A DNA stretch of 64,000 bases, from the NCBI RefSeq assembly GCF_000189415.1, contig NC_015144.1:1350001-1414000 (forward strand). The letters run 5' to 3'. Origin of the DNA: Weeksella virosa DSM 16922 (GTDB lineage: Bacteria > Bacteroidota > Bacteroidia > Flavobacteriales > Weeksellaceae). Shown in pieces: positions 1-64,000 of the stretch. The number at the start of each line of letters is the position of its first letter. The stretch's first letter is position 1. A program made the translations under genes and the position numbers. Under the pieces are notes generated by a model, which saw only the letters and a program-made list of their open reading frames with translations, did not search any database and had not been told where the DNA came from.

Positions 1-383
1 ACACCAGCCTTCCCGACATCACCCACTACTCGTTCGTGGTCAGAATCATAACCGCGATGTGTAGCTAAATCAAAAGCAACGGATAGACCTTTTTGCCCAG
101 CTGCTAAATTTCTTTTATAAAAAGCATTGGATTCTTCGGCTGTAGAAAATCCTGCATATTGACGTATTGTCCATGGCTGTCGTACGTACATAGTGGTATA
201 TGGTCCGCGTAAAAAAGGCGCTACACCCGATAGAAAACCGATTTGTTTTAAGTTTTTCACATCTTCATAGGTGTACAAATCTTTTACTTGTACGCTATCC
301 AACTCTACTGTATTTGATGAGTGTTGGTTGAATATCAACTTTCTATCAAAATATAATTGAGAAAAATCTTTTTTTTGCTTCAT
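1..383 (-). CDS. scpA: Methylmalonyl-CoA mutase, large subunit (N-terminal fragment)
   Basis: This is the first 127 codons of a coenzyme B12-dependent mutase; the rest lies left of the window. The enzyme interconverts succinyl-CoA and (R)-methylmalonyl-CoA in the cytoplasm. The visible part carries the strongly conserved start of the substrate-binding TIM barrel: [51 protein letters not shown] and [15 protein letters not shown]. The ATG at 383 is chosen because the N-terminus then begins just before the barrel leader, as in short bacterial forms. Related mutases (for example isobutyryl- or ethylmalonyl-CoA mutases) share some of these motifs, but the tract fits methylmalonyl-CoA mutase best. 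Confidence 0.93.
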
Positions 384-400
384 GGGTCTAAGATAAAGAA

Positions 401-424
401 AAGACACCTAATACTAAGTGTCTT
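401..424 (-). terminator. Terminator after the 88-aa hypothetical gene
   Basis: A 7-bp inverted repeat AAGACAC/GTGTCTT with a 10-nt loop is followed, reading the minus strand, by TTTTCTTT. It separates the 474-740 gene from the mutase gene downstream. Confidence 0.6.
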
Positions 425-473
425 CTGGTTCTATTTTTTCTTAGGATATCTTGATACAATAAATTTTCTGATA

Positions 474-740
474 TTAATAGCTAATATCGATTAGTGAGCT
501 TAGCGGAATTAAAACTCCGTTTTTGATTTGTAAATATTTTTCGGTCACAGACCATACGGTGGTTTCTATTTTTTTGGGACCTTGATCGGTCTGAAACGTA
601 ATATATGATTTTGCTTTGAACTCATTTCCTAATCTTTGTGCACCGATTAATTTTTCCTGCAACACGTTTCTTTCTTCTTTTGAGGCGGTAAGAAACTTAT
701 AGTTTTGTACATCTTCCTTTGCAATTAATTCCACTTTCAT
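474..740 (-). CDS. Conserved-looking small hypothetical protein (88 aa)
   Basis: I do not recognise this protein. It is 88 residues with no signal peptide and no membrane segment. The N-terminal half is helical and charged (KEDVQNY, KEERNVLQEKLIGAQRLGNEFKAK). The C-terminal half looks like beta strands (SYITFQTDQG, IETTVWSVTEKYLQIKNGVLIPLSSLIDI), consistent with a small single-domain cytoplasmic protein. It stands alone between the divergent era gene and the mutase gene and has its own terminator. The coding-like composition and clean boundaries make it a probable real gene. Confidence 0.7.
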   Translation of the reverse strand: MKVELIAKEDVQNYKFLTASKEERNVLQEKLIGAQRLGNEFKAKSYITFQTDQGPKKIETTVWSVTEKYLQIKNGVLIPLSSLIDISY

Positions 741-881
741 AATTTTCCTTTTTCAAAAAATTTATAGATAAATATAAAACTATTGTGTTATTTATCAAGT
801 AATAAAATGCAAAGATTAATCCAAAATCGAAAAATAATCATCAAACTTATCATCCTACTTCTATCAAAATACTAAAAAGTG

Positions 882-889
882 TACCTTTG
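882..889 (+). promoter_or_regulatory. Bacteroidota -7 box of era
   Basis: TACCTTTG matches the Bacteroidota -7 consensus TAnnTTTG. Only four bases separate it from the era ATG, so the transcript probably starts at or beside the start codon. No clear -33 TTTG is visible. Confidence 0.6.
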
Positions 890-893
890 TGCA

Positions 894-1781
894 ATGGGAA
901 ACAATGAAAACTTCAAGTCGGGATTTGTAAATATTATTGGTAATCCGAATGTTGGGAAATCGACCTTAATGAATTTACTAATGAAAGAGCGTTTGGTGAT
1001 TGCAACACACAAAGCCCAGACGACGCGTCATCGTATAAAAGGAATTCTTACCGGAGAAAATTATCAGATAGTGTTTTCGGATACGCCAGGAGTTATAGAT
1101 CCTGCGTATGAATTGCAAAATCTTATGATGGATTCTGTGAAAGAGTCTTTAATCGATGCAGATGTTTTGCTCTATGTAGTAGAAGTGGGTGAGAAACGAA
1201 TGAAGAATGAAGAAATTTTCGAGAAAATTCAGCAAACCAATGTGCCGACTTTAATTTTGCTCAATAAAATAGATTTGGTTTCCCAGGAAAAACTTGATCA
1301 AGCGGTAGATCATTGGCATGCTTTATTACCCAACGCACAGATTTTACCAATTTCTGCCAAAGAAAATTTCAACATCGATTTGTTGATCAATAAAATCATA
1401 GAGCTACTACCCAACGGCCCAATGTATTATCCAGAAGATCAGTTGACTGATCGCTCGGAGAGATTTATAGTTAATGAAGTGATTCGAGAGAAAATTCTTT
1501 TGCATTATGAGAAAGAAATTCCGTACGCGGTAGAAGTGGTTACCGAGCGATTTAAAGAAGAGATGACCATGATTTATATAGAAGCTGATATTTATGTCGA
1601 GCGTGATTCGCAAAAAGGAATTATCATAGGACGCAAAGGAGAAGCTTTATCGAGAGTAGGAAAGGAAGCACGAGAAGAATTGGAAAAGTTTTTCGATAAA
1701 AAAGTCTTTCTTAAACTGTATGTAAAAGTGAAAAAAGACTGGCGTAAACGCGATATAGATCTTCGTCGATTTGGGTATTGA
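894..1781 (+). CDS. era: GTPase Era, 30S ribosome assembly factor
   Basis: Era is a GTPase that binds the 3' end of 16S rRNA and helps mature the 30S subunit. All G motifs are present: G1 GNPNVGKS (residues 16-23), G2 TT near 44, G3 DTPG (63-66) and G4 NKID (124-127). A C-terminal KH RNA-binding domain follows, with GIIIGRKGEAL near residue 249. Length 295 aa is normal for the family. The ATG at 894 is preferred over an upstream GTG at 879, because the GTG lies inside the promoter box TACCTTTG. The gene is monocistronic and diverges from the 88-aa hypothetical gene. Confidence 0.97.
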   Translation: MGNNENFKSGFVNIIGNPNVGKSTLMNLLMKERLVIATHKAQTTRHRIKGILTGENYQIVFSDTPGVIDPAYELQNLMMDSVKESLIDADVLLYVVEVGEKRMKNEEIFEKIQQTNVPTLILLNKIDLVSQEKLDQAVDHWHALLPNAQILPISAKENFNIDLLINKIIELLPNGPMYYPEDQLTDRSERFIVNEVIREKILLHYEKEIPYAVEVVTERFKEEMTMIYIEADIYVERDSQKGIIIGRKGEALSRVGKEAREELEKFFDKKVFLKLYVKVKKDWRKRDIDLRRFGY

Positions 1782-1932
1782 TTCTATTTTTTGGTAGGAT
1801 ATAAATTGTTGCCAAAAAAATAACATAAATAAAATCTGTAAACTATCTGATATCTGAAGGTAATTGTCTAAATTTAGGCTATCAAATCAGCTTATTGATT
1901 AACCTATTCTACTAAAAATAAAAAAACAGGAT

Positions 1933-2736
1933 ATGAAAAAAATATTGTTTCCTACAGATTTTTCGGCAGCAGCAGATAATGCATTTCTTTATGCGTTGAA
2001 TTTAGCAAAATTATACGACGTAGATATTGATGTACTGCACGTAACCTCGAATGTATATCTTGATACACAAGAAATCAACAGAGCAAAATTCAGTGATTAT
2101 TTAGACTATCTTGAAACGATCAAAGATCATCAAAATGAACATTTCGAAATCAATCTTCAAGGCTATTTCGAGTCGGGTGATTTAATTATCAATATGCAAG
2201 AAATGCTCAGTAAACATGATTATTTGTATGTGGTAATGGGAACAGATGGTGCAAATACAATGAATGATAAGTGGTTGGGCACCAATACGATAAATGCTTT
2301 TAATGTAAGTTCTGTGCCGGTTTTGGCTATCCCGAAAAACATTAGTTTCAAACCCGAAAAACGATTAGGTTTTGCAAGCCGTTTATTAGAAAAAGAACGT
2401 CGCACATTAGAGAAATTAATTGTTTTAGCAAAACGAAACGGAGGACCACTAGAGCTGGTTCATATTGCCAAAGATAATATTTTGGATAGCGATGCAGCAT
2501 TAGTAAAAAATTTTTGGGAAAGAGAATTTAAGGATGATGAACTAGAAATTACTGTACTCGTTAATAAAGATATCAACAAAGGTATTGCAGATTTTGTAAC
2601 CCAAAAAAATATAGATGTATTGTGTCTCATTCATCGAGATATGAACAGTATCGAGCGAATTTTTAAAGGAAATTACAGTAAGAAACTATTGCAATCTCTT
2701 CAGATCCCTATTTTGGTTTATCCCGAAATAAATTAA
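1933..2736 (+). CDS. Universal stress protein, two tandem USP domains
   Basis: This 267-aa cytoplasmic protein consists of two UspA folds, roughly residues 1-140 and 145-267. The first starts with the typical strand KKILFPTDFSAAADNAFLYAL and ends with SSVPVLAIP. It keeps an ATP-binding motif of the form G-x2-G-x9-G-T (MGTDGANTMNDKWLGTN). The second domain ends with SLQIPILVYPE and lacks a clear glycine motif, so it is probably degenerate. Tandem USP proteins are common in Bacteroidota; the physiological role is not deducible from the sequence. The gene stands alone, with about 150 bp of upstream spacer. Confidence 0.9.
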   Translation: MKKILFPTDFSAAADNAFLYALNLAKLYDVDIDVLHVTSNVYLDTQEINRAKFSDYLDYLETIKDHQNEHFEINLQGYFESGDLIINMQEMLSKHDYLYVVMGTDGANTMNDKWLGTNTINAFNVSSVPVLAIPKNISFKPEKRLGFASRLLEKERRTLEKLIVLAKRNGGPLELVHIAKDNILDSDAALVKNFWEREFKDDELEITVLVNKDINKGIADFVTQKNIDVLCLIHRDMNSIERIFKGNYSKKLLQSLQIPILVYPEIN

Positions 2737-2791
2737 TTATTAAACAGAATTTAATTTATGATTTTCTAGATTCTGGATTGACTATTTTTAC

Positions 2792-4036
2792 ATGACAACC
2801 GACGAAAAAAAAAAACAATTACGCAAACATAAAGCCATCGCAACTGGACTTTTTGTACTGATGACCTTACTCTATTTATGGATGGTTTTTTTAGAACAAG
2901 AAACTCCGAAGCCTTGGATGGGATATGTGAAAGCTTTCTCAGAAGCAGCAATGGTAGGGGCTTTGGCAGATTGGTTTGCGGTAACTGCGCTTTTTCGTTA
3001 TCCTTTGGGACTAAAAATTCCTCATACCAATCTTATCGAAAGAAGTAAAAATGCTATCGGCGACAATCTTGGTAATTTCGTGCAAACAAACTTCTTGACT
3101 CCGACAAATATTCGTCCCTATATAGAAAAGTTAGACGTTGTGAGCTTGGCAAATAATTGGCTGAAAAAACCAGACAATCAACATTTGTTAGAAGAGGAAT
3201 TGATGAATATCTCATCGAAAATTGTTCGAGACCTTAATGACGAGGATGTTGTAAATTTTCTCAGTGATAAAGGAGCAGAAATGTTAAGACAGTTCGATTT
3301 ACAAGCGCTTGTTGCTTCGTCGGTAAACTATATGCTCGACCGAAATAAACATACCGAAATCATTAATGCAATTTTACCAAAAGCTATTGATTATATGTAC
3401 GATAGCAATGGAATAATCAAAGAAAAATTAGAAGAAAAACATCCGATAATTTCTATGTTTGTAGGTAAGCGCATCTCGAAAGGAGTGGTTGAAGGAGTGG
3501 TCACTTATTTAGAAGAAATACAACAAGATGAGCAGCACGAATTTCGACTAAACATAGAAAAAAGTTTAAGAGAGGTGGTTGATAAAATTTCTACTTCACC
3601 CGACTGGAAACATCGACTTTCGGTAATGCGAGATGATTTTATTACAGATGAACGAATGAAGTATTATACAGTCGATTTATGGAAAACTCTGAAGGAGAGT
3701 CTCACACAAAGTTTCGAAGAAGAAAATTCTACAATGCGAAATTATCTTCGCAAAAATATCGAAAAACTAGCTTTAACCCTAGAAACCGATAACGAATTAC
3801 AACGTAAAATCAATGGTTGGATTCGCTTGTTCATTTACCGATTAATTCTTAGAAATGTTGGTGAGGTAGAATTATTGATAAGTAAAACAGTCGATAATTG
3901 GTCAGGTAGAGAATTAAGCAATAAATTAGAATTAGAGGTAGGGAAAGACCTTCAATATATTCGTGTCAATGGAACTTTGGTCGGGGGTTTGGTCGGATTG
4001 ATTATCTACACAATCACCCAACTTATCACTAATTAG
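2792..4036 (+). CDS. DUF445 family membrane-anchored protein
   Basis: This is a 414-aa member of the DUF445 (YjiN-like) family, whose function is unknown. A short basic N-terminus precedes a membrane segment (residues about 14-32). The family hallmark EAAMVGALADWFAVTALFRYPLG lies near residue 55. A long helical region follows, and a hydrophobic C-terminal helix (TLVGGLVGLIIYTITQLI) ends the protein, so both ends are probably membrane-anchored. Its TAG stop overlaps the stop of the convergent DUF4296 gene within the four bases TTAG at 4033-4036. A TATTTTTA box lies just upstream of the start. Confidence 0.9.
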   Translation: MTTDEKKKQLRKHKAIATGLFVLMTLLYLWMVFLEQETPKPWMGYVKAFSEAAMVGALADWFAVTALFRYPLGLKIPHTNLIERSKNAIGDNLGNFVQTNFLTPTNIRPYIEKLDVVSLANNWLKKPDNQHLLEEELMNISSKIVRDLNDEDVVNFLSDKGAEMLRQFDLQALVASSVNYMLDRNKHTEIINAILPKAIDYMYDSNGIIKEKLEEKHPIISMFVGKRISKGVVEGVVTYLEEIQQDEQHEFRLNIEKSLREVVDKISTSPDWKHRLSVMRDDFITDERMKYYTVDLWKTLKESLTQSFEEENSTMRNYLRKNIEKLALTLETDNELQRKINGWIRLFIYRLILRNVGEVELLISKTVDNWSGRELSNKLELEVGKDLQYIRVNGTLVGGLVGLIIYTITQLITN

Positions 4037-4446
4037 AATTGTAACTTTTCTCGCCTTTTCCTTTCTTCCTCTTGTTGTAGGATTTCTTGCTGTGTCTGTA
4101 AATATTTTTCCTTCTCTTCTTTTGGTAATTTATTGACAAGCTGATCTTTAGCGTTTTTTAGGATAGCTTTGTATAGGGTAGGATTAGAATTATAATATTC
4201 GTAACTAGCTTCGAAAGCTTCTAAAGTTATATTGTGATTTTTGAGTACCGCCAAAGCGTTTTGTGCATAACTTTTTATGTCCTGATTTTCATAGGCATTT
4301 TGCATCATCGTTTGGTGAAGGTACAAATCGCTCATCAGACTTGTCATTTCCTTTTTAGAAACCAAATTATTGGGTTTCGGAATATTCGCCTCCTCACATG
4401 CCAAGAAAACGAAGCTTAATAATACGATCGATAAGGTTTTTCTCAT
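4033..4446 (-). CDS. DUF4296 lipoprotein
   Basis: This is a 137-aa lipoprotein with a signal peptide and a lipobox ending at Cys17 (SFVFLAC). The helical body (MTSLMSDLYLHQTMMQNAY, FEASYEYYNSNPTLYKAIL) matches the Bacteroidota family DUF4296, and a charged Glu/Arg/Lys tail follows. The function is unknown. Its ATG overlaps the stop of the upstream mannosyltransferase by four bases, so the two are translationally coupled. That pairing suggests a link to polyprenol-phosphate sugar or envelope biology, but this is inference. Confidence 0.85.
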   Translation of the reverse strand: MRKTLSIVLLSFVFLACEEANIPKPNNLVSKKEMTSLMSDLYLHQTMMQNAYENQDIKSYAQNALAVLKNHNITLEAFEASYEYYNSNPTLYKAILKNAKDQLVNKLPKEEKEKYLQTQQEILQQEEERKRREKLQF

Positions 4447-5165
4447 AGCTTACCAAAAATTTTACTCAACCGAAGAGCAATTACTCCAAAAACAGCTTCT
4501 CCCATAATATTAGAACTTATTTTCGACTCTCCTAAGACACGATTCGTAAAGATAATTGGTACTTCTATCAAACGATAACCTTTTACCCATGTACGGTATT
4601 TCATTTCTATCTGAAATCCATATCCTTTGAAACGAATTTTGCTCAAATCTAAATCTTTTAACACTTCTGAACGATATCCAACAAAACCTGCTGTGCTATC
4701 ATGAATTGGTAAACGCGTAATGAAACGAACATATTTCGAAGCAAAATAAGACAACAAAACCCTGTTCATTGGCCAATTGACCACATTTACACCGGTTAAG
4801 TAACGCGACCCAATCACCATATCTGCTTTTGTCTGAAGGGTTTGTAATAATATAGGCAAATCATTCGGATTGTGAGAAAAGTCAGCATCCATCTCGAAAA
4901 TAAAATCGTAATTGTTTTTTATTGCCCACTGAAAACCATGTACATACGCACGTCCCAAACCGTCTTTTACTTTTCTTACTTCTAAAAACAATCGATCTGG
5001 AAATTGTTTTTGCAACGAACGAACAATATCAGCAGTTTTGTCTGGTGAATTATCGTCTACAACCAAAACATCAAACTGAGGTTGCAGCACGAAAACACTT
5101 TTCAATATAGATTCGATATTCTCTTTTTCGTTATAAGTTGGGATGATGACCAAATTTTTGGGCAT
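4443..5165 (-). CDS. Polyprenol monophosphomannose synthase (GT2)
   Basis: This 240-aa family 2 glycosyltransferase has no C-terminal membrane domain, as in soluble DPM1-type enzymes. These transfer a sugar, usually mannose from GDP-mannose, to a polyprenyl phosphate carrier at the inner membrane. Visible motifs are VIIPTYNEKENIESIL at the N-terminus, VVDDNSPDKTAD, the DAD metal motif in FEMDADFSHNPNDL, and GSRYLTGVNVVNWPMNR. It heads a two-gene operon with the DUF4296 lipoprotein. The sugar specificity is inferred from the family. Confidence 0.9.
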   Translation of the reverse strand: MPKNLVIIPTYNEKENIESILKSVFVLQPQFDVLVVDDNSPDKTADIVRSLQKQFPDRLFLEVRKVKDGLGRAYVHGFQWAIKNNYDFIFEMDADFSHNPNDLPILLQTLQTKADMVIGSRYLTGVNVVNWPMNRVLLSYFASKYVRFITRLPIHDSTAGFVGYRSEVLKDLDLSKIRFKGYGFQIEMKYRTWVKGYRLIEVPIIFTNRVLGESKISSNIMGEAVFGVIALRLSKIFGKL

Positions 5166-5185
5166 TGATTAGAAATTTGAGTGAA

Positions 5186-5193
5186 CAAATATA
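5186..5193 (-). promoter_or_regulatory. -7 box of the mannosyltransferase operon
   Basis: On the minus strand TATATTTG matches TAnnTTTG and lies 20 nt before the ATG at 5165. It is divergent from the box at 5216-5223. Confidence 0.55.
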
Positions 5194-5215
5194 AACAATA
5201 CTTAAGTTCTTTGTT

Positions 5216-5223
5216 TATTTTTG
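5216..5223 (+). promoter_or_regulatory. -7 box of the DUF4271-hemD operon
   Basis: TATTTTTG matches TAnnTTTG and lies nine bases before the ATG at 5233. Confidence 0.55.
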
Positions 5224-5232
5224 TAAAAGATT

Positions 5233-5898
5233 ATGCAACTAGTAGACTTAATACCAATTGCACGTTTTGCGCCTACACCAGACTGGGTTTTGTATGTCCT
5301 AGTAGGATGTTTGTTGATGATTTGTGCCGTAAAATTTTTATTTGCTAGCAACTTTCATGCGTTGAGTAACCGAAACGAATACATGAATTTTGCCGATGAC
5401 AATACCTTTGTGTTTAGTATGGTGATTAATGTACTTAATGTTGTGTTGATAACTCTATTGATAATCAATTTTTTTGATATAAACTTTAGTCAAGACATTC
5501 AGCATTCATTTACAAAATTTCTCATAGTTTTAGGTGTTGTAATGGGAGTCATGTTCGTAAAGGTGATTCTAGAGTTGTTTTATCACAATGCTTTTTATGA
5601 AGAACAAGACTTTCGATTTTTTTTCAACTCATCGAGTTATGTCAATGCAAGAAATGTTTTGGTTTTAATGGTTTTGAGCTTTCTGTTTTTTTATAGTTCA
5701 ATCCCGAAAGTATATATAATGTTATCGGCAACTATTTTTTTAGTAATTAACCGTTTGTGGGAGTTATTTTACCGGTATGTGTCGCAAAAAAACAACTTTT
5801 CTAAGATTTGGTATCATAATATTTTATACCTTTGCACTCTAGAAATTTTACCCATTTTAGTGCTAATAAAATTGCTTTTCACGGGTAAGGTAATCTAA
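5233..5898 (+). CDS. DUF4271 integral membrane protein
   Basis: This 221-aa polytopic membrane protein has about six hydrophobic segments (for example WVLYVLVGCLLMICAVKFLF, VINVLNVVLITLLIINFF and LVLMVLSFLFFYSSIP). The overall pattern matches Bacteroidota family DUF4271, whose role is not established. It lies seven bases upstream of hemD, an arrangement I recall as common in flavobacteria, which suggests co-transcription. A TATACCTTTG sequence near 5825 inside its 3' end could act as an extra promoter for hemD. Confidence 0.85.
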   Translation: MQLVDLIPIARFAPTPDWVLYVLVGCLLMICAVKFLFASNFHALSNRNEYMNFADDNTFVFSMVINVLNVVLITLLIINFFDINFSQDIQHSFTKFLIVLGVVMGVMFVKVILELFYHNAFYEEQDFRFFFNSSSYVNARNVLVLMVLSFLFFYSSIPKVYIMLSATIFLVINRLWELFYRYVSQKNNFSKIWYHNILYLCTLEILPILVLIKLLFTGKVI

Positions 5899-5905
5899 TT
5901 TTACT

Positions 5906-6649
5906 ATGCGAGTTAAATCAATACTAGTTTCACAACCAAAACCTCAAAACGAATCTTCTCCTTATTATGAATTGGAGAAGAACAACAAAATCAAGATCGA
6001 TTTTAGACCTTTTATTCAAGTAGAAGGCGTAGACGCAAAAGATGTCCGTCATCAAAAGATTGATTTTAATCGAATTACAGCCGTAATTTTCACAAGCCGT
6101 AATGCAATTGATCATTTTTTCCGTTTGGCAGAAGATTTGCGTTATACCGTACCCGATACAATGAAATATTTTTGCGAGTCAGAAGCTATTGCCTTTTATT
6201 TACAAAAATATATCGTTTACAGAAAACGAAAAGTTTTCACAGGAGGAAAAACATTTGCCGATTTGGTACCTTTGTTGAAAAAACATAAAGACGAAAAGTT
6301 TTTATTGCCATGCTCAGATGTGATGAAAGATGAAATTCCGAACACCTTAAATAATCTGAAAATAGATTGGCAAAAAGGAATTTTATTCCGAACCGTATCC
6401 AGCAACTTATCAGATTTAGAAGATGTGAAATACGATATTCTTGTGTTTTTCACCCCTTCTGGAATAAAATCTTTATTCGATAATTTTCCAGATTTTAAAC
6501 AAGAAAACACACGAATTGCTGCATTTGGTAAATCGACGGTAGATATGGCAAAAGAATTAGGCTTACGAATCGATATCGAAGTCCCAACAAAAGAAACACC
6601 CTCCATGACAATGGCTCTAGAAAAATATGTGAAAGAAGTAAATAAGTAA
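5906..6649 (+). CDS. hemD: Uroporphyrinogen-III synthase (HemD family)
   Basis: This 247-aa protein resembles HemD, which cyclises hydroxymethylbilane to uroporphyrinogen III in heme and siroheme synthesis. The family is poorly conserved. The typical two-domain pattern is visible: a first half with ITAVIFTSRNAIDHFF, and a second with YDILVFFTPSGIKSLFDNFP, RIAAFGKSTVDMAKELGL and a closing PTKETPSMTMALEKYV. It follows DUF4271 by seven bases, and a strong terminator sits just after its stop. No other heme gene is nearby. Confidence 0.85.
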   Translation: MRVKSILVSQPKPQNESSPYYELEKNNKIKIDFRPFIQVEGVDAKDVRHQKIDFNRITAVIFTSRNAIDHFFRLAEDLRYTVPDTMKYFCESEAIAFYLQKYIVYRKRKVFTGGKTFADLVPLLKKHKDEKFLLPCSDVMKDEIPNTLNNLKIDWQKGILFRTVSSNLSDLEDVKYDILVFFTPSGIKSLFDNFPDFKQENTRIAAFGKSTVDMAKELGLRIDIEVPTKETPSMTMALEKYVKEVNK

Positions 6650-6659
6650 ATATGTAGAA

Positions 6660-6687
6660 AAAGGGAAATAAGAATTTCCCTTTTTTT
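6660..6687 (+). terminator. Terminator of DUF4271-hemD
   Basis: The stem AAAGGGAAAT/ATTTCCCTTT has a 4-nt loop and runs directly into a T tract. Confidence 0.85.
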
Positions 6688-6704
6688 ATAAACTTTTCCT
6701 GCCT

Positions 6705-6712
6705 TATCTTTA
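6705..6712 (+). promoter_or_regulatory. Near-consensus -7 box of recJ
   Basis: TATCTTTA differs from TAnnTTTG at the last base and lies 20 nt before the recJ ATG. Confidence 0.4.
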
Positions 6713-6732
6713 CCTATCAATAAAAAATCCTA

Positions 6733-8439
6733 ATGAAAAACCGATGGCTTTTAGAACCTCAACCCAAGGAAGAGGATGTCCTACACATGGAGCAACTGAT
6801 CAATGTGCCAGAAGCATTGGCCGTTATCTTGTTGCAACGTGGAATTAATACTTTCGATTTAGCCAAAGCGTATTTCAGACCATCTTTAGAGAAATTGCAC
6901 GATCCATTCCTGATGAAAGATATGGATGTAGCTATAGATCGGTTACAGAAAGCAATCAGAAATCAAGAAAATATTTTGATTTATGGTGATTATGATGTTG
7001 ATGGAACAACAGCTGTAACCTTAGTTTATGAATATTTATCCAACTATTATTCGAATTTAAGTTACTATATACCAGATCGTTATAAGGAAGGATATGGCGT
7101 TTCTGTTCAAAGCATCGATTTTGCTCATGATAATGATGTGAGTCTTATCATTGCATTAGATTGTGGTATTAAAGCATTGGATAAAATAGAATATGCCAAA
7201 ACAAAAGGCATCGATTATATTATTTGTGATCACCATCTACCAGGAAAAGATATTCCGAATGCAGTAGCCGTTCTCGATCCCAAAAGAAAAGATTGTCCCT
7301 ATCCGTACAAAGAGCTTTCGGGTTGTGGGGTTGGCTTTAAATTGATGCATGCATTTGCGATGCATAATCAATTACCTTTCGATACTTTAGAACCTTTGTT
7401 CGATTTGTTGGCTGTGAGTATTGCAGCTGATATTGTACCGATAACAGGCGAAAATAGAATTCTAGCATATTTTGGTCTGAAGAGAATCAATGAAAATCCT
7501 CGTCCAGGGTTTGCAAAAATGATTCCTGATAATATCCAGAAAAATCTCAATATTTCGAATTTAGTTTTTACAATTGCACCGAAAATTAATGCTGCAGGTA
7601 GGATAGAACATGCTTACGATGCGGTAAGGTTAATGTTGAGTAGTGATGATTACGAAGCTGTAAAGTATCTTAATAAAATAAAAAAACTAAACGAACGTCG
7701 ACGTGATCTAGATTCGGATATTACCGATGGAGCAATCGAACAATTGAGCGAAATTGATCATAGTCTAAATTATACCACCGTTGTTTATGATCCAGAATGG
7801 AACAAGGGTGTGATTGGGATTGTAGCTTCTCGTTTGGTAGATTTATACTACAAACCTACTCTTGTTTTTACCAAAGGAAATGATGGCGAATTGGTGGCTT
7901 CTGCACGTTCTGTAAAAGGTTTTGATTTGTATCAAGCATTGAATTTGAACTCTCAGTTCCTCGAAAAATTTGGAGGACATATGGCAGCTGCAGGATTAAC
8001 ATTAAAAGAAGAGAACTTTTTAGCCTTCCGAGAAAGCTTCGAGGAAACAGTGAAAAACTCTATACAAGAATCACAAAGAATTCCTACCATAGAAATTGAT
8101 AAAGAAATAAAACTAAAAGAAATCAGTTCTTCTTTTAAAAAGATATTACACCAGATGGGGCCTTTCGGACCCGAAAATATGAATCCTACTTTTTTGTCCA
8201 AAGATCTAGTAGCTACCGATGTACGTGCAATGGGGAAAGATGGAGAACATTTGCGTTTCCTAGTTCATCAAAGAAGTGAAAGAATGACTTTTACGGCAAT
8301 TGGCTTCAAATTAGGTAATACAAAAGATAAACTTATTTTGGGCGTTCCTTTTGATGCAGTTTATACTTTAGAGCAAAATTATTGGCAAGGTAAAGCAACT
8401 TGGCAAATGAATATAAAAGATATCCGTTTCCATGAGTAA
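6733..8439 (+). CDS. recJ: Single-stranded-DNA exonuclease RecJ
   Basis: RecJ is a 5'-to-3' single-strand DNA exonuclease of the DHH superfamily that acts in recombination and repair. The 568-aa length is normal. The metal-binding motifs are intact: DYDVDG at residues 86-91, DCG near 143, DHH at 166-168, and a DHHA1-type glycine motif GGHMAAAGLTL near 415. A C-terminal OB-like domain (EIDKEIKLKEI to the end) follows. The gene converges on rsmI with only seven bases between stops, so the two transcripts probably share a boundary. Confidence 0.96.
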   Translation: MKNRWLLEPQPKEEDVLHMEQLINVPEALAVILLQRGINTFDLAKAYFRPSLEKLHDPFLMKDMDVAIDRLQKAIRNQENILIYGDYDVDGTTAVTLVYEYLSNYYSNLSYYIPDRYKEGYGVSVQSIDFAHDNDVSLIIALDCGIKALDKIEYAKTKGIDYIICDHHLPGKDIPNAVAVLDPKRKDCPYPYKELSGCGVGFKLMHAFAMHNQLPFDTLEPLFDLLAVSIAADIVPITGENRILAYFGLKRINENPRPGFAKMIPDNIQKNLNISNLVFTIAPKINAAGRIEHAYDAVRLMLSSDDYEAVKYLNKIKKLNERRRDLDSDITDGAIEQLSEIDHSLNYTTVVYDPEWNKGVIGIVASRLVDLYYKPTLVFTKGNDGELVASARSVKGFDLYQALNLNSQFLEKFGGHMAAAGLTLKEENFLAFRESFEETVKNSIQESQRIPTIEIDKEIKLKEISSSFKKILHQMGPFGPENMNPTFLSKDLVATDVRAMGKDGEHLRFLVHQRSERMTFTAIGFKLGNTKDKLILGVPFDAVYTLEQNYWQGKATWQMNIKDIRFHE

Positions 8440-8446
8440 TCAGATT

Positions 8447-9121
8447 TTATTTTTTGCCTTCTACAATCAATACCATTTCACCTTTTAGAGAGCGTTGCTC
8501 GGTGATTAGGATCAATTCGGCCAAAGTTCCACGCAAAGTTTCTTCGAACTTTTTAGAAATTTCTCTGGATAAGCTTGCATTTCTTTCTTTCCCGAAATAG
8601 TTTGCCAAATCGTGTAATGTTTTACCAATTTTATGAGGAGATTCATAAAAAACCAAGGTATTTTTTTCGTTGGCTAATAATTCTAGTTTTGCTTTTCTGC
8701 CTTTTTTAACCGGTAAAAATCCAACAAAAGTAAATTCATTATTGGGTAGACCAGAAACTACCAATGCGGGTACAAAAGCTGTTGCTCCAGGTAAACATTC
8801 CATAGAGATTTTGTGTTCTACACAAGCCTTTGCCAATAAAAATCCAGGGTCAGAGATACCTGGCGTTCCGGCGTCTGTAATCAAAGCGATTTGTTGACCT
8901 CTCTGCAATTGCTGGACAATATCTTCCGTTGCCCGATGTTCATTGTGCATATGATAGGCACGCATAGGAGTAGAAATGTTATAATGTTTCAATAAAACTC
9001 CACTATTTCGGGTATCCTCGGCCAAAATAATATCCACCGATTGCAAAACTTCCACAGCCCGAAAAGTCATGTCTTTTAAATTGCCTACAGGAGTAGGAAC
9101 AAAATATAATTTTCCACTCAT
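8447..9121 (-). CDS. rsmI: 16S rRNA (cytidine(1402)-2'-O)-methyltransferase RsmI
   Basis: RsmI uses S-adenosylmethionine to methylate the ribose of C1402 in the 30S decoding centre. The 224-aa protein shows the tetrapyrrole-methylase-like fold: LYFVPTPVGNLKDMTFRAVEVL at the N-terminus, AEDTRNSGVLL, the glycine loop ALITDAGTPGISDPGF, and LPGATAFVPALVVSGLP. It lacks the long C-terminal extension seen in some proteobacterial versions. The start is fixed by a -7 box only four bases upstream of the ATG. Confidence 0.95.
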   Translation of the reverse strand: MSGKLYFVPTPVGNLKDMTFRAVEVLQSVDIILAEDTRNSGVLLKHYNISTPMRAYHMHNEHRATEDIVQQLQRGQQIALITDAGTPGISDPGFLLAKACVEHKISMECLPGATAFVPALVVSGLPNNEFTFVGFLPVKKGRKAKLELLANEKNTLVFYESPHKIGKTLHDLANYFGKERNASLSREISKKFEETLRGTLAELILITEQRSLKGEMVLIVEGKK

Positions 9122-9125
9122 GGCA

Positions 9126-9133
9126 CAAAGATA
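9126..9133 (-). promoter_or_regulatory. -7 box of rsmI
   Basis: The minus strand reads TATCTTTG-TGCC-ATG. The four-base gap equals that at era and predicts a leaderless or nearly leaderless mRNA. Confidence 0.6.
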
Positions 9134-9171
9134 GTCGAAAAAAGACAGAATTTTTTGTTAGGATTGGATTT

Positions 9172-9669
9172 TTAGTTAACCAATAAATCCATCAAATCAT
9201 CGATAAAATCATCATTGATTTCATTTAGTGCATTATGGATTGTTTCTTTCGGGATATCTACTTTTGATTGAATAACCAAAACCGTATTAAAACCACTTAT
9301 ACCCAAAATCATTCCCTTCACGCGGTTTTGATTTTCTTGTAAAGCAACTTCGATAGTTTTGCTGCCTTTTTTCAGGTGAATTGGTTGTTGATATCGCTCC
9401 CCTTGCACAGAAGATTTTAGGTCACGCATTACGCGATTCATTTTTCTGTCGGAAACTTCGGTCATTACGAAAATTTTAGAAGATTTCAGGTAATTGGTAA
9501 ATTCTTGATTGTTACTCAATTTTCCTAGAGCTTTCACAGCAATTGCTGGTACAGAAACCAAAGTTCCTTGCTTGCTATATTTGTCATAAAATGCAGGCAT
9601 ACTCGTTACTGTACAAGAGCTCATCAATACAAAAATGCCAAAAAATAAAATAAGATTTTTCCTCATCAT
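9172..9669 (-). CDS. DUF4252 lipoprotein
   Basis: This 165-aa protein has a signal peptide with a lipobox Cys at residue 19 (FVLMSSC), so it is probably anchored in the outer or inner membrane. The body matches the DUF4252 pattern: NNQEFTNYLKSSKIFVMTEVSDRKMNRVMRDL followed by VKGMILGISGFNTVLVIQSKVDI. The function is unknown. It lies 78 bases downstream of dxs on the same strand without an obvious terminator between them. Confidence 0.75.
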   Translation of the reverse strand: MMRKNLILFFGIFVLMSSCTVTSMPAFYDKYSKQGTLVSVPAIAVKALGKLSNNQEFTNYLKSSKIFVMTEVSDRKMNRVMRDLKSSVQGERYQQPIHLKKGSKTIEVALQENQNRVKGMILGISGFNTVLVIQSKVDIPKETIHNALNEINDDFIDDLMDLLVN

Positions 9670-9747
9670 ATGAACTTTATATCATGAAAGTCTTTGCAAT
9701 TCTTATGCCTGAAATCGAGAAATCTTTCGGTTGGATGAGATTTGGAG

Positions 9748-11493
9748 TTAAAAGTTTAAATTTTCGAAAATTATTTTTTCTATATTAGTATCATCCAAAC
9801 CGACTAATTCATTAAGTTCATCGATTGTCGCATGCTCAATGAAAGCATCCGGGTAACCGAAGTTTTCTATCTTTCCGTCAAAATCCAAAGCAATTAAATT
9901 CTCGAGAATTGTATGACCCATGCCACCGTTGAGGATTCCATCCTCGAATGTGAGAACCGTTCGGAAGTTCATTAAATCACTAAAAATATTGTCATTGATT
10001 GGTTTGATAAAAACAAAATCGATGAGTGTAACTTTTGTTTCTAGTTGGTGTCGGTGAATTATCTTTCGGATGCGGTCGGCAATTTTTCCACAGGCACAAA
10101 TGGCAATTTCTGTCCCTTTAGTTCTTACTTTTGCCTCACCAATAATAAGTTTTTCTGGATGACGTTTTTCTTGGTAATAGCTGATTTCTTCTTTGGCAAA
10201 ACGAATAGCAAAAGGTTGTTGTGTGAATTGTGCGGTGTACAAAATATCGATAAAATCTTTTACATTGCTCGCCGTTGCTACAATCGTATTCGGAATACTA
10301 TTTAGAAAACTCAAATCAAAATAACCATGATGGGTGGCTCCATCAGTTCCTACAAAACCTGCTCTGTCAATACACAAAACCACTGGTAGGTTTTGCAAAG
10401 CAATATCATGGATCAATTGATCGTAAGCTCTTTGTAAAAAAGTAGAATAAATAGCCATATAGGGCAAACAGTTTTGGGTTGCTAAGCCAGCTGCAAAGGT
10501 AAGGGCGTGCTGTTCTGCAATACCGACATCGAAGACGCGTTGTGGGAATTTTTTTTTCAGTTCTATCAAATTACTTCCCGTAAGCATTGCAGGAGTAATA
10601 GCAACCAAATCTGTATTGTGTTCCATTAGTGTTTGCATGGTTTCTGCAAAAACTGTTTGATAAGTTGTTTGTGCAGCATGACTATGGATTTCACCAGTTG
10701 TTTTGTTGAATTTTCCAGGTGAATGCCATTTTACCTGATCTTCTTCTGCATTTTTATAACCTTTTCCTTTGGTGGTTTTCAGGTGAATTATTTTAGGACC
10801 ATTGGTATTATCGGCCAAAGAAAAGGCATAGAAAAGATCATCGAAAGAATGACCATCGAAACTACCTAAATAGTGCAAATTAAGATTTTCGAAAATATTG
10901 GGGCGTTGTTGGTCAAGTTGTGCGAAGTGACTTTTCAGTGCTCCTACCGAAGGATCTATCCCGATAGAATTATCGTTGAGAATGATCAAAACATCCAGAT
11001 CCGTATCTCCTAAATGATTCATGGCTTCTAGGGCCATCCCAGAGGCTATCGAGGCATCGCCAATAACTGCTATGTGTTTTCGGTTGCGATGATGCAAATT
11101 GTCGGCTGTTGCCATCCCAATTATAGCAGATAAAGAAGTAGAAGAGTGGCCAACACCAAAAGGGTCGAACATACTTTCGGTACGAACAGGAAAACCAGCG
11201 ATTCCTTGTTTTTGACGCAAAGTGTAGAAGTTTTCTTTTCTGCCGGTCAATATTTTATGCGGGTAGGATTGGTGGCCTACATCCCAAATAAGCAAATCTT
11301 CCGGTGTTTGATAATGATAATGCAAGGCAATGCTAAGTTCTACAACGCCCAAACTTGCCCCCAAGTGTCCAGGTTTCACAGAAAGTGTGTCCAATATAAA
11401 ATCACGAAGCTCATAGGCCAATTCTGGTAATTGTTGTATCGATAGTTTACGTAAATCGTCTACAGTTCGGATATTTTCTAAAAGTGTTTTCAT
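9748..11493 (-). CDS. dxs: 1-deoxy-D-xylulose-5-phosphate synthase
   Basis: Dxs condenses pyruvate and glyceraldehyde 3-phosphate using thiamine diphosphate, the first step of the MEP isoprenoid pathway; its product also feeds pyridoxal and thiamine synthesis. The 581-aa protein shows GHLGASLGVVEL, the ThDP/Mg motif GDASIASGMALEAMNHLG to NDNSIGI, and the transketolase pyrimidine-domain signature DRAGFVGTDGATHHG. It is slightly shorter than the E. coli enzyme, as usual in this phylum. The pdxJ gene, a consumer of the product, is about 12 kb away. Confidence 0.97.
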   Translation of the reverse strand: MKTLLENIRTVDDLRKLSIQQLPELAYELRDFILDTLSVKPGHLGASLGVVELSIALHYHYQTPEDLLIWDVGHQSYPHKILTGRKENFYTLRQKQGIAGFPVRTESMFDPFGVGHSSTSLSAIIGMATADNLHHRNRKHIAVIGDASIASGMALEAMNHLGDTDLDVLIILNDNSIGIDPSVGALKSHFAQLDQQRPNIFENLNLHYLGSFDGHSFDDLFYAFSLADNTNGPKIIHLKTTKGKGYKNAEEDQVKWHSPGKFNKTTGEIHSHAAQTTYQTVFAETMQTLMEHNTDLVAITPAMLTGSNLIELKKKFPQRVFDVGIAEQHALTFAAGLATQNCLPYMAIYSTFLQRAYDQLIHDIALQNLPVVLCIDRAGFVGTDGATHHGYFDLSFLNSIPNTIVATASNVKDFIDILYTAQFTQQPFAIRFAKEEISYYQEKRHPEKLIIGEAKVRTKGTEIAICACGKIADRIRKIIHRHQLETKVTLIDFVFIKPINDNIFSDLMNFRTVLTFEDGILNGGMGHTILENLIALDFDGKIENFGYPDAFIEHATIDELNELVGLDDTNIEKIIFENLNF

Positions 11494-11504
11494 TCTTCAA
11501 ACCA

Positions 11505-11512
11505 CAAAAATA
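11505..11512 (-). promoter_or_regulatory. -7 box of dxs
   Basis: TATTTTTG on the minus strand lies 11 nt before the dxs ATG. Confidence 0.55.
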
Positions 11513-11535
11513 CATTAAAATCGCATAGAAAGTTG

Positions 11536-11543
11536 TATCTTTG
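11536..11543 (+). promoter_or_regulatory. -7 box of the DUF3109 operon
   Basis: TATCTTTG on the plus strand lies 21 nt before the ATG at 11565. With the dxs box it forms a compact divergent promoter pair. Confidence 0.6.
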
Positions 11544-11564
11544 CATGTTACAAAATAAGCAAAA

Positions 11565-12143
11565 ATGTTTCAAATTGGTAAAACCCTTGTTTCAGAAGAA
11601 TTGTTAAAAAAAGAGTTCGTTTGTAATTTATCCAAATGCAAAGGTATTTGCTGTGTAGAAGGTGATGCGGGTGCACCTTTGGATTTTGAAGAGTTGGATA
11701 TTTTAGATGATATCTATGAAGATATCAAGCCTTTTTTACGTAAAGAAGGGATAGATGCCATCGAGCGAGAAGGGAAATATACGATAGACGAAGATGGTGA
11801 ATGGACCACGCCTTTGGTCAATCATCAAGAATGTGCTTATTTGGTTTTTGAAGAAAATGGTTATTCTAAGTGCGGCATAGAAAAAGCATATGAGGCAGGT
11901 TTCATCGATTATAAGAAACCAATTTCTTGTCATTTATATCCGGTTCGTGTTAAGGAATATTCAAATTTTAGTGCGGTTAACTATGATGTTTGGGATATTT
12001 GTTCCGATGCTTGTACCTTAGGCAAAGAATTACAAGTAAACGTAGCACAATTTACCAAAGATGCTTTGATTAGAAAGTTTGGTCAGTCATGGTACGATGA
12101 ACTCATGGAGATAAATGCAGCCTATAATAACCCTAAGAAATAA
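11565..12143 (+). CDS. DUF3109 family Cys-cluster protein
   Basis: This 192-aa cytoplasmic protein is rich in cysteines. They are grouped as FVCNLSKCKGICC near the N-terminus (about residues 20-30), HQEC and SKCG in the middle, and SCHLYP and WDICSDACTLG in the C-terminal half. This spacing matches DUF3109, a relative of the YkgJ-type CxxxCxxCC proteins thought to bind zinc or an iron-sulfur cluster. It leads a probable operon with the next gene (nine bases apart). The metal type is not deducible from sequence. Confidence 0.85.
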   Translation: MFQIGKTLVSEELLKKEFVCNLSKCKGICCVEGDAGAPLDFEELDILDDIYEDIKPFLRKEGIDAIEREGKYTIDEDGEWTTPLVNHQECAYLVFEENGYSKCGIEKAYEAGFIDYKKPISCHLYPVRVKEYSNFSAVNYDVWDICSDACTLGKELQVNVAQFTKDALIRKFGQSWYDELMEINAAYNNPKK

Positions 12144-12152
12144 AATAATAAT

Positions 12153-13817
12153 ATGTCGATATCAAGAGCAAGAAGATCAACGAACGCGATCGAGCGAATT
12201 TATATATCTATGCGTCACTTATTTCATCGTGGCGTTTATCGAGTTTCTGGGAAACCAGGTAATATATTGCGAGGTTTATTGTACGAAATAAATCCGGAAA
12301 TATATGGTACAATGACTGATCCAGAGAAAGTAGAACTCAATGGTTTGATATACGTTCTCGATCGATTACCAGAAGGAATCGTAGAAACACCATTTGTTAA
12401 TTTCACAGCTGATGAAGGGTACGATCGTTCTATTTTTACACCGATAATCCCAAAGAAAAGAAGGCGTTTTTGTTATCGTATCGATGATGATCAGATGAAT
12501 ATCGAGATTACACGTGGCCGATCAGAGGTATACGATATTCTTACACATTTAACGTTTTTGTACAATGAAGCCGATAAAATTGCCAATCGTGCATTTAACA
12601 ATACTTCGCTCAATAAGCATCGAATTTGGGAGCAAATAGAAAATATTGCTCTTAATAATGTAGAGCTTAATAGAAAAGAAAGAGAAATTTCTCTGATGCA
12701 CTTAGCAACCATCTTAGGAAGAACATTCGAGGAAACACAAGCTGTACATAAATATTTTAGCGAACCAAACGATAAAGAAAAGTTTTTCAAGATTGTTTAT
12801 TGGATGGGTAAAACCAGTCAGCAGGATGAGTTGGGAGTAAAAAAACGAGAGATTATTTTTACTTCAACTTTACGCGAATCAATCGGCCATCATATGATCG
12901 GAGAATCCTGGGCGAATGAAATCAAAAAAAACTTGCTAAAAAATAACCTTCACGAGAAAAACCTTCATATCATAAGTGCAAATATGCACTCTGTGATGAA
13001 TACTCTATACGCATTCGATGCATTAGGAACAACTTATTCGCCAAAAACTGATTTGGATCTTTTCAAAGAAATTTCTGCTGAGAAGAACAAAATCATGCGT
13101 GAAGAAATAAATCGGTTCTCACAAGAAAATGGTCTTATCGCGATAAAAGATCAATCAGGGACCAATATCGATGTGCAAATTATCGATCTAGAGAAAGTAG
13201 ATTTTAAGAATTCAGCTTTTTCATATGCTCAAGATACAAGTAAAGATGTGTTGATTGTGATGGATTATGCTTTTGGAGAGCAAGCCTTCGAAGCGATGGA
13301 TGAATTACTTAAACCATATAAAACCGGAAAAACACATTTCAAGATGAATGTAAAATCGGTTTCGATTATGGGAAAAGCCGGAATTTTAGACGGCACAAAA
13401 GGAGATATAATGATTCCTACCGCCCATGTATTCGAAGGTACAACCGATAATTACCCATTTAAAAATGAATTGTCCCTAGAAGATTTTAAAGGAAGCAGAT
13501 TAGGAGTGTATGAGGGTACGATGATTTCTGTTTTGGGAACCTCTCTACAAAATAAAGATGTTCTAGAATATTTCAAGAATTCATCTTGGGATGCAATCGG
13601 GCTAGAAATGGAAGGGGCACATTATCAAAAAGCTATTCAAATAGCTTCGAAAATACGTCACCATATCGATGAAGATGTAAAAGTGCAATATGCCTATTAT
13701 GCATCCGATAACCCACTAGAGACCGGTAGCACTCTGGCTTCTGGAGGATTAGGCCTTACAGGAGTGAAGCCAACCTATCTCATTACACAAAAAATCTTAG
13801 AAAAAATAATTAAATAG
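12153..13817 (+). CDS. DUF6909-like protein with phosphorylase-like C-terminus
   Basis: This 554-aa protein is probably the Bacteroidota family annotated as DUF6909. The N-terminal part (residues 1-330) is helical and starts with a basic segment (RARRSTNAIERIYISMRHLFHRGVY). The C-terminal part (about 355-554) resembles nucleoside phosphorylase or AMP nucleosidase domains: VLIVMDYAFGEQAFEAMDEL, VSIMGKAGILDGTKGDIMIP, AHVFEGTTDNYPF and, most tellingly, DAIGLEMEGAHYQKAI with the EMEG signature of ribose-contacting residues. A nucleosidase-type activity is therefore plausible but unproven. It follows DUF3109 by nine bases. Confidence 0.65.
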   Translation: MSISRARRSTNAIERIYISMRHLFHRGVYRVSGKPGNILRGLLYEINPEIYGTMTDPEKVELNGLIYVLDRLPEGIVETPFVNFTADEGYDRSIFTPIIPKKRRRFCYRIDDDQMNIEITRGRSEVYDILTHLTFLYNEADKIANRAFNNTSLNKHRIWEQIENIALNNVELNRKEREISLMHLATILGRTFEETQAVHKYFSEPNDKEKFFKIVYWMGKTSQQDELGVKKREIIFTSTLRESIGHHMIGESWANEIKKNLLKNNLHEKNLHIISANMHSVMNTLYAFDALGTTYSPKTDLDLFKEISAEKNKIMREEINRFSQENGLIAIKDQSGTNIDVQIIDLEKVDFKNSAFSYAQDTSKDVLIVMDYAFGEQAFEAMDELLKPYKTGKTHFKMNVKSVSIMGKAGILDGTKGDIMIPTAHVFEGTTDNYPFKNELSLEDFKGSRLGVYEGTMISVLGTSLQNKDVLEYFKNSSWDAIGLEMEGAHYQKAIQIASKIRHHIDEDVKVQYAYYASDNPLETGSTLASGGLGLTGVKPTYLITQKILEKIIK

Positions 13818-13844
13818 AACTACCTTTTGTGGTAAAATAAAAAA

Positions 13845-14831
13845 ATGATAAAATTTTCTATACTAGGATTCGGGCATATCGGTAAAGTTCATTATCAGGC
13901 AATTAAAGAAACCGTGGGTGCAAAATTAGTGGCAATTATCGATCTCGTAGAACCGATATTAGAAGAAAGCACAGCCAATATCGATTATTACACTTCTCTA
14001 GAACACTTTTTAGAGAACGATACCGAGACCAACGTCGTTGTAATTGCTACTCCCAACGGAATGCATCATATTCATGCAATTAGTTGTTTGCAAGCCGGGA
14101 AAAATGTACTAATAGAAAAGCCAATGGCGCTTGATATAGAAAATGCAAAAGCAATTTTAGCCACGGCAGAAGAAAACAATAAACGAGTTTTTTCATCCAT
14201 GCAATTACGTTTTTCACCCGTTGTACAATATGTGAAAAATGCATTAGATCAGAAAGCTTTGGGTGAAATATATATGGTGAATATCCAATGCTTCTGGAAT
14301 CGAAATAAAAACTATTATAAACTACGAGATTGGCACGGAAGTGAAGAGATGGACGGAGGCGTATTGTTTACACAATTTTCGCATTTTATAGATATCATGA
14401 ATTTTTGGTTCGACGATGTAAAATGCCTAAGCTCTGTGCAATATAACTTTAATCATCAGGGAATTACAGAATTTGGTGATAGTGGTAAGCTAGAATTTAA
14501 GGCCGATTCTGCCCATGGTCATATGGTGTACACAACCGCAACTTTTAACAAAAACTTCGAAAGTACGATAACAATTATTGCCGAAAAAGGGACTATAAAG
14601 ATAGGCGACCAATACCTTAATAAATTATTGTATGCAGATCTCAAACATTTGTGTTGTTCGGATAAACTAACTACCGAACAGAAGAATTTTCATCCCAATG
14701 CGATGAACGAAATTGTTGAAGCATTGACAGAAAATAAACCTTCTATTTTAGATGGGAAATACGCCCTAAATCTAGTACAGTTTATAACCGATGCAAACGA
14801 AATGGCCGCTAACGAAATAATAATAGAATAA
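13845..14831 (+). CDS. Gfo/Idh/MocA family oxidoreductase, possibly sugar-nucleotide dehydrogenase
   Basis: This 328-aa NAD(P)-dependent oxidoreductase starts with a Rossmann dinucleotide motif (GFGHIG, residues 8-13) and has the EKP signature in NVLIEKPMALD. The substrate-domain sequence WNRNKNYYKLRDWHGS followed by DGGVLFTQFSHFIDIMNFW resembles WlbA-type enzymes that oxidise UDP-N-acetylglucosamine-derived sugars, so a role in surface polysaccharide synthesis is possible. No polysaccharide cluster is next to it, so the substrate stays open. Its stop overlaps the following ATG by one base (TAATG). Confidence 0.82.
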   Translation: MIKFSILGFGHIGKVHYQAIKETVGAKLVAIIDLVEPILEESTANIDYYTSLEHFLENDTETNVVVIATPNGMHHIHAISCLQAGKNVLIEKPMALDIENAKAILATAEENNKRVFSSMQLRFSPVVQYVKNALDQKALGEIYMVNIQCFWNRNKNYYKLRDWHGSEEMDGGVLFTQFSHFIDIMNFWFDDVKCLSSVQYNFNHQGITEFGDSGKLEFKADSAHGHMVYTTATFNKNFESTITIIAEKGTIKIGDQYLNKLLYADLKHLCCSDKLTTEQKNFHPNAMNEIVEALTENKPSILDGKYALNLVQFITDANEMAANEIIIE

Positions 14832-15226
14832 TGAAATTTCATACAAGAAAATGGGTGAAGCCCGAGGATTTGAATCCGAATAAATCTCTTTTCGGAGGTC
14901 GATTATTGGCTTGGATAGATGAAGAGGCTGCTTTGTATTCGATTATACAATTAGAGAATTCACATGTCGTAACCAAATACATGTCAGAAATCAACTTTCA
15001 GGCATCGGCTAAACAAGGTGATATTATCGAGATCGGATTAGAAGTGGTTAAGTTCGGGCGAACATCTCTGGTGCTGAAATGTGAGGTGAGAAATAAAATG
15101 ACACATCAAACCATAATTACAGTAGAGAATATCACGATGGTAAATCTCGATGCTAACGGAAAACCGATTCCGCATGGTAAAACAAAAGTGGAATATGTTG
15201 TCGATCGTTTAGGGAAATCTAGATAA
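14831..15226 (+). CDS. Acyl-CoA thioesterase, hotdog fold
   Basis: This 131-aa single hotdog-domain protein resembles the YciA/BFIT group of acyl-CoA hydrolases. Visible hallmarks are NPNKSLFGGRLLAWIDEEAALY, where Asn and the helix-borne acid are the usual catalytic elements, VVTKYMSEINFQASAKQGDIIEI and FGRTSLVLKCEV. It is translationally coupled to the oxidoreductase before it, although no common pathway is evident. Acyl chain specificity cannot be read from the sequence. Confidence 0.9.
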   Translation: MKFHTRKWVKPEDLNPNKSLFGGRLLAWIDEEAALYSIIQLENSHVVTKYMSEINFQASAKQGDIIEIGLEVVKFGRTSLVLKCEVRNKMTHQTIITVENITMVNLDANGKPIPHGKTKVEYVVDRLGKSR

Positions 15227-15246
15227 TAAAAAAGGTAAAAAAAAGG

Positions 15247-15269
15247 ATTGTTGAGACTAGCTCAACAAT
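15247..15269 (-). terminator. Terminator containing the nadE stop codon in its loop
   Basis: The stem ATTGTTGAG/CTCAACAAT encloses a 5-nt loop ACTAG that contains the nadE stop codon. On the minus strand it runs into CCTTTTTTTT. It also faces the convergent thioesterase gene. Confidence 0.85.
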
Positions 15270-16048
15270 TCTTTTGGTATTTTTGCAATTGGGATTGGTT
15301 GAATTTTGTGCTGATTGATTCGGTTGAGTCGACTATAAATTTCGAAAACCTCTTTTTCTCTGCCGGTAAAATCATCTGCTTTTTTCGCTAAATCATGCAT
15401 TTTCATTGCCCATTCTAATTCATCATAATTAGCCCCCAGTTGATCTTCATCAGAACGATCATCGCCAAAAAGCCCATCGGTAGGTTTTGCAATCCTAATG
15501 CTCTCATCAATACCTAGGAAAGCAGCAATTTCGTACACTTGTGACTTTAGTAAATCGGCAATCGGACTCACATCTACACCGCCATCACCATATTTTGTGA
15601 AAAATCCAACTCCGAAATCTTCTATTTTGTTACCCGTTCCTGCTACCAAATATCTGTTTAGACCAGCAAAATAATACAAAGTAGTCATGCGTAATCTTGC
15701 ACGCGTATTGGCTAAGGTTAACGCTAATTGAGGATGATTTTCGTCTTGTGGAACCGCAGAACGAAATTCATCGAAAGTAGTAGTGAGATCTACCTTGAGA
15801 GAAGAAATTATATCAAATTTTTCTTTCAACCATTCGATATGGATGCTGGCCCGTTGAACTTGCGACTCTTCTTGATGGATAGGCATTTCTAGGCAGAGAA
15901 GTGGATAGCCAGTCATGGCACACAGCGAAGAAGTTACTGCAGAGTCTATCCCACCAGAAATACCAATTATATAACCTTCTTGATGAGAATTCTCTAAATA
16001 GGTTCTGAGCCAATCCACTAAATAATCGACTACTTTAGCAGTTTGCAT
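15257..16048 (-). CDS. nadE: NAD(+) synthase, ammonia-dependent type
   Basis: NadE adenylates and amidates nicotinic acid adenine dinucleotide to make NAD+. The 263-aa length and absence of a nitrilase domain indicate the NH3-dependent form. The ATP pyrophosphatase P-loop SGGIDSAV is at residues 31-38. VAGTGNKIEDFGVGFFTKYGDGGVDVSPIADLLKSQV is the characteristic substrate-binding region. It diverges from the next lipoprotein gene and gldB, a neighbourhood I recall from other flavobacteria. Confidence 0.96.
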   Translation of the reverse strand: MQTAKVVDYLVDWLRTYLENSHQEGYIIGISGGIDSAVTSSLCAMTGYPLLCLEMPIHQEESQVQRASIHIEWLKEKFDIISSLKVDLTTTFDEFRSAVPQDENHPQLALTLANTRARLRMTTLYYFAGLNRYLVAGTGNKIEDFGVGFFTKYGDGGVDVSPIADLLKSQVYEIAAFLGIDESIRIAKPTDGLFGDDRSDEDQLGANYDELEWAMKMHDLAKKADDFTGREKEVFEIYSRLNRINQHKIQPIPIAKIPKELLS

Positions 16049-16063
16049 AGTTTATCTTTTTTT

Positions 16064-16071
16064 CAAAGATA
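16064..16071 (-). promoter_or_regulatory. -7 box of nadE
   Basis: TATCTTTG on the minus strand lies 15 nt upstream of the nadE ATG. Confidence 0.6.
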
Positions 16072-16147
16072 ATCAAAAAGGAACCTTTTTATAGTTCGAT
16101 ATCATAAAAAAAGACTTATGTTTATCTCTAAAAAATAATCACTAACA

Positions 16148-16522
16148 ATGAGGATATTCATTTTTTCAATCTTATTTATCGGTTTTTTAGTTGGATGTAA
16201 AGAAGCCAAAACAGTGGCAGTGGAGGAGCCTAGGACGGAAATAGAAACAACAACACAAATAACAACGTCTTCTACAGAAGTTGCCCTAAATCCTGAGCAT
16301 GGACAACCGAACCACCGTTGCGATATTCCGGTAGGAGCACCTTTGGATATGCCGGTACAAAATACAAATACATCGACAACACCTCAATACAACCCCAACA
16401 ATCCGTTTGCACCCAATTCTTCTGTAACCGTAGAGCCAGAAGGTGATACACGGATAAATCCTCCCCATGGTGAAGATGGTCATTTGTGCGAATATCCTGT
16501 CGGAGCAAGGATTCCTTTATAA
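16148..16522 (+). CDS. Small lipoprotein with duplicated HG...HxC...PVGA motif
   Basis: This 124-aa protein has a signal peptide with lipobox Cys17 (IGFLVGC), a Thr/Ser/Pro-rich linker and two copies of a 17-19 residue motif. Copy 1 is at residues 48-66 and copy 2 at 104-122, the second almost at the C-terminus. Both keep N-P-x-H-G-x3-H-x-C-x2-P-V-G-A, that is two His and one Cys per copy. Such residues could bind a metal or heme, but no function is known to me. I believe similar motifs recur in flavobacterial proteins. It lies 62 bases before gldB on the same strand. Confidence 0.85.
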   Translation: MRIFIFSILFIGFLVGCKEAKTVAVEEPRTEIETTTQITTSSTEVALNPEHGQPNHRCDIPVGAPLDMPVQNTNTSTTPQYNPNNPFAPNSSVTVEPEGDTRINPPHGEDGHLCEYPVGARIPL

Positions 16523-16557
16523 TTTTATGCAAATCTTTTTCCTACCAAGAAATGTCT

Positions 16558-16565
16558 TATTTTTG
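16558..16565 (+). promoter_or_regulatory. -7 box of gldB
   Basis: TATTTTTG lies 19 nt upstream of the gldB ATG, so gldB-gldC need not depend on the preceding lipoprotein promoter. Confidence 0.5.
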
Positions 16566-16584
16566 TAACTACAAGTAAAAGAAA

Positions 16585-17631
16585 ATGGGACGAATAGTAG
16601 CAATTGGTTTTCTATGTTTGCTTCTTTTGGGATGCAAAAAAAATAATGTTAATCGTTGGAATATCACGCCTGATCATAAAGTTGAGGTAGTGATTCACGA
16701 TATTAGCAAAAACTTTTTCAATGTTGAAATTCCTTTATCAACGTTAAAAGCAGATTACCCTTTTTTCTTCGATAATTCATCTGACTCTATTTGGGAAGCC
16801 CAACGCAGAGACCCAAAAGAGCTCTCGATTTATCACAAAAGTTTAGAAGCTTTTGGAGGTTTGCCAGAATTTGGTCGAGAAATCAATCCCTTATTCTCTC
16901 GTTATTTGCATTACTTCCCTCAAACGAAAGCTCCAACTGTTTTTGTATACTCATCAGGGTTGCAGGGTGTTTACGAGCCCGTAATATACAGTGAAGAAGC
17001 GCAAAAAATGTTTGTAGCAATGGATGGCTTTTTGGGTGAGAAAAGTCCACTATATGATAGTATAAAAGTATATTCTTATCTCCGCACTTCTATGGATAGA
17101 GGACATGTTCGTGCGCAAATTGTTCGTGCAATAGGAGAAAATATTGTACCATTCGATCCGAAAAAACAGACTTTTTTAGATCTAATGCTGTATGAAGGGA
17201 AAAAACTAATTTTGGCAGATGCACTGATTCCTGACGAAGCCGATGAATTCAAGATCGGTTATACACCTCAAGAAATTGAGTGGAGTATACAAAATGAAGG
17301 AAATATTTGGAATTTTTTTGTAGAACAAAACTTTGTTTTCAAGAATGATAAAACCTTGTATGATCGTTTCCTACAAGTAAGCCCTTTTTCGAAATTCAAC
17401 AACGAGATAGAGCAAGAATCTCCTGGGAGGATTGGTGCTTGGATTGGCTGGCAGATTTTGAGAAAATACCTCCGCGAAAATCCTTCGATTACACTTCCCG
17501 AATTGATCAATGATATAGATAGTGAGAAAATTTTCAGACAATCAAAATACAAGCCTTCTAAAACAGAAGTTCAATCCTATCGAACCGAAAAAAAAGAAGG
17601 AGTTGATGAATTATACCATTATGCAGAATAG
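16585..17631 (+). CDS. gldB: Gliding motility lipoprotein GldB
   Basis: GldB is a lipoprotein required for gliding in Flavobacterium johnsoniae and is kept by many non-gliding relatives that retain type IX secretion. The 348-aa protein has a lipobox Cys17 (FLCLLLLGC). The family body is recognisable: IPLSTLKADYPFFFDNSSDSIW, FVYSSGLQGVYEPVIY, LRTSMDRGHVRAQIVRAIGENIVPFD, and GRIGAWIGWQILRKYL near the C-terminus. It is followed by gldC after 26 bases. Presence of this gene alone does not prove that the organism glides. Confidence 0.93.
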   Translation: MGRIVAIGFLCLLLLGCKKNNVNRWNITPDHKVEVVIHDISKNFFNVEIPLSTLKADYPFFFDNSSDSIWEAQRRDPKELSIYHKSLEAFGGLPEFGREINPLFSRYLHYFPQTKAPTVFVYSSGLQGVYEPVIYSEEAQKMFVAMDGFLGEKSPLYDSIKVYSYLRTSMDRGHVRAQIVRAIGENIVPFDPKKQTFLDLMLYEGKKLILADALIPDEADEFKIGYTPQEIEWSIQNEGNIWNFFVEQNFVFKNDKTLYDRFLQVSPFSKFNNEIEQESPGRIGAWIGWQILRKYLRENPSITLPELINDIDSEKIFRQSKYKPSKTEVQSYRTEKKEGVDELYHYAE

Positions 17632-17657
17632 TAAATAAAATTATAAATAGAGAAATT

Positions 17658-17984
17658 ATGAAGAAAACAAATATTAATATCGAAATAGAATTAGACGAGA
17701 ATCACATCCCAGAACAAATGCATTGGACAGCGAAAGATGGAGGTATATCCAATGAAGAAACCAAGGCTGTTTTTTTGTCGGTTTGGGATGATAAAGCAAA
17801 AGAAGCTTTGCGTATTGATTTGTGGACAAAAGATATGACACAAGACGATATGAAACGTTTTTTTCACCAGATTTTTATTTCAATGGCAACTTCGTATGAG
17901 CGGGCTACTAGCGATCAAGATGTTTCGAACGCTATCATAGAATTTGCAGAAAATTATGCACATTTATCAAAAATAAAGGGATAA
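17658..17984 (+). CDS. gldC: Gliding motility protein GldC
   Basis: This 108-aa soluble protein has no signal peptide and matches GldC, the usual partner of GldB: NINIEIELDENHIPEQMHWTA, DKAKEALRIDLWTKDM, and FHQIFISMATSYERATSD. In F. johnsoniae GldC improves but is not essential for gliding. It is co-transcribed with gldB, and a hairpin at 18011-18045 ends the unit. Confidence 0.93.
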   Translation: MKKTNINIEIELDENHIPEQMHWTAKDGGISNEETKAVFLSVWDDKAKEALRIDLWTKDMTQDDMKRFFHQIFISMATSYERATSDQDVSNAIIEFAENYAHLSKIKG

Positions 17985-18010
17985 TCCTTGAAGAAAATTA
18001 TTGCAGTTTC

Positions 18011-18045
18011 AAACTCTCAAAGCAATTTATTTTTGTGAGAGTTTT
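18011..18045 (+). terminator. Terminator of gldB-gldC
   Basis: The stem AAACTCTCA/TGAGAGTTT has a 16-nt loop and ends in TTTT. The loop itself holds the -7-like box TATTTTTG at 18028-18035, 48 nt before the tsaB ATG. Confidence 0.6.
18028..18035 (+). promoter_or_regulatory. Candidate -7 box of tsaB within a terminator loop
   Basis: TATTTTTG matches TAnnTTTG and would give a roughly 45-nt leader for tsaB. Confidence 0.4.
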
Positions 18046-18083
18046 GGAATCGCTTTATACTACATAAAAACCAAACTTGTAGA

Positions 18084-18752
18084 ATGGCTTTATTATTACA
18101 GATAGAAACCTCTACCAAGAACTGCTCGGTTGCCTTATCCAAAGACGGGCATACGATTGCTTCGATCGATGAAAATAGTGACGGATATGTGCATGGCGAA
18201 AAATTGCATCAATTTATTCAATGGGCGATAGAAGGAACGCCATATACATTGCAAGAGATAGATGGAGTATGTGTATCGAAAGGGCCCGGTTCTTACACAG
18301 GATTACGAATAGGAGTTTCGGCAGCAAAAGGTCTTGCTTTTTCGTTAGGAGTTCCATTGATATCGATAAATTCTTTACAAGTTTTGGCCAATGCATTTCA
18401 GGGGGCAGATTGTGATCTTATAATTCCGATGATTGATGCTCGCCGTATGGAGGTTTACACCGCAATCTTTTCTTCAGATGCAAAAGCACTTACTCCTACA
18501 GAAGCCAAAATAATCGACGAAGACTCTTTTCGAGATCTATCCAATAAAAAACTTTTGCTAATAGGCGATGGAGCTATGAAAACAAAAGAGATATTACAGA
18601 CTCTTAATGCAGACTTTGTGGAGGCTTTTCCAACAGCAAAAGCAATGAGTAAAATGGCTGCAGAAAAATTCAATCGTCAAGAGTTTGAAGATGTTGCATA
18701 TTTTGAACCTTTTTATTTGAAGGATTTCGTAGCAGGTAAAAAGAAAGAATAA
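18084..18752 (+). CDS. tsaB: tRNA threonylcarbamoyladenosine biosynthesis protein TsaB
   Basis: TsaB is the scaffold partner of TsaD in forming t6A37 on ANN-decoding tRNAs. The 222-aa protein begins with the ASKHA strand LLLQIETSTKNCSVALSKDG and carries the diagnostic VCVSKGPGSYTGLRIGVSAAKGLAFSLGVPL. An LIIPMIDARRMEVYTAIF segment follows, and it ends with FEPFYLKDFVAG. It lies 18 bases before the DUF423 gene, so the two probably form an operon. Confidence 0.95.
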   Translation: MALLLQIETSTKNCSVALSKDGHTIASIDENSDGYVHGEKLHQFIQWAIEGTPYTLQEIDGVCVSKGPGSYTGLRIGVSAAKGLAFSLGVPLISINSLQVLANAFQGADCDLIIPMIDARRMEVYTAIFSSDAKALTPTEAKIIDEDSFRDLSNKKLLLIGDGAMKTKEILQTLNADFVEAFPTAKAMSKMAAEKFNRQEFEDVAYFEPFYLKDFVAGKKKE

Positions 18753-18770
18753 AACTAAAATAGAACAAAA

Positions 18771-19160
18771 ATGAAACAAATTGTGTTGTTTATTGCCGCT
18801 GTTTATGGTCTGTCTTCGGTGATTTTGGGTGCCTTTGGTGCGCATGCCTTCAAGAAGTTGTTAACAGACGAGAAGCTAGCAAGCTTCGAGGTAGGAGTGA
18901 AATATCAAATGTATCACGCCTTAGCAATTTTAGCGGTTGGCCTATATTTCCAGATGAATTCTGGCTTGGAGAAAACAATCGTATGGTCGTGGATAGCCGG
19001 TACTTTTATTTTTTCGGTTAGTATTTATTTGCTGTCATTTGCAGATTATTGGGGAGTGAATTTAAGGTGGCTAGGACCGATAACCCCCTTGGGTGGTTTA
19101 TTTATGATGATTGGTTGGGCAACTTTATGTTGGTATTTTCTGAAAGTAAAAACCGCATAA
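18771..19160 (+). CDS. DUF423 membrane protein
   Basis: This 129-aa protein has four hydrophobic helices. It carries the DUF423 hallmark LGAFGAHAFKKLLTDEKLASFEVGVKYQMYHALAIL, followed by IAGTFIFSVSIYLLSF and ITPLGGLFMMIGWATL. Its molecular function is unknown. It follows tsaB closely and ends in a strong terminator. Confidence 0.93.
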   Translation: MKQIVLFIAAVYGLSSVILGAFGAHAFKKLLTDEKLASFEVGVKYQMYHALAILAVGLYFQMNSGLEKTIVWSWIAGTFIFSVSIYLLSFADYWGVNLRWLGPITPLGGLFMMIGWATLCWYFLKVKTA

Positions 19161-19172
19161 AATTTACATAAA

Positions 19173-19211
19173 AAAAATTCCACTAAGAATTTCTCTTAGC
19201 GGAATTTTTTA
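19173..19211. terminator. Bidirectional terminator between DUF423 and a convergent gene
   Basis: AAATTCC-CTAAGA pairs with TCTTAG-GGAATTT around a 5-nt loop, with one A/C mismatch. T tracts follow on both strands, serving the DUF423 gene and the convergent gene at 19222-19722. Confidence 0.8.
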
Positions 19212-19221
19212 TCAATATTAA

Positions 19222-19722
19222 TTAAAAAAAATCATCATCTTCAAAATCAAAATCCTCGAACAGTGTTTGGATGACAAATTTCACGTCATCGTTTGTTTGC
19301 CCGGTATAATCTTGTACATAGCCCGTCCAGTTTAAAGATAAAATTCCTTGATTATTTTTGCTGAAAACTAGTTCATTCTTCACCGTTTCATATTCATCTT
19401 CCGAAGCATTGAGTGAAGTGTAATAAACCTCGTGTATTTCCCCATCTTCATCCTCAACCTCTTCAAAGCCAAAAGGAATTTCTACTTTTTTTCCGTTTAG
19501 TTGCTCGGCAGTGCTTACATTAATCGGAAAATCATCAATGAAGAGAGATAGTTGAGCAAAGTCGTTTTGCAAAGAATCGCCTTCTACATGTTCTAGATCA
19601 TCGTTGGTATGAATCTCGATTAATAAACAAGTTTTATTGCCCTGATAGACAACTTTACAAAGGTTTTTGTTGATGTGGTAAACAAAAGTTTCTTCTGGAT
19701 GGAAGACTTTGATGGTGTTCAT
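19222..19722 (-). CDS. Hypothetical protein with acidic C-terminus (166 aa)
   Basis: I do not recognise this protein. It has no signal peptide or membrane helix and is strongly acidic, ending in an Asp/Glu/Phe tail (FEDFDFEDDDFF). The N-terminal half has beta-strand character (KVFHPEETFVYHI, LCKVVYQGNKTCLLIEI), and the middle holds IPFGFEEVEDEDGEIHEVYYTSL. It stands alone between two terminators, which supports an independent gene. A cytosolic location is likely; nothing further can be said. Confidence 0.75.
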   Translation of the reverse strand: MNTIKVFHPEETFVYHINKNLCKVVYQGNKTCLLIEIHTNDDLEHVEGDSLQNDFAQLSLFIDDFPINVSTAEQLNGKKVEIPFGFEEVEDEDGEIHEVYYTSLNASEDEYETVKNELVFSKNNQGILSLNWTGYVQDYTGQTNDDVKFVIQTLFEDFDFEDDDFF

Positions 19723-19813
19723 GAGTTATTCTGAATAGTTTTATTGGTACGAATATAATTAAGACTTTGAAATTTTCATAACCTAAAACATGATTTTTAT
19801 AAAAGAAAATAAA

Positions 19814-19842
19814 AAAGGCCGAAATTCTATATTTCGACCTTT
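19814..19842 (-). terminator. Terminator of the YceI gene
   Basis: On the minus strand AAAGGTCGAAAT pairs with ATTTCGGCCTTT (one mismatch, 5-nt loop) and is followed by TTTATTTTC. Confidence 0.75.
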
Positions 19843-19866
19843 CAATTATAAGTAATTGACAAAAAA

Positions 19867-20529
19867 TTATTTCACTTGTGTCGCAACAATATCTGCTTGT
19901 AAAATTACTTCATCTTTGATGATTGATCCAGCACCACCTGTGAAAGTAATTCCGAAGTCTTGACGGTTGATTGCAAACTCTTCTGATTTGATTGTTACCT
20001 TATCTCCATCTACAGTAACATTCGCACGGAAAGTGATGTTTTTTGGAGTACCACGGAAATCCAAGTTTCCAGAAATCTCAGTATTGAAATCACCCTCTGT
20101 CAAAGGTTTAACGGTTGTAATCTCGAACGTTGCATTCGGGAATTTTTCTACATCTAAAAAATCAGCAGACTTCAAGTGGCCATCTAATTTTGCTTTGTCT
20201 TCTGGACTATCATTTAAATCGGTTGACTCGAATGTGTTGAAATCTGCAATAAATTTACCTGATTCTAGAACTCCATCCTTCATGTGAACCTCTCCCGAAG
20301 AAAGTTTTACAAAACCAACATGTCCTTCTTCTGGCTTGTTTATATCTTCGAATCTTTTTCCTCCTTTCCAGTTGATAGAACTTTCAGCATCTACCATATA
20401 ATTTACCGAACCTTCAGTAGCTAATGCTGTTTCAGTTGGCTCATTTGCATCCACGGTTTCGGTTTTTCCTCCGCAAGATGTTAAGGCAAAAATTGATAGT
20501 AACGAGAAACTTAAAATTACTTTTTTCAT
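19867..20529 (-). CDS. YceI family lipoprotein
   Basis: This 220-aa lipoprotein has its lipobox Cys at residue 19 (FALTSCGG), followed by an acidic linker and a YceI lipocalin-like domain from about residue 42. Typical YceI segments are SSINWKGGKRF, GHVGFVKLSSGEVHMKDGVLESGKFIADFNTF, HLKSADFLDVEKFPNATFEIT and GNLDFRGTPKNITFRANV. YceI proteins bind isoprenoid or other amphiphilic molecules in the periplasm. The ligand here is unknown. Confidence 0.93.
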   Translation of the reverse strand: MKKVILSFSLLSIFALTSCGGKTETVDANEPTETALATEGSVNYMVDAESSINWKGGKRFEDINKPEEGHVGFVKLSSGEVHMKDGVLESGKFIADFNTFESTDLNDSPEDKAKLDGHLKSADFLDVEKFPNATFEITTVKPLTEGDFNTEISGNLDFRGTPKNITFRANVTVDGDKVTIKSEEFAINRQDFGITFTGGAGSIIKDEVILQADIVATQVK

Positions 20530-20665
20530 GGATTTAAATAAATTTTATAAATTCTTTGCAAATTTACAATTATTAATTGTAAATATGTTTGATTTAAGTC
20601 AATATATTTATAATTATACTATATGACCGAATCAATAATTCAAAAAAATAGTGTCAAACTCGCTT

Positions 20666-21643
20666 ATGTTAATCGTAGAGTCTCTATCCTATCAGTATCA
20701 AGAATCTGAAAAATTTTTTCTAAAAAATATAAACTTTCGTGTAGAGAAAGGTGAAACTTTAGCGATAATCGGAGAAAGTGGTAGTGGAAAATCGACATTA
20801 ATCCGATTGATTTATGGTTTGTTGGATTATAACCATAAAATGCAAAAAATAGAATGGAATGGGGTATTACTCAAAGGGCCAAGTTACAATTTGATTCCCG
20901 GGCACTCAATGATGAAATATGTTGCTCAAGATTTTGATTTGATTGATTTTGTATCGGTAGGAGAAAATGTAGGGTACTATATCTCTAATTTCGATTTACC
21001 AAAAAAACATCAAATTATAGATCAAGCTTTGGAGGCTGTAGAAATGCAAGCCTATAAAGCAGTACACCCCAAGTATCTTAGCGGAGGTCAACGACAACGT
21101 GTCGCCATTGCGAGAGCTTTAGCTTTGCGTCCAGAATTGTTGCTACTCGATGAGCCTTTTTCCAATATCGATCAACACCTGAAAATAAAAATCAGAGAAC
21201 GGATTTATGCTTTTTGCAAAGAACACAAAATGAGTCTTATTTTTACCACACATGATTTGAGTGATGCTTTCTATTCATCGGACCAGATTTTGGTTCTGAA
21301 AGACGGACAAATAGTACAAATAGGAGCAGTGAAGAATGTTCGTAACTTTCCGAAATCTGCTTATGTTGCTCAGCTTTTCGGGTATGTGGCGCTTATCCCA
21401 AAAGAAAAAGCTGCTGCGCTGATGATTGATGCAGAAAACGATTTGGTGATATATCCCGAAGAGGTGGTTTTGGATGATGCGAGCGATATATACGGAACCG
21501 TAACCAAGGTACATTATCAGGGTCGGGATTATATTTGTACAATGGAAGTTGATGAGGTAGAGATTTTGTTTTATTCTGAAACCGAAATTCTACCCAATCA
21601 ATATTTACCAATCAAAATCATCAATTATCGAACGATTGAGTGA
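20666..21643 (+). CDS. Orphan ABC transporter ATP-binding protein
   Basis: This 325-aa importer-type ABC ATPase has Walker A GESGSGKS (residues 36-43), signature LSGGQ (138-142), Walker B LLLLDEP (158-164) and switch His in FTTHDLSDAF. A C-terminal extension of about 95 residues (from VAQLFGYVALIP) is strand-rich and ends with PIKIINYRT, like the regulatory TOBE-type domain of PotA/FbpC-class ATPases. No permease or binding protein gene is adjacent, so the substrate is unknown. The ATG at 20666 is preferred to a GTG at 20651 because the protein then starts directly at the first strand (MLIVESLSYQY). Confidence 0.85.
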   Translation: MLIVESLSYQYQESEKFFLKNINFRVEKGETLAIIGESGSGKSTLIRLIYGLLDYNHKMQKIEWNGVLLKGPSYNLIPGHSMMKYVAQDFDLIDFVSVGENVGYYISNFDLPKKHQIIDQALEAVEMQAYKAVHPKYLSGGQRQRVAIARALALRPELLLLDEPFSNIDQHLKIKIRERIYAFCKEHKMSLIFTTHDLSDAFYSSDQILVLKDGQIVQIGAVKNVRNFPKSAYVAQLFGYVALIPKEKAAALMIDAENDLVIYPEEVVLDDASDIYGTVTKVHYQGRDYICTMEVDEVEILFYSETEILPNQYLPIKIINYRTIE

Positions 21644-21659
21644 GGTTTTTTGATAAAAA

Positions 21660-21680
21660 AAAGCGACAAATCGTCGCTTT
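21660..21680. terminator. Bidirectional terminator, ABC ATPase / T9SS protein
   Basis: The stem AAAGCGAC/GTCGCTTT has a 5-nt loop. It is followed by T-rich sequence on both strands and lies between two convergent stops. Confidence 0.85.
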
Positions 21681-21684
21681 AAAT

Positions 21685-22599
21685 TTATTTTTTGATGAAT
21701 TTTTTTGAGTAAGATTTTCCCTTTTCGGTTTCGATCTTTATCAGATAAACTCCTTTGCTGAGCTGTTGAACGAACACCTTTTTTTGGGTCGTTTCGAGGA
21801 TTTTTTTACCCGACAGCTCATAAATAGTAATTGATTTTATTTGCTCTTGGTTCGGCAAATCAATCAAAAATTCTTTTTCAACAGGATTTGGATAGAGTTT
21901 AAAAACTGCTGTTTTTGTATCAGAAGTAGAAAGTTTTTCTTCGTTGATTTTTATCAAATCATAATACGCATCACCACCAAAGTTGTCATGAACCATATTG
22001 AGCCCGACAATTTGTGTTTTGGAAAAGTTCTCTCCAGTGAAAATTAAACTATCATCTACCCAGTATTTTATAGTTTCTGGATCTATCTCTACACGCACCG
22101 AATACCATTTTTTTGGAGTCCAGCTAAAATTACTAATTCGGGTAGAGCGATAATCTTCTGTGGTATACACATATGCGGTACCATTGTTATCGAAAGCCAA
22201 ACCGAATACAGCGACATACTCATCGTCTTTTATACCAAAGCCTGTAAATTCGAAATTAGACTTATTGCCCTCGGTAGGATAAACTTTATAAGAAATACTG
22301 AATCCATCGGTGAAATCATAAGGCGTATCAAATGTTTTGGTTGCTCCGAAAATCGGAAACCATTGAAAACCATATGCATCATCAAAACCATTTTTCAGTG
22401 CGTACTCACCATCGAATGCTAATTCATTACTAATGAGTTGATTGTTGATAGGTGTCCCGTCAGAATCAGTTACCTGCCATCCGTTTTGGTTGTGGAGGTT
22501 ACCAAGTGTAAAACCTTCAGAGGACTCGAATGAAATGGTTTCTTGAGCGAAAATGTAGTTGGCTATAATGCAAAAAGCGATTGCGTAAATTTTCTTCAT
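21685..22599 (-). CDS. Secreted protein with T9SS type A sorting domain
   Basis: This protein of about 304 aa has a signal peptide (KIYAIAFCIIANYIFAQ), a concanavalin/LamG-like beta-sandwich (about residues 20-215, with WFPIFGATKTFDTPYDFTDGFSISYKVYP and WYSVRVEIDPETIKYWVDDSLIF) and a C-terminal sorting domain. The sorting domain begins with FKLYPNPVEKEFLIDL and ends with GVYLIKIETEKGKSYSKKFIKK, as in cargo exported by the type IX system across the outer membrane. The second ATG at 22599 is preferred; one at 22605 is also possible. The substrate is unknown. Confidence 0.85.
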   Translation of the reverse strand: MKKIYAIAFCIIANYIFAQETISFESSEGFTLGNLHNQNGWQVTDSDGTPINNQLISNELAFDGEYALKNGFDDAYGFQWFPIFGATKTFDTPYDFTDGFSISYKVYPTEGNKSNFEFTGFGIKDDEYVAVFGLAFDNNGTAYVYTTEDYRSTRISNFSWTPKKWYSVRVEIDPETIKYWVDDSLIFTGENFSKTQIVGLNMVHDNFGGDAYYDLIKINEEKLSTSDTKTAVFKLYPNPVEKEFLIDLPNQEQIKSITIYELSGKKILETTQKKVFVQQLSKGVYLIKIETEKGKSYSKKFIKK

Positions 22600-22621
22600 A
22601 TACAAAAGTGTATTGATAAAA

Positions 22622-22665
22622 AACTTCTTTCACATTGTTTTTACCCGACAAAAAGGAAAGAAGTT
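22622..22665 (-). terminator. Terminator of mscS-pdxJ-hydrolase operon
   Basis: On the minus strand AACTTCTTTC pairs with GAAAGAAGTT across a 24-nt loop, followed by TTTTTTATC. It lies 20 bases after the hydrolase stop. Confidence 0.65.
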
Positions 22666-22684
22666 GTATGGTTAGTATTTTAGA

Positions 22685-23455
22685 TTATTTTAGTAAAAAA
22701 GTTAGTGTTTTTTGCATAAACTCTTTGGGGTTTTCGGCGTGTAACCAATGTCCAGCATTCGAAACATAATCAATCTCAGCGTGCGGAAATCTTTTTCGAA
22801 TAATAAAATCATCTTCCGGTAAAATGTAATCGGATTTTTCGCCCCCTAAAAATAAGGTTGGCCCGTTAAATTCACCATCTGATAAATCTTTTCCTACCAA
22901 ATTATTGTATTCGCGATACAAAGCGGGTAAGTTGAAACGAAAGGCATAGCCGTTCCCGTTATGGTAAACATTCTTCAAAAGGAATTGTCGAATACTCATT
23001 TCTGGTATATATGTTTTTAGCATTTCGTCGACATCTTGTCGAGTTTTTGCCTTAGAGAAATCTACCGAGTTGAGTGCTTTGAAAATCATGTTGTGATGCG
23101 GAGGATAAGCTTTCGGAGACATGTCGGCAACAATTAGTTTGTTGATTTTTGTTGCATAATTCATGGCCATATCGATTGCCAAACGTCCACCAAGTGAGTG
23201 CCCCAAAAGATGCACTTTTTCTATGTTATAATGAGCCATATAGGTAAGCAGGTCTTGTATCATGGCATCATAACTCATATCGGTCGAATGAAAACTTCTT
23301 CCGTGGTTTCTAAGGTCTATTAGATGCGTTGTATAGTATTTTGCATATTCTTTGCCAAGGGTGTTCCAGTTGTCTAATTGTCCGAAAAGTCCATGAATTA
23401 TGAGTAGATGCTCTGGATGTTCTCCTATAATTCTACTGTTTAATATTTGCTCCAT
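22685..23455 (-). CDS. Alpha/beta hydrolase (YbfF-like esterase)
   Basis: This 256-aa serine hydrolase has an oxyanion motif LLIIHGLFGQLDNW, nucleophile elbow GHSLGG (Ser87), a probable acid in FLGGEKSDYI and a C-terminal catalytic His in NAGHWLHAENP. The sequence RNHGRS and the overall layout resemble YbfF-type esterases. The natural substrate is unknown. It is the last gene of the mscS-pdxJ operon, four bases after pdxJ. Confidence 0.88.
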   Translation of the reverse strand: MEQILNSRIIGEHPEHLLIIHGLFGQLDNWNTLGKEYAKYYTTHLIDLRNHGRSFHSTDMSYDAMIQDLLTYMAHYNIEKVHLLGHSLGGRLAIDMAMNYATKINKLIVADMSPKAYPPHHNMIFKALNSVDFSKAKTRQDVDEMLKTYIPEMSIRQFLLKNVYHNGNGYAFRFNLPALYREYNNLVGKDLSDGEFNGPTLFLGGEKSDYILPEDDFIIRKRFPHAEIDYVSNAGHWLHAENPKEFMQKTLTFLLK

Positions 23456-23459
23456 TTTT

Positions 23460-24200
23460 TTATTCTTTTTTGGTCGTTAATTGAGCTATTTCTATTTTTC
23501 TTAGATAACATTGTACTGTGTTTTCTAAGCCCATATATAAAGCTTCAGAAATCAAGGCATGCCCTATAGAAACTTCTTCGATTTGTGGTATTTGTTCTAT
23601 AAAATATTGGATATTGTCCAAGCTCAAATCATGACCAGCATTTACTGCTAATCCGTTTTTTATGGCAAGAAGTGCAGTTTCTCTGTAAGGGTGGATACAA
23701 TCTAAATTACCTTTTGCGTACTCCGTAGCAAATTCTTCGGTATACAATTCTATACGGTCTGTACCTGTTTTGGCTGCGCTATCGATAAGTTTTGGGTTGG
23801 GGTCTAAAAAAATAGAGGTTCGGATACCTGCTTTTTTCAAGACGTCTATCACTTCAGATAAATAATCAAAATGTTTTATCGTATCCCAGCCAGCATTAGA
23901 GGTTATCGCATCTTCAGCGTCTGGTACAAGCGTCACTTGTTCGGGTTTCACTTGCAGAACCAGATCCATAAACCTATCAATTGGTTTTCCTTCTATATTA
24001 AACTCTGTGGTGATAATTGGTTGCAGATCCAAAACATCTTGGTAGCGAATATGTCGTTCGTCTGGTCTTGGATGGACAGTAATTCCTTGTCCACCAAATT
24101 GTTGAATTTTTATAGCTGCTTCCACAACATTCGGCATGTTTCCGCCACGAGCATTACGAATCGTGGCTATTTTATTGATGTTTACACTTAATTTTGTCAT
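23460..24200 (-). CDS. pdxJ: Pyridoxine 5'-phosphate synthase
   Basis: PdxJ condenses 1-deoxyxylulose 5-phosphate with 3-amino-2-oxopropyl phosphate, the last step of DXP-dependent vitamin B6 synthesis. The 246-aa TIM barrel starts with LSVNINKIATIRNARGG and shows ITVHPRPDERHIRYQDV, QVTLVPDAEDAITSNAGWD, TGTDRIELYTEEFA, NAGHDLSLDNI and EVSIGHALISEALYMGLENTV. All are family-typical. Its start overlaps the mscS stop by four bases. Confidence 0.96.
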   Translation of the reverse strand: MTKLSVNINKIATIRNARGGNMPNVVEAAIKIQQFGGQGITVHPRPDERHIRYQDVLDLQPIITTEFNIEGKPIDRFMDLVLQVKPEQVTLVPDAEDAITSNAGWDTIKHFDYLSEVIDVLKKAGIRTSIFLDPNPKLIDSAAKTGTDRIELYTEEFATEYAKGNLDCIHPYRETALLAIKNGLAVNAGHDLSLDNIQYFIEQIPQIEEVSIGHALISEALYMGLENTVQCYLRKIEIAQLTTKKE

Positions 24201-25477
24201 GATGAAAGATTATTTTTTATATCGCCAAGCGTAATCGATTGCATTACTTCTAAATGAAATTTTCTGCATGCAGTGAGTAAATGATCAAATATATCGGCTT
24301 GGATATTTTCAAACTCTAAATTATCAGATGATTTTGCAAAACAATTGATCTCAAGCGGCATTCCGTGAGGGGTAACCGGTAATTGTTTCACTACAATAGG
24401 GTCGATTTGCGAAATGTTTGGGTTGTTGCGTAAATAATGTTCTACATATGCTCGAAAAACACCTATATTGGTTAATTGTCGGCCATTAATATCGATTTCG
24501 GTATGAGGAATAGCAATATTGTGTTGGCTGATTTGATTTCTTTTTTCGATTATAAAGTCTTTGATCAGATGAATTTTTTCAAACTCAGCAAGCATTTCCT
24601 CTTTGCAAAACTTAAAAGAATTGACATTGAAAGCAATAGAACGCTGGATTTTTCTGGTGCCAGAATTCATCATGGGCATATGATTTATCACCTGAGATAA
24701 GACCAAATCAGACGTAGGTACGGTAACAATTGATTTGTCGAACTTCTCAATTTTTACCAAGTTTATATTGATTTCTCGTACAATTCCATCAACTTTTCCC
24801 TTGTCAATCGTAATCCAATCACCTTCTTTTACCGAGCGAGAATATGAAATTTGCAAACCTGACACAAAGCCCAAAATCGCATCGCGAAAAATCAAAATTA
24901 CCGCCGCAGTCATCGCCCCGAGAATGGTAATAATGGTCTTGGTTTCTACTGTAAAAAGAATCATGATACCCGAAATAATAGCAAAAAACGTAATGAACAT
25001 TTTTATTAATTGCCCGAAAGTTCTTATCCCAACGGTGGTATAGCTATTTTCTTGACGATAAACGTCGGTTACGGTGTTGATAATCCGAAAGATGATTTGA
25101 GTAAAAAGGATTACAAAACACAACTTGATTACCTTCTCGCTAAAGTTGAAGAACGTAACTTGTTTTTCGAACAGAAGCATATTAAAATTAAAAGCTAAAC
25201 TCAACGGAATTGTATACAAAACTGTAATAATAACCTTGTTGCGCATAAGAGCAGAGAGCCAAACGGTTTCTGTTTTGGATACGATTTTGTTCAATAACGG
25301 GATCACCGCTAGCTTCAGTAAATAAGCTACCAGGAAAAGAAGAGCAACTAAGAAAAAAACACGTAAGAAAGTGACAAGACTCACCGAAAAGTCTACCCGA
25401 AAATGTTCCGTAAAAAACAATTCTACCGCCTCTGTAAATTCTTGATAAAAAGATTTTTGATACAACAAATACTTCAT
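24197..25477 (-). CDS. Mechanosensitive channel, MscS family
   Basis: This 426-aa protein has four to five N-terminal transmembrane helices (for example VSLVTFLRVFFLVALLFLVAYLL). A pore-lining helix and beta domain follow: ITILGAMTAAVILIFRDAILGFVSGLQISYSRSVKEGDWITI is the typical TM3b/beta transition of MscS. A cytoplasmic C-terminal domain makes up the rest. Such channels release solutes on hypo-osmotic shock. It is the first gene of an operon with pdxJ and a hydrolase; the linkage to B6 synthesis appears positional rather than functional. Confidence 0.92.
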   Translation of the reverse strand: MKYLLYQKSFYQEFTEAVELFFTEHFRVDFSVSLVTFLRVFFLVALLFLVAYLLKLAVIPLLNKIVSKTETVWLSALMRNKVIITVLYTIPLSLAFNFNMLLFEKQVTFFNFSEKVIKLCFVILFTQIIFRIINTVTDVYRQENSYTTVGIRTFGQLIKMFITFFAIISGIMILFTVETKTIITILGAMTAAVILIFRDAILGFVSGLQISYSRSVKEGDWITIDKGKVDGIVREININLVKIEKFDKSIVTVPTSDLVLSQVINHMPMMNSGTRKIQRSIAFNVNSFKFCKEEMLAEFEKIHLIKDFIIEKRNQISQHNIAIPHTEIDINGRQLTNIGVFRAYVEHYLRNNPNISQIDPIVVKQLPVTPHGMPLEINCFAKSSDNLEFENIQADIFDHLLTACRKFHLEVMQSITLGDIKNNLSS

Positions 25478-25490
25478 ATATTCGTCAAGT

Positions 25491-25498
25491 TACTTTTG
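25491..25498 (+). promoter_or_regulatory. -7 box of the DUF456 gene
   Basis: TACTTTTG matches TAnnTTTG and lies 47 nt before the ATG at 25546. Confidence 0.45.
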
Positions 25499-25545
25499 GT
25501 AAAGTTACAAAGTGCTAAGTTAATACGAAATTATTTATCCAAATT

Positions 25546-26040
25546 ATGGACGATTCAGTACTCAATATCATCAGTGGTATTTTGCTTTTTGTAGGACTGC
25601 TAGGGACAGTTTTACCAGTTTTGCCCGGCGCACCCTTAGCCCTGATTGGATTGTTGGTTTTCAAGTTTAGTGCAGATAGTACATTTGGATGGGGATTGCT
25701 AATAGTGGCAGGTCTTTTTGTTCTGATTGGTGCACTGCTCGATTATCTTTTACCCATCTATATGACCAAAAAAATGGGTGGTTCTAGATATGGCATATAT
25801 GGATCAATTGTTGGTCTGGTTGCAGGATTATTTTTTCCGCCGTTTGGTTTCCTAATCGGTCCTTTTTTAGGAGCTTTCTTTGGGGAGCTTCTGTACAATA
25901 TGCAAGATCAGAAAAGAGCTTTTAGAGCTGCTGTAGCTACTTTTATAGGATTTTTATTAACAACTGGCTACGATATTATTCTAACGCTAATTTTTATTGC
26001 AATCTATATCTTAGATATTACCAATGTCTATAGTTTTTAG
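25546..26040 (+). CDS. DUF456 membrane protein
   Basis: This 164-aa protein has about four to five transmembrane segments rich in Gly and Pro. The DUF456 pattern is clear: LLGTVLPVLPGAPLALIGLL, a central YLLPIYMTKKMGGSRYGIYGSIVGLVAG and GFLIGPFLGAFFGELL. The Gly-zipper-like segments suggest a membrane-packing role, but the function is unknown. It is followed by the promoter of the rimP operon. Confidence 0.9.
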   Translation: MDDSVLNIISGILLFVGLLGTVLPVLPGAPLALIGLLVFKFSADSTFGWGLLIVAGLFVLIGALLDYLLPIYMTKKMGGSRYGIYGSIVGLVAGLFFPPFGFLIGPFLGAFFGELLYNMQDQKRAFRAAVATFIGFLLTTGYDIILTLIFIAIYILDITNVYSF

Positions 26041-26076
26041 TTTTTTTAAAAAAGTGTATATAATATAAAAAAGTTG

Positions 26077-26084
26077 TATATTTG
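26077..26084 (+). promoter_or_regulatory. -7 box of the rimP-nusA-infB operon
   Basis: TATATTTG matches TAnnTTTG. It predicts a leader of roughly 55 nt before the rimP ATG, which contains the hairpin at 26113-26137. Confidence 0.6.
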
Positions 26085-26112
26085 CATTTATATTGAGTGA
26101 ATCTAAAAGGAG

Positions 26113-26137
26113 GAGGGCTATATTAAGCTCTCTTTTT
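26113..26137 (+). promoter_or_regulatory. Terminator-like hairpin in the rimP leader
   Basis: GAGGGC pairs with GCTCTC (six pairs with one G-U, optionally a seventh) around an 8-nt loop. TTTTT follows immediately, and the rimP ATG lies eight bases further. It is a candidate attenuator or start-occluding structure for the translation-factor operon. Confidence 0.5.
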
Positions 26138-26145
26138 CGTTGTAT

Positions 26146-26613
26146 ATGGATATAGCAAAAGTAAAACGATTGATAGACGAGGCGATAGAAGAAAATCCGA
26201 CTCTTTTTTTAGTAGATTGGAAGGTAACGCCCGACAATAAAATTTTCATTTTAGCCGATGGAGATCAAGGTTTGCCAATCGAAGAAATCGTACGGATTAG
26301 CCGACATGTAGAGCATAATCTAAACCGTGAAGAATGCGATTTTGCATTAGAGGTTTCCTCGCCTGGTTTGTCTACTCCATTATCAATGCCACGTCAATAT
26401 AAAAAAAATATTGGTCGTCAAATCTCTATAACTCTCATAGATGGTAAGGTTCTTGAGGGGGAGATTGTAGAAGCCAATGAAGAAGCTGTAGAATTGTTTT
26501 GGGAAACGAGAGAGCCCAAGCCTGTAGGTAAAGGAAAAATAACCGTAGAACATCAAGAAGAGTTTCACTACGATACGATACAAAAAGCCGTAATCGTAGT
26601 AAACTTTCAATAA
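26146..26613 (+). CDS. rimP: Ribosome maturation factor RimP
   Basis: RimP assists 30S assembly, especially around the S12 region. The 155-aa protein matches the family: NPTLFLVDWKVTPDNKIFILADGDQGLPIEEIVRISRHVE and the signature FALEVSSPGLSTPLSMPRQYKKNIGR in the N-terminal domain, then a small SH3-like C-terminal domain. The ATG at 26146 is chosen over a TTG two codons upstream. It is the first gene of the conserved rimP-nusA-infB operon. Confidence 0.95.
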   Translation: MDIAKVKRLIDEAIEENPTLFLVDWKVTPDNKIFILADGDQGLPIEEIVRISRHVEHNLNREECDFALEVSSPGLSTPLSMPRQYKKNIGRQISITLIDGKVLEGEIVEANEEAVELFWETREPKPVGKGKITVEHQEEFHYDTIQKAVIVVNFQ

Positions 26614-26630
26614 AATAAGAGCAATACAGA

Positions 26631-27866
26631 ATGGATAATCTTGCATTAATTGAATCGTTTGGCGATTTTAAAGATGATAAAAACATCGATCGTATCACCC
26701 TTATGGCTATCATAGAAGAAGCTTTGCAAGTGGTGTTGAGAAAAAAATATGGATCGGATGATAATTTTGATATTATTGTAAATCCAGACAAAGGAGATTT
26801 AGAAATCTGGCACAATAGAATTGTAGTAGAAGATGGTTTCTCTGAAGATGATAGTGCAGAAATCGAATTATCAGAAGCTCGAAAAATTGAGCCCGACTTC
26901 GAGATTGGGGAAGAGGTGTCAGAACTTATTCCTATCGAGAACCTAGGTCGACGTGCTATCCTAACATTGCGTCAGACTTTATCGGCCAAAATAATGGAGC
27001 ATGATAACGCTAATTTATATGATAAATTCAAAGAATTAGAAGGTGAAATTGTTTCGGGAGAAGTTCATCATATTCGTCATAAGCATATTATTATTATGGA
27101 TGACGAACAAAATGAAATGATTCTTCCTAAGGAAAATCAGATTCCATCAGACTTTTTCAGAAAAGGAGAAACCGTTCGTGCAATTGTTGATGAGGTGGTA
27201 TTACGAGGAGCAAAACCTCAAATCGTTTTGTCTAGAACCGCACCGAAATTCTTAGAAAAATTATTCGAACAAGAGATTCCAGAAATTTTCGACGGTTTGA
27301 TTACTATCAAGAAAGTTGTTCGTATCCCAGGAGAAAAAGCCAAAGTAGCTGTAGAGTCATACGATGACCGTATTGATCCAGTAGGAGCATGCGTGGGGAT
27401 GAAAGGGTCGAGAATTCACTCAATTGTTCGCGAATTGCGTAACGAGAATATCGATGTAATTAACTACACTACAAACCTTAACTTGTATATAGCACGCGCA
27501 TTGAGTCCAGCAAAAATCTCTAGCGCAGAAATTGATGAAGAAAACCATAAGATATTGGTTCACGTTAAGCCCGAAGAAGTTTCTAAAGCAATTGGGAAAG
27601 GTGGGTATAATGTGAAATTAGCCTCTCGTTTACTAGACATGGAGATCGATATATTCCGTGAAGGTATACAAGATGAAGATGTAGAGCTTACCGAGTTTTC
27701 AGACGAGATTGATCAGTGGGTAATCGAAGCTTTCAAAGCGATAGGATTAGACACAGCGAAGTCTGTACTCGAGCAAGATGTTAACGATTTAATTAAGAGA
27801 ACTGACTTAGAAGAGGAAACCATCGAAGATGTGATTCGTATTCTAAAAGAAGAGTTTGAAGATTAG
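26631..27866 (+). CDS. nusA: Transcription termination/antitermination factor NusA
   Basis: NusA binds RNA polymerase and nascent RNA and modulates pausing, termination and antitermination. The 411-aa protein has an N-terminal RNAP-binding domain (residues 1-125), an S1 domain (about 130-200, EGEIVSGEVHHIRHKHIII) and two KH domains (PVGACVGMKGSRIHSIVRELRNENIDVI; KAIGKGGYNVKLASRLLDMEIDI). It ends without the acidic repeats found in gammaproteobacteria. It lies 17 bases after rimP. Its presence beside a leader hairpin makes autoregulation conceivable. Confidence 0.97.
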   Translation: MDNLALIESFGDFKDDKNIDRITLMAIIEEALQVVLRKKYGSDDNFDIIVNPDKGDLEIWHNRIVVEDGFSEDDSAEIELSEARKIEPDFEIGEEVSELIPIENLGRRAILTLRQTLSAKIMEHDNANLYDKFKELEGEIVSGEVHHIRHKHIIIMDDEQNEMILPKENQIPSDFFRKGETVRAIVDEVVLRGAKPQIVLSRTAPKFLEKLFEQEIPEIFDGLITIKKVVRIPGEKAKVAVESYDDRIDPVGACVGMKGSRIHSIVRELRNENIDVINYTTNLNLYIARALSPAKISSAEIDEENHKILVHVKPEEVSKAIGKGGYNVKLASRLLDMEIDIFREGIQDEDVELTEFSDEIDQWVIEAFKAIGLDTAKSVLEQDVNDLIKRTDLEEETIEDVIRILKEEFED

Positions 27867-27892
27867 ACAATAAGATTTTAAATAAAGATTTG

Positions 27893-27900
27893 TACATTTG
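27893..27900 (+). promoter_or_regulatory. Internal -7 box upstream of infB
   Basis: TACATTTG matches TAnnTTTG in the nusA-infB spacer, 27 nt before the infB ATG. It could add transcription of infB independent of the operon promoter. Confidence 0.5.
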
Positions 27901-27927
27901 CAAACGAAAAAAACAGACAGCTTTAAT

Positions 27928-30837
27928 ATGCCGGAAACAATTAGATTAAGTAAAGTATTAAAAGAATTGAATATCTCAATAGATCGTGCCATCGACTTTT
28001 TGGGAGAGAAAGGGATTTCTGTAGAGAAAAATCCCAATACCAAATTAGAGATGCCGGCCTACGATATTTTGGTCAATGAATTCCGGTCGGATGCAAAACA
28101 AAAAGCAGCATCCGAAGAAGTTGTCTTGAATAAAATTGCCGATAAAAAGCTGGTAGAAAAAAAACCTGTAGCCAAGCCTATCGCTAAAGCAGAAACCCCT
28201 AAAATGGGAAAAATCGCAACAAATAAAGTTGAGCTTTCTGGGCCAAAAGCAGTAGGGAAAATAGATTTGGATGCACTTCAGGTGAAAAAGCCAAAAACTG
28301 AGGAGACACCAAAAACAGAAGAAACACCGAAAGCAAAAGAAGAGGTTGTAGAAGAAAAACCAACCGCTAAAGTGGTGAGTGAAACTGTCGAGTTGCCTCA
28401 ACCAAAAGTTATCAAAACGATTGATTTGGAACAATTCGAACCGAAATCTTCTAAGAAAAAAGAAGAACCTGCACCAGTGAAGAAAACAAAAGCAGAAGAA
28501 CCGAAAAAAGAAGAAAAAAAGGTTGTGGAAGAAAAACCAAAAAAAGAAGAACCGAAAGTTCAGCAGGAAGTGCAAGAAACAACTGCAGCAGAAAGCCCAA
28601 AAACCGATAAAATTAAAACCGTTTATACGAAATTAGATGGTCCAAGTTTTACGGGACAGAAAATTGATTTATCGCAATTTGACCGTGAAAAGAGAAAAGA
28701 CGATAAAAAAGGTGACACAAATAGTCGTCAGAAAAGAAAGCGAATCCGAAAAGGAGTAAGACCCGAAGATGTTAAAGCGACAGATAATAAAACTTCTGGA
28801 AATAGTAATAGCAATCGCACCAATCAAAATCGTACCAATCAAAACAATACTAACCGCGACAGTCGTCAGGCAGGTGGAAGTCGTTCGAATAACAGACGAA
28901 ACGATAGAAACCGTGCACCACAAGTAGAGTTAAGCGAGGAAGAAGTTAAAAAACAAATTAAAGACACGCTCGATAAACTTACTAATAAAAGTAAAGGCTC
29001 ACGAGGGGCAAAACATAGAAGAGATAAACGTAAAGAACGTCGTGAGCTTGCAGAACAACATGAAGAAGCAATGGCAACAGACAAGTCACTTCATGTAACC
29101 GAATTTGTAACGGTAAATGAATTGGCGTCGCTTATGGATGTTGCAGTAACAGAAGTTATTGCTGCCTGCATGTCTTTAGGAATCATGGTAACTATGAATC
29201 AGCGTTTAGAAGCTGATACCATACAATTAGTGGCAGATGATTTTGGTTTCGATGTAATCTTCACTACAGCAGAAGAAGAACTAAATCTCGAAGAAGAGAT
29301 TGAAGACAATGAGGAAGATTTAGTAACTCGTGCTCCGATTGTAACGGTAATGGGACACGTAGACCATGGTAAAACTTCATTACTAGATTATGTTCGTAAG
29401 ACCAATGTAATTGCAGGTGAATCTGGAGGTATTACTCAGCACATTGGAGCATATAATGTAAAGCTTAGTAACGGTAAACGTGTTACTTTCTTAGACACAC
29501 CGGGTCACGAGGCCTTCACAGCCATGCGTGCACGTGGTGCTCAGGTAACCGATATTGCAATTATTGTAATTGCCGCAGATGATCAGGTGATGCCGCAAAC
29601 GAAAGAAGCAATTTCGCATGCACAAGCTGCGGGAGTTCCGATTGTTTTCGCTATCAATAAAGTAGATAAACCTACAGCCAACCCCGAGAAAGTAAAAGAG
29701 CAATTGGCACAAATGAACTTATTGGTCGAAGATTGGGGAGGTAGCTTCCAATCCCAAGAAATCTCTGCAAAACAAGGGATCGGGATGGATGACTTATTAG
29801 AAAAAGTATTGCTAGAGGCAGAAATATTAGAACTTAAAGCAAACCCGAACCGTTTAGCATCAGGAACTGTAGTAGAAGCTTCCTTAGACAAAGGACGAGG
29901 CTATGTTACTACAATTCTAGTACAAACAGGTACATTGCGTGTTGGTGATTATATTTTAGCAGGTTACGATCACGGAAAAGTGAGAGCAATGCTCGATGAA
30001 CGAGGACGTCCTGTTAAAGAAGCAGGCCCTTCTACACCAGTAACTATACTTGGTTTGTCCGGAGCACCGACCGCAGGTGATAAGTTTAGAGTTTATGAAG
30101 ATGAGCGCGAAGCTAAACAAATCGCAAGCCGTAGAGAACAGCTACAAAGAGAGCTTGCTATCCGTACGCAAAAACGTGTTACTTTAGGAGATATCGGTAG
30201 ACGAATTGCCTTGGGTGGATTCCAGCAATTAAATGTAATTCTTAAAGGTGATGTGGATGGATCTGTAGAAGCACTAACAGACTCATTGCAGAAACTTTCG
30301 ACGGAAGAAATCGAAGTTAACATTATCTTAAAAGGAGTAGGGCAAATTACCGAATCGGATATTATGTTGGCAAGTGCATCAGATGCAATTATCATTGGTT
30401 TCAATGTTCGGCCAGCTGTTACTGCTCGTGAAATTGCTGATAGAGAAGAAATAGAAATTAGAACATATTCAATCATCTACGACGCAATTAACGATGTGAA
30501 AGAGGCAATGGAGGGAATGCTTTCTCCAGAACTAAAAGAACAAATTACCGGTAACGTAGAAGTTCGCGAGACTTTTAAAGTAACTAAAGTAGGAACTATT
30601 GCAGGATGTATGGTGTTGGATGGAAAAATCTATCGTACATCTAAAATTAGAGTTATCCGAGACGGTGTTGTAATCCATGAAGGAGAGTTAGCTTCACTGA
30701 AACGTTTCAAAGATGATGTGAAAGAAGTTTCGAAAGGATACGAGTGTGGTTTGAATATCAAGAATTTTAACGATATAGTGATCGGAGATATTATCGAAGC
30801 GTACGAAACCGTAGAAGTGAAAAAGAAATTGAAATAA
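27928..30837 (+). CDS. infB: Translation initiation factor IF-2
   Basis: IF-2 is the GTPase that delivers initiator tRNA and promotes subunit joining. The 969-aa protein has an N-terminal IF2 domain ([16 protein letters not shown]), then a long low-complexity linker (about residues 55-390). The linker is rich in Lys, Glu and Pro, with an Asn/Arg/Ser-rich stretch near 290-330. The G domain carries GHVDHGKT at 476-483, DTPGH at 523-527 and NKVD at 577-580, and domains II-IV close the protein. The ATG at 27928 is used because the upstream TTG at 27898 lies in a promoter box. Confidence 0.97.
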
Positions 30838-30861
30838 TCAATTGGTAGTATATAAATTAAT

Positions 30862-30894
30862 AAAAAAGACATTGCAATTGCAATGTCTTTTTTT
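30862..30894. terminator. Strong terminator after infB
   Basis: A perfect palindrome GACATTGCAA/TTGCAATGTC is flanked by A and T tracts on both sides. It can act for rimP-nusA-infB and, on the other strand, for glyA read-through. Confidence 0.9.
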
Positions 30895-30939
30895 TAGCAA
30901 ATCGCATACTCCATAATCAGAGTATATTGGCAGCACAAA

Positions 30940-30969
30940 AAAATCTCGAAGTCGAAACCCCGAGATTTT
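30940..30969 (-). terminator. Terminator of glyA
   Basis: AAAATCTCG pairs with CGAGATTTT across a 12-nt loop, followed on the minus strand by TTT. A further small hairpin ATACTC/GAGTAT lies at 30906-30925 between this and the infB terminator. Confidence 0.7.
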
Positions 30970-30988
30970 CTCTGTATCGTAACATCAA

Positions 30989-32260
30989 TTATAATTTAAA
31001 CAAAGGACGATCACTCATAAATTTGTTCACTTTATCAGCAATTACTTCTATTTTATCCTCGTCGTCCATATTCATCAAAACATCATCTATAAAACCAGCA
31101 ACAACTTCCATGTCCCCCTCTTTTAGTCCTCTTGTTGTAATCGCAGCAGTGCCTAAACGGATACCCGATGTTATGAAGGGTGATTTGTCATCAAACGGAA
31201 CCATATTTTTGTTGCACGTAATTTCTGCTTTTACCAAAGCATTTTCGGCTTGTTTACCAGTGATATTTTTATTGCGTAAGTCAATCAGCATACAGTGGTT
31301 GTCTGTTCCGTCAGAAACAATGTGATAATCACGTTTGAGTAATGCTTCTGCCAAAGCTTTTGCATTTTTTACTACTTGTACCACATAATCCATATATTCA
31401 TCCGACAAGGCCTCTTCAAAAGCTACTGCTTTGGCAGCAATTACATGTTCTAGCGGCCCCCCTTGTGTACCAGGGAAAACAGCAGAATTCAAGATCTGAG
31501 ACATCATTTTTATTTCTCCTTTAGGAGTTTTTTCACCCCATGGATTTTCGAAGTCTTTCCCCATAAGAATTATACCACCACGAGGTCCTCGTAGGGTTTT
31601 GTGTGTTGTTGTAGTTACAATATGGCAATGCGGCATTGGATCATTCAAAATCCCACGAGCAATTAACCCAGCCGGATGCGATATATCTGCCAAAAGTAAG
31701 GCGCCAACTTCATCTGCAGCTTCTCTAAATTTTGCATAATCGATATCTCGAGAATAAGCAGAAGCACCACAAATAATTAATTTTGGTTTATGTTCTCGAG
31801 CCTTTTCTAACATTGCATCATAATCGATTCTTCCGGTTTCTTTATCAACTCCATAAAATGCTGTTTGATAATTTATACCCGAAAAATTCACCGGGGAACC
31901 ATGCGTCAAGTGTCCACCGTGCGATAAATCAAAGCCAAGAATTTTATCTCCAGGTTTCAAACATGCTAAATATACCGCAGCATTGGCTTGCGAACCAGAG
32001 TGCGGTTGAACATTTGCATAAGCTGCATTGAAAAGTTTTTTTATACGATCAATCGCCAATTGCTCTATTTGGTCCACCACTTCGCATCCTCCATAATATC
32101 GCTTTCCGGGATAACCTTCTGCATATTTATTGGTAAGCACAGAACCCATTGCTCTCATCACATTGTCCGAAACAAAATTTTCAGAAGCGATAAGCTCGAG
32201 TCCATTTAATTGTCTTTCTTTTTCTTCTTCGATCAAATCGAAAATAATATCTTTTGCCAT
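30989..32260 (-). CDS. glyA: Serine hydroxymethyltransferase
   Basis: GlyA is a PLP enzyme converting serine and tetrahydrofolate to glycine and 5,10-methylene-THF, the main one-carbon source. The 423-aa protein shows [37 protein letters not shown], the HSGSQAN segment and the PLP-lysine motif [14 protein letters not shown]. The ATG at 32260 is chosen; an ORF extension to 32284 would run into the -7 box. It is a single-gene unit; folC, another folate gene, is 1.3 kb away in the opposite direction. Confidence 0.97.
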
Positions 32261-32281
32261 GTTTGTGTTTGTAAATTTTCT

Positions 32282-32289
32282 CAAATATA
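32282..32289 (-). promoter_or_regulatory. -7 box of glyA
   Basis: TATATTTG on the minus strand lies 21 nt upstream of the glyA ATG at 32260. Confidence 0.55.
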
Positions 32290-32405
32290 ATAAACTTTCG
32301 ATGGAAAAAGATGGTTGCAGGTAGAAATATAATCAACGCTTTTGTAAGTTTTTTGTAGGAGGAAATACCAAAAAGATTGAAAAGAAATATTTGTAAATTT
32401 ATTCG

Positions 32406-33458
32406 ATGAAAAAGAAGGTTTTTGGGATTGGTCTAATGTCGGGTACTTCGTTAGACGGTTTGGATGTTTGCTATGTTCGATTTGATGATTATAAAACATT
32501 CGAGATTTTGTATGCACAAACAATTCTTTATGAGCAAGAAATGCAAGAACAACTAAAAAAGTGCAAGAACTTTTCTGCCGAAGATTTGCAGGCTTTTGAT
32601 GTTGTTTACGGCTACTTTTTGGGAAATAAAATAAAGGAATTTATTCAGTTTCACGCTATCGAAGAGTTGGATTTTGTTGCCTCGCATGGGCACACAGTGT
32701 TTCATCAGCCCAATAGAAATTTTACCCTACAGATTGGTCACGGTGCTTCTATAAAATCTTTTCTCGATTGTCCGGTCGTATGCGATTTCCGCTCACAAGA
32801 TGTAATTTTAGGTGGTCAAGGTGCACCTTTAGTGCCTTTCGGTGATATGAATTTATTTTCAGAATATGATGCTTGCCTCAACTTAGGTGGATTTTCGAAT
32901 ATCTCTTTTCAGAAAAATCAACAACGAGTTGCTTTCGATATTTCGCCCTTCAATACAGTTCTCAATTATTTTGCACAGCAATTGAATTACAATTTCGATG
33001 AAAATGGTCGTTTAGCCTCAACAGGTAAAATAGAACCGTCTATGTTATCAGAGCTCAATCAATTAGCCTATTATCAACAAACCTATCCAAAGTCCTTAGG
33101 CTACGAAAATCTTATTGCTTGGTATTTCCCAATCTTCGAGCGATATGCATTATCTGTTCCCGATTTTTTGCATACTTTTTCGGTTCACGTAGCAGAACAA
33201 ATTGTACATATAACCCAAGAAAACTCTTTCTCTAGTGTATTGTTGACAGGAGGTGGAGCTTTGAATACTTTTTTTGTTGAGTTGTTACAAACTTCATCGT
33301 CTACTAATTTTATCTTACCAGAAAAAAAGATAATCGATTACAAAGAAGCGTTGATTTTTGCATATTTAGGTTGGATGAAATTAGAAGGGAAAGTGAATTG
33401 CTTGTCGAGCGTAACAGGAGCAAATATTGATCATTCGAGTGGTGTAATTTACTCTTGA
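32406..33458 (+). CDS. anmK: Anhydro-N-acetylmuramic acid kinase
   Basis: AnmK phosphorylates and opens 1,6-anhydro-MurNAc during peptidoglycan recycling, giving MurNAc 6-phosphate. The 350-aa ASKHA-fold protein starts with GIGLMSGTSLDGLDVCYVRF. It shows DFVASHGHTVFHQP, QIGHGASI, VVCDFRSQDVILGGQGAPLVPFGD, NLGGFSNIS and LLTGGGALNTFF, all typical. No murQ or nagZ neighbour is present in this window. It is transcribed divergently from glyA. Confidence 0.93.
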   Translation: MKKKVFGIGLMSGTSLDGLDVCYVRFDDYKTFEILYAQTILYEQEMQEQLKKCKNFSAEDLQAFDVVYGYFLGNKIKEFIQFHAIEELDFVASHGHTVFHQPNRNFTLQIGHGASIKSFLDCPVVCDFRSQDVILGGQGAPLVPFGDMNLFSEYDACLNLGGFSNISFQKNQQRVAFDISPFNTVLNYFAQQLNYNFDENGRLASTGKIEPSMLSELNQLAYYQQTYPKSLGYENLIAWYFPIFERYALSVPDFLHTFSVHVAEQIVHITQENSFSSVLLTGGGALNTFFVELLQTSSSTNFILPEKKIIDYKEALIFAYLGWMKLEGKVNCLSSVTGANIDHSSGVIYS

Positions 33459-33497
33459 TCCTCCTCTGATACTAGAAAACATAAAGGCTTGTTTTCG

Positions 33498-33505
33498 TAT
33501 ATTTG
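33498..33505 (+). promoter_or_regulatory. -7 box upstream of folC
   Basis: TATATTTG matches TAnnTTTG and is followed after four bases by an ATG (33510) that opens an 8-codon ORF rather than folC. Confidence 0.5.
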
Positions 33506-33509
33506 TACG

Positions 33510-33536
33510 ATGAAAAGAACAATAAAAATCGAATAA
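33510..33536 (+). other. Possible 8-codon leader ORF before folC
   Basis: ATG at 33510 opens a micro-ORF of eight codons (MKRTIKIE) ending at a TAA, 24 bases before folC. Its first 11 bases (ATGAAAAGAAC) are identical to the start of folC. It sits at the same distance from a -7 box as the era and rsmI starts. It may be a local duplication or a leader. Confidence 0.3.
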
Positions 33537-33560
33537 ATAACTACAAAACCTTGTACTATA

Positions 33561-34790
33561 ATGAAAAGAACCTATACCGAAGCTGTAGAATGGTTGTTTG
33601 CTAATTTACCAATGTTTCAACGTGTTGGGCAGTCTGCTTATAAGAAAGATCTAGGCAATATACGAACGCTTTGTTTAGCGTTGAATAACCCTCAAGAGAA
33701 TTATAAAATAATTCATGTTGCAGGAACAAATGGTAAAGGAAGTACATGTCATATGTTGGCGTCTGTGTTGCAAGAATCAGGGTACAAGGTAGGACTTACG
33801 ACTTCTCCTCATTTGAAAGATTTTCGAGAAAGAATTCGTGTCAACGGAGAAATATGCACCGAGCAATTTGTGGTAGATTTTATCGAACAAAATGAAGAGC
33901 TTATTACATCAATCAATGCTTCTTTTTTTGAGATTGCTATAGCGATGGCTTTTACTTATTTTGCACAAGAAAATGTGCATATTGCAGTGATAGAAACTGG
34001 TTTAGGAGGACGGTTAGACTCTACCAATATCGTTCAACCAATTTTATCTGTCATTACCAATATTGGTTTGGATCATACGCAATTCTTGGGGAGTACTTTG
34101 GCAAAAATTGCGGCAGAAAAAGCAGGGATTATTAAACCCAATACTCCTGTTGTAATCGGAGAATACGAGCCAGAAACGAAACCAATATTCGTTGAATTTG
34201 CCCAAAGAAACAATGCAGAAATTATCTTTGCACAAGAGCAAAAAGCACACGATTTTCAATCAGATTTGAAAGGAATTTATCAGCAAAAAAATATTCAGAC
34301 CGTGGTAACTGTTTTTAATCAACTCAAGAAATTGGGTATTTCGGTATCAGATAGTGCGCTGGAAAGAGGCTTGTTGCATGTAAGAGAAAATACACATTTG
34401 CGTGGGCGCTGGGATGTTCTACAACTAAAAAATCCCATGATTGTTGCCGATACTGCCCATAATCCTCATGGCCTGAAAGAAGTTACTAAGCAACTACAGC
34501 AAACAAACTATAGTTCGTTACATTTGGTTATGGGTTTTGTGAGTGATAAAGATGTGAAAGAAATTTTACATTTTTTCCCTGCAAATGTTCAGTATTATTT
34601 TTCTCAACCCGATGTGCCCAGAAAACTACACATAGAAGAGCTAAAAAAAATTGTCCCCAAAAACTTATCAGCAAATTATTATCAAACTATTGCAGAAGCG
34701 CTGCAAGCAGCTAAAGAAAAAGCCAATGCAAAGGATCTTATATACATTGGTGGGAGTACGTTTGTTGTTGCCGAAGTAATCGATTATTAA
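33561..34790 (+). CDS. folC: Dihydrofolate/folylpolyglutamate synthase
   Basis: FolC is a Mur-ligase-type ATPase that attaches glutamate to dihydropteroate and/or extends the polyglutamate tail of folates. The 409-aa protein carries the P-loop GTNGKGST (55-62), followed by TTSPHLKDFRERIRVNGE, the IETGLGGRLDSTN motif, GLDHTQFLGSTLAKIAAEKAGIIK, and VADTAHNPHGLKEV in the C-terminal domain. Bifunctionality is assumed from the family, since no separate FolC copy is visible. A compact terminator overlaps its stop codon. Confidence 0.95.
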   Translation: MKRTYTEAVEWLFANLPMFQRVGQSAYKKDLGNIRTLCLALNNPQENYKIIHVAGTNGKGSTCHMLASVLQESGYKVGLTTSPHLKDFRERIRVNGEICTEQFVVDFIEQNEELITSINASFFEIAIAMAFTYFAQENVHIAVIETGLGGRLDSTNIVQPILSVITNIGLDHTQFLGSTLAKIAAEKAGIIKPNTPVVIGEYEPETKPIFVEFAQRNNAEIIFAQEQKAHDFQSDLKGIYQQKNIQTVVTVFNQLKKLGISVSDSALERGLLHVRENTHLRGRWDVLQLKNPMIVADTAHNPHGLKEVTKQLQQTNYSSLHLVMGFVSDKDVKEILHFFPANVQYYFSQPDVPRKLHIEELKKIVPKNLSANYYQTIAEALQAAKEKANAKDLIYIGGSTFVVAEVIDY

Positions 34791-34807
34791 ACAAAGCTTG
34801 TTTTTTT
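34789..34807 (+). terminator. Compact terminator overlapping the folC stop
   Basis: AAACAA pairs with TTGTTT around a 3-nt loop AGC, followed by four more T residues. Confidence 0.55.
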
Positions 34808-34910
34808 CAAGTCTGATCTCTATTGTGCTTTGAGCCGAATTTCATACCTTTTTTTAGATCGTTAATTACACAAAACATTCAACAATCTTTTATGTCAAAA
34901 TGGATTGTAC

Positions 34911-34934
34911 TGTAGAAAACCTACATTTCTGTAG
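34911..34934. other. Overlapping alternative hairpins in the folC-clpB gap
   Basis: Three 5-nt segments TGTAG, CTACA and TGTAG occur in order, so the middle one can pair with either neighbour. The gap (34791-35048) lies between two convergent genes. Apart from their terminators I see no gene in it. Confidence 0.3.
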
Positions 34935-34988
34935 TGTTGCATGAGTAGAAACATTATAAAGTTTGCAATGACATCTAGAAAAAATAAA

Positions 34989-35014
34989 AACCCGTTAACC
35001 AAAGTTAACGGGTT
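34989..35014 (-). terminator. Terminator of clpB
   Basis: A perfect 11-bp stem AACCCGTTAAC/GTTAACGGGTT with a 4-nt loop is followed on the minus strand by TTTATTTTTTC. Confidence 0.9.
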
Positions 35015-35048
35015 CTAACCAACTAAATATAAACTATGAAAAAGAAAC

Positions 35049-37658
35049 TTATTTATTGGTTCTAAAAACCAGCTTATTATCTCCCTGTTTTTCTTCGAAG
35101 TAATCAATCAATACCGCATCATTATCTTTTATTTCTCCTTTTAAGATTTCTTTCGATAATTCGTTGAGAACATCTTGTTGGATAACTCTTTTTAGAGGAC
35201 GTGCACCAAACTGAGGATTATATCCTTTTTGCGCTAAATACGCAGTTGCTTCTGGTGTAATGTCTATGGTTATATCTCGCTGAGCGAGCTTTCTAGCTAC
35301 GCTGTCCATGTATAAGCCAACAATTCCACTGATTTGATTTTCGCTTAGTGGTTTGAATAGGATGATTTCATCTATACGATTCAAGAATTCTGGTCGGAAA
35401 CCTTGTTTCAACTCTTCAAAAACTACCTCTTTAGTTTCTTGATAAACAGTCGAAGCATTTTCGTCTGTAATATTTTCGAAACGCTCGAGAATCGTATGCG
35501 CACCAAAATTCGATGTCATGATGATAATTGTGTTTTTGAAGTTGATATAACGACCTTTATTATCGGTTAATCGTCCATCATCCAAGACTTGAAGTAAGAT
35601 ATTAAACACATCGGGATGTGCTTTTTCCATTTCATCCAACAAGATAACAGAGTACGGACGTCTACGTACGGCCTCGGTCAATTGTCCTCCTTCATCATAC
35701 CCAACATATCCTGGAGGTGCACCTACCAAACGAGAAACCGAATGTCTTTCTTGGTACTCTGACATATCAATTCGGGTCATGGCATTTTCGTCATCGAACA
35801 GATATTCTGCCAAAGCTTTGGCTAATTCGGTTTTTCCAACTCCTGTTGATCCTAAGAATAAGAAAGATCCGATTGGTTTACCTTCGTCGCTTAATCCTGC
35901 TCTAGATCGACGAATTGCGTCGGCTACTGCTTCTATTGCTTCATCTTGTCCTATTACACGTTTGTGCAAATCAGCTTCTAGATGTAGTAATTTTTCTCGT
36001 TCACTTTGCATCATTTTTTGTGCAGGAACACCAGTCCATTTCGAAACTACTTCTGCAATATCATCTGCATCTACATATTCTTTTACCAGTTTATTGCTTT
36101 TATCTTTCGATAAGTTTTCTTCGGCTTGAGCCAAACGAACTTCTGCATTTTTTAGATCTTCGAATTGGATTTTAGATGCTTTGGCATAATCATATTCGCG
36201 TTTTGCACGTTCCATTTGGATTTTCAAGTCATCAATCTCTTTACGAATATTTTGTGCAGCGTCTGCTTTATCTTTTTCGTCTTGCCATTTAGCGTTTAAT
36301 TGAGCTCTTTCGTCTTGCAAATTGCTCAATTCTTCTTTTAGCAAGTTGAGTTTTCGTTCGTCATTTTCTTTTTTTATAGCTTCAATCTCAATTTCTAGTT
36401 GGATGATTTTTCGGTCTAATTTATCCAGTTCTTCTGGTTTAGAATTCATTTCCATTCGAAGTTTAGAAGCTGCTTCATCCATCAAATCAATCGCTTTATC
36501 GGGTAAGAAACGATCAGTAATATAACGAGTAGATAGTTTTACTGCCGCAATAATCGCTTCGTCTTTGATGGCAATTTTGTGATGTTGTTCATATTTTTCT
36601 TTAATGCCTCGTAGGATAGAAATTGCAGACTCTTCATCGGGTTCATCTACCAAAACTTTCTGGAAGCGTCTTTCGAGTGCTTTATCTTTCTCGAAATATT
36701 TTTGGTATTCGTTGAGGGTTGTCGCACCAATAGCTCTTAACTCTCCACGGGCAAGAGCAGGTTTCAGGATGTTAGCAGCATCCATTGCACCTTCACCACC
36801 ACCGGCACCAACCAATGTGTGAATCTCATCAATAAAAAGAATGATTTCTCCATCAGAAGAGGATACTTCTTTTACAACCGACTTAAGTCGTTCTTCGAAT
36901 TCACCTTTGTATTTTGCACCGGCAACTAAAGCTCCCATATCTAACGAGAAAATATGTTTGTTGAGCAAGTTTTCGGGTACATCGCCATCGACAATTCTGT
37001 GAGCAATTCCCTCAGCAATTGCAGTTTTACCAACACCTGGTTCACCAATAAGAATAGGGTTGTTTTTGGTTCTACGAGACAAAATCTGCAACACTCGGCG
37101 TATTTCTTCATCACGACCAATCACAGGATCCATTTTTCCTTCTTTGGCTAATTCGGTTAAGTTTTTTGCGTACTTATTCAGTGCGTTGTACGTTCCTTCT
37201 GCGTTTTCTGATGTGATTCTTTCTCCTTTTCTCAATTCTATTGCAATTTTTTTACTGTTATCTAATGTAATTCCTTGATCTTTTAATAATTGACTCGTTG
37301 TCGAAATGTTTTCTAATAGAGCAAAAAGTAAATGTTCTACCGAGATATAATCATCGTTCATTTCTTTAGCAATACTTTGTGCGTTAATCAAAATCTGATT
37401 ACTCTGATTAGATAAATGCATTCCCTGTACACCTTCTACACGAGGAAATTTTTTTATTTCTTCGTAGAGTAATTCGGTGATTCGAGTTACGTTGGCACTT
37501 TGTTTCTCGAGAATATAAGTAATAACATTCTCGTCTACATCAAGCATCCCTGCTAATAAATGTGCAGGTTCAATGGCTTGATTTTTATTTTGAGCAGCCA
37601 ATTGTTGGGCGCTTTGTATTGCCTCCCTAGCTTTTATAGTAAATTGATTAAAATCCAT
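35049..37658 (-). CDS. clpB: ATP-dependent disaggregase ClpB
   Basis: ClpB is a hexameric AAA+ chaperone that extracts proteins from aggregates together with DnaK. The 869-aa protein has an N-terminal Clp repeat domain ([16 protein letters not shown]). AAA-1 has Walker A GEPGVGKT near residue 205 and [23 protein letters not shown] long middle coiled coil spans about 400-530, and AAA-2 has Walker A GSTGVGKT near 605 and [16 protein letters not shown]. The middle domain marks it as ClpB rather than ClpA/C. Paired palindromes upstream suggest stress control. Confidence 0.97.
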
Positions 37659-37696
37659 AAGTAAAATGTTTTTGTGTTTTGTTGTTTGTTGTATTG

Positions 37697-37735
37697 CAAA
37701 GGAAATTCCAAAATAAAATTAATGCCAAATTGGCG
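37697..37735 (-). promoter_or_regulatory. clpB promoter with palindrome over the -33 box
   Basis: On the minus strand TTTG (37729-37726), a 21-bp spacer and TTCCTTTG (37704-37697) form a -33/-7 pair with one mismatch to TAnnTTTG. The -33 TTTG lies inside the palindrome GCCAA-A-TTGGC at 37724-37734. The predicted leader is about 35 nt. Confidence 0.5.
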
Positions 37736-37829
37736 TTTTTTCATGTTGTTTGTAAAGGATTTTTTTATAAGCATAAGATATTTTAAATATAAAGCATTGA
37801 TTATCTGCTGCTTGACTCGTTACTTGATG

Positions 37830-37842
37830 TGTCAAAATGACA
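37830..37842 (-). promoter_or_regulatory. Second palindrome upstream of clpB
   Basis: TGTCA-AAA-TGACA is a perfect 5-bp inverted repeat. Nine of 13 positions match the palindrome TGCCAAATTGGCG at 37723-37735, giving a shared pattern TGYCAAAWTGRCR. It is a candidate operator. Confidence 0.45.
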
Positions 37843-37846
37843 TAAG

Positions 37847-37866
37847 AAGCATCTCGAAGGATGCTT
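37847..37866 (-). terminator. Hairpin downstream of cysK
   Basis: AAGCATC pairs with GATGCTT around a 6-nt loop, 44 bases after the cysK stop. No good T tract follows, so termination strength is uncertain. Confidence 0.4.
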
Positions 37867-37909
37867 TCAAATTTTTGTACATTTTGTTCTCTTGTGTAAA
37901 AAAAATCGA

Positions 37910-38818
37910 TCAAAATAAATCATTGATGGATAAATATCGCTCTCCTGTATCGTAATTAAAAGTAAGAATTTTTGTGTTTTTAGGTAATTCTTCTGTTTTT
38001 TTTGATACTGCAGCTAAGCTCGCTCCTGTAGATATTCCACCTAATAAGCCTTCTTCTTTCGCTGCTCTTTTTGCAAACTCAAAAGCTTCTTCTTTAGAGA
38101 CAGCTATTGTTCCGTCGAGTAAATCAACTTCTAGGGTATCCGGTATAAAACCTGCTCCAATTCCTTGCAGAGCATGTGGAGAAGGATTTCCTCCTGCAAT
38201 CACCGTGGATAAGTCGGATTCTACTGCAAAAATTTGGGTGTTCGGATTTACCTCTTTCAACGCTTTTCCTACACCAGAAATATGTCCTCCTGTGCCGACG
38301 CCCGAAATAAAATAATCGAACCCGTCTGGAAAGTCTCGGATAATTTCTTGTGCAGTTGTATGGTAATGTATAGTAGGATTTGCTCTATTCTCGAATTGTT
38401 GTGGAATCCAAGCCTTGTCGATGGTTGCATGCAATTCGTGTGCTTTTTCTATTGCTCCGCTCATTCCAAGTTCGCGTGGTGTCAGCACTAATTTTGCACC
38501 AAATGCTTCCATAATTTTACGTCGTTCAATGGACATCGATTCGGGCATTGTGATAACCAAATTATACCCTTTTAAGCTTGCTGCAAGGGCCAACCCAACA
38601 CCAGTGTTTCCAGATGTAGGTTCTATTATGGTGCTACCCGCACTGATAAGTCCTTTTTGCTCGGCGTCTTCTATCATGGCCAGTGCAATACGATCTTTTA
38701 GGCTTCCGCCCGGATTTTGACGCTCCAATTTTATCCATACCTCATGACTTGGGAAAAGATTTTTCAGTCGTAAGTGAGGGGTGTTTCCTATTAAATCTAA
38801 TATATTTTCTGTTTTCAT
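37910..38818 (-). CDS. cysK: Cysteine synthase (O-acetylserine sulfhydrylase)
   Basis: This PLP enzyme makes cysteine from O-acetylserine and sulfide. The 302-aa protein has the PLP lysine in GGSLKDR (Lys41), the substrate loop [12 protein letters not shown], the phosphate-binding glycine loop [14 protein letters not shown] and [11 protein letters not shown]. Length and motifs fit the CysK/CysM family; I favour the CysK group, but CysM is not excluded. It overlaps cysE by four bases, giving a two-gene operon that runs from serine to cysteine. Confidence 0.94.
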
Positions 38819-39588
38819 ATAGAATAATTGTTGTTGTCGATCTTTTTATTCGGTTTGATGATAGTGGGTTTACTATTCTGATAAACACGATGATGCGGTG
38901 GAATGCTTTTCGTAATCCATACATTTCCTCCTATAGTGCAATGTTCACCAATGTGCGTTGTGCCTCCTAAAATTGTAGCTCCTGCATAAATCGTAACATT
39001 ATCGCCAATGGTAGGATGACGTTTGGTGTTGGATAAATCTTTCGATACATAAAATGCACCCAACGTTACGCCTTGGTAAATTTTCACATTGTTCCCAATC
39101 TCTGTTGTCTCACCAATAACAATACCAGTTCCATGATCAATATAAAAATTATGACCAATTTTAGCAGCTGGATGAATATCAATTCCTGTTTGGGTATGGG
39201 CAATTTCTGATAATGTTCTCGGTAGGATAGGAATCGATTGATTGTGTAGAAAATGTGCCAAACGATGCACCAAAGTGGCATAATAACCAGGATATCCTAA
39301 AATAATTTCTATTTCAGATTGGGCAGCGGGATCATTTCTGTAATATTCATACACCAAAAGTTGTGCATCTTCTCGGATCGTAGGTAAGAAATTTTCATAC
39401 GCTAGCCTTTGTTTTTCTAGGGTATTTTCTGGGATAATTTTTTCTAATAATGCTACAAAAATATCGATATGTTCTTTTACTTTTACGGCATCCAAACTTG
39501 TTGTCCAGAGAATATCTTCAAAAAAATGATCGAGAAAATCGTTAAGCTGTTGCCGACTAAAAGGGAGAGCGTATTTGAAGAAAGGCAT
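38815..39588 (-). CDS. cysE: Serine O-acetyltransferase
   Basis: CysE acetylates serine with acetyl-CoA, the committed step of cysteine synthesis. The 257-aa protein has an alpha-helical N-terminal domain and a C-terminal left-handed beta helix built from hexapeptide repeats ([36 protein letters not shown] is read as repeats, with the catalytic DHGTG). The C-terminal tail after the helix is the usual CysK-docking and feedback region and ends with [14 protein letters not shown]. It is the first gene of the operon. Confidence 0.94.
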
Positions 39589-39754
39589 GATTATGATAAT
39601 TTATATTAAGTTAGTTAACAAATGTGAAGTCTTTTGATTGGATTTCTTATCAAAAAAATGTTAAAAATTTATAGTGTAAAGTTTTAAAATAATCTTAGAA
39701 AGATTTTCTTAACTCAAAAATTATCCTATATTAGTATTTCTAAAATTAAACACA

Positions 39755-40180
39755 ATGATTAGAACAATCCTTTTTAGTATGCTATTAATGGTTTCGAGCA
39801 TTTTGGTTGCACAATCCCCAATCGGGAAGTGGAAAACTATCGACGATGAAACCGGTGCAGCAAAATCAATCGTAGAAATTTTCGAGAATAACGGGAAATT
39901 ATACGGGAAAGTAGTAGAAATACTAACACCAGGAAAACAAAACCTAACGTGTACAAAATGTAAAGGTAACCTGAAAGATAAACCGGTTGTTGGTCTGCAA
40001 ATTATCCGTGGACTGAAAAAAGACGGGAAAGAGTGGGGCGATGGAGTAATCACAGACCCTGTAAGTGGGAAAGAATACAAAGCAAAATTATCTATGTCTG
40101 GAAATAATACTCTTAACGTTAGAGGATATGTAGGGATTTCTCTTATCGGTAGAACCCAAACTTGGACGCGTGTAAAATAA
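39755..40180 (+). CDS. DUF2147 secreted protein
   Basis: This 141-aa protein has a signal peptide (TILFSMLLMVSSILVAQ) and a DUF2147 domain: SPIGKWKTIDDETGAAKSIVEIFENNGKLYGKVVEI, CTKCKGNLKDKPVVGLQIIRGLKKDG and GRTQTWTRVK at the end. The single CxxC pair (TCTKCKG) is typical. The location is periplasmic and the function unknown. It is monocistronic, with a terminator just after it. Confidence 0.92.
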   Translation: MIRTILFSMLLMVSSILVAQSPIGKWKTIDDETGAAKSIVEIFENNGKLYGKVVEILTPGKQNLTCTKCKGNLKDKPVVGLQIIRGLKKDGKEWGDGVITDPVSGKEYKAKLSMSGNNTLNVRGYVGISLIGRTQTWTRVK

Positions 40181-40212
40181 CCTTTTTATCAAAAACACAA
40201 CCACAAAATTAG

Positions 40213-40247
40213 CCCGTTGTTTATATAAAACAATGGGTTACTTTTTT
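40213..40247 (+). terminator. Terminator of the DUF2147 gene
   Basis: CCCGTTGTTT pairs with AAACAATGGG (one G-U pair, 5-nt loop), followed by TTACTTTTTT. Confidence 0.75.
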
Positions 40248-40248
40248 A

Positions 40249-40256
40249 TAATTTTG
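40249..40256 (+). promoter_or_regulatory. -7 box of the MsbA-like exporter
   Basis: TAATTTTG matches TAnnTTTG directly after the preceding terminator and 18 nt before the ATG at 40275. Confidence 0.5.
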
Positions 40257-40274
40257 CGGTAAATTTACTTTTCT

Positions 40275-42110
40275 ATGAGTTTAGTCAAAAGGGCGCTTGG
40301 ATATATCAAACCCTATCGCAAAACCTTTATTATAGCTATATTCTTTAGCATTGTATATGCAGTATTTAATGTTATAGCAATGGCTTTTATTATGCCGGTG
40401 TTAGGGATTTTGTTTGGCGAAACCAATCAGGCTGTTCTGCAGCCACCTGTTTTTTCTGGTAACATATCCGATTTACAAGCCTATATTTCTCAATATTTTG
40501 CTTATTATTCTACCTATTTTGCAGAAGAAAAAGGACCTGTATTTGTGTTGATGCTTTCTTGTGTTGCCTTCATTGTCAGTTTTTTTCTTCGCAATGTGTT
40601 CAGCTATTTTGCCGAATATTTCTTGATCGATCTACGCTCGGGCGTAACGCGTGATTTTCGGATTCAGTTACATGATAAGATTTTGGCTTTACCTGTATCG
40701 TATTTCACCGAAAAAAGAAAGGGAGATATTCTTAATAGAATTTCGAACGATGTGAATGAGGTCGAAGGCAATATCCTCAATTCTTTGGTAGAAATCCTAC
40801 GCGCTCCAGTGACGATAATTATTTCTCTAATTGCCTTGTTTACAGTAAGTTTCGAGTTGACTATTTTTGCTTTGCTTGTTTTTCCTATTATGGGAACCTT
40901 AATTTCTTTGGTAGGAAAAAGTCTGAAAAGAGCTGCAAGAAATGCACAAAATGAATTGAGTAATATTCTGACCTATGTAGACGAAACAGTAAGTTCTTTA
41001 CGGATAATAAAAATCTTTAATGCAGAAGATCAAATCAAAAATAGATTCAATACCTCCATCAATCGTTATCGTCGTTATTTGCAAAAAGTAATGAGAAAAA
41101 GAGCACTTGCCTCACCTATGAGTGAGTTTTTAGGGGCTGTAACAATTGGTTTGATTGTTTTTTTTGGAGGTAAATTAAGCATCGAAGGAAATGGACTTTC
41201 TGGGTCAGAATTCATTTTTTATATTTCAATTTTTTATACCATGCTCGACCCGATAAAACGTTTTTCAAAATCTTTGTCCGATATCCAAAAAGGAGAAGTA
41301 TCGGCCAAACGAATTTTCGAAGTTTTGGACGCAGATGTTAATATTAGAGACTTGCCTACTTCTATACACAAAGAGAGTTTTAATCACACAATCGAATTCA
41401 GAAACGTAACCTTTGGTTATGAGGCTGGTCGTCCGATAATCAAAAACTTTAATCTCACGATCGAAAAAGGTCAAAGTGTAGCAATTGTAGGACAGTCGGG
41501 TAGTGGTAAATCGACCATCGCTAGTTTGTTAACTCGTTTTTGGGATACCAATGAAGGAGAAATTTTGATGGATGGCGAAAACATAAAAAATATAAAATTA
41601 TACGATTACCGTGCGCTTTTTGGTTTGGTGACACAAGATTCTATCTTGTTCAACGATTCGGTTGCCAATAATATTACCTTGGGATCGAATAATGCGAATG
41701 AACAACAATTGAGAAATGCAGCACAGGTTGCAAATGCCTTAGAGTTTATCGAAAAATTACCAGAAAAATTTGATGAAATTGTCGGGGAAGGTGGCGGAAA
41801 ACTTTCGGGCGGACAAAAACAGCGCTTAAGTATAGCACGAGCAGTCTATAAAAATCCTCCGATTATGATACTCGACGAAGCGACCTCTGCACTCGATACA
41901 AAATCGGAAAAATTGGTGCAAAATGCCCTAGAAAACATGATGACAAACCGAACCTCTCTTATTATAGCGCATCGTTTATCGACCATTCAATCGGCTGATA
42001 AGATTGTGGTAATGGATGCAGGTAAGATAATAGAAGTTGGTACGCATGATAGTTTGCTAGCACAAAAAGGCGTGTATGCAAATCTAGTTGCGATGCAACA
42101 ATTCGGATAG
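40275..42110 (+). CDS. ABC exporter, fused permease and ATPase (MsbA-like)
   Basis: This 611-aa half-transporter has six membrane segments in the first 340 residues. The nucleotide-binding domain carries Walker A GQSGSGKS (406-413), signature LSGGQ (510-514), Walker B IMILDEATSALD and IIAHRLSTI. It resembles MsbA-type lipid flippases, which work as homodimers in the inner membrane. A multidrug or peptide exporter cannot be excluded. Its stop is one base from the stop of the convergent aroA gene, with no terminator between. Confidence 0.9.
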   Translation: MSLVKRALGYIKPYRKTFIIAIFFSIVYAVFNVIAMAFIMPVLGILFGETNQAVLQPPVFSGNISDLQAYISQYFAYYSTYFAEEKGPVFVLMLSCVAFIVSFFLRNVFSYFAEYFLIDLRSGVTRDFRIQLHDKILALPVSYFTEKRKGDILNRISNDVNEVEGNILNSLVEILRAPVTIIISLIALFTVSFELTIFALLVFPIMGTLISLVGKSLKRAARNAQNELSNILTYVDETVSSLRIIKIFNAEDQIKNRFNTSINRYRRYLQKVMRKRALASPMSEFLGAVTIGLIVFFGGKLSIEGNGLSGSEFIFYISIFYTMLDPIKRFSKSLSDIQKGEVSAKRIFEVLDADVNIRDLPTSIHKESFNHTIEFRNVTFGYEAGRPIIKNFNLTIEKGQSVAIVGQSGSGKSTIASLLTRFWDTNEGEILMDGENIKNIKLYDYRALFGLVTQDSILFNDSVANNITLGSNNANEQQLRNAAQVANALEFIEKLPEKFDEIVGEGGGKLSGGQKQRLSIARAVYKNPPIMILDEATSALDTKSEKLVQNALENMMTNRTSLIIAHRLSTIQSADKIVVMDAGKIIEVGTHDSLLAQKGVYANLVAMQQFG

Positions 42111-42111
42111 A

Positions 42112-43356
42112 TTATTGTTGAGCAGTCCTGATAACGAAACCAATCGAAGTCCAATCAGACCAAAAATTTGGATAGGATTTTTTAACAACGTCTGGATCTT
42201 TGATAGAAAAAGAATGTAAAATTGCCAAAGGTGCAAAAGCCATTGCCATGCGATGGTCGTTGTAGGTTTCTACGATTAATTCCCTCGATAAATTATTTTC
42301 ATTATAAGCTGTAATCGATAATTCTTGCTGTGTGATATTTACTTTTGCTCCAAATTTAGACAGTTCATTTTGCAATGCAACTAACCGATCGGTTTCTTTG
42401 ATTTTCAAGGTTTCTAAACCCGTAAAATGACAGGGGATTTCCAAACCAAGACAAGTCACAGCAAGGGTTTGTGCAATGTCGGGAGTTTGATTTAGATCCA
42501 ATAATATTTTGGTAGGAAGAGAAAAATCCTTTATCTTTTTTAGGGTCAAACAATTCTTTTCGAAACTAGATTCTACTCCGAAATTTTCCCGATAAATAGT
42601 TTGTAGGGCAGCGTCTCCTTGTAGGCTTTTCGCTCGATAATTTTGGATAGTAATTGTAGTTTCGGGTTCAGAAAGCGCTATAAAACTATAAAAATAGGAA
42701 GCAGAACTCCAATCCGATTCGATTTCGAAAACTTGAGGTAGAATATTTTTAGAATATGCAACAACTAGTTGATTGTTAGTGAATTCAACTTCGATGCCAA
42801 CATTTTTCAACAGCTCAACACTCATCATAAGATAAGGAAGAGAAGTTATTTTTCCGATTAGATTAATCGTTAAACCGTTCACCAATTTCGTCCCGATTAA
42901 AAGAAGAGCCGTAATGTACTGGGAACTAATATTGGCCGGGATGTCTATTGTCGGTTGTGTGAGTTCTGTACCAGTAATTTTCAGCGGAGGAAAGCCGTCG
43001 TTTTCTAAATACTCTATCTCTGCACCTAATTCTTTCAGAGCATCAACAAGAATTTTTATCGGTCGTTCTTTCATTCGTTGAGAACCTGTAAGAATGTGCG
43101 TTTCTTTATTCTGTATCGCAAAATAGGCTGTCAAAAAACGCATCGCTGTTCCTGCATGATGAATATCAACTACCTCTTTTTTTTCTTTTAAGGCGTTCTG
43201 CATCAATTGTGTATCTTCTGCATTCGAAAGATTCTGAAGATCTAATGCATCATCGAAAAGCGCATTGAGAAGTAAAAGTCGATTGCTCTCACTTTTGGAT
43301 CCAGTGATTTTTACGGGCGATAATTTGTTCTTTGGCTGGTAAGAAAGATGAATCAT
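42112..43356 (-). CDS. aroA: 3-phosphoshikimate 1-carboxyvinyltransferase (EPSP synthase)
   Basis: AroA transfers enolpyruvyl from PEP to shikimate 3-phosphate, the sixth shikimate-pathway step. The 414-aa protein shows the N-terminal ITGSKSESNRLLLLNAL, HHAGTAMRFLTAYFA, the NISSQYITALLLIGT segment, LETLKIKETDRLVALQNELSKFGA and VETYNDHRMAMAFAPLAIL. It is somewhat divergent and shorter than the E. coli enzyme. It follows mazG by six bases at the end of a long minus-strand block that begins with aroG/pheA. Confidence 0.95.
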   Translation of the reverse strand: MIHLSYQPKNKLSPVKITGSKSESNRLLLLNALFDDALDLQNLSNAEDTQLMQNALKEKKEVVDIHHAGTAMRFLTAYFAIQNKETHILTGSQRMKERPIKILVDALKELGAEIEYLENDGFPPLKITGTELTQPTIDIPANISSQYITALLLIGTKLVNGLTINLIGKITSLPYLMMSVELLKNVGIEVEFTNNQLVVAYSKNILPQVFEIESDWSSASYFYSFIALSEPETTITIQNYRAKSLQGDAALQTIYRENFGVESSFEKNCLTLKKIKDFSLPTKILLDLNQTPDIAQTLAVTCLGLEIPCHFTGLETLKIKETDRLVALQNELSKFGAKVNITQQELSITAYNENNLSRELIVETYNDHRMAMAFAPLAILHSFSIKDPDVVKKSYPNFWSDWTSIGFVIRTAQQ

Positions 43357-43362
43357 CGCTGC

Positions 43363-43689
43363 TTATTTTAGCTTTTCATTGTTTTTATGTCTATTGTGAT
43401 CGCGTTTGGTTTTATCGTCTAATTTTTTGTAAAAAGCACTTTCCAAATCAACGCCAGTCTGATTGGCTAAACAAATCGCAACAAAAATTACATCGGCTAA
43501 TTCCTCTCCTAAATCTTTGTTTTTATCCGATTCTTTTTCCGATTGTTCGCCGTATCTACGCGCAATAATTCGTGCAACTTCTCCTACTTCTTCTGTTAAC
43601 TGCGCCATGTTGGTTAGCTCATTAAAATACCGAACACCATGTTCTTTTATCCATTGATCAACGTCTTGTTGGGCTTGTTTAAGGCTCAT
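43363..43689 (-). CDS. MazG-like nucleotide pyrophosphohydrolase
   Basis: This 108-aa all-helical protein has the MazG metal-binding EExxE/D pattern split as MAQLTEEVGEVARIIARRYGE and DLGEELADVIFVAICLANQTGVDLESAFYKKLD. Such proteins hydrolyse nucleoside triphosphates to monophosphates, often as house-cleaning of damaged nucleotides. It is co-transcribed with aroA, six bases apart, with its own near-consensus -7 box upstream. The substrate is unknown. Confidence 0.9.
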   Translation of the reverse strand: MSLKQAQQDVDQWIKEHGVRYFNELTNMAQLTEEVGEVARIIARRYGEQSEKESDKNKDLGEELADVIFVAICLANQTGVDLESAFYKKLDDKTKRDHNRHKNNEKLK

Positions 43690-43712
43690 TTTTATTAATT
43701 TTTGTTAGAAAG

Positions 43713-43720
43713 TAAAGATA
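43713..43720 (-). promoter_or_regulatory. Near-consensus -7 box of mazG-aroA
   Basis: TATCTTTA on the minus strand lies 23 nt before the mazG ATG, just after the DUF3857 terminator. Confidence 0.4.
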
Positions 43721-43727
43721 AAAAGAA

Positions 43728-43753
43728 AAAGTCGGAAGTTGGCTTCCGACTTT
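43728..43753 (-). terminator. Terminator of the DUF3857 gene
   Basis: AAAGTCGGAAG pairs perfectly with CTTCCGACTTT around a 4-nt loop, followed on the minus strand by TTCTTTTT. The stem overlaps the stop codon of the gene. Confidence 0.9.
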
Positions 43754-45761
43754 ATTCTTTGACCAAAACTACGTGCTGAGAATTGATTAGGATTAGTTTA
43801 TTTTTATAATCTTTGAAGTCTCGATAATATTTATTGGGCAAGGTTGCATAAGGCAATAATTCTTGTGTTTGGACCAAAATATAGTCATCTTTTTGTGCAA
43901 TAGCATATATATAACTTGCGGCATTGTCCTTCACAAGTGAGGTGTCTTGGGTAGGAAGCGATTCTACTTTATAACCTGAAGGAATTTTGATTTTGATGGT
44001 TTTGGTAATCGTCGAAGGTGTTCCGAACTCTAACGGATGATTCCTCGTATTAAAAAACAGATTGCTTTTGGTTTCTGATAAAAATAAAAGTGGATTGAAA
44101 ATGGGTTTGTATCCAATTTTTTCAACCTTCAGATTAGAGAAGTTAAAGGTCTGACGCATTAAACCTTCGTTGTTGTCTTGCACTCTAAAATTCTCAACCT
44201 TCATATCAAAACTATTTGTTTTATCTTCTTCAAAACCTTTTTGATTATCGTGATATGCTTCAGAATCTATTAAATAAAAATAATTATCTGCGGTGTCGGT
44301 ATATCGACCAGAAAATTCTCCTGCATCGCTAAGATCTGCATCGACTGTGATTGTACGGTTACTCATTACATAGTTTTGTAAAGGGAATTCGGTTGTTCCG
44401 TTAGGTGCAATCAGCATTCCGCGGTAATTCAATGCTCGGATTGGTAGCAAATTGATATCAGAATGTGGCGAAGTGGCATCCATTAAATAATTTTTACCAT
44501 TGTCGTAAACATGCGCAATAACATAATTTAATTTATGTTTTGATGGGAATGAAAAATCTAAAATCCCGTTGTCGGTCGAACTCAAAACAATCGGATTTGC
44601 CGTTAAATCTGCTTTTTGCAACATCGAAATCAAGAGAAGATTGATGTCAGTTACGCTTCCGGTTTGGTCGTTGAAGGTTTTTCTCACGCCATTATCCGTA
44701 GCAATCCCGTACACATTATTCCAGCGATAATTATTTTTTACGAAGTCGAAAATCGCTTTCATTTTTTCTGTAGGCGTAGATTTATTAGCGGTTAATTCTT
44801 TTACCTTTTTATCCAAAAATCCATTTCCATTTAGTTGTTCACCAAAGGTTTCCGATTTCATTAAATCTTTTCCTATCGTATTCCAGTCAGTTGTAAAAAA
44901 CTGTGGATTACCATTTTTAGGGATATGTGCCGCAAGCTCGAACCGAATGGCACTAAACAAGTTTTTGGGGTTTAATACATACGCTTCTAAATATATTGGT
45001 GCTAAATTCTCATAAGAATAATTGTTGATATCCATCGTGTAACGATAGTTTTCGTAATTGGTTTTTGTATCAATAAGATTTCCACCTTGCATTCTATATC
45101 GTATTGTATTGCTCACAGAAGCTGTCTTTTCTTGTTTTTCTTTGGTGTTTGTTTTGGGTTCTAATTGTCCGGTAACGAAAGGCTGATAACGCAAACTTTC
45201 GTTTGTTTCTATCGAGAAATCACTTTTCACGACTGGGATATTTGTCTGGAAATACCACGGCTCGGTAAATTGATAAAAAGGAGAAATTATTTCGTAAGAA
45301 AACTCGATAACCGAACCATCTTTTACATTCGGGAAAGTAAAGGTTTCTAAATTATGATATTTAGAAGTTTTGTCCGAAACAATATCTTTTTTGTCTATTT
45401 TGGTTTCGACAATCTTACCGTTTTCTAAATTATAAGTAACGACTTTCAGGTCGGAAATTTTCTCAATATTCGCATTGTTTTTTCTGAGTTTTACTTGATG
45501 TACAAAAGCATTTCTGGGTGCCTGATTTTTGTTGTAAACTTTGATACGATAAAAGTCAACAACTTTTTTTTCTATATCACCTTTCTGAAAATTCCAATCA
45601 ATAGTTACTTTTTCCGAAGAGTATAAGATTTCTGCTGAAGCATTGGGGGTAACGGTACTATTTGTTTTTTCTAATTCTTGAACAGATACTTTCCCGAATC
45701 GATAGTCTTGTGCTTGGACAAAATTAGAGAATACAAGGATAAGAAATAAAATTTGTTTCAT
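43752..45761 (-). CDS. DUF3857 and transglutaminase-like protein
   Basis: This 669-aa exported protein has a signal peptide (ILFLILVFSNFVQAQ). A DUF3857 beta domain spans roughly residues 50-260, and a transglutaminase-like core lies near 330-450 (KMKAIFDFVKNNYRWNNVYG, DQTGSVTDINLLLISMLQKADLTANPIVLSS, HKLNYVIAHVYDNGKNYLMDATSPHSD). A strand-rich C-terminus completes it. The usual catalytic Cys position (in GxCxD) appears as GSVTD, so peptidase or transglutaminase activity is doubtful. Such proteins are common in Bacteroidota; the role is unknown. It sits inside the shikimate/rsgA/dtd block. Confidence 0.88.
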   Translation of the reverse strand: MKQILFLILVFSNFVQAQDYRFGKVSVQELEKTNSTVTPNASAEILYSSEKVTIDWNFQKGDIEKKVVDFYRIKVYNKNQAPRNAFVHQVKLRKNNANIEKISDLKVVTYNLENGKIVETKIDKKDIVSDKTSKYHNLETFTFPNVKDGSVIEFSYEIISPFYQFTEPWYFQTNIPVVKSDFSIETNESLRYQPFVTGQLEPKTNTKEKQEKTASVSNTIRYRMQGGNLIDTKTNYENYRYTMDINNYSYENLAPIYLEAYVLNPKNLFSAIRFELAAHIPKNGNPQFFTTDWNTIGKDLMKSETFGEQLNGNGFLDKKVKELTANKSTPTEKMKAIFDFVKNNYRWNNVYGIATDNGVRKTFNDQTGSVTDINLLLISMLQKADLTANPIVLSSTDNGILDFSFPSKHKLNYVIAHVYDNGKNYLMDATSPHSDINLLPIRALNYRGMLIAPNGTTEFPLQNYVMSNRTITVDADLSDAGEFSGRYTDTADNYFYLIDSEAYHDNQKGFEEDKTNSFDMKVENFRVQDNNEGLMRQTFNFSNLKVEKIGYKPIFNPLLFLSETKSNLFFNTRNHPLEFGTPSTITKTIKIKIPSGYKVESLPTQDTSLVKDNAASYIYAIAQKDDYILVQTQELLPYATLPNKYYRDFKDYKNKLILINSQHVVLVKE

Positions 45762-45830
45762 ATAAACGCGTGTTGATTTTTTGTTAAAATGTTGATGCTT
45801 CGAAGATAAACAGACTTTTTTTAGCGAAAG

Positions 45831-46283
45831 TTAAATCTTGTTTTTAGAATCTATAAAAATAGTGACCGGTCCATCGTTCAACAGTTCAACTTTCATATCG
45901 GCACCGAAAACACCGGTTTTCAAGGGTTTAGAAAAGTTCGCTTGCATAATTTCTAAGAATTTTTCGTACTGTTGTTTCGCCAATTCTGGTTTCGACGCAA
46001 GAATGTAAGATGGTCGATTTCCTTTCTTGGTCGAGGCATGTAGCGTAAACTGACTCACGATGAGCAATTCTCCATCTACCTGTTCTACATCCCAATTCAT
46101 GATGTTGTTTTCATCGGTGAAAACTCTGAGTTGTTTTATTTTTTTGGCCATCCAGCCAAAATCCTCATCAGTATCTTCTGCTTCAAATCCTACCAAAACC
46201 AAAAGTCCTTTCTTTATCTGCCCGGTAACTTTTCCTTCTACGCGGACTTCTGCATGGGTAACTCGTTGTAAAATAATACGCAT
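45831..46283 (-). CDS. dtd: D-aminoacyl-tRNA deacylase
   Basis: Dtd removes D-amino acids (and glycine) mischarged on tRNAs. The 150-aa length is canonical. The two active-site motifs are present: SQFTLHA near residue 78 and NDGPVT near the C-terminus. MRIILQRVTHAEVRVEG is the typical start. It lies three bases after rsgA and is probably the last gene of the aroG/pheA-rsgA-dtd operon. Confidence 0.96.
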   Translation of the reverse strand: MRIILQRVTHAEVRVEGKVTGQIKKGLLVLVGFEAEDTDEDFGWMAKKIKQLRVFTDENNIMNWDVEQVDGELLIVSQFTLHASTKKGNRPSYILASKPELAKQQYEKFLEIMQANFSKPLKTGVFGADMKVELLNDGPVTIFIDSKNKI

Positions 46284-46286
46284 GGT

Positions 46287-47204
46287 TTATTCTGTGTAAA
46301 TATCGTCTTGCAAGAAAGTTAAGTAATTTTCGTAACGCGATTTAGCGATTTCACCTTTTTCTACAGCTTCTCGCACGCCGCATTTCGGTTCGTTAACATG
46401 GATACAATTGTCGAATTTGCAATCATCACGGAATTTATAGAATTCAGGGAAATAGTTCTGGAGCTCTTGCTTTTCGAAATGTACCAAACCAAACTCTTTG
46501 ATGCCTGGCGTATCGATAATGAAACCACCAAAAGGCCATGGATACATTTGGGCAAAAGTTGTAGTGTGTTGTCCTTTGCTATTGAAATCAGAAACTTGGT
46601 GCGTTTTCAGGTCCAAGGTTGGGTCTAAAGTGTTGAGCAAAGTCGATTTTCCCACCCCCGAGTGTCCAGAAACCATACTTACAGAGTCTTTCATTCGGTT
46701 TTTCACTTCTTCTAAACCAACCTCAGTTTCGGCAGAAATAGAAAAGCTCTCGTAACCAATTGGTTGATAAATAGATTTGTATCGTTCTAATTCTTGTAAA
46801 TCTTCCTCAGTATATGCATCAATTTTGTTGAATAATAAAATAACGGGAATGTGGTAAGCTTCAGCCGTGACAAGGAATCGATCGATAAAGCCCAGCGAAG
46901 TTTTGGGATTGCTTAGCGTGATCATTAAAAAAGCCAAATCGATATTAGAGGCAATGATATGTGTTTTTTTTGATAGGTTTACCGATTTCCGAATGATGTA
47001 ATTTTTGCGTTCATGTATATGTGTAATTACCGCAATTTCGTCTTTATCAACTTCAAAATCAACTTCATCACCCACAGCAATGGGATTGGTATGTTTGATA
47101 TTTGCAATTCTAAATTTACCTCGCATTCGGGCTAGATATTCTTTGCCTTCTTCTGTAAGAAGATGGTACCAACTCCCTGTAGATTTCGTAACAATTCCCT
47201 TCAA
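46287..47204 (-). CDS. rsgA: Ribosome small subunit-dependent GTPase A
   Basis: RsgA is a circularly permuted GTPase that helps late 30S maturation. The permutation is visible: an N-terminal OB domain, then G4 NKID (126-129), then the P-loop GHSGVGKST (180-188), then G3 DTPG (231-234). A C-terminal zinc finger follows with Cys262, Cys267, His269 and Cys275. The 305-aa length is normal. It follows aroG/pheA by one base, so ribosome assembly would be co-transcribed with aromatic amino acid synthesis and subject to the same leader. Confidence 0.97.
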   Translation of the reverse strand: MKGIVTKSTGSWYHLLTEEGKEYLARMRGKFRIANIKHTNPIAVGDEVDFEVDKDEIAVITHIHERKNYIIRKSVNLSKKTHIIASNIDLAFLMITLSNPKTSLGFIDRFLVTAEAYHIPVILLFNKIDAYTEEDLQELERYKSIYQPIGYESFSISAETEVGLEEVKNRMKDSVSMVSGHSGVGKSTLLNTLDPTLDLKTHQVSDFNSKGQHTTTFAQMYPWPFGGFIIDTPGIKEFGLVHFEKQELQNYFPEFYKFRDDCKFDNCIHVNEPKCGVREAVEKGEIAKSRYENYLTFLQDDIYTE

Positions 47205-47205
47205 A

Positions 47206-48282
47206 TTATTTTATGTTTTTTTTGGTCATTATTTTGTTTTGATTCGTAACGGATTCTTGATGAATCGCTTGAAATAATTTATCTACAAAATCATCGGATA
47301 AGCCAAGATTAGAGGCGTGTTTCAATGAGTTTTGTTTGATTTGTGTCCATCGGTCGGGCTGAAAAACTGCAACATTGTGTTCTTTTTTTAGTTCACCAAT
47401 TGCCAAGGCAACTTTCATGCGTTGAGCAACAGTGTCGAGAATAATATTATCTAACTCGTCTATCTGATGACGTAAATTGGCAATATTGTTTTTGTAAATC
47501 GCATCAGGATCATCGGATTGTCTAACTTCTAATTGCTGTAAGATTTCTAACAAACGAGCCGGTGTAATTTGCTGCGCCGCATCCGACCATGCTTCATCTG
47601 GATTATTGTGTGTCTCGATCATCAAACCATCGTACTCAAAATTGTAAGCTTGTTGGGCAACGTCAAACAACCCTGTTCGATTACCGCAAATATGCGACGG
47701 ATCACAAAGTATAGGAATGTTAGGCAGTTGGTTTTTAAAATCCAAAGCAATTTGCCATTGAGGATTATTACGATATTTTGTTTTCTTATAGGTAGAAAAA
47801 CCACGATGAATAGCCCCTAGATTTTTGATGTTTTGTGCTTCGAGTCTTTCCAAAGCTCCAATCCATAAATCCAGATCAGGATTGACGGGGTTTTTCACCA
47901 AAACTATTTTGTCTGTACCTTGCAAAGCCTCGGCAATTTCTTGTACCGTAAACGGATTTACGGTAGATCGGGCGCCAATCCAAAGGATATCTACATCATA
48001 TTCTAATGCTAATTTGGCATGATTGGCATTGGCAATCTCTGTTGCAATCATCATCCCAAATTCATTTTTCACTTTCTTCAACCAGTTCAATCCGATCGCG
48101 CCTATTCCTTCGAAGCTATTGGGCTTGGTTCTAGGTTTCCATATTCCTGCGCGAAAGACTTGTGTGTATTCTTTTGGGAGTTGCTCGGCAATACTCAACA
48201 TTTGTTCTTCACTTTCGGCACTGCATGGGCCAGCGATTATCAAAGGTTTATCGAATTTTTGTATCCAGTTGCTGTTGTTCAT
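47206..48282 (-). CDS. Bifunctional DAHP synthase / chorismate mutase
   Basis: This 358-aa fusion joins the first shikimate-pathway enzyme to chorismate mutase. Residues 1-260 form a class I-beta DAHP synthase (PLIIAGPCSAESEEQML, VFRAGIWKPRTKPNSFEG, LWIGARSTVNPFTVQ, VLVKNPVNPDLDLW, LCDPSHICGNR). Residues about 275-358 form an AroQ-type helical chorismate mutase (LRHQIDELDNIILDTVAQRMKVALAIGELKKEHN). It therefore commits flux to all aromatics and then diverts chorismate to prephenate. A leader peptide and terminator lie directly upstream, and rsgA and dtd follow. Confidence 0.96.
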   Translation of the reverse strand: MNNSNWIQKFDKPLIIAGPCSAESEEQMLSIAEQLPKEYTQVFRAGIWKPRTKPNSFEGIGAIGLNWLKKVKNEFGMMIATEIANANHAKLALEYDVDILWIGARSTVNPFTVQEIAEALQGTDKIVLVKNPVNPDLDLWIGALERLEAQNIKNLGAIHRGFSTYKKTKYRNNPQWQIALDFKNQLPNIPILCDPSHICGNRTGLFDVAQQAYNFEYDGLMIETHNNPDEAWSDAAQQITPARLLEILQQLEVRQSDDPDAIYKNNIANLRHQIDELDNIILDTVAQRMKVALAIGELKKEHNVAVFQPDRWTQIKQNSLKHASNLGLSDDFVDKLFQAIHQESVTNQNKIMTKKNIK

Positions 48283-48321
48283 AACATTACAAATTTAAGG
48301 TTTTCTGAGGTCATAGGCTAA

Positions 48322-48351
48322 AAAAAGTCCCACAGAAGTGTGGGACTTTTT
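48322..48351 (-). terminator. Attenuator terminator (segments 3:4) upstream of DAHP synthase
   Basis: On the minus strand AAAAAGTCCCACA pairs perfectly with TGTGGGACTTTTT around the loop CTTC, followed by further T. It ends 39 bases before the DAHP synthase ATG. No complete gene lies upstream that it could terminate other than the 26-codon leader, so it must act within the leader transcript. Confidence 0.88.
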
Positions 48352-48379
48352 ATCATTGTTAAAATTATTATTTCATAAC

Positions 48380-48460
48380 TTATCTGCACACTCTTTCCAC
48401 TTCTTTTGGTTTTGACCAAAAAAAGCATAAAAAGTAGTTTGGGATTAAAGTTATCTTCAT
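48380..48460 (-). CDS. Aromatic amino acid leader peptide (26 aa)
   Basis: ATG at 48460 opens a 26-codon ORF ending in TAA at 48380. Residues 9-15 read YFLCFFW, so five of seven codons specify Tyr, Phe or Trp; the rest is Lys/Glu/Arg/Val-rich. It lies between a TAGCTTTG box and a strong terminator, in front of DAHP synthase/chorismate mutase. Codons 12-15 can form an 11-bp helix (48425-48415 with 48410-48400). The 3' arm of that helix can instead pair with the terminator (48404-48398 with 48340-48334). This is the layout of a classical ribosome-mediated attenuator. It is too short for routine gene callers. Confidence 0.82.
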   Translation of the reverse strand: MKITLIPNYFLCFFWSKPKEVERVCR

Positions 48461-48481
48461 TATTCTTTATTTAGATACGAA

Positions 48482-48489
48482 CAAAGCTA
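48482..48489 (-). promoter_or_regulatory. -7 box of the aromatic leader transcript
   Basis: TAGCTTTG on the minus strand matches TAnnTTTG and lies 21 nt before the leader-peptide ATG. No clear -33 element is visible in the AT-rich upstream DNA. Confidence 0.55.
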
Positions 48490-48533
48490 TTAATTAATTT
48501 GATTAATGTTTATTTTTAACCAAAAATTTTTTC

Positions 48534-49229
48534 ATGGGTATAGAAATAAAGGCTTTAACCAAAAAATATCAAGAACAACTAGCGCTAAATCAAGTTTCTT
48601 TTAAGATAGATTTGGGTGAAGTGGTTGGGTTATTAGGACCAAATGGAGCGGGGAAATCAACATTGATGAAGTGTGTTACCAGTGCTATTTTACCAACTAG
48701 CGGTGATGTTTTGGTAGATTCTTATTCGGTTGTAGAGCAACCCGAAAAAACGAAGAAACGAATAGGTTTTTTACAAGAAAACAATCCGTTGTATCCAGAA
48801 TTGTATGTCCAAGAATATCTGCAATTTGTGGCTAATATTCACTCTGCTACAAAAAGTCGTGTGCAAGAAGTGATAGAACTTGTTGGGTTAACGGCAGAAA
48901 AAAAGAAAAAAATTAATCAACTTTCTAAAGGTTATAAACAAAGAGTTGGTTTGGCTCAAGCAATTTTAGGCGACCCAGAAATTTTGATTCTTGATGAGCC
49001 TACCAATGGCTTGGATCCTAATCAGATAATAGAGATTCGCGAGTTGATTCGTTCTTTAGGAACGCATAAGACAGTGATTCTTTCTACGCATATTATGCAA
49101 GAAGTAGAAGCATTATGCACGCGTGTGTTGCTCTTGAATAAAGGAAAGATTATTGCCGATCAGCCGATAGAAGAGTTTAAAGGACAATATAAAAACTTGG
49201 AAGAGGCTTTTCAGGTACTTACAAAATAA
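48534..49229 (+). CDS. GldA-like ABC transporter ATP-binding protein
   Basis: This 231-aa ATPase has Walker A GPNGAGKS near residue 34, signature LSKGYKQRVGLAQAI, Walker B ILILDEPTNGLDPNQIIEIRELI and LSTHIMQEVEALC. The sequence closely resembles GldA, the ATPase of the GldAFG gliding ABC complex. However, GldA is usually about 300 aa, and this protein stops about 70 residues earlier, right after AFQVLTK. No gldF/gldG lies nearby. It may be a shortened GldA or another exporter ATPase of the same subfamily. Confidence 0.75.
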   Translation: MGIEIKALTKKYQEQLALNQVSFKIDLGEVVGLLGPNGAGKSTLMKCVTSAILPTSGDVLVDSYSVVEQPEKTKKRIGFLQENNPLYPELYVQEYLQFVANIHSATKSRVQEVIELVGLTAEKKKKINQLSKGYKQRVGLAQAILGDPEILILDEPTNGLDPNQIIEIRELIRSLGTHKTVILSTHIMQEVEALCTRVLLLNKGKIIADQPIEEFKGQYKNLEEAFQVLTK

Positions 49230-49450
49230 GTTTTGCCATCAGAATAACTTTCGGGTACAAAAAAAGCTTCAACGAAGAGATGCGTTTGGTCGAGTATATT
49301 TTTAGGATGAATTATTTTTCGAAATGAAAACTTTTTGATTGTTTGGAAGGTTTTCTATCGAAAGCGTTGAGATTTTGTTTATCATTCTACCAGAATCCTA
49401 AAAGAAAAATAGGAAAGTTTTTTGGTGTAAAAAGTTTTAGACAAAATACT

Positions 49451-49458
49451 TATCTTTG
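49451..49458 (+). promoter_or_regulatory. -7 box of ychF
   Basis: TATCTTTG matches TAnnTTTG and predicts a leader of about 55 nt. The rest of the spacer 49230-49517 holds no gene that I can support. Confidence 0.6.
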
Positions 49459-49517
49459 CCCATATTTTTGTCGAAACGTGTTCGATTATACAATCCTAAA
49501 AAAAGAGATAACCAATT

Positions 49518-50609
49518 ATGAAATGTGGAATTGTTGGTTTACCAAACGTTGGTAAATCTACCTTGTTTAACTGTTTGTCGAATGCCAAAGCACAATCGGC
49601 AAATTATCCGTTCTGTACGATAGAGCCTAATGTAGGAACCGTTTCTGTACCCGACAAACGCCTCAATAAATTAGAGGAATTGGTAAAACCAGAACGTGTA
49701 TTGCCAGCAGTGGTAGAAATTGTTGACATTGCAGGATTGGTGAAGGGGGCGAGTAAAGGAGAAGGATTAGGGAATCAATTCTTAGGAAATATCCGCGAAT
49801 GCCATGCAATTATTCATGTATTACGGTGTTTCGAGAATGAAAATATTACGCACGTTGATGGAAATATCGACCCGATTCGTGATAAGGAAACTATTGATTT
49901 GGAGTTGCAGTTGAAAGATTTAGATACTGTGACAAAACGCATCGAAAAATCCAAGAAAGCTGCAAAAGCAGGGAACAAAGACGAACAAAAAGTTGTAGAA
50001 GTACTCACCGATGTTATTACACATTTAGAATCCATGAAAAATGTTCGCGAAATGGATTTGGACGAAAAAGGATGGGAAATTGTAGGATCTTTGCAATTGA
50101 TAACTGCTAAACCTGTTCTGTATTTATGCAACGTTGATGAAGCTTCTGCAAAAGATGGGAATGAGTTTGTAGACAAAGTAAAAGAAGCAGTAAAAGATGA
50201 ACATGCAGAGGTGTTGGTTTTGGCAGCACAAATCGAAGCCGATATCAATGAGTTGGATACTTTCGAGGAGCGTCAAATCTTTTTAGAAGAATTAGGTTTA
50301 GAAGAGCCAGGAGTAAATCGCCTAATTCGGTCGGCTTATGCTTTGCTAAATTTAGAAACATATTTCACAGCTGGCGTAAAAGAGGTGCGCGCTTGGACGA
50401 TCAAAAAAGGCTCAACAGCTCCACAGGCGGCAGGAGTAATCCATACCGATTTCGAGAAAGGCTTTATACGTGCAGAAGTTATCAAATACGAAGATTTTAT
50501 TAAATACGGATCCGAATCTAAATGTAGAGAAGCCGGAAAACTAAATGTAGAAGGAAAAGCATATATCGTGCAAGATGGCGATATTATGCACTTCTTGTTT
50601 AATGTGTAA
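49518..50609 (+). CDS. ychF: Redox-regulated ATPase YchF
   Basis: YchF (OLA1) is an Obg-family protein that prefers ATP and associates with ribosomes and catalase regulation. The 363-aa protein has GLPNVGKST (7-15), DIAGLVKGASKGEGLGNQFL, a helical coiled-coil insert, and a C-terminal TGS domain (ETYFTAGVKEVRAWTIKKGSTAPQAAGVIHTDFEKGFIRAEV). All of this is canonical. It forms a single-gene unit with its own promoter box and terminator. Confidence 0.97.
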   Translation: MKCGIVGLPNVGKSTLFNCLSNAKAQSANYPFCTIEPNVGTVSVPDKRLNKLEELVKPERVLPAVVEIVDIAGLVKGASKGEGLGNQFLGNIRECHAIIHVLRCFENENITHVDGNIDPIRDKETIDLELQLKDLDTVTKRIEKSKKAAKAGNKDEQKVVEVLTDVITHLESMKNVREMDLDEKGWEIVGSLQLITAKPVLYLCNVDEASAKDGNEFVDKVKEAVKDEHAEVLVLAAQIEADINELDTFEERQIFLEELGLEEPGVNRLIRSAYALLNLETYFTAGVKEVRAWTIKKGSTAPQAAGVIHTDFEKGFIRAEVIKYEDFIKYGSESKCREAGKLNVEGKAYIVQDGDIMHFLFNV

Positions 50610-50632
50610 ACGAAAATACATAAACTTTATAC

Positions 50633-50666
50633 AAAGCTCAAGTCTGTTTAGATTGAGCTTTTTTTT
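50633..50666 (+). terminator. Terminator of ychF
   Basis: AAAGCTCAA pairs with TTGAGCTTT, extended by TCT/AGA after a bulged G, followed by six or more T. Confidence 0.85.
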
Positions 50667-50722
50667 GTGTTTTCACTTTCTTTTTTTACAAAAAATAGTG
50701 ACTCTCAACAGAGCTTAAGAAC

Positions 50723-50757
50723 TTTGATAGTTATAGAGGTAAATAACGCTAAGTTTG
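50723..50757 (+). promoter_or_regulatory. Candidate -33/-7 promoter of the T9SS protein gene
   Basis: TTTG at 50723-50726 and TAAGTTTG at 50750-50757 are separated by 23 bp. This would give a leader of about 90 nt before the ATG at 50851. Confidence 0.4.
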
Positions 50758-50850
50758 CGGTTTATTATCTACACTAATCAATAACAATTTGCTGATAATT
50801 TTCTGTTCTGTTGATTTTCGCAATCTTTGTGCGATTTAAATAATATTAAC

Positions 50851-51651
50851 ATGATAAAAAATTTACTTATTTTAGGAGCTATTGCTTTAGGGTCTTATTC
50901 AGCCGCACAAACCGTTATATTCAATGAAAATTTTGATACCAAAGAAACACAAAATCTTTGGACGATTGGTGATTTAGACGGTGATAGTGATACGTGGGAG
51001 TTTATGAATGCAGAACAAAGTGAATTGCCTAATTTTACAGGAGAGGTACCTTTATCATTTTCGTGGTATTTTGTAGCTTTCACTCCCGATAATACTTTGA
51101 CAAGTCCTGCAATCCAATTGCCAGAAAGTGGAGAGTTAACTTTGAGTTTTAAAGTTGCTGCAGGAGACAAAGAAGTTTTTGAGGAGCATTATGCTGTATA
51201 TGTTATTCCGGCCGGAACAACTTTTACCGGAACCGAAACAGCGATTTTCGAGGAAACATTAGACGCGGGTTATGTAGATGCGGCTAAGGTCGTAAATGTA
51301 GATATCTCCGAGTTCGTGGGGCAAAACATCCAATTGGTCTTTAGACATTATCAGACAACTGATGTGTTTTATATAGGGATAGACGATGTGAAAATCGAAC
51401 AAACCACAATGGGCATAGATTCTACCACTAAAACCAACGTAAATGTTTACCCAAACCCTACAGTAGATTTGGTTCAATTATCAGGAAATCATGAAGTTAT
51501 AAAGGTGAGAGTGTTCGATCTATCGGGTAGGAAAGTGAGCGAAACAAACGCTTCTTCTGCTAGTCTAAAACATTTATCGAACGGAGTTTATTTGGTAAAT
51601 TTCTATACCGATAATAATGAAGTGTATACCAGAAAAGTTGTGAAAAAATAA
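50851..51651 (+). CDS. Secreted adhesin-like protein with T9SS sorting domain
   Basis: This 266-aa protein has a signal peptide (NLLILGAIALGSYSAAQ). One jelly-roll domain of the choice-of-anchor/cleaved-adhesin type follows: NENFDTKETQNLWTIGDLDGDSDTW, LTSPAIQLPESGELTLSFKVA, VFYIGIDDVKIEQ. The C-terminal type A sorting domain starts NVYPNPTVDLVQLSG and ends GVYLVNFYTDNNEVYTRKVVKK. It is predicted to be exported by the type IX system to the cell surface. The ATG at 50851 is preferred because the signal peptide starts there. No neighbour suggests a partner. Confidence 0.87.
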   Translation: MIKNLLILGAIALGSYSAAQTVIFNENFDTKETQNLWTIGDLDGDSDTWEFMNAEQSELPNFTGEVPLSFSWYFVAFTPDNTLTSPAIQLPESGELTLSFKVAAGDKEVFEEHYAVYVIPAGTTFTGTETAIFEETLDAGYVDAAKVVNVDISEFVGQNIQLVFRHYQTTDVFYIGIDDVKIEQTTMGIDSTTKTNVNVYPNPTVDLVQLSGNHEVIKVRVFDLSGRKVSETNASSASLKHLSNGVYLVNFYTDNNEVYTRKVVKK

Positions 51652-51671
51652 ACAAACAAGCATCGATGATA

Positions 51672-51698
51672 AACCTCCTTACATAGGAGGTTTTTTTT
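51672..51698 (+). terminator. Terminator of the T9SS protein gene
   Basis: AACCTCCT pairs with AGGAGGTT around a 5-nt loop, followed by six T. Confidence 0.9.
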
Positions 51699-51865
51699 GC
51701 TGGAAAGTTTCTAGTACAATAGAGTTTTATAGATTTGACTAGAAACTAAGGTGTAATTATGGCGGAGTTTATCGTCTAAAAGAGAATAAATTTTCGTATA
51801 TTTAACCCTTAAAATTACATTCAAATAAAAAAAAATCTTATCGAGAGAAAATAATAAATTTTAGA

Positions 51866-53740
51866 ATGACAGAGAATAAACTTCCATTAGAGCAGGATTC
51901 ATCAACTGTAAAATATACCGAAGACAACATCAGAACCCTAGATTGGCGCGAACATATTCGTATGCGTCCGGGGATGTATATCGGTAAATTGGGCGATGGA
52001 TCTTCGCAAGACGATGGAATTTATATTCTCTTGAAAGAAATTATAGACAACAGTATCGATGAGTTTGTGATGGGTACAGGGAAAACCATCGAAATTCACC
52101 TGCGAGAAGAAGAGGTTACTATTCGCGATTATGGTCGAGGAATTCCACTTGGCAAAATGGTGGATGCTGTATCGAAAATGAATACAGGAGGGAAGTATGA
52201 TTCACAAGCTTTTAAGAAGTCTGTCGGATTGAACGGGGTTGGTACAAAAGCCGTAAATGCTTTGTCGTCTTATTTTCGGGTGCAATCTGTGCGAGATGGT
52301 CGAACCCGAATTGCAGAATTCTCGAAAGGAGAAATTATGCAGCAAGAAGAAGAAAAAGATACCACTCTGCGTCGAGGAACAAAAATTACTTTCATTCCCG
52401 ATAAAACGATTTTCTTACACTTCAAATTCCGAAAAGAATATATCGTAAAGATGTTGAAAAACTATGTTTACCTAAATCCGGGTTTGCGTATTATTTTCAA
52501 CGGAGAAGAATTTTACTCGGAAAATGGACTCAAGGATCTATTGCAAGATAATATAGAAGAAGAGGTTATTTATGATGTCATCCATTTGAAGGGAGAAGAT
52601 ATCGAGATTGCGATAACACATAGTTCAAAATCCTATTCAGAAACCTATTACTCTTTTGTCAACGGACAAAACACAACACAAGGTGGGACGCATCTTGCGG
52701 CATTCAAGGAAGCTGTGGTGAAAACCTTGAGAGAGTTTTATAACAAAAATTATGATCCAAGCGATATCCGCAAATCAATTATAGGGGCTATATCGATAAA
52801 GGTTATAGAGCCTGTCTTCGAATCACAAACCAAGACAAAATTAGGGTCTACCGATATGGGGCCTGATATGGTGACAGTTCGTACTTTTGTGAATGATTTT
52901 ATCAAAACAAATTTAGATAATTATTTACACAAAAACCCTGATGTAGCCCAATCAATTGAACGAAAGATAAAACAATCCGAAACCGAAAGAAAAGAACTTT
53001 CGGGGATTCGGAAATTGGCAAGAGAAAGAGCTAAAAAAGTTAGTTTGCACAATAAAAAACTTCGAGATTGTAGGCAGCACTATAATAATCCTAAAGACGA
53101 AGCTCGCTTAGATTCTACCTTGTTCATTACCGAAGGGGACTCGGCTAGTGGTTCGATAACCAAAAGTAGAGATGTAGAAACGCAGGCTGTTTTTAGTTTA
53201 CGAGGTAAACCATTGAATTCTTATGGATTAACCAAAAAAATAGTGTACGAAAACGAAGAGTTCAACCTCCTTCAGGCAGCACTCAACATAGAGGATAGCT
53301 TAGAAGATTTACGGTATAACAATGTAGTGATTGCAACAGATGCCGATGTCGACGGAATGCATATTCGCTTATTATTAATTACTTTTTTCTTACAATTTTT
53401 TCCAGAGTTGATTCGCGAAGGACATTTGTATATCCTTCAAACACCTCTTTTTAGGGTTAGAAATAAAAAAGAAACCCGGTATTGTTATACGGAAGAAGAA
53501 CGCCTGAAGGCATTAGAAGAGCTGGGCAAAAATCCAGAAATAACTCGATTCAAAGGTTTGGGTGAAATTTCTCCGGATGAGTTTAAGCATTTCATCGGAA
53601 AAGATATTCGCTTAGAACCTGTCATGATTGGGAAAGATACAACCATACAAACTTTACTCGAATTTTATATGGGTAAAAATACACCCAATAGACAAGAGTT
53701 TATAATTAATAACCTCTCGACAGAAATTATTAAAAACTAG
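51866..53740 (+). CDS. parE: DNA topoisomerase IV subunit B
   Basis: ParE is the ATPase subunit of topoisomerase IV, which decatenates daughter chromosomes. The 624-aa protein has a GHKL ATPase ([65 protein letters not shown]) and a TOPRIM domain ([33 protein letters not shown]). It is adjacent to parC, which favours ParE over GyrB. It heads the operon parE-hypothetical-parC-rhomboid. Confidence 0.95.
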
Positions 53741-53759
53741 ACTAAATGAAAACCATTGT

Positions 53760-54287
53760 ATGAAATTGAAAAATATATCCATTCAGAGAAGGATGAAGCT
53801 GATCAATGCTTTCATTTTATTTAGTTGGATTTCGGTCCTATTAATTACCATTTTACCCATCTATATTGTAACGAGAATTGTTTCGCCTTACATACTTTTC
53901 ACAGTGTTGATTGTGCTAACGATAGGGGTAATTATAAGAGGAAATCAGTATTATGATTATGATTCTGCTGGCGAGGTTTTTAGTCTAAAGACATATAACA
54001 TCGGTCCACTTAGCTTTTTGTTTTCTAAAGATAAAGTAGTCGATTTCCCAAAAAGTAAAATTCTCGATTATCACTTCTCGAACGGGCTTTTCTTCAAACA
54101 ACTAACATTAACTGTACAAAGCAGGAAAGTAAGAAAAGGAGTAATACATCTAAAATTCAAAATGAGTTATCTTAATCAAAATGAAGTAAAACTCATCCTA
54201 AATGATTTGGATCAAATAATTGAGAATAATAAAATAAGTTTAGCAGAGCGGCTACCAATAGCCACCTTAAAGCAGGAAGGATTATAG
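53760..54287 (+). CDS. Conserved-position hypothetical membrane protein between parE and parC
   Basis: This 175-aa protein has two adjacent N-terminal membrane helices (residues about 14-58: AFILFSWISVLLITILPIYIVTRI, ILFTVLIVLTIGVII). A cytoplasmic domain follows that looks like a small PH-like beta barrel (YYDYDSAGEVFSLKTYNIG, LTLTVQSRKVRKGVIHLKFKMSYL) and ends in a helix. I do not recognise a named family. It sits within the topoisomerase IV operon, 10 bases before parC, with a 5-codon ORF (53746-53763) overlapping its ATG. A role is not deducible. Confidence 0.8.
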   Translation: MKLKNISIQRRMKLINAFILFSWISVLLITILPIYIVTRIVSPYILFTVLIVLTIGVIIRGNQYYDYDSAGEVFSLKTYNIGPLSFLFSKDKVVDFPKSKILDYHFSNGLFFKQLTLTVQSRKVRKGVIHLKFKMSYLNQNEVKLILNDLDQIIENNKISLAERLPIATLKQEGL

Positions 54288-54297
54288 AATAAAAAAC

Positions 54298-56841
54298 ATG
54301 ACGCACCAAGAAGGAGAAAGCATAAAAAAAATATCGGGAATGTACCAGGAGTGGTTTCTGGACTACGCTTCTTATGTGATATTAGAACGAGCAATTCCCT
54401 CTATCTACGATGGATTGAAGCCTGTGCAAAGAAGAATCCTTCACTCGATGCGAGAATTAGAAGATGGTCGTTACAATAAAGTAGCCAATATAGTAGGTAA
54501 CACCATGAAATATCATCCACATGGGGATGCTTCTATTACCGATGCTATCGTGCAAATCGGGCAAAAAGATTTGTTGATTGATACTCAGGGAAACTGGGGA
54601 AACATCCTTACTGGTGACCGTGCAGCAGCAGCAAGATATATCGAGGCCAGGCTAACAAAATTCGCCTTAGAAGTGGTTTACAACCCAAAGACTACACATT
54701 GGCAACCATCTTATGACGGGAGAAATAAAGAGCCAATAGATTTACCCGTAAAATTCCCACTCTTATTAGCGCAAGGAGTAGAAGGAATTGCAGTAGGTTT
54801 ATCGACCAAAATACTCCCTCATAATTTCATTGAACTGATCGATGCATCTATTGCCTATCTACGAGGGAAAAAATTTACTTTATATCCTGATTTCCAAACC
54901 GGAGGCTATATCGAAGTTGCTGATTATAATGATGGGATGAGAGGTGGAAAAGTAAGAATTCGAGCCAAAATTTCGCAAGTCGACAAAACTACCCTGAAGA
55001 TTAGTGAGATCCCATTCTCTACAACCACAGGATCCTTGATTGACTCTATTTTGAAAGCCAATGACAAAGGCAAAATAAAAATCAGAAAAATAGAGGATAA
55101 TACCGCAGCAGATGTAGAAATTCTCATTCATTTACAAACGGGTACTAGCCCCGATAAAACCATCGATGCATTGTATGCGTTTACCGATTGCGAGGTCTCG
55201 CTTTCGCCCAATGCTTGTGTTATCGATGAGCAAAAGCCAGAGTTTTTATCCGTATCAGAAATCCTAAAAAGAAATACGGATAATACCGTTCAGTTACTGA
55301 AACGTGAATTAGAAATTAGTCTAGACGAGTTGCAAGAACAATGGCATTTTTCATCTCTAGAAAGAATCTTTATAGAAAATAGGATCTATCATCAGATCGA
55401 AGAAGAAGAAACCTGGGAAGGGGTTATCGAAACAATAGATAAAGGGCTAAAACCTTTTACCAGTCATCTTTTGCGAGCAGTTACCGAAGAAGATATTGTG
55501 AAGTTGACGGAAATCAGAATCAAAAGAATTTCTCGGTTCGATTTGGATAAAGCCGATCAACATATTCTATCATTAGAAGATAAAATTGCAGAAGTGAAAC
55601 ACCATTTGGCGAATCTTATCGACTATTCTATTGCCTATTTTAAAGAGCTAAAAACCAAGTACGGTGCAGGGAAAGAGCGAAAAACAGAAATCAGAACTTT
55701 TGATATCATCGATGCCTCGAAAGTTGCTGTAGCAAACACACGCTTTTATGTCGACCGAACCGAAGGATTCATCGGAACTTCACTTAGAAAAGATGAATTT
55801 TTGTTCGAATGTTCTGATATTGATGATATCATTATCTTCCGTCGAGATGGAGTTATGATGGTAACAAAAGTAGAAGCTAAAACCTTTGTAGGAAAAGGAA
55901 TTTTGCATGTTGGTGTTTGGCGAAGAAACGATAAACGAACCATTTATAACATGATTTACCGCGATGGGAAAAATGGTCCAGCGTATCAGAAAAGATTTGC
56001 AGTAACCGCAATTACCCGTGATAAAGAGTACAACTTAACAACTGGAAATAAAGGTTCGGAAGTGTTGTATTTTTCAGCCAATCCGAATGGTGAAGCTGAG
56101 GTGGTTAGCGTAATCCTAAAAACTCATCAACGCCTAAAGAAACTAAAATTCGACATAGATTTTGCTGATCTTATCGTGAAAGGACGTGCTTCTAAAGGGA
56201 ACTTGGTTACCAAATATCCTATAAAAAAAGTTGAACTCAAACAAGAAGGAGTTTCTACGCTAGCACCAAGAAAAATTTGGTTTGATGATGCAGTGAAAAG
56301 ATTAAATGCAGACGAAAGAGGAAGATTTTTGGGTGATTTCAAAGGAGAAGATCGAATTCTGACACTCAATCCGAAACAAGGCGAAGCTCGTTTGATGACT
56401 TTCGATTTGGGGAACCATTTTGATGATACTTTTGAAGTTATAGAAAAATGGCAACCAAATAAACCCTTAACTTGTGTTTATTTCGATGCTGATAAAAATA
56501 GATATTTCGTAAAAAGATTTTTAGTAGAAGATACGTTAAATGTGCAAAACTTTTTCCCGTCTGAAAATGAAAAATCTTATGTAGAATTGGTGTCAACTGA
56601 TTACAGACCTGTAATAGAAGTGGTTTTTTCGAAAGAAAAAGGACATGAAAGAGAAGCAGAAACAATAGAATTAGAAAGTTTTATTGCAGTAAAAGGAATC
56701 AAAGCACAAGGAAATCAATTGACCGTCCACAAGGTGAAACAAATAAAAACGCTCGATCCTTTGCCCTATGAAGTTGTGGAAGAGGAAGAAGAGAAAGAAG
56801 AAGGTACACAGGATACTCAACAATCTTTATTTGAAGAATAA
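54298..56841 (+). CDS. parC: DNA topoisomerase IV subunit A
   Basis: ParC cuts and rejoins DNA in the topoisomerase IV tetramer. The 847-aa protein has the winged-helix/breakage domain (RAIPSIYDGLKPVQRRILHSM, KYHPHGDASITDAIV) with the catalytic Tyr114 in AAARYIEARLTKFA. A coiled-coil region comes next, then a C-terminal DNA-wrapping domain. It ends in an unusual run of Glu residues (about 822-836) before TQQSLFEE. It lies 10 bases after the hypothetical membrane gene and three bases before the rhomboid gene. Confidence 0.95.
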   Translation: MTHQEGESIKKISGMYQEWFLDYASYVILERAIPSIYDGLKPVQRRILHSMRELEDGRYNKVANIVGNTMKYHPHGDASITDAIVQIGQKDLLIDTQGNWGNILTGDRAAAARYIEARLTKFALEVVYNPKTTHWQPSYDGRNKEPIDLPVKFPLLLAQGVEGIAVGLSTKILPHNFIELIDASIAYLRGKKFTLYPDFQTGGYIEVADYNDGMRGGKVRIRAKISQVDKTTLKISEIPFSTTTGSLIDSILKANDKGKIKIRKIEDNTAADVEILIHLQTGTSPDKTIDALYAFTDCEVSLSPNACVIDEQKPEFLSVSEILKRNTDNTVQLLKRELEISLDELQEQWHFSSLERIFIENRIYHQIEEEETWEGVIETIDKGLKPFTSHLLRAVTEEDIVKLTEIRIKRISRFDLDKADQHILSLEDKIAEVKHHLANLIDYSIAYFKELKTKYGAGKERKTEIRTFDIIDASKVAVANTRFYVDRTEGFIGTSLRKDEFLFECSDIDDIIIFRRDGVMMVTKVEAKTFVGKGILHVGVWRRNDKRTIYNMIYRDGKNGPAYQKRFAVTAITRDKEYNLTTGNKGSEVLYFSANPNGEAEVVSVILKTHQRLKKLKFDIDFADLIVKGRASKGNLVTKYPIKKVELKQEGVSTLAPRKIWFDDAVKRLNADERGRFLGDFKGEDRILTLNPKQGEARLMTFDLGNHFDDTFEVIEKWQPNKPLTCVYFDADKNRYFVKRFLVEDTLNVQNFFPSENEKSYVELVSTDYRPVIEVVFSKEKGHEREAETIELESFIAVKGIKAQGNQLTVHKVKQIKTLDPLPYEVVEEEEEKEEGTQDTQQSLFEE

Positions 56842-56844
56842 AAC

Positions 56845-57552
56845 ATGAATAATTTACCATTTATTACCCTGATTATTATCGCTATAAATGCTATTGTTAG
56901 TATGAAAGGTTTTTCTGATTGGGCATTTTTAGAAAAATATAAATTCAATATTGCGAGGATTAGAAACAATAAAGAATACTACCGACTTATCACGTCTGGA
57001 TTTCTACATGTAGATTATACTCATCTGATATTCAATATGCTAACGCTGTATTTTTTCTCGAATATTGTAGTGGCATTTTTCGGAAATCCATTCGTTGTTT
57101 TTGGTGATACTTCTTTTATGAATCAAAATTTGGGTAGTATATTATTTTTGGCTTTGTACCTTTTGTCCATTATAGCAGGAAATGTTTTGGCACTTATCGA
57201 ACATAGAAATCAGCCCAATTATTCTGCTGTTGGTGCTTCGGGTGGTGTTTCGGGTATATTATTTTCTGCCATTGCCGTGTATCCGACTTTGATGCTGGGA
57301 ATCTTTTTTGTGATTCCGATGCCCGCGTGGATTTTTGCTATTATTTATTTAGGTTTTTCGGTGTATGGAATGCGAAGAAATCTTGGTAATTTGGGGCATG
57401 CAGCACATTTGGGTGGTTCTGTTTTTGGACTTTTAGCCACTATTCTCTATTTTCCAGAACTTTTGCAAATCAATCGGTTTTATATCATTTTAATGTGCTT
57501 ACCAATCGTAGCAATGATATTGATGATGCTTTATAAAAAAAATAATGCATAA
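56845..57552 (+). CDS. Rhomboid family intramembrane serine protease
   Basis: This 235-aa polytopic protein has about six membrane helices. It carries the rhomboid catalytic dyad: Ser132 in GASGGVSG, and His188 in GHAAHLGG. The upstream HLIFNM (His60, Asn64) provides the oxyanion side. A loop insertion of about 25 residues follows the third helix. Rhomboids cleave single-pass membrane proteins; the substrate here is unknown. It is the last gene of the topoisomerase IV operon, three bases after parC. Confidence 0.93.
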   Translation: MNNLPFITLIIIAINAIVSMKGFSDWAFLEKYKFNIARIRNNKEYYRLITSGFLHVDYTHLIFNMLTLYFFSNIVVAFFGNPFVVFGDTSFMNQNLGSILFLALYLLSIIAGNVLALIEHRNQPNYSAVGASGGVSGILFSAIAVYPTLMLGIFFVIPMPAWIFAIIYLGFSVYGMRRNLGNLGHAAHLGGSVFGLLATILYFPELLQINRFYIILMCLPIVAMILMMLYKKNNA

Positions 57553-57705
57553 AATATTGACTTTATCAGTTTTCGAATTACTTTTTAGGTGGTACGATAA
57601 CCTTCATCAATACCATAAATCACCGTTAAACACTTTAAATTTTTGTTTATATAAAAAATAATATTTAGTTTGGTAAAATTAACAACAATACTAAAACTAA
57701 AAAAA

Positions 57706-57948
57706 ATGATGAAAATTTTATTTGCAAGTGCTTTTGCACTTATTGGAACTTTTGCTATGGCAAATGACACAAAAACTAAAACAACTGAAGAGAAAGGTGA
57801 AGATAAAAAAGTTGAAGTTGTAGCACCTTGTAGTAGTTGGATTACTGTTAATTCTTGTGGAACATATTATTTATGTGCAGACAATTATGAGACTACAGGA
57901 GATGTGTTGGATGCTATTGATTATTTTGACGAAGCAAAAGGTTGCTAA
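57706..57948 (+). CDS. Small secreted Cys-containing peptide
   Basis: This 80-aa protein has a signal peptide (KILFASAFALIGTFAMA, cleavage near residue 19), a Lys/Glu/Thr-rich spacer and a C-terminal domain with four cysteines at 42, 51, 57 and 80, the last being the final residue. The core reads CSSWITVNSCGTYYLC. The start at 57706 (or 57709) is chosen over an earlier in-frame start because it gives a clean signal peptide. A long hairpin separates it from the GLPGLI gene. I do not know a named family, although I recall comparable peptides next to GLPGLI genes in related genera. Confidence 0.78.
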   Translation: MMKILFASAFALIGTFAMANDTKTKTTEEKGEDKKVEVVAPCSSWITVNSCGTYYLCADNYETTGDVLDAIDYFDEAKGC

Positions 57949-57963
57949 TAAGCTGAATAATAT

Positions 57964-57997
57964 AATGAAAGTACTACTTTTAAGTAGTCCTTTCATT
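57964..57997 (+). terminator. Long hairpin between the Cys peptide and GLPGLI genes
   Basis: A roughly 14-bp inverted repeat ATGAAAG-ACTACTT/AAGTAGT-CTTTCAT has a single T/C mismatch and a very short loop, followed by TTAAAATAAA. It could be a partial terminator or an mRNA 3'-end stabiliser for the upstream gene. Confidence 0.6.
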
Positions 57998-58016
57998 TAA
58001 AATAAAATTTATTAAA

Positions 58017-58856
58017 ATGTTTAAAAAAATATTATTTTTTCTATTATTATCAGTATTTGGATACTCACAAGAAATATCTGGTAATTTTAAATTGAGTACA
58101 GATGAAATTATAATTGAAAAATTAGATTCTGCTTTTAAAAATATCTATTATGATTATACATATTCTTTTGATAAAGAGAATAGAGAAAAAAAAAGAAATA
58201 CTATTACAGTACTTCAGATAGGAGAATACAATACTAAATTTACAGATTTAAATCTTTTAAAGTTTGATTCGTTAACTCTTAAAAATTCTAATAAGGAGTT
58301 TGTAGATTCAAATGATTTAAATGAACTTATGCCTATTCGTAAAGCGATAAAATTTTACAAAAATATTGTAAAGACTAAAGATAATAAATATCTATTTCAA
58401 GGTAAAATATATAATAAAAATTATGAATTTATAGAAGAAATTCCTGTTTTAAAATGGGACTTGAAGGAAAATATGAAAGAAATATTAGGGTATAAATGTA
58501 AAGAAGCTAGAGTTTATTATAAAGGACGTAATTGGATTGCATATTATTCAGAAGAAATTCCTTTAAACGATGGACCTTTTATATTTAATGGATTACCAGG
58601 TTTAATATTAGAAGTATATGATGATAATTATGAACATCATTTTATAGCTCAAGGAATAGATAACAATTCAAGTACTATATACATACATAAAGAAAAGAAT
58701 ATCATAAAAACTACAAAAAAAGACTTTTATAAGGCAGAACAAAATTTTCATAGTAATCCTGGGATTTATGTAGGACAGGTTTATAGTAAGCCAGGAGTAG
58801 AAGAAACTTCAATGACTAAAGAACTACCTTATAATCCAATAGAATTGAATAATTAA
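58017..58856 (+). CDS. GLPGLI family protein
   Basis: This 279-aa exported protein has a signal peptide (KKILFFLLLSVFGYS) and the family motif GLPGLI at residues 192-197. The motif is preceded by the typical WDLKENMKEILGYKCKEARVYYKGRNWIAYYSEEIPLNDGPFIF. The family is Bacteroidota-specific and of unknown function, and is often found beside outer-membrane receptors. The gene is visibly more AT-rich than its neighbours (some 60-base lines have under 20 percent G+C). It lies one base before the receptor gene. Confidence 0.93.
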   Translation: MFKKILFFLLLSVFGYSQEISGNFKLSTDEIIIEKLDSAFKNIYYDYTYSFDKENREKKRNTITVLQIGEYNTKFTDLNLLKFDSLTLKNSNKEFVDSNDLNELMPIRKAIKFYKNIVKTKDNKYLFQGKIYNKNYEFIEEIPVLKWDLKENMKEILGYKCKEARVYYKGRNWIAYYSEEIPLNDGPFIFNGLPGLILEVYDDNYEHHFIAQGIDNNSSTIYIHKEKNIIKTTKKDFYKAEQNFHSNPGIYVGQVYSKPGVEETSMTKELPYNPIELNN

Positions 58857-58857
58857 T

Positions 58858-61485
58858 TTGAAATTCCAATTAACACTAATATTCACTCTACTCTCACACT
58901 TTATTTTTGCACAACTTACTATATCTGGAGTTGTAAAAAATGAAGAAGGGAATCCTATATCAGGTGCTAATGTAATTATTTCATCAAGTACTTCGGATGA
59001 AACTTTAGCATACTTCATTACAAAAAATGATGGAAAATACACTTTAAAAATAGATAATCCATCGCACGAAACTTATGAAATAAAAGTTCGTGCGATGAAT
59101 TATGCATTTATTTCAGATTTGGTAAACGAATCGTCTAATAATTTCGATTTTACTTTACAAGAAAAAGCAATTGAGTTGAAAGAAGTAAAACTAAAAGAAT
59201 CTCCAATCCGAAAAAAAGGCGATACAATTGCGTATGATGTTAGTAATTTTAAAGATATCCAAGATCGTTCTATAGCAGATGTGATCAAAAAAATGCCTGG
59301 AATAGAAATAGAAGCTTCAGGTCGAATATTATATCAAGGCGAACCAATCAATAAATATTATATTGAAGGAATGGATTTGTTGGGAGGGAAATATGCTTTA
59401 GCAAACGAAAATCTTTCTGCTGATGCAGTGGATAAAGTGCAAATTTTAGAGAATCATCAACCGATCAAAATTTTAGATAGTTTGGTTTATAGCTCCAAAG
59501 CTGCATTAAATATCAAATTAAAAAGCAAAATTACCTATTCTGGTAAAGCAGAAGTTGGTCTTGGCGCTTCGCCATTATTGTATCAGGCGAATATTACACC
59601 AATGCTGTTTACAAAAAAGCAACAAATGATTGGTTCTTATCAAGGAAATAATCGAGGAAATGATGTTTCTCGACAATTAAGAACATTAAGTCTAGAAGAT
59701 TTTTTAAATGACTCTGAAAAGTTTTCAAATGAAAGTTGGCTATCTATTGCTGGAGTACAAACACCCAATTTTGATAGCGAGCGTTGGCTGGATAATGCTA
59801 TAAATATTGGTTCTTGGAATCATCTTTTCAAATTAAAAAAAGAGCTAGATTTACGTCTTAATTTGTCTTATCACAACGATTTTCAAAAGCGATTCGGAGA
59901 AACAACAACGCAATATTTTTTACCAACGGGCGATATATTTCTCAACGAAATCAAACAAAATTATTTGCAAATAGAAAGTCTTAATCTTAAAGCAACATTA
60001 TCTCAAAATAGTTCGGAAAATTATCTTGAAAATGTTTTAGAATTTAAAGGTGATTGGAATAGCTCGAGAGGAAATCTCAATCAAAAAAATAATTTGATTA
60101 GACAGGGTTTGGTTCAACCAAATCGTCAATTTACCAATCAATTTAATGCAATTAAGAAGATTGGTAAACAATTAATTACACTAAAATCAAATATTTCGTA
60201 CAAAAGTTACAGCGAAAATTTAAGTATTTCTCCTGGCGTTTTTACTGATTTTATAAATGAAGGAAATAATTATCAAAATGCTTTTCAACAAATTAATTTT
60301 GAGAAATTTTCGACCAATAATTTTGCTGAATTTTCAAGAGGAATAAAGGCTTTAACGCTACAATCAAAAATTGGAATTAAATATACCAATCATACAATGA
60401 AAAGTGATTTGTTAGCAGATGAACAACCGATAAATTCTACTTTTACCAACAATATACGCTGGTCGACTCTAAATCCGTATGTAGAAAATAATTTTTCGTA
60501 CAGAAAGAATCGACTCAATTTTTCTTTTGGAATTCCTTTTCAGTGGTATAATTTAGAGAATAATTCTTTTGAAAATAAAACTTCATACAATCTTTTTTAT
60601 ATCAAACCAAAATTTAACCTCAGACTAGAATTCTCGAAATTCTGGAAAGTAACCACTTCGCATAATTTCAGCAATGATTTAGGAAGTTTAACACGCTTGC
60701 ATAAAGGATTTATTTTGTATCGATACAATTCTATTCAACAAAATGATGGAGATTTTAACGAAGTAAAAAAATGGAATTCTGCTTTACGTTTCGAGTATAA
60801 AAATCCGATAAAATCGAGGTTTTTTAATTTTGGATATTCATACAATTGGACGGAAAATAACTTAATTTACAATTATAACTATAATGCAGATGCAAGTACA
60901 GTTTTAGAAGCTTTAAATTTAAAAAATCATCAAAAAACACATTCGGTTAATGCTAAAATAAGTCAATATTTTTCTAAAATTAAAACAACATTTAATTTAG
61001 CTGGAGGTTATAATATTGCGACATACGATCAATTATTAAATAATAGTTTAATTGAAATTAATAATACTATTTTAACTTCAAATTTTGACGCTTCTTTCAG
61101 ATTATTAAGTTGGATGACGTTTGAGTATAAATATGGTGTAACCAATTATAAAAATAAATTGTCAGAAAACTCAAGATCACGATCAATTACGAATCAAATT
61201 CACCAAGTTGGATTACATTTTTTTCCAGCAGATCAACATTATGTAAAGCTTAATTTTGATTTGTATGTTAACGATGATACGAGATTAAATCCTAATTCTA
61301 CTTTCGGGGATTTGATGTATCGTTATTCATTAAAAAAGAAAAAAATAGATTTCGAGTTGTCTGCTTACAATCTTTTTAATGAAAAATATTTCTCTCAAAA
61401 TAGCTTTTCTTCCAATTACGAACAACGTTTTGTTTATCAACTTCGCCCAACACAATTTATGTTGACAACAAGATTTAATTTTTAA
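58858..61485 (+). CDS. TonB-dependent-receptor-like outer-membrane protein
   Basis: This 875-aa protein starts at TTG, one base after the GLPGLI stop; reading it as Met gives a perfect signal peptide (MKFQLTLIFTLLSHFIFAQ). A carboxypeptidase-regulatory-like beta domain follows (LTISGVVKNEEGNPISGANVII, residues about 20-105). Next comes a plug-like region (SIADVIKKMPGIEIEASGRILYQGEPINKYYIEGMDLLGGKYAL is its core), then a long beta-barrel of alternating aromatic strands. It ends with FMLTTRFNF, whose terminal Phe is the outer-membrane assembly signal. The ligand is unknown; coupling to the two preceding genes suggests one system. Confidence 0.88.
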   Translation: MKFQLTLIFTLLSHFIFAQLTISGVVKNEEGNPISGANVIISSSTSDETLAYFITKNDGKYTLKIDNPSHETYEIKVRAMNYAFISDLVNESSNNFDFTLQEKAIELKEVKLKESPIRKKGDTIAYDVSNFKDIQDRSIADVIKKMPGIEIEASGRILYQGEPINKYYIEGMDLLGGKYALANENLSADAVDKVQILENHQPIKILDSLVYSSKAALNIKLKSKITYSGKAEVGLGASPLLYQANITPMLFTKKQQMIGSYQGNNRGNDVSRQLRTLSLEDFLNDSEKFSNESWLSIAGVQTPNFDSERWLDNAINIGSWNHLFKLKKELDLRLNLSYHNDFQKRFGETTTQYFLPTGDIFLNEIKQNYLQIESLNLKATLSQNSSENYLENVLEFKGDWNSSRGNLNQKNNLIRQGLVQPNRQFTNQFNAIKKIGKQLITLKSNISYKSYSENLSISPGVFTDFINEGNNYQNAFQQINFEKFSTNNFAEFSRGIKALTLQSKIGIKYTNHTMKSDLLADEQPINSTFTNNIRWSTLNPYVENNFSYRKNRLNFSFGIPFQWYNLENNSFENKTSYNLFYIKPKFNLRLEFSKFWKVTTSHNFSNDLGSLTRLHKGFILYRYNSIQQNDGDFNEVKKWNSALRFEYKNPIKSRFFNFGYSYNWTENNLIYNYNYNADASTVLEALNLKNHQKTHSVNAKISQYFSKIKTTFNLAGGYNIATYDQLLNNSLIEINNTILTSNFDASFRLLSWMTFEYKYGVTNYKNKLSENSRSRSITNQIHQVGLHFFPADQHYVKLNFDLYVNDDTRLNPNSTFGDLMYRYSLKKKKIDFELSAYNLFNEKYFSQNSFSSNYEQRFVYQLRPTQFMLTTRFNF

Positions 61486-61496
61486 CGATTTACAAT

Positions 61497-61528
61497 AGAA
61501 AAAGCAGACCATTACAGCCTGCTTTTCT
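61497..61528. terminator. Terminator between receptor gene and alaS
   Basis: AGAAAAAGCAG pairs with CTGCTTTTCT (one extra A, 11-nt loop) between two convergent genes. A second small hairpin AGAGTT/AACTCT lies at 61539-61554, nearer alaS. Confidence 0.7.
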
Positions 61529-61571
61529 GGTAGTTTGAAGAGTTAGTAAACTCTAATTACTTGTAAAAAAA

Positions 61572-64000
61572 TTATTGAACAAAAGTTTCGGCTTGTGCAA
61601 GAGCTTTATCAATTCCTGTAACATCTTTCCCGCCAGCTGTGGCCAAAAACGCTTGCCCGCCACCACTTCCTTGGATGTTTTTGGCAATTTCCCTTACAAT
61701 TTGTCCGGCATTCAATTGTTTTTCTTCGACTAAATTTTTAGCAATAGAAATCGTAATCGATGGTTTCACAGCATCTTTTGTTGCTACCACCACAAATGCA
61801 TTGTCCAACTCGTTGGTCAGATCAATTGCGTTCTGTTTGGCCGATTGCGTATTCAAATCAGTTTTTATAGCTAAAAATTGAATTCCATTGATGTTTTTTA
61901 CTTGTTGTTTCCAATTTTCTTTTTCGGCTTTTGCTTGTTGAGCCACAAACTTTTCTACCTGTTTTTTTAGTTGTGCATTTTCATCCAACAATTGTTGTAC
62001 AGCTTTTTTCGCATCACTTTTGGTTTTCAACGTATCCAAAACAGATTGGTAATTTTTTTCAGCTTCTTTTAACACATCAATTGCTGCATTCGATGTAATT
62101 GCTTCTATACGTCTAATTCCTGCCGCAGTAGATGACTCTGAGGTAATCTTGAAAAGTCGAATATCCGAAGTATTTTTCACATGTGTTCCTCCACATAATT
62201 CTACAGAAGATCCGAATTTTATCAACCGAACATAATCACCATATTTCTCACCAAACAAAGCCATCGCACCTTGAGAAACTGCTTCATCGAACGGAATATT
62301 TCTTTTTTCGTCTAACGGGATGGATGCAACAATTCTATCGTTTACTATTTTTTCTACTTCCGCTATTTCCTCTGTAGTCATCTTACCGAAATGAGAAAAA
62401 TCGAAACGTAAATAATCTGGCCCCACATACGAGCCTTTTTGCTCAACATGTGTACCCAAAACAGTGCGTAATGCCTCGTGTAATAAATGAGTTGCCGAGT
62501 GGTTTTTTTGTGTTTCATTGCGGGTGATAGAATCAACTTCTGCCTGGAAAGTTGCCTCTATATTGCTTGGTAATTGCTCAACAAAATGAATGATAAGATT
62601 GTTTTCTTTTTTGGTATTGAGTACTTCTATCTGTTCATTTGCCGAAATCAATAAACCTGTATCGCCTATTTGTCCACCGCTTTCTGCATAAAATGGCGTT
62701 TTGTCTAGAACCAACTGATAAAACTCTCCTTTTTTGTTTTTCACTTTTCGGTAACGAGTAATCTGTACTTCTGTCGATAGTATATCATACCCAACAAATT
62801 CTTCGTTTGCATTTTCTCGTACAATAACCCAATCGTCTGTTTCTAGAGCGGTAGCTTTTTTAGAACGTGCTTTTTGTTTGCTCATTTCTACCTCAAATCC
62901 ATCTTCATCAATGGTAAAGTTATGATCCTCTACCACGATACGTGATAAATCAGCAGGGAAACCATATGTATCATACAACTCAAACACAACATGACCTGGG
63001 ACAACTTTTGTGTCCTGGTATTGATCAATGATTTGATTCAAACGATTCAATCCATGTTCGATGGTTCGTAAGAAAGAAGATTCTTCCTCTCGGATTACGC
63101 CCGTCACAATGCTTTCTTGTTTGATAAGTTCTGGGAAGAAATCTCCCATTTCATCTTTCAGGATAGGGAATAATAAGTAAATAAAAGGTTCTTTTAGGTT
63201 TAGGAAACGGTAACCATAAGAAATTGCTCGGCGCAAAATTCTACGAATTACATAGCCCGCTCCTGTGTTCGATGGTAGTTGCCCGTCTGCTATGGCAAAA
63301 GAAACTGCACGCAAATGGTCTACAACCACCCGAATAGCAATGTCGGTAATTTCGTTATCACCATAAGTGATGCCCGAAATTTTCTCTAATTTTTTTATCA
63401 ACGGTCGGAAAACATCCGTGTCGTAATTAGATGTTTTACCCTGAAGAACCATAGCCAAACGCTCGAATCCCATACCGGTATCGATATGTTTAGCAGGTAG
63501 AGGTTCTAGACTTCCGTCTGCTCGTCGCTGATATTGCATGAAAACCAAGTTCCAAATCTCAATAACTTGCGGATGGTCTTGATTCACCAAAGATTTTCCG
63601 TCAACAGCCAAACGCTCTTCTTCTGGACGGATATCTACATGGATTTCTGAGCAAGGTCCGCATGGCCCCACATCGCCCATCTCCCAAAAATTATCTTTTT
63701 TATTTCCTAATAAAATTCTATCTTCTGCAATATGTTCTTTCCATAAATCAAGCGCTTCTTGATCGAGTTGAGTGCCGTCTTTTTCATCTCCTTCGAAAAC
63801 CGTTACATAGATTTGGTCTTTGCCTATTCCGTACGTTCCGGTTAATAATTCCCAAGCCCAAGCAATTGCTTCTTTCTTAAAATAATCTCCAAAAGACCAA
63901 TTTCCTAACATCTCGAACATGGTATGGTGATAGGTGTCTTTACCGACATCATCTAAATCGTTGTGTTTTCCAGAAACTCGTAAACATTTTTGGGTGTCAG
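61572..64000 (-). CDS. alaS: Alanyl-tRNA synthetase (C-terminal part)
   Basis: AlaRS charges tRNA-Ala and edits mischarged Ser and Gly. About 808 residues are visible; the N-terminus lies beyond the right edge. The frame continues upstream of the first in-window Met as [24 protein letters not shown], typical class II motif-2 sequence. Next are [26 protein letters not shown], the anticodon-independent helical domain, and the editing site [11 protein letters not shown] with ELCGGTHV (zinc ligands). The C-terminal DHHA1 domain reads [14 protein letters not shown]. Nothing suggests truncation other than the window edge. Confidence 0.97.

Follow-up and report, generated by a model that had tools for sequence, protein, structure and literature searches.

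A pheA-type leader-peptide attenuator, probably stranded and weakened, in front of the DAHP synthase/chorismate mutase gene of Weeksella virosa

The gene for a bifunctional DAHP synthase/chorismate mutase (aroG/CM) in Weeksella virosa is preceded by a short ORF with clustered aromatic codons and by an intrinsic terminator, which raises the question of whether this arrangement is an attenuator made for the gene or one that came from another operon. The genome is a single contig of 2,272,954 bp (size published in PMC3072086), and the window analysed here is a stretch of 64,000 nucleotides from it. The gene product matched the NCBIfam models of DAHP synthase (residues 12-252) and chorismate mutase (residues 268-346), below the equivalog cut-offs; the genome holds one ortholog, with the gene start at 48282. 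The genes for RsgA and a D-aminoacyl-tRNA deacylase then follow on the same strand (45831-47204, minus strand).

Upstream of aroG/CM, the initial annotation had described a promoter box, a 26-codon ORF with Tyr-Phe-x-x-Phe-Phe-Trp at codons 9-15, and a perfect 13-bp terminator with a T tract, and we found all of them on the minus strand at the positions it gave (Table 1). Codons 9-15 read Y9, F10, L11, C12, F13, F14 and W15, and codon counts from the sequence showed the clustering characteristic of leader-peptide attenuators. The terminator hairpin with its T run (48326-48320; fold -17.9 kcal/mol) sits between the leader ORF and the structural gene, and its string occurs as a single copy in the genome, even when 3 mismatches are allowed. 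The proposed 1:2 helix was likewise confirmed, as were two candidate antiterminators: a perfect 7-bp 2:3 pairing of AGAAGUG with CACUUCU (48340-48334), and an alternative pairing of AGAGUGUG with 48342-48334 around one bulged U. A second -7 box, which the annotation had missed, lies between the terminator and the gene.

Table 1. Features in front of aroG/CM in W. virosa and the flanking genes (positions in the window)
Feature	Position	Strand	Description	Basis or remark
aroG/CM	47206..48282	-	bifunctional DAHP synthase/AroQ-type chorismate mutase, 358 aa	NCBIfam
11-codon ORF MTSENLKFVML	48279..48314	-	ATG at 48314-48312, probably left over from the pheA start codon	comparison with W. massiliensis upstream sequence; may be coincidence
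Proximal -7 box TAAATTTG	48290..48297	-	past the terminator, 7 nt upstream of the start codon of aroG/CM	candidate bypass promoter
Intrinsic terminator, segments 3:4	48322..48351	-	48351-48339 with 48334-48322, 13 bp perfect, 4-nt loop CUUC	
Leader ORF MKITLIPNYFLCFFWSKPKEVERVCR*, start to stop codon	48380..48460	-	26 codons, 5 aromatic	homologues in W. massiliensis and Flavobacteriales/Bacteroidia relatives
Segment 2	48387..48404	-	AGAAGUG 48404-48398 and alternative AGAGUGUG 48394-48387	
1:2 hairpin	48400..48425	-	48425-48415 with 48410-48400, 11 bp, one U-G, loop CAAA	sequence and fold
Distal -7 promoter box TAGCTTTG	48482..48489	-	putative promoter of the leader transcript; Bacteroidetes consensus TAnnTTTG; predicted start about 48477	sequence
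gldA-like ABC ATPase gene	48534..49229	+	divergent neighbour	reference point for synteny with the relatives' pheA leaders

To trace the origin of the element, we compared the locus with those of relatives. The W. massiliensis locus runs from divergent gldA through leader and terminator to pheA (prephenate dehydratase), an aminotransferase gene and aroG/CM; its leader is MNISLFTSYFFYFFWTNPKEVGRLCR, its terminator is AAAAAGTCCCACAGAAATGTGGGACTTTTTTTTT, and its distal box is likewise TAGCTTTG. The leader ORFs of the two species are identical at 64 of 81 nucleotides, versus 332 of 556 at the 4-fold sites of four neighbouring genes, a measure that pools both branches and can neither tell which of them is constrained nor date a relaxation. 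The terminator region is identical at 28 of 32 nucleotides, and the differences make up the loop. The same leader was found ahead of pheA in Empedobacter, Algoriella, Chishuiella, Faecalibacter-type and Moheibacter-type genomes, and pheA is present without it in the other Weeksellaceae genera examined.

A covariance model (R1) gave 19 matches at 64-143 bits in 246 genomes of the family, after which scores dropped to 47 bits or less; matches in the family under about 50 bits were rejected as leaders, being mostly plain terminators. R1 and a second model (R2) gave further matches in other families of the order and the class. The W. virosa element, which is among the sequences that built both models, scored 97.6 bits with R1 and 81.2 bits with R2. 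Searching with W. massiliensis proteins by tblastn, we found that 43 of 44 loci have pheA as the next gene downstream, W. virosa being the sole exception, and many of the 44 carry gldA upstream. No such leader stood directly in front of aroG/CM in the upstream regions searched from 33 named relatives. Judged by homology and synteny, the region descends from a leader-peptide attenuator, that of the Bacteroidia pheA operon; the W. virosa element is homologous to the others by its position beside gldA, but it is a pheA leader no longer. The earlier proposal of an attenuator built for the fused DAHP synthase/chorismate mutase conflicts with this: in relatives the leader heads pheA, and W. virosa has lost pheA and the aminotransferase gene.

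To see how the ancestral element is built, we folded the 19 Weeksellaceae leaders and found that the aromatic codons pair with segment 2, which, once they are masked, is free for the 5' arm of the terminator. The 18 leaders besides that of W. virosa each fold a counterpart of the 1:2 hairpin, linking segment 2 with the aromatic codons. The pairs between segment 2 and the arm covary across families (GGGAC:GUCCC, GGGAU:AUCCC, CGAGAC:GUCUCG and GUGGGA:UCCCAC). Compensatory changes in the 2:3 pairing turn G-C into A-U in 3 distinct sequences and C-G into U-A at two further pairs, and the 3:4 terminator stem carries compensatory changes in relatives as well; pairs were counted by script on extracted segments, since MAFFT misaligned the terminators of several rows. 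The 2:3 pairing of each leader with its own arm averaged -11.8 kcal/mol, versus -10.0 kcal/mol with swapped arms; 0 of 20000 permutations reached the mean of the own pairings, in a comparison that still contains shared ancestry. For 58 of 63 leaders, segment 2 complemented the arm of the same leader more closely than shuffled segment-2 regions did (p<0.05). The aromatic-rich leaders and the compensatory 2:3 and 3:4 changes that the initial annotation had suggested seeking in Weeksellaceae are present in relatives, upstream of pheA. Its attenuator logic holds for the 1:2, 2:3 and 3:4 anatomy of the relatives; the 2:3 helix that it drew, however, uses the terminator loop and is not in the ancestral register.

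Ribosome-mediated attenuation of the ancestral element on Phe and Tyr is well supported by these sequence comparisons, with the stalling step taken by analogy from trp and phe systems. In relatives, a ribosome stalled on the FFYFF run for charged Phe- or Tyr-tRNA would cover segment 1, and the freed segment 2 (GGGAC-type) would bind the GUCCC-type 5' terminator arm. Transcription would then continue into pheA and, in loci with the corresponding gene order, through the aminotransferase gene and aroG/CM. Without stalling, either the 1:2 hairpin or a ribosome sitting at the stop codon would allow the terminator to form.

The element would work like attenuators of the pheL and trpL type and is in this sense of a known kind; what sets it apart is what became of it in W. 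virosa. At the gathering threshold, Rfam gave nothing in the 64,000-nt window. The gammaproteobacterial Phe_leader (RF01859) shares with it a Phe-rich leader peptide, alternative hairpins, a terminator and a place upstream of prephenate dehydratase; its scores of 25.3 bits in W. virosa (terminator area only) and 34.3 bits in the best relative are below the gathering cut-off of 55, and we found no evidence of common descent. The trp operon leader (RF00513) has the general ribosome-stalling logic in common, whereas the leaders here hold 0-1 Trp codons; it reached 24.1 bits in one relative, under its cut-off of 41, and had no match in the window.

In Flavobacterium psychrophilum, a structured 5' cis-regulatory element upstream of pheA, kept in other Flavobacteriaceae genera and without an Rfam match, has been reported, along with strong hints of leader-peptide attenuation ahead of operons for amino-acid biosynthesis (PMC9723704). 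The Flavobacteriales leaders found here precede pheA as that element does, and gene and lineage suggest that the two are the same; W. virosa differs from F. psychrophilum in that the downstream gene is aroG/CM. In a 2010 survey, leader peptides were known only from Proteobacteria and Actinobacteria (PMC2965389). The present comparison documents a Phe/Tyr leader-peptide attenuator before pheA, with no Rfam family, across several Bacteroidia families, and the compensatory changes open the antiterminator model to testing in bacteria whose translation mostly starts without Shine-Dalgarno sequences.

How the leader came to stand before aroG/CM can be read from the junction. By single family searches, the W. 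virosa genome has no match to PDT (PF00800) or PDH_N (PF02153), whereas all 14 control genomes match both; the ortholog of the W. massiliensis aminotransferase was not found either (best match 24% identical), and chorismate synthase is present. From the absent families we infer that Phe and Tyr synthesis has been lost. The chorismate mutase domain of aroG/CM is conserved (84 of 95 residues identical to W. massiliensis) despite the lack of a prephenate dehydratase or dehydrogenase family match in the genome. Downstream of the terminator, the sequence ...TTTTTTTAGCCTATGACCTCAGAAAACCTTAAATTTGTAATGTTATG is similar on its left side to the pheA start of W. massiliensis, TTTTTTTTTGTACTATG, and on its right side to the aroG upstream sequence of that species, CAGAAAGCCTTAAATTTGTAATGTTATG. 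This junction is most simply read as a single deletion whose ends lie near the pheA start codon and shortly upstream of the aroG -7 box. The TGA of the 11-codon ORF overlaps the aroG ATG (ATGA), which could couple their translation and may be due to chance. In the third genome of the genus (G028), pheA and the leader are both gone, and the TAAATTTG box before aroG/CM is kept (L066 11312-11526).

Immediately ahead of aroG/CM, the proximal box is shared by the sister Weeksella, by Empedobacter-type genera and by Moheibacter-type genomes, some of which have no pheA upstream; loci L024-L034 lack it. The box fits the TAnnTTTG consensus, which is taken with its -12 to -5 position from PMC9723704, and it would yield a nearly leaderless mRNA; this class accounts for about 5.5% of the mRNAs mapped in F. 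psychrophilum (PMC9723704). Because the box lies past the terminator, it would, if active, bypass it. Most aroG/CM transcription probably starts at this candidate promoter.

The switch itself has changed in W. virosa. The ancestral core, GUGGGA:UCCCAC in the sister species, is broken, with GUGGAA at 48400-48395, and the pairing of segment 2 with the terminator arm is the weakest of the 63 (-6.5 kcal/mol, p 0.32 versus shuffles), reaching -10.1 kcal/mol (p 0.11 versus shuffles) when the terminator loop is allowed to pair. Codons 6, 11 and 12 encode I, L and C; since the sister species and the outgroups keep aromatic residues there, these changes are derived losses in W. virosa. Among the 36 leaders tabulated, the W. 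virosa leader has 5 aromatic codons (Phe, Tyr or Trp) versus 8-11 in the 35 others.

We consider it probable that a stranded and weakened pheA attenuator stands before aroG/CM, pheA and the aminotransferase gene having been deleted, and that the proximal box is the main aroG/CM promoter. The deletion brought the attenuator directly before aroG/CM, and the loss of three aromatic codons and the breakage of the antiterminator core have probably weakened it since. The homology, the synteny, the deletion, the erosion and the second box can be read from the sequence itself, whereas the stalling mechanism and the activity of the two promoters are inferred. The persistence of the terminator, the promoter box and the Y-F..F-F-W codons counts against such wear, as does the alternative antiterminator that W. 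virosa regains through the terminator loop, by which the switch may have been re-made rather than lost. W. virosa offers in this respect a natural experiment on an operon losing its first genes, in which the terminator stays while the regulatory codons and the antiterminator wear down.

A less likely reading, though one with appreciable weight, is that the element is dead, giving a short transcript without regulatory effect, and that the proximal box alone drives aroG/CM. The eroded codons and segment 2 agree with it, as do the conservation of that box and the state of G028, the other genome of the genus without pheA, which has the box alone; the leader ORF and the terminator, however, are well conserved relative to 4-fold sites, with both branches pooled.

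The opposite reading, a fully working attenuator re-purposed in an organism without Phe and Tyr branches, in which a shortage of Phe or Tyr (perhaps Trp) raises DAHP synthase via AGAAGUG:CACUUCU, appears unlikely. It can draw on the kept 13-bp terminator, on Y9, F10, F13, F14 and W15, and on the energy of the alternative antiterminator (-10.1 kcal/mol), for which loop randomisation placed the CUUC loop among the best 8-10 of 256 possible loops. It has to contend with the lowest aromatic codon count and the weakest ancestral pairing of the leaders compared, with a -7 box that lies beyond the terminator, and with the missing PDT and PDH families, so that extra DAHP is not expected to give Phe or Tyr. 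The originally drawn 2:3 helix is possible in W. virosa but is not the ancestral switch, and the sequence gives slight support for selection on it. A further version, which we regard as doubtful, is that the attenuator outlived its pathway: the pheA leader would be kept, the antiterminator re-made in a new register (loop CUUC with AGAAG), and a shortage of scavenged aromatics would now gate entry into chorismate synthesis, with no recognisable Phe/Tyr branch enzymes. If the switch still works, it would show the re-wiring of an attenuator by gene deletion.

The amino acids sampled bear on the initial view of a dedicated attenuator that evolved for the fused enzyme and senses Tyr, Phe and Trp jointly. 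Codons for all three do occur together in the W. virosa leader; Phe codons in the relatives' leaders, however, are about twice as frequent as Tyr codons, and each of the 36 tabulated leaders has 0-1 Trp codons, so the common signal, as read from the codons, is Phe plus Tyr. This view is contradicted by synteny, the element preceding pheA in all but one of the 44 loci and the relatives' aroG/CM having no such leader directly in front, and we hold it to be very improbable. A chance ORF beside an ordinary terminator is practically out of the question: AT-rich intergenic DNA readily gives short ORFs rich in Phe, Tyr and Lys, but the compensatory changes across families refute this explanation, as does the occurrence of homologues of leader, ORF and terminator next to gldA in W. 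massiliensis and in numerous further genera.

Two further observations concern relatives. A terminator-like hairpin, AAAATCCCCACAAAGGGATTTTTT, precedes pheA in locus L123 (genome G007) with no obvious aromatic leader and is possibly another eroded attenuator. In some class-level relatives (L244-L246, L248, L251-L254), pheA is followed by aroG/CM within the fetched stretch with no aminotransferase match, and the leader carries a longer GCCGGGAC:GUCCCGGC antiterminator.
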